Notes under the pieces: generated by a model
Told to the model about the DNA's origin: nothing
What the model saw: the letters and a program-made list of their open reading frames with translations, nothing else
Databases searched by the model: none
In this document: piece by piece, positions 1 through 33,701 of the stretch
Position numbering within the stretch: the first letter of the stretch is position 1
How the letters are laid out: each line of letters starts with the position of its first letter
Source of the DNA: a virus
Reading direction: 5' to 3' (one strand)
DNA length: 33,701 nt
Virus record (IMG/VR): IMGVR_UViG_3300042309_000364
Location: 1 to 33,701 of that record
Translations under genes and position numbers: made by a program

Positions 1-32
1 GCAAACACTACTTGCGTTATGCCACTTTGTAA
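1..32 (+). CDS. C-terminal remnant of a gene entering from the left edge (probably joins 33491)
   Basis: Frame 3 reads ten sense codons (including the split first one) and then TAA at 30-32. If the right end of the window is joined to base 1, the signal-peptide gene that starts at 33491 continues in phase through this stretch and stops here, giving a protein of about 80 residues. This would be expected if the sequence is a circular or circularly permuted phage genome opened inside that gene. A matching frame has a one-in-three chance of being accidental, so the link is an inference. Confidence 0.35.
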   Translation, partial: KHYLRYATL

Positions 33-56
33 GGAAAACATATAAAAACCTAACAA

Positions 57-299
57 ATGAGCGAAGATTTGGAACTACCAATAGACGGCAAAGAAGAAGA
101 TGGTATTGTTGAGTTTACAACCCGCGAAGAATACATTAATTGCGCTTGTTATGCTTTGGCTACCGTTGAAACGCTTAACCCTATGACCGCATCCGATACC
201 GCCAAAGTGAACCGTATTAAGCGCAAATGCCTAAAAATACTTGATGACTTGATAGCCGAAATGTACGATGAATTGAACGAAGCGGATGAAGAAGATTAG
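57..299 (+). CDS. small acidic hypothetical protein
   Basis: An 80-residue, very acidic protein ending in a run rich in Asp and Glu (ELNEADEED). No signal peptide or membrane segment is visible. I do not recognise the family. It follows the putative end of the secreted-protein gene by 24 bp and precedes a promoter-containing gap, so it may be the last gene of the rightward late transcript. Its codon use (CGC, GCC, ACC) resembles the structural genes and not the AT-rich glycosyltransferase cassette after it. Confidence 0.65.
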   Translation: MSEDLELPIDGKEEDGIVEFTTREEYINCACYALATVETLNPMTASDTAKVNRIKRKCLKILDDLIAEMYDELNEADEED

Positions 300-334
300 T
301 CGTACAAATGGTTATGTTTTATTCTAAAAAATAG

Positions 335-365
335 TTTTTTAATTTAATCAAGTCTGTTAACTTTG
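335..365 (+). promoter_or_regulatory. predicted Bacteroidota-type promoter for the glycosyltransferase cassette
   Basis: TAACTTTG at 358-365 is a perfect match to the Bacteroidota -7 consensus TAnnTTTG. A T-rich -33 region (TTTT within 335-340) lies about 19 bp upstream. The predicted transcription start is only a few bases before the ATG at 377, so the leader would be extremely short. It sits in the 77-bp gap between two genes of clearly different codon use. Confidence 0.6.
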
Positions 366-376
366 AAAAAAAATAC

Positions 377-1306
377 ATGAAGTTAAGATTTATTTGCGCT
401 CAACCAACTTCCCTTTATTATGCATGGCAAGTAGAAGTTATGATAAATAACTTTATTGAAATGGGTATTAATCCTAATATGATAGATATTGTTTGTTGGA
501 AGGTAAATAATGTTATTCCAGAAGAGTGGACTAAGTTAGCTGCCAATTATCCAGCTAGGTTCTATTTTTATCCAGATACCAGAGAAACTAGGCACTATAT
601 ATCTTCAATACGCCCTAATATACTAAAACAACACTTTGAACAAAATAAACACATAGAGCAAGAAGCAGTTCTTTATCATGATTGCGACATAGCTTTTACT
701 AAAAAGATAAACTGGGAGCAGTTTTTGCAAGATGATAAGTGGTATGGTTCTGATTGCCGTTGGTACATAGCACATAGCTACATATTAGGTAAAGGTCAAG
801 ACGTAATGGATAAGATGTGTGAGATAGTAGACATACCAGAATCATTAGTAAAAGATAATGAGCTTAACTCAATCGGAGCACAATATTTAATGAAAGGTAT
901 CAATGCTGATTTTTGGGCAAACGTGGAAAAGGACTGCGAAAGATTATTCCATGAGGTAACTCAACTAAATAATGAGAAGAAGCAAGCTGATCCAAGTCAT
1001 CATGAATTACAGATATGGTGTGCAGATATGTTTGCTTTGTTGTGGAATGGTTGGAAGTTAGGAGCGCAAACTATCTGTCATCCTGATTTAGAATTTTCAT
1101 GGGGAACAAGTACCGAAGCAGATTGGGATAGGTTAAATATATTCCATAATGCTGGCGTTGTTACATCTGCTGGTGGCTTATTTTACAAAGCAGAATGGAT
1201 GAATGCATTACCTTATGGTGCAACATTAGATATAAAAGAAGGAACAGCTAGCAAAAAATATTGGGATATTATACAAGAAACAGCTAAAAAATCAGTTTTA
1301 TTATGA
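377..1306 (+). CDS. probable GT-A-type glycosyltransferase
   Basis: A 309-residue soluble protein. The N-terminus (MKLRFICAQP, then YYAWQVEVMINNF) looks like the first strand and helix of a nucleotide-sugar-binding fold. HDCDIAF at residues 101-107 is a DxD-like metal and nucleotide-sugar site, followed by a Trp-rich segment. It is first in a tightly packed cassette: its stop overlaps the next gene's start as ATGA. Arginine is mostly AGA/AGG and the DNA is more AT-rich than the structural genes, which suggests separate acquisition. The substrate cannot be told from sequence; a virion or host-surface glycan is the simplest guess. Catalysis is inferred from the fold-like pattern only. Confidence 0.6.
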   Translation: MKLRFICAQPTSLYYAWQVEVMINNFIEMGINPNMIDIVCWKVNNVIPEEWTKLAANYPARFYFYPDTRETRHYISSIRPNILKQHFEQNKHIEQEAVLYHDCDIAFTKKINWEQFLQDDKWYGSDCRWYIAHSYILGKGQDVMDKMCEIVDIPESLVKDNELNSIGAQYLMKGINADFWANVEKDCERLFHEVTQLNNEKKQADPSHHELQIWCADMFALLWNGWKLGAQTICHPDLEFSWGTSTEADWDRLNIFHNAGVVTSAGGLFYKAEWMNALPYGATLDIKEGTASKKYWDIIQETAKKSVLL

Positions 1307-1815
1307 CAACAAAAGTAGTAGAGTCGGAGAATCCATTAGAGCATTGGAACGACATTAAAAACGTAGAAGGTAAGGTAGTATTGGATTTAGGTTGTGGTTG
1401 GTTATTCCAGCCATTTGAATCAACTCCTCAGTATTTTATAAATAGAGGAGCTAAAAAAATAATTGGTGTAGATGCATCATGTGGAGAGATTGAAAAGTTA
1501 AATAAAACTTTCCCTGACCATTCTTTCATATGTAAAACCATTTCTAATTTTGACGATTTGGTTGGCTTGATTACAGATCATAAGCCACAATTAATCAAAA
1601 TGGATATAGAAGGACATGAGGAACACATGAAGGATATTACTGCCGAGCAATTTGAATCAGTAGAAGAGATAGCAGTTGAATACCATAATCCTACTTGCAA
1701 AAAGATATTAGAAGATAAATTAACTGAATTAGGATTTGAGATATTTGCAACTAATAAATTTGGTTGGTTTTGTACAGATATTGAACAAATGGGTATAATG
1801 CACGCAAAAAGATAA
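1303..1815 (+). CDS. FkbM-like SAM-dependent methyltransferase
   Basis: A 170-residue class I methyltransferase. VVLDLGCG at residues 25-32 is the SAM-binding motif I, GVDAS at 55-59 is the acidic ribose-binding strand, and KMDIEGHE at 99-106 is the motif typical of the FkbM family, whose members often O-methylate sugars. The start overlaps the preceding glycosyltransferase stop by 4 bp (ATGA), which implies coupled translation. In this setting it probably caps or decorates the sugar added by the flanking glycosyltransferases. It is shorter than many FkbM proteins but the core motifs are intact. Confidence 0.75.
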   Translation: MTTKVVESENPLEHWNDIKNVEGKVVLDLGCGWLFQPFESTPQYFINRGAKKIIGVDASCGEIEKLNKTFPDHSFICKTISNFDDLVGLITDHKPQLIKMDIEGHEEHMKDITAEQFESVEEIAVEYHNPTCKKILEDKLTELGFEIFATNKFGWFCTDIEQMGIMHAKR

Positions 1816-1816
1816 T

Positions 1817-2677
1817 ATGATTTTAAATAAAGCAACATACGGAGGTCAAGATTGCACTCAACTAATTAAGGATAAGATAGTATTAGATAAGCTTGTAGTA
1901 AGAGCTAATAATGATATTATAGGGGATCCAGCAGTTGGGGAGGTAAAATATCTAGAGTTGGATATAGATGGCAATGTTTTTAGTGTTAGGGAAGGTAGTG
2001 TATTTGTATATCCCAAGTCTAAAAGTAGAAAATTGGGCATATTCTATTCCAATAACAACAATAAAAAGATATGGCCATCAATATACAAATCATTAGATAC
2101 AATTAAGCAAGCTAGTAATGGAGTAGCAGACATTGTAACTTGTATGTGGGAGCCTATGCCAGAAAACCCTTTTTACCAAGTTAGAAGCTGGTATCAATCC
2201 CAGTCGCATCTTAACCAATTGCTCCAGATTATGCAGTGCCTTTATGCAGCCAAAGAAACTGGAGAGTATGATTACGTTTCCTTCTTAGAGCATGATGTAA
2301 TGTACCCAGAAGGTTACTTTGATTTCCCTGATTTTAATAAAGGTAGCGTTCTTACCAATATGAATTACGGAGGTATTTGTATTAATGGTTGGCAAGAGAG
2401 AGGCCAAAATGATGAACCGTTCCACCAAATGACCATGAGATTTGATGATGCCATTGAGCATTGTTTAGCCATTCTACCCAATGCTTTGCGTACCAATAGC
2501 GGCATGATTGAAACTCAGACAATGAATAGAATCCAATGGAACTGCCCAAATCAAGCTATCCATATTAATCATGGAGTACATTTTACTAGCCATAACTCAA
2601 TATATCGCAAAGATAATTTATCTTTAACTCATAATTACTGGGGTGAACTATCCACTTATACTAATTTATTTCTATGA
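1817..2677 (+). CDS. glycosyltransferase-like protein with an N-terminal beta-rich domain
   Basis: 286 residues. Residues about 5-65 (ATYGGQDCT, then IGDPAVGEVKYLEL) form a compact beta-rich module that recalls the DUF3395/DnaJC11 C-terminal domain, an assignment made from memory. The rest looks like a glycosyltransferase: LGIFYS near residue 73, a Trp-rich segment at 110-125, and FLEHDVMYP at 156-164 as a metal-site-like strand end. Late His residues (INHGVHFTSHNS) could be catalytic or metal-binding. It lies 1 bp after the methyltransferase and overlaps the next gene by 4 bp. Substrate unknown. Confidence 0.5.
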   Translation: MILNKATYGGQDCTQLIKDKIVLDKLVVRANNDIIGDPAVGEVKYLELDIDGNVFSVREGSVFVYPKSKSRKLGIFYSNNNNKKIWPSIYKSLDTIKQASNGVADIVTCMWEPMPENPFYQVRSWYQSQSHLNQLLQIMQCLYAAKETGEYDYVSFLEHDVMYPEGYFDFPDFNKGSVLTNMNYGGICINGWQERGQNDEPFHQMTMRFDDAIEHCLAILPNALRTNSGMIETQTMNRIQWNCPNQAIHINHGVHFTSHNSIYRKDNLSLTHNYWGELSTYTNLFL

Positions 2678-2898
2678 ACAAGATCAAAGAAATTATTTTA
2701 TCTTACGCAGCTGCCTTTAGCCCAACAGAAGAGCAAAGAGAAATAGCTGAAGAAAGATTGCTAACTTGTGTTGATTGCGAACATTGGGTTCAGAGCAATA
2801 TTAGAGATTATTGTGGCAAATGTGGATGCACTACTAGTAAAAAGATTTTCTCACCAAAGGGAGCAGCCGCCTGTCCAGAAGGTAAATGGCAACGATAA
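2674..2898 (+). CDS. small zinc-ribbon protein
   Basis: A 74-residue protein. Residues 32-68 hold two close Cys pairs, CVDC and CGKCGC, and a later lone Cys (AAACPEGKW), the pattern of a small zinc ribbon. The first 25 residues are a predicted amphipathic helix. Small proteins of this type recur in Bacteroidota phages near surface-modification or terminase genes, but their role is not established. The start overlaps the upstream stop (ATGA), and its own stop overlaps the next ATG (TAATG), so it belongs to the glycosyltransferase transcript. Confidence 0.6.
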   Translation: MNKIKEIILSYAAAFSPTEEQREIAEERLLTCVDCEHWVQSNIRDYCGKCGCTTSKKIFSPKGAAACPEGKWQR

Positions 2899-3056
2899 TG
2901 AAAACGTATCGCATCTTCTTTGTTAAAAATGGAATTAAAATGACTAAATTGGTCTATTCCATCTCTATGTCAGATGTGTTACAAAAATATAAAGATTTAC
3001 AGATACTATCTGTTATCCAAATTGACCTTGCCCCTCCTGAAGATGAAAGTGAATAA
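2898..3056 (+). CDS. 52-aa hypothetical protein ending the first rightward cassette
   Basis: The ATG at 2898 shares its A with the TAA of the preceding gene, a coupling arrangement that supports translation. The product (MKTYRIFFVKNG..., ending PPEDESE) looks like a small beta-alpha protein with an acidic tail. I do not recognise it. Its last 51 bp overlap, on the opposite strand, the end of the leftward gene at 3006-3194, so the two converging transcripts share coding DNA. Confidence 0.5.
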   Translation: MKTYRIFFVKNGIKMTKLVYSISMSDVLQKYKDLQILSVIQIDLAPPEDESE

Positions 3057-3194
3057 TTCCTTAATTCCAAAGGATATTATAATTGCCCCATAGATAAAAA
3101 TAAAAGTTGGTATGCCAACTAAAAAGAAAAAGATTAATTGAAAAACCCAATTTAATTTTTTCATATTGCATCGTGAGTATACTTTATTCATCAT
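3006..3194 (-). CDS. small membrane protein, last gene of the leftward block
   Basis: 62 residues with a long hydrophobic stretch (residues about 14-50: FQLIFFFLVGIPTFIFIYGA, then ISFGIKELFTFIF) that could cross the membrane once or twice, followed by a basic tail. The start at 3194 lies inside the end of the upstream gene. A second Met at residue 11 (MKKLNWVF) would give a more typical membrane N-terminus. A role in lysis (holin-like) or superinfection exclusion is possible but unsupported. Confidence 0.45.
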   Translation of the reverse strand: MMNKVYSRCNMKKLNWVFQLIFFFLVGIPTFIFIYGAIIISFGIKELFTFIFRRGKVNLDNR

Positions 3195-3387
3195 AGCGTT
3201 TTAATTCAATATAATAAACATTTTGTGGATTTGCGTAAGCTGCCTTTGTTACTTCATTAAACATAGTTTTAATAGCTCTGCTTTTATCTGCTTTAGATTT
3301 ATTGTAAATGCCTAAACTTTTTTCTAATTTGCCATTTCGGTATACTTCAATATGCGTGTAACTTGCATATGTTGCTGTTTTAGCCAT
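3184..3387 (-). CDS. conserved small phage protein, copy 2 of family B
   Basis: 67 residues beginning MAKTATYASYTHIEVYRNG and ending YYIELKRYDE. Nearly the same protein is encoded on the opposite strand at 7700-7900; I count about 53 of 66 aligned residues identical. Function unknown. The pattern of short strands and one helix is consistent with a small alpha/beta fold. It lies 15 bp downstream of a family A gene that is duplicated in the same way, so the pair appears to have been copied as a unit. Confidence 0.7.
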   Translation of the reverse strand: MAKTATYASYTHIEVYRNGKLEKSLGIYNKSKADKSRAIKTMFNEVTKAAYANPQNVYYIELKRYDE

Positions 3388-3402
3388 AATTGTTTTTTAA
3401 AT

Positions 3403-3597
3403 TTATCCCAACCACAATCTAGTTTTATCGGGATTTTCCATGTTTCTATTTAATACCGTTGGCAGTTTGTGCATAGCTTTAAATTCTGCTTCTGGTATTT
3501 CTTTGCCATCAACAAGGTAAAAGCCTTTTCCATTACGCCTAATATAAGTAGTATAGCGTAAGGCATACAAGTGTTTTAGATATTGTATTGCGGTCAT
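3403..3597 (-). CDS. conserved small phage protein, copy 2 of family A
   Basis: 64 residues, MTAIQYLKHLYALRYTTYIRR onward, with GKGFYLVDGKEIPEAEFKAM in the middle. The paralogue at 6838-7032 on the other strand differs at 6 of 64 positions, and the last 32 residues are identical. I do not recognise a named family. High identity between two copies in one small genome implies recent duplication or selection on both. It is part of the leftward operon of small genes. Confidence 0.7.
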   Translation of the reverse strand: MTAIQYLKHLYALRYTTYIRRNGKGFYLVDGKEIPEAEFKAMHKLPTVLNRNMENPDKTRLWLG

Positions 3598-3613
3598 AGG
3601 TTATGGGTTTTGG

Positions 3614-3871
3614 TTATAGGTTTTCTATTTCTATTTTAACTTCTTGCCAATATTTTTCAGCAGATATATTTGAGTCTGGAAACCAATCTTCTGGTTGTAA
3701 CCACTCTGGGGTATCATTTGGTTCTAAAGGACTAGCTTTAATTATCTCATCTACTGTTATTAATGCACATTGTTTACATATTTCATATTGCATTACGGTT
3801 AATGCTCTATCATAAATAACATTTGCATATTGATTAAACAATTCTTCTGCTTCTTGCATTGCTGTTTTCAT
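3614..3871 (-). CDS. hypothetical protein of the leftward early block
   Basis: 85 residues, mostly helical, with no membrane segment. It begins MKTAMQEAEELFNQYANVIY and ends with a Trp-rich acidic part (EWLQPEDWFPDSN). It lies 3 bp after the preceding gene's stop and 16 bp before the next gene in the leftward operon. No family is recognised. Position among tiny early genes next to the HTH regulator suggests an accessory host-takeover or regulatory role, which is inference from context only. Confidence 0.6.
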   Translation of the reverse strand: MKTAMQEAEELFNQYANVIYDRALTVMQYEICKQCALITVDEIIKASPLEPNDTPEWLQPEDWFPDSNISAEKYWQEVKIEIENL

Positions 3872-3874
3872 AGG

Positions 3875-4057
3875 TTATACTAGATTTAAAGGTGCAGTAA
3901 TGTGATCCATTATTTCGGCATATCTTTTAATCTCAATTTCTTTCATGTCGCGTAAAAACATACATGTGTAACTATCCGATGACTTAATCATACGGTTTAG
4001 CATTTCAATTTTAATGCAACATTGTGCGGCGGCAAAGTGTAAATCTGATTGTTTCAT
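3875..4057 (-). CDS. hypothetical protein of the leftward early block
   Basis: 60 residues (MKQSDLHFAAAQCCIKIEML...), predicted helical, with three Cys residues and no membrane segment. The start codon is preceded by AAACCAAACATGAAA, almost the same context as the start at 4144 of the next upstream gene. That suggests a shared translation-initiation signal in place of a classical Shine-Dalgarno sequence. Function unknown. Confidence 0.55.
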   Translation of the reverse strand: MKQSDLHFAAAQCCIKIEMLNRMIKSSDSYTCMFLRDMKEIEIKRYAEIMDHITAPLNLV

Positions 4058-4069
4058 GTTTGGTTTGTT

Positions 4070-4144
4070 TTAAATGTTATCGGCTAAGGTGAATAATAAA
4101 AGCATTGCAACGATTGCGATTGTTTGGAGTGTTTGTTTTTTCAT
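4070..4144 (-). CDS. 24-residue single-pass membrane peptide
   Basis: A very short reading frame: MKKQTLQTIAIVAMLLLFTL and then ADNI. A basic N-terminus precedes one hydrophobic helix (residues 8-20) and an acidic end. It is supported by its place in the operon (12 bp before the next gene) and by the start context ACCAAACATG, shared with the gene at 4057. Such micro-peptides could be membrane toxins, holin-like or regulatory. There is no direct evidence of translation. Confidence 0.4.
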   Translation of the reverse strand: MKKQTLQTIAIVAMLLLFTLADNI

Positions 4145-4178
4145 GTTTGGTTGTTTAAAGTGTGCGTTTAGCAGTCGC

Positions 4179-4192
4179 ACCCCTGCGGGGGT
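4179..4192 (-). other. GC-rich hairpin between two leftward genes
   Basis: On the minus strand ACCCC and GGGGT pair around a 4-base loop immediately after the stop of the gene ending at 4192. No T-run follows, so it is not a convincing intrinsic terminator. It may be an RNA processing or stability element between the 71-residue gene and the membrane peptide. Confidence 0.3.
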
Positions 4193-4407
4193 TAAAAACC
4201 TCTTTTATAAAATCTTACTATTGATCTTGCAAATTGTTCTTTATTATAATAAAACTTATATTTATTTGTGTTTAAATCAAACCTAAACATTACATTGTTT
4301 TGTGAATTGCTAACAAATTGATAAGAAGAATTTTCCTTAACATAAACTATGGTTTTTTCCATATTTTGTAAAACTTCTGTAATTTCTGATTTTGTAACTT
4401 GTATCAT
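4192..4407 (-). CDS. hypothetical protein of the leftward early block
   Basis: 71 residues: a helical N-terminal half (MIQVTKSEITEVLQNMEKT) and a beta-rich middle (YVKENSSYQFVSNS, FRFDLNTNKYKFYYN), ending in a basic helix ARSIVRFYKRGF. No membrane segment. It has its own strong promoter-like sequence 21 bp upstream, so it probably heads a leftward transcript separate from the HTH gene. Family not recognised; the basic end would fit a nucleic-acid or protein-binding peptide. Confidence 0.6.
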   Translation of the reverse strand: MIQVTKSEITEVLQNMEKTIVYVKENSSYQFVSNSQNNVMFRFDLNTNKYKFYYNKEQFARSIVRFYKRGF

Positions 4408-4427
4408 GTTGTTTTTGTTTTGTTACA

Positions 4428-4460
4428 CAAATATACATAGGTTTAAACATATAAACCAAA
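4428..4460 (-). promoter_or_regulatory. leftward promoter with a palindrome in its spacer
   Basis: Reading the minus strand, TTTG (4460-4457), a 21-bp spacer and TATATTTG (4435-4428) match the Bacteroidota -33/-7 promoter. The start would be about 15 bp before the ATG at 4407. The spacer holds the inverted repeat GGTTTA-N6-TAAACC (4440-4457), a natural operator site for the neighbouring HTH protein. The related core GTTTAAA recurs in the divergent region at 4668-4678 and 4712-4721. Confidence 0.6.
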
Positions 4461-4476
4461 TATATTTTAAAAATAG

Positions 4477-4653
4477 TTATCCACATTTAGTGAAACCCTT
4501 TTTGGTATTGACTTTGAGCAGAAAAAATTTATTTGTAATTTTCTCAACTTCTTTGATTTCTTTGTATTTTTCCATATTTTTAACACGCTTATGGGCAGCT
4601 TGTACAGATATCCCGACACTATCGGCATATTGTCTTATAGTCATTTTTTCCAT
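4477..4653 (-). CDS. 58-aa helix-turn-helix DNA-binding protein
   Basis: The protein begins MEKMTIRQYADSVGISVQAA and continues HKRVKN, a clear helix-turn-helix: helix QYADSVG, turn GIS, recognition helix VQAAHKRVKN, residues about 5-26. The rest is a basic helix ending KGFTKCG. This resembles small excisionase/MerR-type or Cro-like phage regulators. It is transcribed divergently from the recombination operon across a 105-bp gap containing a repeated motif, and heads the leftward block. It most likely controls one or both divergent promoters. The overlapping rightward frame on the other strand has no comparable features. Confidence 0.65.
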   Translation of the reverse strand: MEKMTIRQYADSVGISVQAAHKRVKNMEKYKEIKEVEKITNKFFLLKVNTKKGFTKCG

Positions 4654-4758
4654 AGTTGCAATATTACAACTTTAAACCTTAATAAAAAAAATAAAAATTT
4701 ATTTGGTTGGTAACTTTAAACTATATATTTTTACACCCTAAACAATAAAACAAACATT
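4654..4758 (+). promoter_or_regulatory. divergent promoter/operator region
   Basis: 105 bp between the HTH gene (leftward) and the recombination operon (rightward). The 10-mer AACTTTAAAC occurs twice in direct orientation at 4668-4677 and 4712-4721, 44 bp apart, about four helical turns. Rightward, TTTG at 4702-4705 and TATATTTT at 4724-4731 (18-bp spacer) resemble a Bacteroidota promoter. Leftward, TAATATTG at 4666-4659 is one base from the -7 consensus. The repeats overlap or flank both promoters, as expected of operators. Confidence 0.5.
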
Positions 4759-5439
4759 ATGCAACTACAAAAAGCAACACCAACAGAAATTATGTCAATC
4801 GGTAAGGCATTTGCCGAATCAGGAATGTTCCCCGACATTAAAAGCGCAGCACAAGCAATAGTTAAGATACAGGCAGGTAGCGAAATTGGAATACCGCCTT
4901 TTGCATCAATGAGCGGCATCCACATTATACAAGGTAAGCCGACAATCGGGGCTGGAGTTATGGCAGCAATGGTAAAAGGTTCTAACAAGTACGATTACCG
5001 AGTTATTGAAAGTAGCGAATTAATTTGCTCAATTGACTTTTTTCAAGGTAAAGAAAAGATTGGCAATAGTACATTCACTATTGCGGATGCAAAAAAAGCG
5101 GGTACAAAGAACCTTGACAAGTTCCCTAAAAATATGCTATTTGCAAGGGCTATGAGCAACGGCGTTAAATGGTACACGCCCGATGTTTTCGCTGGTCCTG
5201 TTTACGTTCCCGAAGAAATGGAAGCGCCTATTGTTACCGAAGAAGTAAAAGCAGAGGTTATAGAAGTAGTAACCGCCGACCAAGCTAAAATAATGATTAA
5301 CGCAGTAACCGATGTAGATGTTATTGCAGCCGTTTACAAATCATTGCCAAAGGAATTGCAAAAAGATAAAGCTATTATAGCACATTGCGCAGCTAAGAAA
5401 CAAGAATTGCTTAACTTAAATAGTGAGGGGGCAGAATAA
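4759..5439 (+). CDS. RecT-like single-strand annealing protein (probable)
   Basis: 226 residues. The first two thirds carry a pattern I associate with RecT-type phage recombinases: GMFPDIKSAAQAIVKIQAG, IPPFASMSGIHIIQGKPTIG, then NMLFARAMSNGVKWYTPDVF near residue 140. The C-terminal third is acidic, then helical. Such proteins anneal complementary single strands during phage replication and repair. As first gene of the rightward operon followed by an SSB-like protein and nucleases, the context fits. No partner exonuclease is adjacent. The RecT assignment comes from pattern memory and needs profile confirmation. Confidence 0.6.
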   Translation: MQLQKATPTEIMSIGKAFAESGMFPDIKSAAQAIVKIQAGSEIGIPPFASMSGIHIIQGKPTIGAGVMAAMVKGSNKYDYRVIESSELICSIDFFQGKEKIGNSTFTIADAKKAGTKNLDKFPKNMLFARAMSNGVKWYTPDVFAGPVYVPEEMEAPIVTEEVKAEVIEVVTADQAKIMINAVTDVDVIAAVYKSLPKELQKDKAIIAHCAAKKQELLNLNSEGAE

Positions 5440-5633
5440 TGGAACAAATAACTATATTAGATATTGAACGCGATGGGGTGGAGCTTGGCAAAGGCTCTCC
5501 CATCCCTACAAAACGATGGTTTAAACGTAATGATGACCAAAAGAAATGGTTAGCCGATAACGCTAATAACCAAAGGCATAAAGAACTTGAGCGCGAATAC
5601 CAAGAACGCAAAAAACAAGATTATCACTATTAA
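5439..5633 (+). CDS. hypothetical protein in the recombination operon
   Basis: 64 residues. The start ATG overlaps the upstream stop (TAATG), so translation is coupled to the RecT-like gene. The N-terminal part is short strands (MEQITILDIERDGVELGKG). The C-terminal half is a highly charged helix (NNQRHKELEREYQERKKQ). No family is recognised. It may be a small partner of the recombinase. Confidence 0.6.
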   Translation: MEQITILDIERDGVELGKGSPIPTKRWFKRNDDQKKWLADNANNQRHKELEREYQERKKQDYHY

Positions 5634-5644
5634 ACTAAATTAAC

Positions 5645-5911
5645 ATGAGTTTTCTTGAATGGCTTGACGATGAACACCACCGCGTAGCAACGGAATATAG
5701 AATTGAATTGTATAAAGAAATCCAACATTGCAAACGGATATTCGGTAAAATTACACCCGATGCAAAAGAAATGCTTGTAAAGGCATTGCGCGAAATTCCA
5801 CACCCAACAATGAATAAATACAAGGGTAACGATGCTACAATGGAACTTTATAAAAAAGCCCCAAAAGTTGATTTTTTAGCAATATTTAACGAAGCAGTAG
5901 ACACAATATAA
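5645..5911 (+). CDS. hypothetical protein in the recombination operon
   Basis: 88 residues, largely helical (MSFLEWLDDEHHRVATEYRI...), without membrane or metal-binding motifs. It lies 11 bp after the previous gene and 30 bp before the SSB-like gene. Function not recognised; a role in early replication is suggested only by position. Confidence 0.55.
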   Translation: MSFLEWLDDEHHRVATEYRIELYKEIQHCKRIFGKITPDAKEMLVKALREIPHPTMNKYKGNDATMELYKKAPKVDFLAIFNEAVDTI

Positions 5912-5941
5912 AGGCAGCGGCAACCTATACCCGCCATTAAC

Positions 5942-6253
5942 ATGAGTACACTATACAATGGCTCAATTTGTTTGAGCGACATCCCAAAGGAAAAAATTAC
6001 CATTTCCGAAAAGAATGGTAAAAAGTATCTAAACTTTAATCTTTGGGTAAATGATGAAAAAGACCAATACGGCAATATTGGTTCAATTAATGTATCGCAG
6101 TCAAAAGAAGAACGTGAAAGCGGTGCTAAGAAAGTCTACTTCGGCAACATTAAGCCAGTAGAACGCAAAGAGCAACCGCTATCGGTTAACGATGTAGAAA
6201 TTAAAAGACAATTGGAAAAGTACGATCCAGCAGATGACCAATTACCGTTCTAA
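5942..6253 (+). CDS. SSB-like single-stranded-DNA-binding protein (probable)
   Basis: 103 residues. The body is beta-rich (KITISEKNGKKYLNFNLWVN) and compatible with a small OB-fold. The C-terminus is acidic and ends DPADDQLPF, very like the SSB C-terminal tail (D-rich, LPF/IPF) that docks replication and repair proteins. Its place between the RecT-like gene and the nucleases fits. The length is shorter than cellular SSB. The fold assignment is inference; the tail is directly visible. Confidence 0.6.
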   Translation: MSTLYNGSICLSDIPKEKITISEKNGKKYLNFNLWVNDEKDQYGNIGSINVSQSKEERESGAKKVYFGNIKPVERKEQPLSVNDVEIKRQLEKYDPADDQLPF

Positions 6254-6312
6254 AATGGAAAATTTATTTTTCCGTTCTAATTATTTTAGTTACCTTAGCT
6301 AAAATATTATTT

Positions 6313-6834
6313 ATGGAAAAAGAATGTTTCAAATGTGGTACAGTAAAGCCCTTAACCGATTTTTATAAACATTCGCAAATGCATGATGGCTATGTAAATA
6401 AATGCAAGGAATGTAATAAGAAAGACGTTAAGGGCAATTACTTAGAAAACATTAAGAAAGAAGGTTTTATTGAAAAGGAACGTAAAAGAGGTAGGCAAAA
6501 ATATCATAGACTTTATATTGGTACTGGCAAAGCAAAGCCTGAAGATAATAAAAGGTGGGCTGAAAAATACCCTGAAAAATATATTATTTATAGAAAATGT
6601 AAAAAAATGAAAAAGCCATTTGGCGATGCAGAAAAACATCATTGGAGTTATAATGAAGAACATGCATCAGATATTATTTGGCTTACTAAAAAACATCATA
6701 ATAAAGCGCATCGTTTTATTGTTTACGATCAAGAAAGAAAAATGTATAGAAGATATGATAATAATATTCTTCTTGATACAAAAGAAACTCACGAAAAATT
6801 TATTTTAGATTGTATTATTAACCAAGAAGATTAA
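6313..6834 (+). CDS. HNH-type endonuclease-like protein with an N-terminal zinc finger
   Basis: 173 residues. Residues 5-35 form a Cys4 finger (CFKCGTVKPLTDFYKH ... CKEC). The second half holds a His-rich segment, EKHHWSYNEEH and then WLTKKHHNKAHRF (residues about 107-134), which resembles an HNH/beta-beta-alpha-metal nuclease core. A basic helix links the two. The DNA is more AT-rich than its operon neighbours, and TACCTTAG at 6290-6297 is a weak -7-like box upstream, so it may be an inserted selfish gene (free-standing homing endonuclease). It could also take part in DNA processing. The related finger at 7890-8081 is notable. Confidence 0.6.
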   Translation: MEKECFKCGTVKPLTDFYKHSQMHDGYVNKCKECNKKDVKGNYLENIKKEGFIEKERKRGRQKYHRLYIGTGKAKPEDNKRWAEKYPEKYIIYRKCKKMKKPFGDAEKHHWSYNEEHASDIIWLTKKHHNKAHRFIVYDQERKMYRRYDNNILLDTKETHEKFILDCIINQED

Positions 6835-6837
6835 ACC

Positions 6838-7032
6838 ATGACCGCACAAGAATACATTAAACACTTATACGCTTTACGATATACAACATACATACGACGC
6901 GAGGGAAAAGGATACTACCTTGTTGATGGTGTAGAAATACCCGAAGCGGAATTTAAAGCAATGCATAAACTTCCAACTGTATTAAATAGGAATATGGAGA
7001 ACCCCGATAAAACAAGACTATGGCTCGGATAG
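6838..7032 (+). CDS. conserved small phage protein, copy 1 of family A
   Basis: 64 residues, MTAQEYIKHLYALRYTTYIRR onward, ending NPDKTRLWLG. It is 58/64 identical to the product of the leftward gene at 3403-3597. Its last 13 bp overlap the start of the cytosine methyltransferase gene in another frame, so translation of the two is probably coupled. Role unknown; conservation of GKGYYLVDG and EIPEAEFKAMHKLPTVLN in both copies points to a functional core. Confidence 0.7.
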   Translation: MTAQEYIKHLYALRYTTYIRREGKGYYLVDGVEIPEAEFKAMHKLPTVLNRNMENPDKTRLWLG

Positions 7033-7688
7033 CAAATATTAAAGTATTAAACCTATACGCTTGTCTTGGCGGCAATCGTTATAAATGGGATGAAGTAGCA
7101 AACATAGAAGTTACTGCAGTTGAATGGGATGAGGAAGCAGCAAGATTATACCAAGAGAGATTTCCAAACGACAAGGTAGTTGTAGCCGATGCACACCAAT
7201 ACTTATTAGACCACTTTAAGGAGTTTGATTTTATATGGAGTTCTCCACCTTGTCCGAGCCATAGCAAAGTAAGGATAAGCCAAAAAAATAGAGAAACTTT
7301 TAAATTTATTTACCCAGATATGAAATTGTATGAGGAAGTGATTTTTTTAGATAATTTTTTTGAAGGTAAATATGTAGTTGAGAATGTAACACCTTACTAC
7401 GAGCCATTGATACCAGCTAAAAAACGAGGTAGGCATTTATATTGGACAAACTTCAATTTGCCTAATAATATAAATGAAAGAAAATTAGACGGTACTTTAA
7501 CTAATATGGTTGATGAAATTGGAACACTGTCTAAATTTCATAATTACGATTTTAAAAAGTACAAAGGCGAACAAAGCACTACTAAAATGGCTCGTAATTT
7601 AGTAGATTATGAAGCTGGGAAAACAATATTTGAAGTTGCAATGGGCATCATTCAAAAGCCTAAAAATAATCAAACTGAATTGTTTTAA
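7020..7688 (+). CDS. DNA (cytosine-5) methyltransferase
   Basis: 222 residues with the C5-methyltransferase motifs in order: motif I-like VLNLYACLGGNRYKW (9-23), VEWDE (34-38), catalytic PPC loop in SSPPCPSHSK (74-83, nucleophile Cys78), ENV at 121-123, RGRHLYW (136-142), and a motif X-like end (AGKTIFEVAMGI). It is small for the family, so the target-recognition part must be minimal. It probably methylates phage DNA to evade host restriction. It is encoded between family A and family B genes, which are adjacent without it in the duplicated leftward copy. Confidence 0.85.
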   Translation: MARIANIKVLNLYACLGGNRYKWDEVANIEVTAVEWDEEAARLYQERFPNDKVVVADAHQYLLDHFKEFDFIWSSPPCPSHSKVRISQKNRETFKFIYPDMKLYEEVIFLDNFFEGKYVVENVTPYYEPLIPAKKRGRHLYWTNFNLPNNINERKLDGTLTNMVDEIGTLSKFHNYDFKKYKGEQSTTKMARNLVDYEAGKTIFEVAMGIIQKPKNNQTELF

Positions 7689-7699
7689 ACTAGCATCAA

Positions 7700-7900
7700 A
7701 TGAAAACAGCAACTTACGCAAGTTACACGCATATTGAAGTTTACCGCAATGGAGAACTAGAAAGGACTTTGGGGATATACAATAAATCAAAGGTTGATAA
7801 AAATAGATTCATTAAAGCCATGTTCAATGAAGTTAGCAAGGCGGCTTACGCAAATCCACACAATATTTATTACATACAATTAAGAAGATATGATGACTAA
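7700..7900 (+). CDS. conserved small phage protein, copy 1 of family B
   Basis: 66 residues, MKTATYASYTHIEVYRNG onward, ending LRRYDD. About 80 % identical by eye to the leftward gene product at 3184-3387. It follows the methyltransferase by 11 bp, and its end overlaps the next start. Function unknown. Confidence 0.7.
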   Translation: MKTATYASYTHIEVYRNGELERTLGIYNKSKVDKNRFIKAMFNEVSKAAYANPHNIYYIQLRRYDD

Positions 7901-8081
7901 ACAATGCTCACGCTGCAAGGTAGTGCAGCCAACAACAAACTATTACAAACACCCACATGGGGAACTTAAATTAAATCCGTATTGCAAAGAATGTCAGAAA
8001 GCAATAAGCAATAGGCATCACCCTAAGTACAATAAACAATCAATGTATTTTGAATGGGATGTAAAAAATGTAACTATATGA
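7890..8081 (+). CDS. stand-alone Cys4 zinc-finger protein
   Basis: 63 residues (start could be the Met at either 7890 or 7893). CSRCKVVQPTTNYYKHPHG, then YCKEC, forms a finger clearly related to the N-terminal finger of the HNH-type protein at 6313-6834 (same CxxC...FYKH/YYKH...CKEC layout). No nuclease core follows. It may be a regulatory or adaptor finger, or the remnant of a decayed HNH gene. The stop overlaps the next gene's ATG (ATGA). Confidence 0.55.
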   Translation: MMTKQCSRCKVVQPTTNYYKHPHGELKLNPYCKECQKAISNRHHPKYNKQSMYFEWDVKNVTI

Positions 8082-8545
8082 CACACAAAGAACGCTATAA
8101 CGATGCTCATTTGGATTGGTTTAAAATGCGCTATCCTGCACCATACAAAGATGGACATTATGCGCCGCCTGTAATGCCTAAAATAAAGACCGCCAATGGT
8201 TTAACGCGCTACATAGTAAACATATTATTTTGGCTTCCACATACAAACGGAACGCGAGTAGCTTCAACAGGCAGGTTAATTGATGCACAAGAAAAACAAC
8301 AAAGCGGAACTATTTTAACCGTTAAAAAGTTTATACCAGGAACAACCCGCAAAGGAACGGCGGATGTTACGGCAACCATTAAAGGAAGATCGGTTAAATG
8401 GGAAGTTAAGGTAGGTAAAGACCGCCCAAGTGAATTTCAATTGCGAGAACAACAAATGGAGCAACAAGCTGGGGGGTATTATTTCTTTGTACATACTCCA
8501 GATGAATTTTGGCAGCAATATGATGAGGTTATAAATAGTTTATAG
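8078..8545 (+). CDS. PD-(D/E)XK-type nuclease (VRR-NUC/resolvase-like)
   Basis: I prefer the ATG at 8078, which overlaps the preceding stop as ATGA and gives 155 residues; an in-frame ATG at 8054 would add eight. The C-terminal half holds the nuclease core: KGTADVTATIKGRSVKWEVK carries an Asp and, one strand later, the E-V-K of the PD-(D/E)XK motif. SEFQLREQQM and GGYYFFVHTPDEF follow, as in VRR-NUC and archaeal-type resolvase folds. Likely roles are processing branched DNA during replication or packaging, or acting with the RecT-like annealing protein. Confidence 0.65.
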   Translation: MTHKERYNDAHLDWFKMRYPAPYKDGHYAPPVMPKIKTANGLTRYIVNILFWLPHTNGTRVASTGRLIDAQEKQQSGTILTVKKFIPGTTRKGTADVTATIKGRSVKWEVKVGKDRPSEFQLREQQMEQQAGGYYFFVHTPDEFWQQYDEVINSL

Positions 8546-8553
8546 TATATTTG
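8546..8553 (+). promoter_or_regulatory. TATATTTG -7 box upstream of the structured RNA
   Basis: TATATTTG is a perfect TAnnTTTG match that begins at the first base after the nuclease stop codon. A convincing -33 TTTG is not seen at the right distance, so promoter strength is uncertain. Transcription would start near 8560, just at the beginning of the hairpin series. Confidence 0.5.
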
Positions 8554-8559
8554 TACAAC

Positions 8560-8658
8560 GGTTCAGAAATAGTATTGCAGGTTATTTCTGAATTTATTGT
8601 TTAACAAACGCAAGTTAAACATAACCCCCTTCGCTGCAATCGTTGGGGGTTCTTTATT
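8560..8658 (+). ncRNA. structured RNA: three hairpins with a predicted kissing loop
   Basis: Hairpin 1 pairs 8562-8571 with 8583-8592 (10 perfect base pairs, 11-nt loop). Hairpin 2 pairs GTTTAAC 8599-8605 with GTTAAAC 8614-8620 (7 bp, 8-nt loop). Hairpin 3 pairs AACCCCC 8623-8629 with GGGGGTT 8645-8651 (7 bp, 15-nt loop) and ends in CTTTATTT. Loop 1 contains ATTGCAG (8574-8580) and loop 3 contains CTGCAAT (8634-8640), which are exact reverse complements, so a 7-bp kissing interaction is possible. No open frame fits. It could be a small RNA or a leader that attenuates the replication genes downstream. Confidence 0.6.
8623..8658 (+). terminator. intrinsic-type terminator at the end of the structured RNA
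   Basis: A GC-rich 7-bp stem (AACCCCC/GGGGGTT) followed by CTTTATTT. The T-tract is interrupted, so termination may be partial and regulated, particularly because its loop can pair with the first hairpin. It lies 21 bp before the next gene. Confidence 0.55.
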
Positions 8659-8678
8659 TACACAATTAAATTAAATAT

Positions 8679-8855
8679 ATGGTAAATTGTTGGGTAATTA
8701 TTAAAGGTCAAGAAAAAGAATTTTACATTTTAGATTCGTATTTATACGATTTAGATACAAGGTACATTGGCTATTATGAAGGAAACAAAGAATTGGTTAC
8801 AATTAGAGTTGAAGATATTTTTTCATTAGGTAAAAAAACAAGATTTATACAATGA
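8679..8855 (+). CDS. 58-aa hypothetical protein before the primase gene
   Basis: MVNCWVIIKGQEKEFYILDS and so on, 58 residues, beta-rich, with no membrane segment. The stop overlaps the ATG of the large replication gene at 8852 (ATGA), so translation is likely coupled. It lies just downstream of the structured RNA, which may control it. Family not recognised. Confidence 0.5.
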   Translation: MVNCWVIIKGQEKEFYILDSYLYDLDTRYIGYYEGNKELVTIRVEDIFSLGKKTRFIQ

Positions 8856-11005
8856 TATTTACAAGATACCAATCGCTATTTAAAACAAATGAACCTGAAA
8901 TAATAGAGTTTCATCAATTTGTTAATGAATTAACAACACATAATCCAATCTTTGATGAAATAAGAAACGAAACGGTTAAAGAGCGTAAAGATTATTTAAA
9001 AAAGAACTTACCAGGATATTGTTTTGCGGGTGTATTCTCAAACCGTTCAGAACGAGGATTTGAAAAGCATTCAGGTGCGGCAATACTTGACTTTGATAAA
9101 ATACCCAAAGAACAATACACGCCTTTGTTTTTAGAATTGTGTAAACTTCCATTTATACTTGCTGCATGGCGTTCACCTTCTGGAAATGGAATTAAAGCAC
9201 TTATAAAAATACCAGCATCAACACCTGCGGAGCATTCGCTTCGGTTAAAAACATTTGCGTTATATTTTGAATCTAAATATTTAGACCTTGATGCAGATGT
9301 TTGTCGCTTTTGTTTTAGTTCTTATGATCCGACACCTTACATTAATGAATTAGCCGAAGAATTTACTTTAATGTTTTCCGAACAAGACCTTAACAAAAAA
9401 GCGGAATACAATAATGAAATAGTAAACGCAATAGGCGATGAGGCTAAAATAATTAACATAATAACTAACTTTAAGCGTTCAACAACTTTTATTGAAGGGC
9501 AACGCAATAAGCATACATTTATGTTGGCTTCGCATTTTTGCGAATATGGTGTAACAAAAAACGCTTGTATTGATTACTTTAAAAATAACATTTGGACTAC
9601 AGATTTTATAGAAGAAGGCACAAAAGCAATTAATTCAGCATATCGTACACGAAAGGCAAATAGTAAACAATTAGAAGATAGAGAAAAAGAGCAAACGCAA
9701 GATGATATACATTACCCATTTGACATATTTCCAACTAAAATAAGAGAGTCAATATTTGACGTAAGCCGCGAACTTTCTCTTAACCCTATATTCCTTGCAA
9801 CGGCAGGACTTTGGACTGCATCTTCATTGGCAGGGAATGCTTATGTTTCAGAATTTGGCTCAAGTGCAAAGAATATTTTATTCTGCCTTATGATCGCACC
9901 TGTATCGGTTGGTAAAACACCAGCTTTTAAGTCCATGTGTGAGCAACCATTGAGCGATACTTTGCAACGCGAGGATCAAGAATATAAAAATAAGTTAGCT
10001 GAATGGAACGATGAAAGAATGGCGGCTTTATCTTCCAAAAGTCAATTTACTAAAGCCAAGCCAAGAAGATTTCATCCGTTTGCAGTTGATGGAACTACTG
10101 AAGGTTATATTGCCCTTTGCCAAGATCAGCCAAACGGAATGGGAGTTTATCATGATGAAGCTGAATCAATATTAAACGCTGGGGCGCACAAGTCTAACAA
10201 CGATTCAATCTCATTTTTTACTCAAGCATTTAGTGGCGGAAGATATACTCAAATTCGTGCCGATAGGGATAAAGAGCGTGTAGTTCAAAATCTAAACATT
10301 AACCTTTTAATGGGAACGCAACCAAGCCGATTAACTAATATATTTACGATGGATAAGATTGAGAGCGGCTTTGCTTCACGTTTCCTTATGGTTCAATCCG
10401 ATTATATACAATTAAACGTAAACGCAGATCCATTTACACAACAAAGGCAAATGTGCGCCGAATGGTCTAACCTTGTTTTGTCTTTGTACGACATTAATAA
10501 AACGTACAGTAACAATGATGTAAACCCTATAAAAATACAAATAACCGATTCTGCAAAGGAATTATATCGCAAATACTTTCAAGGCTCTTTAATGGCAGCT
10601 AATGACCGTATAAACAACCGCATCGAAGATTATATTAAAGGTGCAGAAGCTAAGATGTCGGCGTACTTTCCAAGATTAACGCAAATAATAGCGATTATTA
10701 ACAATCCAATAAACCCAATAATAGACGAAAATACTATTGAATTGGGATGGCAGCTTTACCGTTATCATGCACAATCAACGGTTAATATATTAAAAAACTT
10801 GCATAAAACAGTAGAAACTGGGCTACCTTTAGAGTTAGATAATTTGTATAATAGCTTACCTTTTGAGTTTACTTATTCTGAAGCCGAGCAGGTTTGTAAG
10901 AAAATAAATTTACCTGACAAGAAATTTAGAACCGCTTTGAGGCGAAAAGACTTTAAGATATTGTTTAGTAAAACAGATCATGGAAAATACAAGAAGGTGC
11001 ATTAA
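8852..11005 (+). CDS. replication protein with BT4734-like (VirE-N) primase part and DUF3987
   Basis: 717 residues. The N-terminal ~170 residues resemble the BT4734/VirE-N domain, a primase-polymerase-like fold: ILDFDKI (78-84), WRSPSGNGIKALIK (106-119) and DADVCRFCFSSYDP (147-160). A middle helical part (200-270) is primase-C-like. From about 285 to 660 it matches DUF3987, with the P-loop-like APVSVGKT at 349-356 and VYHDEAES further on. This combination is common in Bacteroidota phages and mobile elements and is thought to prime and perhaps unwind at the origin. The candidate origin lies directly downstream. The gene ends inside a strong terminator. Confidence 0.8.
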   Translation: MIFTRYQSLFKTNEPEIIEFHQFVNELTTHNPIFDEIRNETVKERKDYLKKNLPGYCFAGVFSNRSERGFEKHSGAAILDFDKIPKEQYTPLFLELCKLPFILAAWRSPSGNGIKALIKIPASTPAEHSLRLKTFALYFESKYLDLDADVCRFCFSSYDPTPYINELAEEFTLMFSEQDLNKKAEYNNEIVNAIGDEAKIINIITNFKRSTTFIEGQRNKHTFMLASHFCEYGVTKNACIDYFKNNIWTTDFIEEGTKAINSAYRTRKANSKQLEDREKEQTQDDIHYPFDIFPTKIRESIFDVSRELSLNPIFLATAGLWTASSLAGNAYVSEFGSSAKNILFCLMIAPVSVGKTPAFKSMCEQPLSDTLQREDQEYKNKLAEWNDERMAALSSKSQFTKAKPRRFHPFAVDGTTEGYIALCQDQPNGMGVYHDEAESILNAGAHKSNNDSISFFTQAFSGGRYTQIRADRDKERVVQNLNINLLMGTQPSRLTNIFTMDKIESGFASRFLMVQSDYIQLNVNADPFTQQRQMCAEWSNLVLSLYDINKTYSNNDVNPIKIQITDSAKELYRKYFQGSLMAANDRINNRIEDYIKGAEAKMSAYFPRLTQIIAIINNPINPIIDENTIELGWQLYRYHAQSTVNILKNLHKTVETGLPLELDNLYNSLPFEFTYSEAEQVCKKINLPDKKFRTALRRKDFKILFSKTDHGKYKKVH

Positions 11006-11017
11006 GCACCTTTTTTT
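10994..11017 (+). terminator. strong intrinsic terminator overlapping the primase stop codon
   Basis: AAGGTGC (10994-11000) pairs perfectly with GCACCTT (11006-11012) around a 5-base loop, followed by seven T (11011-11017). The stop codon TAA (11003-11005) lies in the loop, so ribosomes reaching the stop could affect hairpin folding. It ends the early rightward transcript before the repeat region. Confidence 0.85.
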
Positions 11018-11023
11018 ATGTCA

Positions 11024-11245
11024 ATAGTTACCAATAATTACCATAAATGCACACGCGAAACCTTTGCTACCATTGAATAGTTACCATAATTGGTAACTTT
11101 ACTATGATATAAAATTTAATATATCTCTTAGTGTAATTATATAAATATAAGCACTACGTCAAAATTGGTAATTATGGTAACTATCCGCACTGGCATTGAG
11201 TTTCAGCCGTACATTAATAGTAATTATGGTAATTATGGTAAAATT
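11024..11245 (+). repeat. inverted arrays of a 9-bp repeat around an AT-rich core: candidate replication origin
   Basis: The 9-mer GGTAAYTAT occurs six times exactly. Three copies are in reverse orientation on the left (11024-11032, 11034-11042, 11077-11085) and three forward on the right (11167-11175, 11176-11184, 11228-11236). Degenerate forward copies lie at 11092, 11219 and 11237. The intervening 11101-11160 is strongly AT-rich. There is no gene from 11006 to about 11294. Iterons flanking a melting region beside the replication gene fit an origin; binding sites for a transcription factor are the alternative. Confidence 0.6.
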
Positions 11246-11294
11246 TACCATCCGTTTTAAAAATATGTACTAATTTAGCACAAACGCAGCAAAT

Positions 11295-11804
11295 TTGTTA
11301 CCATCTTTTCATGCAATAGTGGAAAAAGTTTACACGAGCCAATGGTTTAACGAAGTTATCGACAAAATGCAGCCAGAACAATTGCAGCAAGATTTAAAGC
11401 AAGAGGTTATAATGGTGTTACTAGAACTTCCACAAGAAAGGGTTGAACAAATGGAAGCCGATGGGATGCTAAAGTTTTATACAATTAGGACAATACTTAA
11501 CATGATTAAATCCGATAGGTCAAAGTTCTTTACCATGTTTAGGAATTACGAGGAAATACCCGACATCAAAGAACAAGCCTATGAAGATTATTTTGAAATG
11601 CCCGACATTGATTTAAATACTATCTTTGACAATACAAGAGAGCAGCTATATGAAAAGGATATGTTATTTCATTATTGCTATTCTTTTGACCGTAACGCTT
11701 TAGCAATGAGTAGAGGTACTGGGATACCCTACAAAACAATTATAAGAACATTAACAAACGCAAAAAACAAAGTTAAATGCTACTTACAATCGCAGCAGCA
11801 ATAA
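11295..11804 (+). CDS. sigma-factor-like transcription protein
   Basis: 169 residues from a TTG start; GTG at 11319 or ATG at 11367 are alternatives, and no in-frame ATG exists upstream. LQQDLKQEVIMVLLELP (residues about 30-46) and FYTIRTILNMIKSDRSKFF resemble sigma-70 region 2. The C-terminal SRGTGIPYKTIIRTLTNAKN resembles the region 4 helix-turn-helix (family-like S/T-G-I-xxxTI-xxR pattern). It would redirect host RNA polymerase to phage promoters, possibly the late motif found at 17308, 22977, 23729 and 25867. It is the first gene after the terminator and repeats, so it may be controlled by them. Confidence 0.55.
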   Translation: MLPSFHAIVEKVYTSQWFNEVIDKMQPEQLQQDLKQEVIMVLLELPQERVEQMEADGMLKFYTIRTILNMIKSDRSKFFTMFRNYEEIPDIKEQAYEDYFEMPDIDLNTIFDNTREQLYEKDMLFHYCYSFDRNALAMSRGTGIPYKTIIRTLTNAKNKVKCYLQSQQQ

Positions 11805-12013
11805 CGTTTACAATTTGGTTTATTGACATTGTACAAGGGCATCGTATCCTTAAAATAAATTTTAAGCCCTTTAATTGCCATCCATGCCTTTCCGTGTGGG
11901 TTTATATTGTTTTTTATTTATCGCCTAACCTTGTGGCTCTAATTGCGTTTGGCGCATGTTTTACATCGGTAGCTACTTGCATAATTTCTAAAATGTTAGA
12001 CAAATGGAATTAA
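11777..12013 (+). CDS. small inner-membrane protein
   Basis: 78 residues with two hydrophobic segments: MLLTIAAAITFTIWFIDIV (1-19), and about residues 38-68 (LSVWVYIVFYLSP ... LIAFGACFTSVATCII). Between them is CHPCLSVW, a short Cys-Pro-Cys-like loop reminiscent of DUF1360-type proteins. It overlaps the sigma-like gene by 28 bp and the next gene by 10 bp. A holin role is conceivable from size and two transmembrane helices, but there is no lysis gene next to it. Confidence 0.55.
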   Translation: MLLTIAAAITFTIWFIDIVQGHRILKINFKPFNCHPCLSVWVYIVFYLSPNLVALIAFGACFTSVATCIISKMLDKWN

Positions 12014-12264
12014 AGCCCGAACATTTAGCCTTTTTAAAAGCAAATGAGCATCATTTTGCTACCGCCAAAGATGGTTGGGTGCAAAACGTAGAAGGACTAG
12101 ATATGCTTGAACACATATACCATCAATATTTAGATAGCCGATTTATACTTACTAAATGGTGTAAGGATTGCGTATTTAATATGATTTTAAGACTTGCACA
12201 TTTATACGAACTAAATAAACCCAATGAGAATACTAGCACTAGGAAGCCTAAACTCAGGCGTTAG
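12004..12264 (+). CDS. hypothetical phage protein
   Basis: 86 residues (MELKPEHLAFLKANEHHFAT...), soluble and mostly helical, with two Cys in WCKDCVF and a basic tail. It resembles small proteins seen upstream of glycosyltransferase or terminase genes in Bacteroidota phages, role unknown. It overlaps the upstream gene by 10 bp and the glycosyltransferase start by 41 bp, so all are on one transcript. Confidence 0.6.
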   Translation: MELKPEHLAFLKANEHHFATAKDGWVQNVEGLDMLEHIYHQYLDSRFILTKWCKDCVFNMILRLAHLYELNKPNENTSTRKPKLRR

Positions 12265-13249
12265 CTTTCATCGTATTATAATGCCTTTAATCTATATGGT
12301 TCAAGGTACCAATGACTTTGTAAAGATAACCAACCAAATAGACAATGAACAACTTGAAGAAGGTTGGGATATTGTAGTAATGAATAGGTCGGTTAGTTTC
12401 CCTGCTCATAAAATGGCAGAGTTTAAAAAAAGGTATAGCTTTACCTTAGTTGTGGACAATGATGATTATTGGGAACTTGATCCGCATCACAACCTTGCAG
12501 ACCATTACCTTACCAATAACATTGCCCAACAGATTATTGACTACATACAAATAGCCGATATTTGTACCGTAACCCATTCAAGGTTAGCGAGTGAAGTTTA
12601 CAAGTACAATAAAAACGTGCATGTAATTCCAAACGCTTTGCCTTTTGGTGATGGTCAATTTAGTGCCGCCAAACAATCATCCGATAAAGTACGTTTATTT
12701 TGGTCGGGATCGGATACCCATGCACAAGATGTTTCTATACTAAGAAACCCAATGCAAAGAGTATACGGTGATTATGATTTGCGAAGTAAGATTAAAACCA
12801 ACATGGCTGGTTACACCGAAAAAGCTAAACCCATTTGGGATATTATGATTTCGGCATTTACAACAGGGTTAAGGTTTGATTCAACTATTTACCAAATAGC
12901 ATTGCCCGAAAAGTACATGAATGCTTATTGTGATTCCGATATATCGGTTATCCCTTTGCTTAACACAAAGTTTAACGGTTATAAATCTAATTTAAAAGTA
13001 TTGGAAGCCGCCACAAAGCGTAACCCTGCTATTGTTAGCATGGTTGATCCTTACCTTGATATGCCTTTGTGTTATGTTAGAAGCCAACAATATTGGTACA
13101 AATGGATAAAGGAATTAGTAAACGATAAAGCCATGAGAGAGGAAAAAGGCAATGAATTGTACGAGTTCTGCAATAAGCATTTTAATTTATTAACCGTAAA
13201 TAAGAAAAGGCATGAATTATATTCATCCAACTGCCATAATTTATCCTGA
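12224..13249 (+). CDS. GT-B glycosyltransferase (family 4-like)
   Basis: 341 residues. The start MRILALGSLNSGVSFHRI matches the donor/acceptor loop of GT-B enzymes. VDNDDYW is at 77-83 and VHVIPNAL at 132-139 marks the domain linker, as in family 4. DSDISVIPLL and then FNGYKSNLKVLEA (237-262) is the nucleotide-sugar-binding C-terminal motif (family 4 has an E-x7-E-type site here). It overlaps neighbours on both sides in the second glycan island. The sugar donor is not predictable. Confidence 0.75.
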   Translation: MRILALGSLNSGVSFHRIIMPLIYMVQGTNDFVKITNQIDNEQLEEGWDIVVMNRSVSFPAHKMAEFKKRYSFTLVVDNDDYWELDPHHNLADHYLTNNIAQQIIDYIQIADICTVTHSRLASEVYKYNKNVHVIPNALPFGDGQFSAAKQSSDKVRLFWSGSDTHAQDVSILRNPMQRVYGDYDLRSKIKTNMAGYTEKAKPIWDIMISAFTTGLRFDSTIYQIALPEKYMNAYCDSDISVIPLLNTKFNGYKSNLKVLEAATKRNPAIVSMVDPYLDMPLCYVRSQQYWYKWIKELVNDKAMREEKGNELYEFCNKHFNLLTVNKKRHELYSSNCHNLS

Positions 13250-13694
13250 TGTAATTTTAGGCAATAATTGTTACATCGGTGCTTATTGTATTATAGGCGC
13301 ACCGCCAGAATGGAAAGGCAAAGAGCAACAAGGCAAAGGCGTTTTTATAGGAAACGATGTAAGGATAACTGGACATGTTACAATAGATTCGGGTGTAGAA
13401 AATAAAACCTTCATAGGTAGCGGTTGCTACATAATGAAAGGGGTACATATTGGACATGATGTTTATGTATTTCAAGATTGCACATTGTCTTGCCATTGTT
13501 TAATTGGTGGTCATAGTATTATCCAAAAAAATACTAATATAGGTTTGGGTGCTATTATTCATCAAAAGTTGATAGTACCGCCAAGTTGCATGATAGGCAT
13601 GGGAACTGTTGTAACAAAGCGCACACAAATGCAACCTAATTCAAAATACGTTGGAAACCCCGCAAGATACCTTGCACCAAATATAAAACCATGA
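13212..13694 (+). CDS. left-handed beta-helix acyltransferase (LpxA/NeuD-like)
   Basis: 160 residues made of hexapeptide repeats, for example IHPTAIIYPDVILGNNCYIG at the start, then VFIGNDVRITGHVTID, FIGSGCYIMKGVHIGHDVYV and IGLGAIIH. The C-terminal GNPARYL is the usual ending of sugar O/N-acetyltransferases. It probably acylates the sugar handled by neighbouring glycosyltransferases. His residues in the coil (HIGHDV, CHCLIGGHS) could supply the catalytic base. It overlaps the GT gene by 38 bp and the next gene by 4 bp. Confidence 0.8.
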   Translation: MNYIHPTAIIYPDVILGNNCYIGAYCIIGAPPEWKGKEQQGKGVFIGNDVRITGHVTIDSGVENKTFIGSGCYIMKGVHIGHDVYVFQDCTLSCHCLIGGHSIIQKNTNIGLGAIIHQKLIVPPSCMIGMGTVVTKRTQMQPNSKYVGNPARYLAPNIKP

Positions 13695-14278
13695 ATGAAT
13701 TTGACCAATGGCGCAAAGCCTACGATACAATGACAATTAATGAGCAAATAGCTTACCACAATGAATTAGAGGCACGTTACCCCGAGCAGAACCATTACAA
13801 CTACGATAAGGTTAAAGAAGCGTTGTTGTTATGTAGTAGACCAATAGTTTTAGAGTTTGGCACATGGAAAGGCGATTTAGCTAAACAAGCCATGCAAGAC
13901 TTTGCTATATTAGATTGGTACGGTGTAGAGATTTGCGAAGCTGCCATCCGTTCAACTAAATGTAAAGAAGTTAATTACATTAAGCCTACTAAGTTTGATT
14001 GGTTTAAAGATAAAAGAACAATAAAAGCCGACATAATTATAGCAACTCATTTTATTGAGCATTTAAGTAATGACCATTTTAAAGAGTTAGCTAAATATTG
14101 CAAAGGAGTAAGTGTGGTTCATTTTGAATCGCCTTTAACAAACGAAGGAAACGAATGGGATGGCTACGAAGGAACGCACAAACTAACAATAGGATGGGAT
14201 GAAATAATTAACATAATGCAAGGCAACGGGTTTAAATTAACTATAAGCCATTCCGAAAGCAAAACATTTACCACATGA
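13691..14278 (+). CDS. class I SAM methyltransferase-like protein
   Basis: 195 residues. IVLEFGTWKG (52-61) is a motif I-like strand and glycine loop, WYGVEI (76-81) the acidic second strand, and ADIIIATHFIEHL (113-125) the fourth strand typical of methyltransferases. It probably methylates a sugar or a virion protein in the glycan island. ATGA overlaps link it to both neighbours. Motif I is looser than usual (FGTWKG in place of GxGxG), so activity is uncertain. Confidence 0.6.
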   Translation: MNEFDQWRKAYDTMTINEQIAYHNELEARYPEQNHYNYDKVKEALLLCSRPIVLEFGTWKGDLAKQAMQDFAILDWYGVEICEAAIRSTKCKEVNYIKPTKFDWFKDKRTIKADIIIATHFIEHLSNDHFKELAKYCKGVSVVHFESPLTNEGNEWDGYEGTHKLTIGWDEIINIMQGNGFKLTISHSESKTFTT

Positions 14279-14895
14279 CAACCATAATACTACTCGACTA
14301 CTTACGACATGAATTTACACATAGGGTTAAAGATGTAAATTTAAACAATGCGGGTGCGGAATTTGAACTTGTGCAAATAGACATGAAAGGTGTATCGGCT
14401 GCAATAAATGAAGGTATAGCACAAGCAAACGGCAATGTAATTACTATGGCTAACGATATATTAATGCCCAATAATTGGTTGGCGGATATGCTACATTATG
14501 CTAACCAAATACCAAATAGCGCAATGGTAGGAATGCACACCGTAGAGGGTTTACCCGCTTCAACGGAAATAAATGGATTGAAGATTTGGGAAACTATCCC
14601 ATTTGGTAATGTGCTAATAACAAAACAAGCTATTGATAAAGTAGGGTATTTCAACCTTGACCTTGATCCGTATTCGGTAAACGATAGAGATTATTGGATG
14701 CGGTGCGAGTTAGCGGGTTTAAGGTCTTATTACATTCCAGGAAGCGCAGAGCATTTAGGAAACGATGTAGGGCAAACAACCGACTACCGTAAGATGAAAG
14801 ACGAAAGCCTTAACTTATTATGGCGAAAAGGCGAACAATGGTTAGAGTATTATAAAAACACGGGAAATTACTATTTAGGTTATGAGCAAGTATAA
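14275..14895 (+). CDS. family 2-like glycosyltransferase
   Basis: 206 residues with a GT-A fold pattern. AAINEGIAQANGNVITMANDI (residues 42-62) matches the GT2 helix and metal-site region, with ND in the DxD position. PFGNVLITKQAIDKVGYFNL (109-128) and NDRDYWMRCELAG (136-148) match the acceptor-side motifs ('D.D.. R...G'). It is the last glycan gene before the terminase genes, overlapping the small terminase gene by 14 bp. Confidence 0.7.
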   Translation: MTTIILLDYLRHEFTHRVKDVNLNNAGAEFELVQIDMKGVSAAINEGIAQANGNVITMANDILMPNNWLADMLHYANQIPNSAMVGMHTVEGLPASTEINGLKIWETIPFGNVLITKQAIDKVGYFNLDLDPYSVNDRDYWMRCELAGLRSYYIPGSAEHLGNDVGQTTDYRKMKDESLNLLWRKGEQWLEYYKNTGNYYLGYEQV

Positions 14896-15316
14896 AAAAC
14901 ATTATATCGGAGTAGATGAAATGTGGGAACTATTCCTACAATATCAAGAATGGGCAAAAGCCACGCCAGTTGAAGTACAAGACTATGTAGGTAAAGATGG
15001 CAAAGAGGTACATAGAAAAAGAGAAAGACCACTAACATTGGTAGGGTTTGAGTTGTTTGTTTACAACATTAAGAACTGCGTTATTGCTCAATATTTTTAT
15101 GGCGGCTCGGGTGATTATACCGATTATAAGAATGTAGCCGAAAGAATTAGAAAGACTATTCAAAACGACCAAATAGTTGGCGGTATGACCAACATTTACA
15201 ATCCTAGTATAACCGCAAGGCTTAACGGATTGAAAGAAAGCGTTGAAGAAAGCGGAAGCAAAGAATTAACCATAAAAGTAAAATATGAGCGAAAAGGAAG
15301 TTCCGATAACACTTAA
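14882..15316 (+). CDS. terS: terminase small subunit (probable)
   Basis: 144 residues, soluble, helical with basic ends. LTLVGFELFVYNIKNCVIAQ and the following YKNVAERIRKTIQNDQIVGG resemble DNA-packaging small subunits in Bacteroidota phages, in which an early HTH-like part is followed by an oligomerisation helix. The call rests mainly on size and direct overlap (32 bp) with the large terminase gene. It would recognise the packaging start site. Confidence 0.65.
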   Translation: MSKYKKHYIGVDEMWELFLQYQEWAKATPVEVQDYVGKDGKEVHRKRERPLTLVGFELFVYNIKNCVIAQYFYGGSGDYTDYKNVAERIRKTIQNDQIVGGMTNIYNPSITARLNGLKESVEESGSKELTIKVKYERKGSSDNT

Positions 15317-16466
15317 TGAACCGCATGAAGCGCAAGAGCAAATACTAAATGAAGCCCAAAGGTTTAATGTGCTTTGTTGTGGTAGAAGGTTTGGCAAATC
15401 TGCCTTAGCGGTTAATTTGCTTTGTGAACCCGCAATTGATGGAATGCCCGTTGGGTATTTCACCCCTACGTATAAACTTTTGGATGGTACGTATAACGAA
15501 TGCTTAAAAGTACTTGAGCCTATTATATCAAGAAAGAACGATCATCAATTTATTGAACTTTTGACTGGCGGTAGGATTGAATTTTGGTCTTTAGAAAATG
15601 AATTGGCGGGTAGGTCAAGAAAATATAAGCGCGTTATATTAGATGAAGTTGCTTTTGCTCGTAACCTTTGGAAGCTATGGACTGAAAGTATACGTGCAAC
15701 CTTGTCCGATTTAAAAGGTGATGCTTGGTTTTTAAGTACTCCAAAGGGTAAGAATGATTTTTATAAATTATACATAAGAGGTAAACAAGACGAGCCAAAT
15801 TGGAAGTCGTGGCAAATGAGTACTTACATGAATCCTTACATCGATCCTTTAGAAATTGACGATGCAAAAAAGGATTTGCCAGAATTAGCATTTAGCCAAG
15901 AGTACTTAGCCGAGTTTAACGACAACGTAGCCAACCCATTTGGTACGGCTTATATTGCTCAATGTACTTACCCATTGTCTACATTACCCGCCGTTTGTTA
16001 TGGAATAGATTTGGCAAAATCTTACGACTTTAGTGTTATTATTGGCTTAGATAAAAACGGAAGCGTTTGTTATTACGATAGGTGGCAAAGCGATTGGCAT
16101 AATACCAAACGAAAGATATTAGATTTACCAAAAGTTGATGTTTGTATGGATGCTACGGGTAATGGTGATCCTATTGCCGAAGATATACAACGCGTAAGGG
16201 GTGGCGTTGAAGCGTTTAAATTTACATCAACAAGTAAGCAGCAATTGATGGAAGGCTTGGCAGTTGCTATACAAAGCAGAGTAATAACATTCCCAGAGGG
16301 AGTAATTACAGAGGAGTTAAATAATTTTGAGTATATTTACTCAACAAGCGGGGTAAAATATTCTGCACCTACTGGCTTACATGACGATACCGTTTGCGCT
16401 TTGGCTTTGGCATGGCGCAAATATCAAAGTGTTGGCAAAGGTGCGGGTAACTATTCATTCAGTTAA
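15285..16466 (+). CDS. terL: terminase large subunit
   Basis: 393 residues. ATPase: Walker A GRRFGKS (33-39), Walker B VILDE (117-121), coupling motif STPKG (151-155). RNase H-like nuclease: GIDLAKSYD (240-248; Asp242), VCMDATGNGD (286-295; Asp289) and LHDDTVCALALA (365-376). All catalytic acidic residues appear present. The protein pumps DNA into proheads and cuts it. It is short for the family but complete. Confidence 0.92.
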   Translation: MSEKEVPITLNEPHEAQEQILNEAQRFNVLCCGRRFGKSALAVNLLCEPAIDGMPVGYFTPTYKLLDGTYNECLKVLEPIISRKNDHQFIELLTGGRIEFWSLENELAGRSRKYKRVILDEVAFARNLWKLWTESIRATLSDLKGDAWFLSTPKGKNDFYKLYIRGKQDEPNWKSWQMSTYMNPYIDPLEIDDAKKDLPELAFSQEYLAEFNDNVANPFGTAYIAQCTYPLSTLPAVCYGIDLAKSYDFSVIIGLDKNGSVCYYDRWQSDWHNTKRKILDLPKVDVCMDATGNGDPIAEDIQRVRGGVEAFKFTSTSKQQLMEGLAVAIQSRVITFPEGVITEELNNFEYIYSTSGVKYSAPTGLHDDTVCALALAWRKYQSVGKGAGNYSFS

Positions 16467-16468
16467 TT

Positions 16469-17095
16469 ATGTGGAATAAACTAACCGTAAAACAAGCGCA
16501 AGAAATTGACAAGTTAAGGCGCAAAGTAAGCAAAGAATACACCGAAGCCGATGTAGATACCGAACTATTGGCTATTATTAAAAACGTACCTGTATCCGTA
16601 ATAGATAGCATGAAGTGGGTGGACTTTGTAGAAGCTAGAAAAGAACTTGTATTTTTAGAAAACGAACCCAAAGGAAAGCCCGTTAAATATATTAAAATAG
16701 GCAAACGTGCTTATAGAATGGTTTACGATATTAGACAGATGCCTTTTGCTCGTTACATTGAGGGTAAAACCTTTGCACAAGACTTTGTTGCTAATTTACA
16801 TAAGATAGCCGCAACAATGGTAATACCACAACGCAAAACATGGTTTAGGTGGGTAGATGACAAGTACGATGCGGCAAAGCACGAAATATATGCTAACGAT
16901 ATGCAACAAGCACCATACGAGGCTATTTATGCAAGTACGGTTTTTTTTTGCAATCTATTCAAGAATTGGATAATAGCTTCAAAGGACTTTATGATAAACG
17001 AGTTAGCGAACAAGGGGATGACAAAAGAGGAAGCCGAAAAGCAGGTGAACGATTTATGCAAGTATTTGGATGGCATTACACCGCAGAGCAAATAG
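16469..17095 (+). CDS. tail-assembly-chaperone-like protein, zero-frame product
   Basis: 208 residues (MWNKLTVKQAQEIDKLRRKV...), helical and soluble. I place it tentatively with tail assembly chaperones because a perfect T-TTT-TTT slippery site at 16942-16948 (codons GTT TTT TTT) leads in the -1 frame to a protein-like extension. Shifted translation would give 160 + 87 = 247 residues. The zero-frame tail after the site (CNLFKNW ... GITPQSK) is 48 residues. If this is not programmed, the nine-T run could be a real frameshift mutation or a sequencing error in a single 247-residue gene. Confidence 0.5.
   Translation: MWNKLTVKQAQEIDKLRRKVSKEYTEADVDTELLAIIKNVPVSVIDSMKWVDFVEARKELVFLENEPKGKPVKYIKIGKRAYRMVYDIRQMPFARYIEGKTFAQDFVANLHKIAATMVIPQRKTWFRWVDDKYDAAKHEIYANDMQQAPYEAIYASTVFFCNLFKNWIIASKDFMINELANKGMTKEEAEKQVNDLCKYLDGITPQSK
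16942..16948 (+). other. candidate -1 ribosomal frameshift site (T TTT TTT)
   Basis: Nine T at 16941-16949. In the frame of the 16469 gene the codons are GTT TTT TTT TGC, so the heptamer T-TTT-TTT allows perfect re-pairing one base back. CTATT (16955-16959) and AATAG (16972-16976) can form a weak stem six bases downstream. The -1 frame is open from 16897 to 17211. Confidence 0.5.
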
Positions 17096-17211
17096 CCGAA
17101 TATCAGCGCATTGAATTAAATAGCGTTTACGAAATGCCTACCATCGAGGCTATAAATGCCATGAGTTACCTAAAGGGGAAGGCTAAATATATTGAAGAAT
17201 TGTCAAGATAG
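16948..17211 (+). CDS. C-terminal part of the frameshifted chaperone-like protein
   Basis: An 87-residue stretch in the -1 frame (QSIQELDNSF ... VFGWHYTAEQIAEYQRIELN ... YLKGKAKYIEELSR) with ordinary protein composition and clear helices. It has no ATG; TTG at 16948 is a poor independent start. Expression as a fusion through the slippery run is the simplest explanation. The preceding stop in this frame is at 16894, so the frames overlap by about 200 bp. Confidence 0.5.
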   Translation: MQSIQELDNSFKGLYDKRVSEQGDDKRGSRKAGERFMQVFGWHYTAEQIAEYQRIELNSVYEMPTIEAINAMSYLKGKAKYIEELSR

Positions 17212-17214
17212 TTG

Positions 17215-17222
17215 TATATTTG
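17215..17222 (+). promoter_or_regulatory. TATATTTG -7-like box just after the chaperone gene
   Basis: A perfect TAnnTTTG with ATTG at 17191-17194 in the -33 place (20-bp spacer). A terminator follows about 30 bp downstream, so a transcript started here would be only about 50 nt. It may be a chance AT-rich match. Confidence 0.3.
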
Positions 17223-17250
17223 TTTTTTAGATCATGGTTTGTTTTTTGTT

Positions 17251-17280
17251 AGCCCTTTGTTTCTACAAGGGGCTTTTTTT
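17251..17280 (+). terminator. intrinsic terminator after the terminase/chaperone unit
   Basis: AGCCCTTTG (17251-17259) pairs with CAAGGGGCT (17266-17274) as nine base pairs including one G-U, with a 6-base loop, followed by a T7 run (17274-17280). It separates the terminase transcript from the tail operon at 17319. Confidence 0.8.
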
Positions 17281-17307
17281 ATGCTATGCCTATAACCATC
17301 GCTTTTA

Positions 17308-17321
17308 CTATTTAGAGTATG
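17308..17321 (+). promoter_or_regulatory. start-linked motif CTATTTAGAGTATG before the tail operon
   Basis: The 14-mer includes the ATG of the gene at 17319, and its TA lies exactly 10 bp before the ATG, as at 23011, 23764 and 25901. Unlike those three, no TTTGACC is visible 24-25 bp upstream. It follows a terminator, so a promoter is expected here. Confidence 0.45.
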
Positions 17322-17972
17322 GCATTGAGTTTAGCAGGTATAGGCGAAAGTAGAAGCGGGTTTAATCAGCGAGGCGGAGCTGTTGATGAAAAAGAATTGC
17401 CTATTGTTCAAGGCTTACTTGAAAAAAGTGCTTTGGATTTTATAACCCAAGTTCAAGCCAATATCAATAAAAAAAGCTTAACAAGCAAGGGCAATATGTC
17501 GGATTTGGTTTATAACGTAACCGACAACAACGGATCATATTTAATAGAGGTAGGATATTCACCAGACAATCCCGCATCTAAATACTACGATTACCAAAAC
17601 AAAGGCGTGGCGGGTGTAGGTAAATCTATTGCTTCGCCTTATGCTTTTAAAACATTGTATCCAAGTAGGGCAATGATGACAAGCATATTAAGTTGGCTAA
17701 ATACCGCAAAAACCGCTAGTAGTTTTAAGCCTAACACAAAACCATCTATTTCAAAGTTAGAACGTAAGCGAAAAGCGTTAAGCAAAGTCCCATCTAGGGA
17801 ATCTATTGCCTATGCCATTTCGGTTTCTATAAAAAGAGATGGTATAGACCAAACAAGATTCTTTGACGATGCAATAGTAAAAGTATTTGGCAAAGGATTT
17901 ATTAAAAAAGCATCAGAGGCATTAAAAGCCGATATAAGTATAAAGATTATCAATTATGGCGATAACAATTAA
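17319..17972 (+). CDS. hypothetical tail-region structural protein
   Basis: 217 residues (MALSLAGIGESRSGFNQRGG...), soluble, with a helical core followed by a basic middle part (KLERKRKALSKVPSRES). It opens the tail operon, and its end overlaps the next gene by 17 bp. Similar proteins recur at this place in Bacteroidota phages. A tail-completion or baseplate role is likely from position, but no specific family is recognised. Confidence 0.55.
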   Translation: MALSLAGIGESRSGFNQRGGAVDEKELPIVQGLLEKSALDFITQVQANINKKSLTSKGNMSDLVYNVTDNNGSYLIEVGYSPDNPASKYYDYQNKGVAGVGKSIASPYAFKTLYPSRAMMTSILSWLNTAKTASSFKPNTKPSISKLERKRKALSKVPSRESIAYAISVSIKRDGIDQTRFFDDAIVKVFGKGFIKKASEALKADISIKIINYGDNN

Positions 17973-19179
17973 ATCAGTACCAGCGGACTTTGCTTCATTA
18001 AACGATGACGCATGGTTTGTAGTTAGTAGTACAAATGTAGCAACCGAAAACTTTAAATATGTATTTGATACCTATGTATCGGGTGGCATTGTTAGTAGGG
18101 TAAAAATAAACCCTGCCCCATCTGCCGAGAGTAGTTATGGTGTTTTCAATTCCGCGCCTATTGTACGCAATTACATGAATAACTATTTTAAACCAGTGGA
18201 AGGTAGCGTATTGCAACATTCATCGGATGAAATAAAGGTACAATACGATATTCGCTTTGGCGAAGAAGTTTCGGGCATTGTTACTACAAACTTAGCAAGT
18301 GGAAGCTATGCGGGTTACAACTATTACAATCCTTTGTTTTTCGATGGGATACTTTTGTTAGGCGGTGGCGAAGGTGATTTATTGCTTTCCAACCAATACG
18401 ATAATTTACTTATTTCAAACTATTCCGACGACTGGCTTACCGAACGCAAGATTGATTACATTGATATAATTTTTGGCAAACGTAGTTTTATTTCATTCTT
18501 ATCTAGGGAACTTACAAGCTGCAACGTAGAAATAAGCAAAGTAAACGAATGTGGCGATATAGTAGCAACGGCATCGGGTGCAACGGTAAACCTTACGGGT
18601 GAATTTAATTTATTTGAATTTAGTGCCGCATCAATAAACGACTATTTAGGTAGTGAGTTTATTTTAGAAACAGATTACGGATATAAGGTAAGGTTAATAA
18701 ATGGCGAATTTATAACCAACTATGTAAACTATGTTCACGCTTGTTATACAAGAAGCAACCCTATTAACATTCATTTCCTTAACCGTTTAGGTGGTTGGGA
18801 TACATTTGGGTTTAATCTTATAAATAAAAGGTTTACCGCATTTGAAAGGCGAAGTTTTAAAAAGGCGGCTTATCAACTTGAAGGCGATCAAATGCTTAAT
18901 AGCGACCAATACAATAGATTCAATGAAAGTACCACTAACTTTTCAATAGAGCATAGAGATACTTATAGATTGGTAAGTGATTATGTAAGAGAACAAGATT
19001 ACACATGGCTCGGTCAATTGGTTGCTTCGCCTATTGTTTACATGGAAGTTAGAGGGGCTTATTTCCCAGTAACGGTAACCGATACCAATTTTGAATACAA
19101 GACCGAAAAGGCAGACCAATTATACAACCTTGAAATAAATATTGAGGTAGCTAAATACAATAATAGTCAATATAGATAA
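17956..19179 (+). CDS. probable tail/baseplate structural protein
   Basis: 407 residues, beta-rich throughout (for example ATENFKYVFDTYVSGGIVSR and, later, EMECHAN-free but strand-like LRRLGGWDTF-type segments around NRLGGWDTFGFNL), without membrane segments. It sits directly before a 689-residue tail protein, with stop and start sharing one base (TAATG), and two genes before the tape measure. The mix of many short strands and Asn/Tyr/Gly-rich loops suits a distal tail or baseplate component. Function by position only. Confidence 0.55.
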   Translation: MAITIKSVPADFASLNDDAWFVVSSTNVATENFKYVFDTYVSGGIVSRVKINPAPSAESSYGVFNSAPIVRNYMNNYFKPVEGSVLQHSSDEIKVQYDIRFGEEVSGIVTTNLASGSYAGYNYYNPLFFDGILLLGGGEGDLLLSNQYDNLLISNYSDDWLTERKIDYIDIIFGKRSFISFLSRELTSCNVEISKVNECGDIVATASGATVNLTGEFNLFEFSAASINDYLGSEFILETDYGYKVRLINGEFITNYVNYVHACYTRSNPINIHFLNRLGGWDTFGFNLINKRFTAFERRSFKKAAYQLEGDQMLNSDQYNRFNESTTNFSIEHRDTYRLVSDYVREQDYTWLGQLVASPIVYMEVRGAYFPVTVTDTNFEYKTEKADQLYNLEINIEVAKYNNSQYR

Positions 19180-21248
19180 TGAGAACAAGATTAGTACTAG
19201 AAGGAATCAATTTAGATTTATACGAGGATATAGATACTACGTTTACCTATGCGATTGACGATGTAAACGATTTTGGAAGCAAAAACACATCGTATTCAAA
19301 GACTATTTCCATTCCTGGCAATGCCGTAAATAACAAAGCATTTGGTAATGTATTTAATTTATCAAGTTCTAACGATTACGATAACGGCGCACCTAACATC
19401 GGTTATAATTTTAACCCATCAAAATCGGCAAGGTGCATAGTACTAATTGACCAAATACAAGTTTTTAAAGGTTCATTAAGATTGACCGAAATAATAAACA
19501 CCGATGGAACTTTAGAATACCAATGTTTTATTTATGGTGAATTAGGCGGCTTTATATTTGAATTAGGCAATAGGCGTTTAGAAGATTTGGATTTTAGCGA
19601 ATACAACCAAAACTATACTTTGGCTAATATTACTAATTCATGGAATGCGGTTAATGGTCAAGGCGTTGCTTACCCTTTAATTGATTATGGCAATGTATCA
19701 ACTAATAAAGTGGACTTTCAATACAAGGCATTTAGACCTGCGTTGTATGTTAGAGAATATTTAGAAAAGATAATTTCAGGCACAGATTACACCGTAGAAA
19801 GCAATTTCTTATTAACGCCTTTGTTTGACCGTTTGGCAATACCTTACAATAGAAAAAATTTAGATAAGGTTTCAACTCAATACATGTCGGCTACAATTAA
19901 TGAGCAAGAATTTGCTGCGGTAGCGGATGAATACATTTTATCTTACACAGGCGTTTCTTTAGGTAACTTTAGTTTAATAGGCGGCGGATTTAATATACAA
20001 TACGATGGCGCAACGCCAATAACGGTTGATATTGAATTTCGCTTAACAGGTCAAATAGGTATCATTTACGCAGGTGGCGATCCACAAGCGGTAAATCTTA
20101 TACTACAAAAAAACAATGTAGGTATTGATTCAATAACCTTGCTACCTTATACAGAGGTAAGCACAACCGAGCCAATGGATATACTTGTTAGATTCAATGG
20201 TGTTAATTTAGTAACAGGCGATAGGCTTAGAATGGTTATACCTATTGAAGATGCTAGTAGAGGACTTAATACAATAGTATTAGAAATTGATGCGGGTATT
20301 GCATTAACATTTGGCGGCGGTACGGGTTTGGCAGTACCTATAAACATCGGCGAAGCTATACCGATTAACAAGATAATTCCAAAGGGTATATTTCAAAAAG
20401 ACTTCTTTATTTGGATTTTAAAAATGTTTAATCTTTACGTTTACGAAAGTCCATTTGATGACAAAAAGATTATCATTGCGCCTTACGTTGGTTTTTATCC
20501 AACAACGGCTGCAAATGCTATTGATATTTCACAAAAGGTTGATCGTAAAGAACCAATTAGAAGCATTCCAATGAGTGAACTCAATGCAAGGTATTTTAGA
20601 TTTAAGTACAAAGAGGACAACGATTTTTATAACGAGGAATACCGCAAAGGATATAATGAAGGCTATGGCGATTTTATTTACGATACCGAATTTGATTTTA
20701 GCAAAGACACAGACGATTTAGAAGTTGGTTTTAGTAATTCGGTTTTGTATCAAAACACAGGAACGGATAAAGTTTATCCTGCCATTTATAAACTTTCAGG
20801 CACTACCGAAACAAGCATGGACTTTAATATAAGAATAGTGCAAATGAAGAAAATGAGTTGCAACTCTTATAACATTTTAAACGGTGTTACCAATTTGGGA
20901 ACACAAGCAAATTACTTGTATTGTGGACATGTAAACGATCCCGTAACACCAACAAGTGATTTATGCTTTGGCGCACCACAAGCATTGCAGTTTACACCAA
21001 CGGGGGTTTATCCATCGGCTAATTTATTCAACTCTTTTTATTCGGCTTACATGGCAGAGATAACGGATAAGGATAGTAAATTAGTAGCATGTAAAGCGTA
21101 TCTAAATACGGTTGATATAATGACTTTGGATTTTAGTAAGTTGATTTATTTAGATGGCGTTTTGTTTAGATTAAATAAAATAAAAGATTATAACCCAGTT
21201 GATTTAGGTACAACCGAAATTCAACTACTTAAAGTAATAGATTTATGA
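19179..21248 (+). CDS. large tail/baseplate structural protein
   Basis: 689 residues. It begins MRTRLVLEGINLDLYEDIDT, then a conserved-looking part with SYSKTISIPGNAVNNKAFGN (residues about 38-57) and FKGSLRLTEI that I associate with a structural protein common in Bacteroidota phages. The middle is rich in beta strands and Gly; the C-terminal third is Asp/Tyr-rich. It overlaps the tape-measure gene by 4 bp. A distal tail, tail-associated or baseplate hub role is plausible; no enzymatic motif is seen. Confidence 0.55.
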   Translation: MRTRLVLEGINLDLYEDIDTTFTYAIDDVNDFGSKNTSYSKTISIPGNAVNNKAFGNVFNLSSSNDYDNGAPNIGYNFNPSKSARCIVLIDQIQVFKGSLRLTEIINTDGTLEYQCFIYGELGGFIFELGNRRLEDLDFSEYNQNYTLANITNSWNAVNGQGVAYPLIDYGNVSTNKVDFQYKAFRPALYVREYLEKIISGTDYTVESNFLLTPLFDRLAIPYNRKNLDKVSTQYMSATINEQEFAAVADEYILSYTGVSLGNFSLIGGGFNIQYDGATPITVDIEFRLTGQIGIIYAGGDPQAVNLILQKNNVGIDSITLLPYTEVSTTEPMDILVRFNGVNLVTGDRLRMVIPIEDASRGLNTIVLEIDAGIALTFGGGTGLAVPINIGEAIPINKIIPKGIFQKDFFIWILKMFNLYVYESPFDDKKIIIAPYVGFYPTTAANAIDISQKVDRKEPIRSIPMSELNARYFRFKYKEDNDFYNEEYRKGYNEGYGDFIYDTEFDFSKDTDDLEVGFSNSVLYQNTGTDKVYPAIYKLSGTTETSMDFNIRIVQMKKMSCNSYNILNGVTNLGTQANYLYCGHVNDPVTPTSDLCFGAPQALQFTPTGVYPSANLFNSFYSAYMAEITDKDSKLVACKAYLNTVDIMTLDFSKLIYLDGVLFRLNKIKDYNPVDLGTTEIQLLKVIDL

Positions 21249-22972
21249 GTGAGATAATAGGTTTATCGGTACAGTTACAAGCCGACAAAGCAATAGAATC
21301 GGTTGGTAGTATTAAAAAAGCAATGCGTGAGGCGCAGAAAGAGGTGCAAGTATTATCCGACAAGTTTGGTGCAACTAGCAAAGAAGCTATTAACGCCGCA
21401 AAGGTTGCAGGGGAATTAAAAGACCGTATAGGCGATGCAAAAGCATTAACAGAGGCTTTTAACCCAGATGCAAAGTTTAAGGCATTAACTTCATCTTTGG
21501 CGGGTGTAGCGGGTGGATTTTCAGCCTTACAGGGTAGTATGGCTTTATTTGGTAGCGAAAGCGAAGATGTACAAAAGACTTTATTAAAAGTACAGTCAGC
21601 AATGGCTGCATCGCAAGGGCTACAAGCAATAGGCGAAAGTATAGATAGCTTTAAACAATTAGGGGCGGTAATAAAAACGCAAGTAGTAACCGCATTTTCA
21701 ACTTTAAGAGGTGCAATTATAGCAACAGGTATAGGTGCGCTTGCGGTTGGTTTAGGTTTACTTGTAGCAAACTTTGAGGCGGTTAAAAAAGCGGTATTAA
21801 ATGCAATTCCAGGACTACAAACCTTTGGAAACTTTGTAGGAAAGTTAGTAGACCAAATTACAGATTTTGTAGGCGTAACAAGCGAAGCAAGTAGGGCATT
21901 AGATAAGTTAAAAAAAGATACAAAAACAAATTTAGATGCTGCAAATAGATTTTTAGATTTAAACGCTGACAAGTACGATAAGTACACGCAAGCCAAAATG
22001 AATGCTGATGTTGATTATCAAAAGAAAAAGCTAGAATTTTTAAATGATGACAAATTAACTGAACAAGAAAGAAATACATTTATAGGTCAAGCTTACGAAC
22101 AAAGAAACAGGTTAATAAATAATGCAGATAAAGACAGAGCAGCAGATTTAGACAAGACAAGACAAGAAGAAGCAAAGAAGGCATTTGAAAAACAATTAGA
22201 AATTGAAGCTGCCCAACGTGCTGCATTAGATAAAGAGTATCAAGCAGAATTAGATGCCTATAATAAACGTAGGGCTTTAAGAGGCAAAGAACAACAAGAA
22301 AATATTGATGCTTATGCAACGCTTTCTCAACAAAGAGCAGAACAAAAAGCCGCTGAAGATAAAAAAGCAAAAGACGATGCCGATTCATTAGAACAAATGC
22401 GAAGTTCGGCTTTGGGTAAAATGATTGAAAAAAACATTGCCGCGGGAGCAGCTATTGTAAAAACAAATGAAGATACCGCAAAAGCTAATGTAAAAATTGG
22501 AGAAAAAGAAGCAGAAGCTAAAACAAAATCACTTGAAGCGGTATCAAGTGCTATTACTAATCTTTCAATGGTTGCTGGCAAAGAAACAGTAGCAGGTAAA
22601 GCGTTGGCTATTGCTGCATCAATTATAAATACTTACAAAGGTATTACACAAGCATTGGGTTCTGCCCCGCCACCTTTTAACTTTATTTCTGCGGCTGCCG
22701 TTGGTGCTGCGGGTTTTGCTGCGGTTAAAAATATTGTATCGGTTCAAGTTCCTGGCGGTGGTAGCGGTGGTGCTTCCGTACCATCTGCGCCTAATTTAAA
22801 CGCTGGTTCACCATTAAACCCAACTACTATTGCTGCAAATCAAGTAACACTTGACCAACGTAGTATTAACGCAATGGGTAATAGAGCAATAAAGGCTTAT
22901 GTAGTAGAAACCGAAATAAGTAGCGCACAACAAAAGATTAGAAGGATACAAAAACAAACAACCTTTGGATAA
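21245..22972 (+). CDS. tail tape measure protein (probable)
   Basis: 575 residues. Ala/Lys/Gln-rich coiled-coil-like segments (residues 10-80, 215-400) flank a hydrophobic region at about 150-200 (AIIATGIGALAVGLGLLVAN). Another Ala/Gly-rich hydrophobic part is near the C-terminus (FISAAAVGAAGFAAVKNIVS). This architecture is typical of tape measures, which set tail length and help DNA entry. By the usual ~0.15 nm per residue, a tail of roughly 85 nm would be expected. It is the last gene of the tail operon. Confidence 0.75.
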   Translation: MSEIIGLSVQLQADKAIESVGSIKKAMREAQKEVQVLSDKFGATSKEAINAAKVAGELKDRIGDAKALTEAFNPDAKFKALTSSLAGVAGGFSALQGSMALFGSESEDVQKTLLKVQSAMAASQGLQAIGESIDSFKQLGAVIKTQVVTAFSTLRGAIIATGIGALAVGLGLLVANFEAVKKAVLNAIPGLQTFGNFVGKLVDQITDFVGVTSEASRALDKLKKDTKTNLDAANRFLDLNADKYDKYTQAKMNADVDYQKKKLEFLNDDKLTEQERNTFIGQAYEQRNRLINNADKDRAADLDKTRQEEAKKAFEKQLEIEAAQRAALDKEYQAELDAYNKRRALRGKEQQENIDAYATLSQQRAEQKAAEDKKAKDDADSLEQMRSSALGKMIEKNIAAGAAIVKTNEDTAKANVKIGEKEAEAKTKSLEAVSSAITNLSMVAGKETVAGKALAIAASIINTYKGITQALGSAPPPFNFISAAAVGAAGFAAVKNIVSVQVPGGGSGGASVPSAPNLNAGSPLNPTTIAANQVTLDQRSINAMGNRAIKAYVVETEISSAQQKIRRIQKQTTFG

Positions 22973-22976
22973 GCTA

Positions 22977-23013
22977 TTTGACCAAAAACCCAAAATAAAC
23001 TATATACATTATG
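22977..23013 (+). promoter_or_regulatory. candidate late promoter for the protease gene
   Basis: TTTGACC (22977-22983) and CTATATACATTATG (23000-23013), which contains the ATG. The TA at 23001 is 24 bp from the first T of TTTGACC and 10 bp before the ATG. Equivalent arrangements occur at 23729 and 25867. The transcription start predicted from the -7 position would fall at or next to the start codon. Confidence 0.6.
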
Positions 23014-23733
23014 GACTTACCTGTTTATTTGTTAGACATATCGGAAGATGAAAACAACGATACCGAAGTGAATTACATTGCTTTGGTTGATAGACCTGCT
23101 ATTCAAATGAATTGGCAGAAGTTCACCGAATTTGTTATTGAACCAAAAGCAGGTGAATCAAAAGACGAATTTATACCGCGTTGCATAGCATACGAAATAA
23201 ACAACGGTATAGAAAGCGACCAAGCAGCCGCAATTTGTTATAGCAAATGGGATAATAAAGGCAACTTTGGTTCTGCTAAATTCAATACCAATTTAGAAAA
23301 AAGAATTATATCTGGTCCGTTAATGGTTGCAGATATGCCTATTTATAGAAACGATCAAGAATTTGGCGAATACTATGCAGTTTTTAATGCAGCAACAATT
23401 GAAAAAATAGCTATTAAGTATTATCAAAAAGGTTTTCAGTCAAATGTAAATCTTATGCACGATGGCGGTTCTATTGTAGAAGGTGCTACCATGTTTGAAA
23501 GCTGGATAGTAGATAGGGCAAACGGCAAAATGCCAATGAAAGGTTATGAAGATATTGCAGACGGCAGTTGGTTTGGATCGTTTAAAGTAAATAACGACTC
23601 CGTTTGGAACATGGTAAAAGATGGACTAATTAAAGGCTTTAGCGTTGAGGGTTTATTTCAATACAAGCCAAAAAAAGAGGCTATGAGTGATGAAGAAGTG
23701 CTTGAAAAAATTAAGGCAATACTTTCTATTTGA
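23011..23733 (+). CDS. prohead maturation protease, XkdF-like
   Basis: 240 residues. The N-terminus (VNYIALVDRPAIQMNWQKF, residues 20-38) and the C-terminal KGFSVEG (208-214) are hallmarks of XkdF/S78-type head proteases. NLMHDGG (147-153) probably carries the catalytic His and KGFSVEG the Ser211. An insert at 51-81 (KDEFIPRCIAYEIN ... AAICYSKWD) is frequent in phage proteases of this group. It is followed by scaffold and capsid genes, as expected. It probably cleaves scaffold and capsid during maturation. Confidence 0.75.
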   Translation: MDLPVYLLDISEDENNDTEVNYIALVDRPAIQMNWQKFTEFVIEPKAGESKDEFIPRCIAYEINNGIESDQAAAICYSKWDNKGNFGSAKFNTNLEKRIISGPLMVADMPIYRNDQEFGEYYAVFNAATIEKIAIKYYQKGFQSNVNLMHDGGSIVEGATMFESWIVDRANGKMPMKGYEDIADGSWFGSFKVNNDSVWNMVKDGLIKGFSVEGLFQYKPKKEAMSDEEVLEKIKAILSI

Positions 23734-23766
23734 CCATATTATTAATTAAAAACTATTTAGGTTATG
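23729..23766 (+). promoter_or_regulatory. candidate late promoter for the scaffold/capsid unit
   Basis: TTTGACC (23729-23735) and CTATTTAGGTTATG (23753-23766), with the TA at 23754 exactly 10 bp before the ATG at 23764. The TTTGACC-to-TA distance is 25 bp. The TGA in TTTGACC is also the protease stop codon. Confidence 0.6.
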
Positions 23767-24291
23767 AACGCAAAAGAATTACTAGAAAAAATCAAAGCGG
23801 TATTTAACGAAGTACCTGTTGAACAAGCTGCTGCACCAGTTGCAGAAGAAGCACCAGTAGAGTTTAAAGATTACACTTTAATGGATGGTTCAAGCGTATC
23901 TATTGACAAATTAGAAATAGGCGGCGCAGTTACAAAAGATGGCGTACCTGTTCCAGAGGGTGAATACCTTATGGCAGATGGTTCTGCAATTGAAGTTGAT
24001 GCAAGTGGGTTGATTTATGAAATTAAAGCAGCCGAGCCTGTAATGCCAGAAGCACCTGTTGAGGCAGCAAAGCCACCAATGGAAGATGCAAGAGTACCAC
24101 AATTAATGGCAGAGCAAGTTAGATTGAAACAAGCATTCAATGATTTAGTTTCATTGGTTGAAGGTTTAATTGAAACTCCTGCGTCTGAACCAACAGAGGT
24201 ACAAAAAACTAAATTCGGTCAAGTTATCGACAATAAAAAAGAAAGACTTTCAAATATTACAAAGTTATTAACTCAAATCAAAAATAAATAA
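23764..24291 (+). CDS. capsid scaffold-like protein
   Basis: 175 residues: a helical start (MNAKELLEKIKAVFNEV), an Ala/Pro/Glu-rich linker, then repeated short strands around YTLMDGSSVSIDKLEIGG and EYLMADGSAIEVDASG (two similar units, residues about 37-55 and 67-80). A C-terminal coiled coil (VRLKQAFNDLVSLVEGLIE ... NITKLLTQIKNK) completes it. Acidic, with no catalytic motif, directly before the major capsid gene (2-bp gap). Scaffold or decoration are both possible; position favours scaffold. Confidence 0.65.
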   Translation: MNAKELLEKIKAVFNEVPVEQAAAPVAEEAPVEFKDYTLMDGSSVSIDKLEIGGAVTKDGVPVPEGEYLMADGSAIEVDASGLIYEIKAAEPVMPEAPVEAAKPPMEDARVPQLMAEQVRLKQAFNDLVSLVEGLIETPASEPTEVQKTKFGQVIDNKKERLSNITKLLTQIKNK

Positions 24292-24293
24292 AA

Positions 24294-25241
24294 ATGGCAT
24301 TCTCAGTAGGAACACTTACAGACTACGTTAAGCAGAAGGCAGACGAGATTGTCGCTTCTTCGCTTTTCGATGCAAAAACTCAACAATTAATTCAATCAGC
24401 AGGTAACGTAATGGTTGAAGTAAAGTCGGCTCAAACTGTAAACATCATGGATACCGATGCGGCTTTCCAAGATGATAGCGGTTGCGCTTTCAATGCTTCT
24501 GGTACAACTACATTCACTCAAAGAACTTTGACTGTTGGTAAAATCAAGATTCAAGAAGCACTTTGCCCTAAAGATTTAGAAGCTAAGTATTTACAAGAAT
24601 CATTAAGACCAGGCACTAACCAAGATAGCGTTCCTTTTGAGGCTGCTTACATGGACAGAAAAGCTGGTAAAGTTGCAGAGCAATTAGAAACTGCAATCTG
24701 GCAAGGTGATAAGTTAAGCACCAACATGAACTTAAACAAGTTCGACGGATTTATAAAAATCATTAACGCTGCTGCTGGTGTTGTAGATGCAAACACTACT
24801 CCATATGTAAGTGCAACCGTTACAAGTTTAACCGTAACTAACATTTTAAGTGTTATTAAAGGAATCAAAAACGCTATCCCTGCACAAGTAATGGGTAAAG
24901 AAGATTTTGTTATCTTCTCTGGATGGGATACATTTAACTTAGTAGTTGATGCTCACGTTAATGCTAACTTGTTTAACTACGGTTCACAAAATATCGGAAA
25001 CGGTGAGTTCACTATTCCAGGAACAAATTACAAAGTAATTGCAGTTCATGGTTTAAATGGAACAAACGATTTGTTTGGTCTTAGACTTTCAAATATGTAT
25101 TTCGGTACTGATTTGTTAAGCGATGAAACAAATGCGGAAATGTGGTATAGCCAAGATGATAGAAATGTTAAGTTTCACTTAGCTTTCAAAGCTGGTGTTC
25201 AGGTGGCTTTCCCTGCAGAGATTGTTAAATTTATAGTATAA
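24294..25241 (+). CDS. major capsid protein (HK97-fold type)
   Basis: 315 residues, with the order and composition of an HK97-fold capsid protein: helical N-arm, an extended beta part, PFEAAYMDRKAGKVAEQLETAIWQGD (helix with spine), and late strands VQVAFPAEIVKFIV. It has the most biased codon use in the window (AAC, GGT, ACT, GCT, AAG), as expected of the most abundant virion protein. A terminator follows within 10 bp. Confidence 0.8.
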   Translation: MAFSVGTLTDYVKQKADEIVASSLFDAKTQQLIQSAGNVMVEVKSAQTVNIMDTDAAFQDDSGCAFNASGTTTFTQRTLTVGKIKIQEALCPKDLEAKYLQESLRPGTNQDSVPFEAAYMDRKAGKVAEQLETAIWQGDKLSTNMNLNKFDGFIKIINAAAGVVDANTTPYVSATVTSLTVTNILSVIKGIKNAIPAQVMGKEDFVIFSGWDTFNLVVDAHVNANLFNYGSQNIGNGEFTIPGTNYKVIAVHGLNGTNDLFGLRLSNMYFGTDLLSDETNAEMWYSQDDRNVKFHLAFKAGVQVAFPAEIVKFIV

Positions 25242-25247
25242 AAAATC

Positions 25248-25276
25248 GGGGTAGGTACTAAATGTGCCTACCCTTT
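25248..25276 (+). terminator. intrinsic terminator after the capsid gene
   Basis: GGGTAGGTAC (25249-25258) pairs with GTGCCTACCC (25264-25273) as ten base pairs including one G-U, with a 5-base loop. The T-tract is short (TTT then AAAA), so termination may be partial, which would lower expression of downstream genes relative to capsid. Confidence 0.7.
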
Positions 25277-25290
25277 AAAAATTATTAATC

Positions 25291-25812
25291 ATGCCATGTG
25301 CTTTAACAAGTTCATATAGTTTAGATTGCCGCGATAGTGTTGGCGGTTTGGTAGAAATTTACTTCATTGAGGAAGGTAATGTTACAAGCGTTACCGAAGC
25401 TAGTGGATCTGTTTCTGCAATAACCAAAGCAACGGGAAAGGTTTTTAGAAAATATGAGCAAGACCAAGATACGGCGTTCTTTGTTGAAAACTTAAATAGC
25501 AACGTACAAAACGGAACTATCTTCTACCAACAAGAATTGACCATTGTTTGCAATAGAATGCAAACCGCTACAAGAAATGAATTGTTGTTGTTGGCAAAAA
25601 ATAGATTAATTGCAGTAGCTAAAGATGCAAACGGTGCATATTGGTTGTTAGGTAAAACTAGACACCTTCATGCAACTGCTGGAAATAGTGGTTCTGGTAC
25701 TGCTTCTGGAGATCGTAACGGTTACACCTTTACTTTCACCGCTATGGAACCAAGCCTTGCACCAAGCGTAACCGATGCTTGTGCTGCTACTTTATTAACT
25801 GTTGGAAGCTAA
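25291..25812 (+). CDS. probable tail-tube or other abundant virion protein
   Basis: 173 residues, beta-rich and slightly acidic. The conserved-looking core, NGTIFYQQELTIVCNRM, then LLLLAKNRLIAVAKDANGAYWLLGK, and GDRNGYTFTFTAMEP near the end, resembles tail-tube-like proteins in Bacteroidota phages. It sits between two terminators just after the capsid gene, so it is likely a high-copy virion protein on a capsid-promoter transcript. The tube assignment is inference. Confidence 0.55.
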   Translation: MPCALTSSYSLDCRDSVGGLVEIYFIEEGNVTSVTEASGSVSAITKATGKVFRKYEQDQDTAFFVENLNSNVQNGTIFYQQELTIVCNRMQTATRNELLLLAKNRLIAVAKDANGAYWLLGKTRHLHATAGNSGSGTASGDRNGYTFTFTAMEPSLAPSVTDACAATLLTVGS

Positions 25813-25835
25813 TAAAACATAAATAAAATTAAACG

Positions 25836-25869
25836 ATGCCCTGAATAATATCGGGGCATTGTTGTTTTT
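25836..25869 (+). terminator. intrinsic terminator before the portal operon
   Basis: ATGCCCTGA (25836-25844) pairs with TCGGGGCAT (25851-25859) as nine base pairs including one G-U, with a 6-base loop, then TGTTGTTTTT. The TTTGACC of the next candidate late promoter begins in its T-tract (25867). Confidence 0.8.
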
Positions 25870-25903
25870 GACCAAAACCAATGATTTTGCTATTTAAGTT
25901 ATG
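25867..25903 (+). promoter_or_regulatory. candidate late promoter for the portal operon
   Basis: TTTGACC (25867-25873) and CTATTTAAGTTATG (25890-25903), TA-to-ATG distance 10 bp, TTTGACC-to-TA distance 24 bp. It follows directly on a terminator, so a new transcript must begin here, which strengthens the promoter call. Confidence 0.65.
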
Positions 25904-26275
25904 CTAGTACTTACAAAAGGCATTACTTCAAATATAGTTGTTACATTGACCGAAAAGCAATTGCTAACTTCGCCTAATTATTTATTTATATTTACAGGTA
26001 GGACTACAAACACAGAGGTTAAATTTGTTTTGCTTAATGCAGCCGATATAAGCCAATACAAGCAACGATATAATAAATTTAACATATCAAACACCTTATT
26101 TAGTACCGCTAAAGTAGAGCAATACATTTACAACATATACGAGCAAACAAGCACAAGCAATACAAATCCAATAGGGCTTAATTTATTAGAAACTGGCATA
26201 ATGGATTTAAAGCAAAGTGCAACAATATTTACAAGCCCTATCGGGGTTGAAACTGAATTTATTATACCATCATGA
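25901..26275 (+). CDS. hypothetical virion-region protein
   Basis: 124 residues, beta-rich: MLVLTKGITSNIVVTLTEKQ, then NYLFIFTGRTTNTEVKFVLL and VEQYIYNIYEQ. This pattern recurs in Bacteroidota phage structural clusters without an assigned role; I think of it as a small baseplate or fibre-associated protein. It opens the portal operon and overlaps the portal start by 4 bp (ATGA). Confidence 0.55.
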   Translation: MLVLTKGITSNIVVTLTEKQLLTSPNYLFIFTGRTTNTEVKFVLLNAADISQYKQRYNKFNISNTLFSTAKVEQYIYNIYEQTSTSNTNPIGLNLLETGIMDLKQSATIFTSPIGVETEFIIPS

Positions 26276-28269
26276 GTGAAAGCATATTCATACTAAAATT
26301 TGCAGAAGCAAAACAACCTGCATACAAGGAAAAAAGAGCCGAAGGATATATTGAATTTGGAGAAAAGAACGACTATCCTACTTACTTGTTAGACTTATTT
26401 AACAAGTCTGCAAAGCATGGTGCTATAATAAACAACAAGGCAAAGTATATTTCGGGCAATGGTTGGGTAACCGAATCGGGTGAAGATTCAACTTTTGCAA
26501 ACAAAATGATGTTAGATGTACTAACTAGAAAAGTAGCTTTAGACATTGAAACCTTTGGCGGTTGTTATTTAGAAGTTATTTGGGGACAATTAGGCAGACA
26601 GATTGCAAGTGTAAACCATGTAGATTATACAAGGGTAAGAACCAACAAAGACAATACGCAATTTTGGTATAAAGAAGATTGGTTAGCTATTGGTAGAGAT
26701 AAGAAAGAAGCAAAGGTTATTCCTGCTTTCAATCCAAATACCAATGAAAAAGTACAAATATTATTTGTAAAAGAATATAGACCTGGCGGAATGGCTTATC
26801 CGCTTCCTGGTTATTTCCCTGCATTAAACTTTATAGAAAGTGATGTAGAGGTAAGTAAGCACGTTTTGGGTAATGCTTCAACTGGCTTTACACCATCGAA
26901 GTTAATTACATTGCCAAATGGTGAGCCATCGGATGACGAAAAGATGGAGATTACAAAAACCTTTGAAAAAAGATTCACTGGTTCGGATGGCAAAAAGTTT
27001 ATCCTTTCATTTGTTACCGATGCGGCTCGTAAACCCATTATCGATGATTTAGGCGCATCCGATATGACTAAGGAAGATTTTACCGCCGTAGATACGTTAA
27101 TACAAAATAACATATTTGCGGGGCATGAAATTACTTCACCTTCATTGTTTGGTATTGCTCAACCAGGAAAGTTAGGCACAAGCACCGAGTTAAAGGATGC
27201 TTACGAAATATTTAAAAACACATATGCCAACGATAAGCAAATGTTATTGGAAGGCGTGTTCAATATGTTGGCACGTTATGCGGGTTATAATGAGGTTTTA
27301 AAAATTATGCCTGTAAATCCTATTGGATTACAAGTAACCTTTGCCGATTTAATAGCTATGGGTGCGCCTAAAGAATACTTGTTTGAGGTAGCGGGTATTG
27401 ATGCTAGTAAATACCAACCAACAAACGAGCAAGGCGTTCAAGTTCCATTGGGTGCAACAAACGAGGCTTTGCGTTCATTAACGGGCAAACAACATCAACA
27501 ATTGCTTCGCATCATTAGACAAGTAGGACAAGGCAAATTAACAAAAGAAGCCGCAACCGTAATGCTTAAAAGCGCACTTGGTTTAAGTGATGACGATATA
27601 AATACAATGTTAGGAGTTGATGAATTACCAACTCAAATGTCGGCGCAAGACGAGGTAAGTATATTTGCTAAGTTTGGCGATAGTAAGCAAAACTATAATG
27701 TACTTGTATCGCGTGTAAGGTTTAATGACCAAACGGAACTACAAGCCTTTGCTGATGTTACACAAATAGAAAGCAATGTTTTGGATTTAATTGCAAAGGA
27801 TAAGCGTATTACCCCAGAGGTAATTGCCGATACTTTAAACGTAACCGTTAGAAGGGTTACCGATATTATAAGCGCGGCAATTGAAAAAGGTTTAATAAGT
27901 ACACAACAAACTACAATAGGCAAAGGCGATCAAACAAACATTGTAATAGAGCGTAAACTAACACAACCTTTGGCAAAGATTGTTGAGCAAATAAAGCCAC
28001 AAACTACACAATTTTTGGTTCGCTATTCTTACGAGTGGCTTCCAGAAATACCTGCCAATGAACGCAATTCGGCGGCGCATCCTTCAAGGGATTTTTGCAA
28101 ACAATTAATGACTTTGGATAGACTTTATTCAAGAGCCGAGATTGAACAAATATCAGCGCAAGTTGGATATAGCGTGTTTGATCGTAGAGGCGGATGGTGG
28201 AACGATGACGGTACAAATAAGCCACATTGTAGGCATAGGTGGTTTTCTCAAATAGTAACAAGAAAATAA
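26272..28269 (+). CDS. portal protein with long C-terminal extension
   Basis: 665 residues. The N-terminal ~400 have portal features: KRAEGYIEFGEKNDYPTYLL (21-40), IINNKAKYISGNGW (52-65), DVEVSKHVLG and the later DKQMLLEGVFNMLARYAG. After a helical linker there is a winged-helix-like segment at about 497-560 (SNVLDLIAKDKRITPEVIAD, LNVTVRRVTDIISA). A C-terminal end includes AAHPSRDFCKQLM and PHCRHRW, recalling Mu gpF/SPP1 gp7-type minor head proteins. The portal ring is the DNA entrance and tail docking site. The fusion-like tail may combine portal and minor head roles. Confidence 0.75.
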   Translation: MSESIFILKFAEAKQPAYKEKRAEGYIEFGEKNDYPTYLLDLFNKSAKHGAIINNKAKYISGNGWVTESGEDSTFANKMMLDVLTRKVALDIETFGGCYLEVIWGQLGRQIASVNHVDYTRVRTNKDNTQFWYKEDWLAIGRDKKEAKVIPAFNPNTNEKVQILFVKEYRPGGMAYPLPGYFPALNFIESDVEVSKHVLGNASTGFTPSKLITLPNGEPSDDEKMEITKTFEKRFTGSDGKKFILSFVTDAARKPIIDDLGASDMTKEDFTAVDTLIQNNIFAGHEITSPSLFGIAQPGKLGTSTELKDAYEIFKNTYANDKQMLLEGVFNMLARYAGYNEVLKIMPVNPIGLQVTFADLIAMGAPKEYLFEVAGIDASKYQPTNEQGVQVPLGATNEALRSLTGKQHQQLLRIIRQVGQGKLTKEAATVMLKSALGLSDDDINTMLGVDELPTQMSAQDEVSIFAKFGDSKQNYNVLVSRVRFNDQTELQAFADVTQIESNVLDLIAKDKRITPEVIADTLNVTVRRVTDIISAAIEKGLISTQQTTIGKGDQTNIVIERKLTQPLAKIVEQIKPQTTQFLVRYSYEWLPEIPANERNSAAHPSRDFCKQLMTLDRLYSRAEIEQISAQVGYSVFDRRGGWWNDDGTNKPHCRHRWFSQIVTRK

Positions 28270-28270
28270 A

Positions 28271-28849
28271 ATGAGCAGCAATACACTACTAATTACAGTA
28301 CAACAGATTAAAGATAGAACAGGCTTACATTCCAACGTGGATGAAAAGCAAGTAAAGCCCGATATTAAGTATTGTCAAGATGCTTATATCTTACCATTGT
28401 TAGGCACTGCATTAATGAACAAACTTCAAGACGATATTGAGGCAGGTTTACCAATAGGAAACTATTTAATATTGTGGCGTGATTATTTATTAGACGCCTT
28501 GACTTATTATGTATTAAGCGAAAGCCCAAACACATTAACGTACCAACTTTACAACAAAGGATTGGTTCGTAAAAGTTCGGACAATACAATTAATCCCGAT
28601 GTACAAGAAATTATAAGCGAAGCTAATAGGTTTAAGAAAAAGGCGGAGTTTTATGGTCAAAAGATGGCTAACTATTTATTAGAAAACCATACTCTATTTC
28701 CTGAATATGATGAACCTGGAACTGGCATCGACATTGAGATTCCAAAAATAAACGCATACACAACTACTTTTTATATGGGCAATGATTGCAAATGTGATAA
28801 TGGTAGTTATCAGGTATCGGATTCTAAATATAAAAAAGGATGCAGATGA
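28271..28849 (+). CDS. head-tail connector protein (probable)
   Basis: 192 residues, helical. VDEKQVKPDIKYCQDAYILP and LLGTALMNKLQDDIE, then WRDYLLDALTYYVLSE, resemble the helical connector proteins (DUF6712/gp6-like) that stack under the portal in Bacteroidota phages. It lies 1 bp after the portal stop. The C-terminus is Cys-rich (CKCDNGS ... GCR), which is unusual. Its stop overlaps a small gene start (ATGA). Confidence 0.6.
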   Translation: MSSNTLLITVQQIKDRTGLHSNVDEKQVKPDIKYCQDAYILPLLGTALMNKLQDDIEAGLPIGNYLILWRDYLLDALTYYVLSESPNTLTYQLYNKGLVRKSSDNTINPDVQEIISEANRFKKKAEFYGQKMANYLLENHTLFPEYDEPGTGIDIEIPKINAYTTTFYMGNDCKCDNGSYQVSDSKYKKGCR

Positions 28850-28980
28850 GCAATAAGACTTATCATTTGAAAAATCAAGAGAAGTTACAAAAATTTATCG
28901 AGCAGCAAAAAAAGAAAGATGACCTTAAACCAAATAGTCAAAAGAATAAAAGCAATAGCAGAGGCACACGAGCAAATTAA
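28846..28980 (+). CDS. 44-aa basic peptide overlapping the next gene
   Basis: ATG at 28846 overlaps the connector stop (ATGA). The product is a highly basic helix (MSNKTYHLKNQEKLQKFIEQ, then KKKDD...) with a disordered tail. The final 62 bp lie within the start of the gene at 28919 in another frame. Coupling and plausible sequence support it; short length and overlap argue for caution. Confidence 0.4.
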   Translation: MSNKTYHLKNQEKLQKFIEQQKKKDDLKPNSQKNKSNSRGTRAN

Positions 28981-29383
28981 TACGTTTGTGTTTGGTGATA
29001 TTGACGATGCTTTGCGTTTAGATGTAGTTTATCCCGCTTGTTTTATGCCTTACCCTAGTGAAACTATTTCAAGCGCGGATAATATAATGGCGGCTAGTTT
29101 ATTCTTTATGGATAGAACCGTACAAGGTGGAAGCGAAACCGATAAAACCTATAACGAATTAGAGGTAACAAGCGACATGAGAGAAGTGGCAAAAGATATA
29201 TTTGCCCAATTGCTTTACCAAAAATACAATCCTATTTGGAATGTATCAAAAGATTGCACAATTACTTTGACCAATGAAAGCGAATTAGACTATTTAGCAG
29301 GGGCGCAGTTATCATTCACCATTAAATTACCGTACATCGCAGACCGTTGCGCAGTACCTACAAATTACAATTATGGCACTTGA
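28919..29383 (+). CDS. tail-completion/terminator-like protein (tentative)
   Basis: 154 residues, alpha/beta: MTLNQIVKRIKAIAEAHEQI, then VVYPACFMPYPSET and a C-terminal strand-rich LSFTIKLPYIADRC. Size, fold pattern and place after the connector suit a tail terminator or head-closure protein. Its coding sequence contains, at 29266-29297, a copy of the TTTGACC ... CTATTTA late-promoter-like arrangement. Function by position. Confidence 0.5.
   Translation: MTLNQIVKRIKAIAEAHEQINTFVFGDIDDALRLDVVYPACFMPYPSETISSADNIMAASLFFMDRTVQGGSETDKTYNELEVTSDMREVAKDIFAQLLYQKYNPIWNVSKDCTITLTNESELDYLAGAQLSFTIKLPYIADRCAVPTNYNYGT
29266..29297 (+). promoter_or_regulatory. internal late-promoter-like match
   Basis: TTTGACC (29266-29272) and CTATTTAG (29290-29297) have the same 25-bp spacing as the capsid-unit promoter but lie inside a gene, 76 bp before the ATG at 29373. 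It could raise expression of the fibre genes, or be a coding coincidence. Confidence 0.3.
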
Positions 29384-29738
29384 TAAACGGATTGACCAAT
29401 TAGCGGCAACGATACCAGTATTATCGGACTTGTTGGCTATTTACGATGTAAGTAATATCGGTACTAAAAAGATTACTATTGCTCAATTAGTTGCTTTAAT
29501 TAATTCAAGTAGCATTACTACTATTTGGGTAGCCGCTACAGATAGCAATGTTATAAGTGATGCAAGATTAGTTGGTAGGATAGTTTCTTTGGTTTTAGTA
29601 GGCGGCATAGGTTCGGGGCAAATTATAACAAGTGGAACACCAACGGGTGATCAATTACTATTTGATACCGCAGCAGGAACTTTACAAAGAGAATATAGCT
29701 TTTCGGCGGGTGAAACAATAACAATTCAATACATATAA
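29373..29738 (+). CDS. small fibre-associated or structural protein (tentative)
   Basis: 121 residues: a helical start with repeats (MALDKRIDQLAATIPVLSDL), then a beta-rich part with Gly/Ser/Thr (ISDARLVGRIVSLVLVGG, LQREYSFSAGETITIQYI). It ends one base into the fibre gene (TAATG). The composition resembles small fibre or base-of-fibre proteins. No family recognised. Confidence 0.5.
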   Translation: MALDKRIDQLAATIPVLSDLLAIYDVSNIGTKKITIAQLVALINSSSITTIWVAATDSNVISDARLVGRIVSLVLVGGIGSGQIITSGTPTGDQLLFDTAAGTLQREYSFSAGETITIQYI

Positions 29739-32700
29739 TGAAACAACTATTAACATTTTTATTCCTTATTTCAAGTTTTGTTTCTTTTGGGCAATTTGCG
29801 CCAACTTCAGCCAAGACTAAGTTTGTAAACGGTATTGGGATTGGTAGTAAGGATACAAGCCAATTTACGGCGGCGGATACTATTGCCTTAACAATTGCAA
29901 GGGATAGCGTAATGTATTATAGATATAGGGGCTTTTGGCGACCTATTGCAACAGGCGGTAATTTAAGCGCATATAAGCTCATTAGCGACACTTTATTTGC
30001 GAATGGATATACTACAAGGGCAAGATTAAAACAAGGCTTAGATAGCCTTGCAGCTACCAAAGTGAATATAAGCGATACGGCTAGTATGTTAGCGCCTTAC
30101 TTTAGGGATAGCGATACAACGGGATTGTTAAACCAAGTAGTTAGAACATTTGGGGCGCAAACGGTATTTGGGATTAAAGCATTTGGAGATAGTATGAGGA
30201 TAGGCGCAGGCTTGTCCGTATTAAGAATACAAGCCGATGCAGGTATATCTCTAAGTCAGGAATTAAATATAAGAAAAAACACAAATAGCCTTAGTACTGA
30301 TTTTTTGAAAATAGGAACTTCAGTTGGGTCTGGAATATTGTATGGTAGCTATATAAAATCAACTAGCAATCATTTGTCGTTTACTGGCAACGATATGGTT
30401 TTAGGTGTAACAAATACATCTGGCAATAATGTTGATGCAATTTCAATTAGCAGCGCAGGTGTTACCAGTATAAACAGTTTATCAACTGCGGGTATTGTTA
30501 CAAATACAAGTGCAGGTGTATTAGGAACAACTTCAATAGTTCCAATAGCAAATGGAGGTACGGGGTCATCAACACAAAACTTTGTTGATTTAACTACAAG
30601 CCAAACCATAACGGGTCAAAAAACATTTAATGTATCTGGAAATTCTGGTAATGTTATAATCAATCATGGATCTGGTAGTGGAGTTGCTTTAAATATTACC
30701 AAAGGCGGCAATGGGGAAGGTTTAATAGTAAACAAAACAAGCGGGAGTGGCAATGCTGCAACGATTACAGGTACATTGGAAGCTACTACATTAGTAAAGA
30801 ACGGTGGCACTTCATCACAGTTTTTAAAAGCGGATGGAAGCGTTGATAACAATACTTATACTACTACATCACAAAATGCTTTGAAACTAAATATAAGCGA
30901 TACGGCGGCTATGCTATTGCCTTACACAAGGGTTCAAAGGTTTACCGATTCACTTACCAACGTACAAAGTAGGATTCAGACAAAACAAAACATTTTAACC
31001 TTAACAACCACAGGCACAAGTGGGGCGGCTACATTAGTAGGCTCTACTTTAAATATTCCGCAATACCAAAGCGTATTAACCAACCCTGTAACAGGTACAG
31101 GCACTACTAACTACCTACCTAAGTTTACAGGAAGTACAACGGTGGGGAATAGTGTATTACAAGAGGGAACTAATGCAATAGGATTAGGAGTAACACCGAG
31201 TGCGTGGAGTGGTAGACCTGCAATACAAATAGCAGATGATGCATACATTGTATCTAATAATGGCAATATATTTTTTGGCACTAACACTTATTTTAACGGT
31301 TCGGCAAGAACATATATATCAACTGGTGCTGCTGCAATGTACAGACAAGTTTCAGGTCAGCACAGATGGGAAACAGCCGTAAGTGGTACGGCTAATACAT
31401 CCATTAGCTTTACCCAAGCAATGACGTTGGCAGCTAATGGCAACTTACTTTTGGGCGGAACGGTAGACAACGGTGAGAGGTTGCAGGTGAGTGGAGCTAT
31501 AATAAGCACGACAGAAATAAGCGCAAGAAATGGTGATATTCAAATGGGTTTTGATGCTACATATTCTATACCATACATGGCTTTAGGATGGGGTGGCAGA
31601 GCAAATGCAAACAATAAAATTTACGCTTCAAGAGATGCTACTGATGGCATAATTATAAATGCTGCAACTGGCAGAGGAGTTCTTATTAATACTAATGGTG
31701 GTGCTACAACTGCCTTGACAATAGCATCTTCAGGCAATTTAGGATTAGGAGTTACACCGAGTGCTTGGCAGACATCATCATATAGAGTTATTCAATTACC
31801 TAATGGCGCATCAATACATAGCCAAACTGATGCACCTTTAATTGAAGTTGCTTCAAATATGTTTATTAATAGCGCATATAATTATACATATATTACAAAT
31901 GGATTTGCTACAAGATATAGACAAAATGCAGGAGAACACGTTTGGCTAACCGCCCCATCAGGCACAGCAGGTAACGCTATATCCTTCACCCAAGCTATGA
32001 CGTTAGATGCGAGTGGGAGATTGGGAGTGGGAACAACAAGCCCAAGTGAAAGATTACAAGTTGATGGTAGCAATGTAATGATTAAATTAAATGCTGCAAC
32101 AGATACTTTTGCTCAATTAGGTTATTATGAAAATGGAACTTTAAAATGGAACGCATATAATAACTATGTAAATGATAATTACCAAATAGGGAATATCGCT
32201 GGAACTTATTTTGCTATAACCTCAACAGGTAACGTAGGTATAGGTACTACAAGTCCAAATACTACATTAGATGTAAGAGGTAAAGTTACTGCAGAAGCAA
32301 ATGACGCTTATTATAGAATTAGAAACGCATCAGCAGTAGATGTTGGTTATATTACTGATGCTGCAACTTGGGGCGATGGTGTAAGTACTGATTTTGCAAT
32401 AGGTGCATCTTCTACTAATTTACGTTTTTATACTAATAACAGTGTAACCGAACGTATGCGCATAACAAGTGGTGGCAACTTACTCTTAGGCACAACAACA
32501 GACAACGGTGCAAGGTTGCAGGTGAGTGGTAATGTGAACGCACGATTGTATATAGTAAATGAAGCATCTGCAAATAGAGGAGGGCTTTATCCTTATAATA
32601 CTGTTGCAGGTAGCGGAACAGATTACAGTGTTGGTATCTTTTCAGAAGGAGAAATATTTTTAGCAGCAGGGGGTTCTGCAACTAAAAGATTTACAATGTC

Positions 32701-33139
32701 TACCACAGGCGCAGCTACGTTTAGTAGTCTTGCAGGTACAGGAGATAGATTAGTACAAGCTAATTCATCGGGTGAGTTAAGTGCAACGCAAACTATTGCT
32801 AGTGGAACTTATACGCCTACGATTACGGATAATCTTAATACATCTAGTTATACCGTTCAACACGCAAGTTATACTAGAATTGGAAATATTTGCACTGTTT
32901 ACATGAGAGTTAGTTTTACGGCTTCTAGTTCTGTTTGCGGCATAAATGTTACAATCCCCGTTGGTAATAATTTTTCAAATAGCAATCAAGCCACAGGTAG
33001 TAACGGAAATGGGGCAAACGGATTAGTTATGTATAATTCAACAGCGAGTGCATCAACTAATCAAATATTTACATCAATGAGCGGAGCAACAGTAGGAAGT
33101 AACACTATATCATTTTCTTTTCAATATCAAGTACAATAA
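29738..33139 (+). CDS. tail fibre/receptor-binding protein with a signal peptide
   Basis: 1133 residues. The N-terminus MKQLLTFLFLISSFVSFGQF reads as a Sec signal peptide with cleavage near FGQ, unusual for a virion fibre. The body is Gly/Thr/Ser/Asn-rich, with repeated modules: SDTA.ML.PY (residues about 110 and 388), GLGVTPSAW (483, 668) and the G-x-GTTSP...L-V-G type (about 761, 832), plus LLL-G-T-DNG-RLQVSG (568, 913). The C-terminal ~110 residues (YTRIGNICTVYMRVSF ... SFSFQYQVQ) form a beta-sandwich-like tip domain, probably receptor-binding. No S74 chaperone is seen. Confidence 0.7.
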   Translation: MKQLLTFLFLISSFVSFGQFAPTSAKTKFVNGIGIGSKDTSQFTAADTIALTIARDSVMYYRYRGFWRPIATGGNLSAYKLISDTLFANGYTTRARLKQGLDSLAATKVNISDTASMLAPYFRDSDTTGLLNQVVRTFGAQTVFGIKAFGDSMRIGAGLSVLRIQADAGISLSQELNIRKNTNSLSTDFLKIGTSVGSGILYGSYIKSTSNHLSFTGNDMVLGVTNTSGNNVDAISISSAGVTSINSLSTAGIVTNTSAGVLGTTSIVPIANGGTGSSTQNFVDLTTSQTITGQKTFNVSGNSGNVIINHGSGSGVALNITKGGNGEGLIVNKTSGSGNAATITGTLEATTLVKNGGTSSQFLKADGSVDNNTYTTTSQNALKLNISDTAAMLLPYTRVQRFTDSLTNVQSRIQTKQNILTLTTTGTSGAATLVGSTLNIPQYQSVLTNPVTGTGTTNYLPKFTGSTTVGNSVLQEGTNAIGLGVTPSAWSGRPAIQIADDAYIVSNNGNIFFGTNTYFNGSARTYISTGAAAMYRQVSGQHRWETAVSGTANTSISFTQAMTLAANGNLLLGGTVDNGERLQVSGAIISTTEISARNGDIQMGFDATYSIPYMALGWGGRANANNKIYASRDATDGIIINAATGRGVLINTNGGATTALTIASSGNLGLGVTPSAWQTSSYRVIQLPNGASIHSQTDAPLIEVASNMFINSAYNYTYITNGFATRYRQNAGEHVWLTAPSGTAGNAISFTQAMTLDASGRLGVGTTSPSERLQVDGSNVMIKLNAATDTFAQLGYYENGTLKWNAYNNYVNDNYQIGNIAGTYFAITSTGNVGIGTTSPNTTLDVRGKVTAEANDAYYRIRNASAVDVGYITDAATWGDGVSTDFAIGASSTNLRFYTNNSVTERMRITSGGNLLLGTTTDNGARLQVSGNVNARLYIVNEASANRGGLYPYNTVAGSGTDYSVGIFSEGEIFLAAGGSATKRFTMSTTGAATFSSLAGTGDRLVQANSSGELSATQTIASGTYTPTITDNLNTSSYTVQHASYTRIGNICTVYMRVSFTASSSVCGINVTIPVGNNFSNSNQATGSNGNGANGLVMYNSTASASTNQIFTSMSGATVGSNTISFSFQYQVQ
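31439..31494 (+). repeat. fibre-internal direct repeat, copy 1 (copy 2 at 32474-32529)
   Basis: Two 56-bp stretches, 31439-31494 and 32474-32529, match at 47 of 56 positions and encode the NLLLG...DNG.RLQVSG module. A second pair, 31181-31207 and 31742-31768, matches at 25 of 27 and encodes the GLGVTPSAW module. Homologous recombination between these could add or remove fibre segments. Confidence 0.7.
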
Positions 33140-33159
33140 ATTAAACCCCGAACACAAAT

Positions 33160-33489
33160 ATGAAACAAGTACTATTAATCATCGGTTTAGCGTTCACCTT
33201 AAACGCATCAGCACAACAAGTCGACACCGTTGCAAACGCAATACAAGTAAAGCCTGTGCTTTACAATGCTTTGCTTAAAGATACGGTATACCAAGTTAGT
33301 TGGACAGTATTAGGCATCCCAAGACACGATACAAGCGGTGCAAATTCTTACGTTCAATTATTTGACCGTAAAGCAAAAAGCATAGGGCAAATGAACATTC
33401 AAATCCCAAATGCCATAATAACTTTATGGACAAGTGATAACATTATTGACGATTATATCTTAAAATACTTAGGTTTGCTAAAAAAATAA
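33160..33489 (+). CDS. secreted hypothetical protein
   Basis: 109 residues with a clear Sec signal peptide, MKQVLLIIGLAFTLNASAQQ, cleavage likely after ASA or AQ. The mature ~90 residues are beta-rich (LKDTVYQVSWTVLGI, SYVQLFDRKAKSIGQMNIQI). No Cys lipobox is seen, so it should be periplasmic. Its role next to the fibre gene is unknown: lysis helper, exclusion factor or fibre partner are all possible. Confidence 0.6.
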   Translation: MKQVLLIIGLAFTLNASAQQVDTVANAIQVKPVLYNALLKDTVYQVSWTVLGIPRHDTSGANSYVQLFDRKAKSIGQMNIQIPNAIITLWTSDNIIDDYILKYLGLLKK

Positions 33490-33490
33490 C

Positions 33491-33701
33491 ATGAAAAAAC
33501 TATTATTTATTGCCGCATTATTTGCCGCCACAACAACCAAAGCACAAAAGCAAGATTCTTTGGTGCTTCAAATTACTATTGATACTACTACTTTTAAAAA
33601 TGTAGTGGCATTAATTCAAGAAAACATCAACGGCAATACTACAACGGGTAAGCTATTGTTGCAAAGCATTTTAGCACCGCTTTACAATAACGCAAAGTTG
33701 G
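33491..33701 (+). CDS. secreted hypothetical protein, runs off the right end
   Basis: 70 residues are visible: signal peptide MKKLLFIAALFAATTTKAQK, then a polar part (DSLVLQITIDTTTFKNVVAL, IQENINGNTTTG...) ending in NNAKL at the window edge. It begins 1 bp after the previous stop. Joined to the left edge, the frame stops at 30-32, giving about 80 residues. No family is recognised. Confidence 0.6.
   Translation, partial: MKKLLFIAALFAATTTKAQKQDSLVLQITIDTTTFKNVVALIQENINGNTTTGKLLLQSILAPLYNNAKL

Follow-up and report, generated by a model that had tools for sequence, protein, structure and literature searches.

A compact RNA element of three hairpins, in which the loop of the first hairpin can pair with the loop of the terminator hairpin, precedes the primase operon in a 33.7-kb virus record (33,701 nt, IMGVR_UViG_3300042309_000364; the whole stretch analysed, hereafter the window). 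Comparison with related elements showed that this loop-loop pairing, or kiss, is conserved while its sequence is not. We therefore read the element, with a probability of about 0.5, as a conserved terminator-ended kissing-loop 5′ leader of a phage replication operon that would act in cis, and that is possibly also released as a free RNA of ~100 nt. Its structure is well supported by the sequence comparisons below; its function we infer. The genes of the window and its named relatives point to a source among Bacteroidota phages.

Structure of the element in the window

All features of the element and its flanking genes lie on the + strand. The upstream ORF (8054–8545) is endonuclease-like, probably of the VRR-NUC type, with a weak match to a PHROG endonuclease. 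Its TAG stop (8543–8545) is directly abutted by a predicted −7 box, TATATTTG (8546–8553), which an earlier note on this DNA had picked out as a perfect box just upstream of the hairpins and which fits the Bacteroidota sigma-A consensus TAnnTTTG. This consensus occupies positions −12 to −5 (PMC9723704), and a recognisable −33 motif is not expected in Flavobacterium (PMC7366714). Placed accordingly, the box gives a predicted +1 at A8558, two bases 5′ of the first hairpin, and a predicted RNA of ~102 nt (8558 to about 8659), close to the ~100 nt first proposed.

The first hairpin, P1 (8560–8594), has 10 perfect base pairs (8562–8571/8583–8592) and up to 14 when G.U pairs are allowed (8560–8573/8581–8594, with G.U outside and G.U/U.G inside); the extended stem leaves exactly 7 nt as loop k, ATTGCAG (8574–8580). 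P2 (8599–8620), which is optional in the family, has a perfect 7-bp stem (8599–8605/8614–8620). The terminator hairpin P3 (8623–8651; −13.3 kcal/mol) has a 7-bp stem (8623–8629/8645–8651), above which a UU/UU internal loop is followed by a 2-bp CG/CG helix closing an exact 7-nt loop, k′, CTGCAAT (8634–8640), the complement of the P1 loop. A modest, interrupted U-tract, CTTTATTT (8652–8659), follows and gives this GC-rich hairpin the form of a terminator, with a tract poorer in T than is typical (family median, 7 T in 8). The hairpins together reach −31 kcal/mol (ViennaRNA, with the pseudoknot outside the energy) and the 7-bp loop-loop duplex −7.1 kcal/mol. The three hairpins of 10, 7 and 7 bp and the 7-nt loop complementarity claimed in the earlier note were thus all recovered, the hairpins beyond chance and the exact loop match beyond chance in a blind permutation test.

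The first downstream ORF, of 58 aa (8679–8855), starts with an ATG 27 nt 3′ of P3 and has no match in Pfam or PHROG. It is followed by the primase/helicase gene (8852–11005), encoding a BT4734-like N domain plus DUF3987, which agrees with the location before a primase operon given earlier. Elsewhere in the window, the segment 17215–17281 before the ORF at 17319 holds a second TATATTTG box and, after it, a simple terminator hairpin (AGCCCTTTG/CAAGGGGCT, T7) with no kissing loop. The window also holds a duplicated cassette, in which each of two small genes has a second copy on the opposite strand (3184–3597 on the − strand; 6838–7032 and 7700–7900 on the + strand); the proteins, MTA.EYIKHLYALRYTTYIRR... 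and M..TATYASYTHIEVYRNG..., are near-identical between copies.

Related elements found through neighbouring genes

One group of loci was found via the neighbouring genes and not via the RNA. Two of these (L003 and L015) carry the same RNA as the window between different flanking genes, one (L016) carries an altered RNA that is the nearest variant of the window's, and one (L007) has the same upstream gene and a different RNA. No element was seen at L013. In the gene-anchored loci other than L013, the RNAs differ in sequence and have one topology in common: a hairpin lies just 3′ of the −7 box, and its loop k is complementary to k′ within the loop of the terminator hairpin (the U-tract is not clear in L005).

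Comparison of the window with L016 found seven pairs changed on both sides, three in P1, three in the kiss and one in P3, with one P1 pair lost and one P3 column falling in an alignment gap. The L016 loops are GTTCGAG/CTCGAAC, so that three of the seven kiss pairs are compensated relative to the window; P2 is identical in the two. Homologues that lose both the stems and the loop match without compensation, which the earlier note named as the case against its reading, were looked for, and the opposite was found.

Mosaic joints were observed at the element (L003:5692, L007:2550, L015:3520 and L349:601–646), with either one RNA set between different genes or one promoter leading into different RNAs. 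The element may mark where gene modules have been exchanged by recombination.

Conservation of the loop-loop pairing in a large set

A large set was obtained by scanning viral contigs for the box and a T-run at a set distance, and its counts refer to the matches listed. Since the box and T-run are partly imposed by such a search, it is relevant that both are supported independently by the gene-anchored loci and by named phages. Our first custom finder, which required a perfect k/k′ match, returned at least 64 elements at a score of at least 25, with 43 different k sequences among the matches listed. Downstream of TAGTATATTNG, the full layout at a score of at least 26 was present at 26.6% of 218 distinct viral sites among the matches listed, versus 1.0% of dinucleotide shuffles.

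As a finder that demands k/k′ is circular for covariation, elements were reselected blind to the kiss, using P1, P3, the U-tract and the ATG only. A perfect match of at least 6 nt between P1 loop and P3 loop was found in cis in 41 of the 59 distinct kiss-blind elements (among the matches listed), and swapping partners among these 59 gave a mean of 1.7 and a maximum of 10 in 10,000 permutations. In an alignment of 14 members, the kissing helix is 96% paired and six of its eight pairs have changed on both sides. The covariation score of P1 plus the kiss (n = 14) is 0.548, versus 0.202 when shuffled and at most 0.108 when slid. One pair assigned to the base of P1 does not form in 10 of the 14 and is probably wrong. 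The aligned members were partly picked for having the kiss, and the kiss-blind permutation test is therefore the unbiased one. Short hairpins are common in AT-rich sequence, and a single 7-nt match noticed after inspection is weak by itself; chance hairpins in an AT-rich gap are nevertheless refuted by the compensatory changes, with the shuffle, permutation and covariation tests also against them, and we give this explanation practically no weight.

Family anatomy and downstream genes

The family has a constant order: Bacteroidota −7 box, P1 at the predicted +1, an optional P2, P3, U-tract and ATG. Among the matches listed, P1 begins between −2 and +5 relative to the predicted +1 in 52 of 64, the RNA measures 73–115 nt to the end of the terminator stem in all but one, and the longest upstream ORF stops on the TAG of TAGTATATTTG in 40 of 64, which partly explains the recurrence of this TAG. 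Median values, again among the matches listed, are −17 kcal/mol for P3 alone with 7 of 8 T, and a marginal −3.6 kcal/mol for P1, to which the kiss adds about −9 (the pseudoknot is not included in the energies). Many members have in common an AAGAA-N-TTATT-like linker, within which P2 is an optional hairpin. A TGA...GAT internal loop, which could form tandem G.A pairs, is present in 26 of 64 (among the matches listed).

The ATG follows P3 by 6–27 nt in 60 of 62 of the matches listed. This leaves little room for another promoter, so the polymerase must pass P3 to reach the gene, which favours a leader acting in cis. The same proximity, with at most about 20 nt between the end of P3 and the ATG in the majority of members (among the matches listed), could instead belong to a translational or mRNA-stability leader, whose pseudoknotted 5′ end would protect the mRNA or gate ribosome access to the ATG and whose U-tract would be an unstructured landing site for the ribosome. 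Initiation in Flavobacterium indeed proceeds without a Shine-Dalgarno sequence and is tuned by local structure (PMC6847099). However, a GC-rich stem followed by a T-run is the usual form of a terminator, and it is also found in the gene-anchored and named-phage members; we consider a leader of this kind unlikely.

About twenty downstream proteins were scanned. They matched DnaD-like helicase loaders, O-like initiators, primosomal proteins and replisome organizers, and further DnaB, a helicase and a NUMOD4-HNH endonuclease, with the DUF3987 primase in the window. As these are mostly genes of replication initiation, the element marks the entry of the replication module across unrelated initiators. 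The association, together with the few copies per genome, would also suit a cis element of DNA replication, whose transcript primes replication or opens the origin, like RNA II of ColE1 plasmids. The gap after the primase gene however contains, at 11026–11245, iteron-like repeats in direct and inverted orientation (GTAATTATGGTAA/TTACCATAATTAC). They are likely the replication origin of the window, which speaks against a primer role, and some genomes hold two or three copies of the element. No GC-skew switch was seen at the element in ten records, where the skew follows the gene strand and is thus uninformative on origin position. A replication element of this kind appears highly improbable.

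Occurrence in named phages and in bacterial genomes

Dozens of contigs carry the element, as do named phages of Polaribacter, Cellulophaga and Flavobacterium, in which it precedes replication genes or small ORFs ahead of those. In each case k has an exact complement downstream, inside the terminator hairpin: k is GGTGGAA in Polaribacter phages Danklef and Freya, CTCTCACAA in Cellulophaga phages phi13:2 and phi19:3, TGAGAGC in Flavobacterium phage elemoC, GTGAGATG in elemoA_2-5C and GTGGAGG in elemoE/F. Cellulophaga phage phi18:3 has CTTCTGAC, also with its exact complement, after the same promoter as the phi13:2 group, in which P1 is weak; phi46:3 again has CTCTCACAA, with the element before an HNH gene. 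The loop pair has been replaced at one locus among elemo A, C and E-F and between phi13:2 and phi18:3. Copies per genome are few, and where two or three are present they have different k. The element is absent from the replication region examined in Riemerella phage CRP2, and Maribacter phage Panino has only a doubtful one (by eye). DNA similarity between the window region and the named phages was limited to chance matches.

All three elemo types were isolated on one host strain, and each has its own matching loop pair at the same locus; a fixed host sequence is therefore not what k reads. An alternative to the cis leader is a stable small RNA that would be released and act in trans, binding a host protein for instance; its shape and half-life would then be served by the kiss and the capped ends, and the downstream genes would rely on leaky read-through. 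Such an RNA would fit the predicted promoter of its own, the 5′ hairpin at +1 and the 3′ terminator hairpin, the strength of the terminator without the kiss, the lack of an antiterminator, and the partly shared linker and TGA...GAT internal loop, which a protein could read. It does not need a constant site directly before unrelated types of replication genes, and loop sequences change quickly even between phages isolated on the same host strain, which makes base-pairing of the loops to a fixed target unlikely. We consider a role in trans less probable than the cis leader.

When 84,980 bacterial and archaeal genomes were searched with the element pattern, 75 matches were obtained, near background; as the pattern demands an exact box and tail, this is depletion and not proof of absence. 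The matches that scored were limited to a repeated Emticicia sequence and a single isolated site, and none of the 75 has the family layout. The element thus seems to be a trait of phages that are not resident in chromosomes, which suggests that its carriers are lytic. In L246, L269, L298, L302 and L317 the pattern matched a chromosomal sequence conserved in Emticicia/Cytophagaceae. It lies after TAGTATATTTG, shows ATTCATGC complementarity and a hairpin resembling CCCCTTCAGGGG, and may itself be a structured leader.

Proposed mechanism

The preferred reading remains the cis-acting leader. Host RNA polymerase would start at 8558; P1 would fold first, and its loop would pair with the loop of P3 while P3 emerges. 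The closed fold, with hairpins at both ends, would then set how often the polymerase stops at about 8652–8659 versus reading through into the primase operon, and the stopped transcripts would form a stable RNA of ~100 nt. That the loop pair is private to each element suggests that the kiss acts within one molecule.

The earlier note suggested a regulated terminator (attenuator) or a free small RNA. The anatomy that it described is supported; a classical attenuator with mutually exclusive folds is not, since the antiterminator is not above chance. For the pT181 or trp type, duplex energies between upstream sequence and the 5′ arm equal those of shuffles (median −3.0 vs −2.75), and the kiss and the terminator can coexist. 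No leader peptide or conserved leader ORF was seen by eye in the aligned leaders. A type III toxin-antitoxin RNA was likewise rejected, as the units are single and not tandem and the downstream genes are variable. With no competing antiterminator, a classical two-state switch is not expected; regulation, if any, would depend on folding kinetics or on a factor that recognises the fold. As P3 is also stable without the kiss, the data do not require that the kiss affects termination. The options that remain are a partial terminator tuned by the kiss, a factor-read fold and a stable free RNA with leaky read-through.

Copy sensing is a further, highly improbable, variant: the P1 loop would find its partner either in the P3 loop of the same RNA or in that of a sister transcript still being made, and RNA dosage would feed back on read-through into the replication operon. 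If so, divergence of the loop pairs would create incompatibility groups insulating co-infecting phages, as well as copies within one genome, much as in plasmid antisense control, but with one RNA as both partners.

Comparison with known RNAs and significance

No Rfam 15 family matched the element at gathering or relaxed thresholds, the only match being a tRNA elsewhere in L146, and nothing describing this RNA was found in the open-licence literature. On these two sources the architecture appears undescribed. Because the sequence changes and the loop-loop lock is what stays, usual RNA-family searches miss the element.

The preQ1 and other H-type pseudoknot riboswitches are small leader pseudoknots with a terminator or start site close by; they keep a ligand-binding sequence, whereas the phage element keeps no sequence core and has no Rfam match. 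The c4 antisense RNA and the P4 immunity RNA are small structured RNAs of temperate phages tied to early-gene control. These pair in trans with fixed targets, whereas the phage element pairs in cis, and the bacterial genomes scanned yielded no member. The pT181-type attenuator, too, is the 5′ leader of a replication gene and combines a hairpin and an intrinsic terminator with kissing-loop chemistry (PMC4878617). It kisses an antisense RNA, and its antiterminator competes with the terminator stem; the phage element kisses internally, from P1 loop to terminator loop, and no antiterminator was found. The HK022 put RNA, compared by description, is a ~70-nt RNA of two stem-loops just 3′ of an early phage promoter (PMC9378689), but it suppresses termination, by binding the zinc-binding domain of the RNA polymerase beta' subunit, and its copies are similar in sequence, whereas the phage element has a terminator of its own at the 3′ end, is variable in sequence and is defined by a loop-loop lock. 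STAXI, Flavo-1 and Pedo-repair are structured RNAs of Bacteroidota or lie near DNA-handling genes, and STAXI is a pseudoknot (PMC2864571); STAXI is tandemly repeated, unlike the phage element, and no Rfam model reached threshold.

The architecture is thus spread over unrelated phage groups, at the entry to their replication genes, in a phylum with little known phage RNA biology. Culturable phages offer natural loop swaps at a single locus, with both partners matched, which makes the role of a kissing terminator directly testable, and the elements are a potential source of mutually independent regulatory parts for Bacteroidota.
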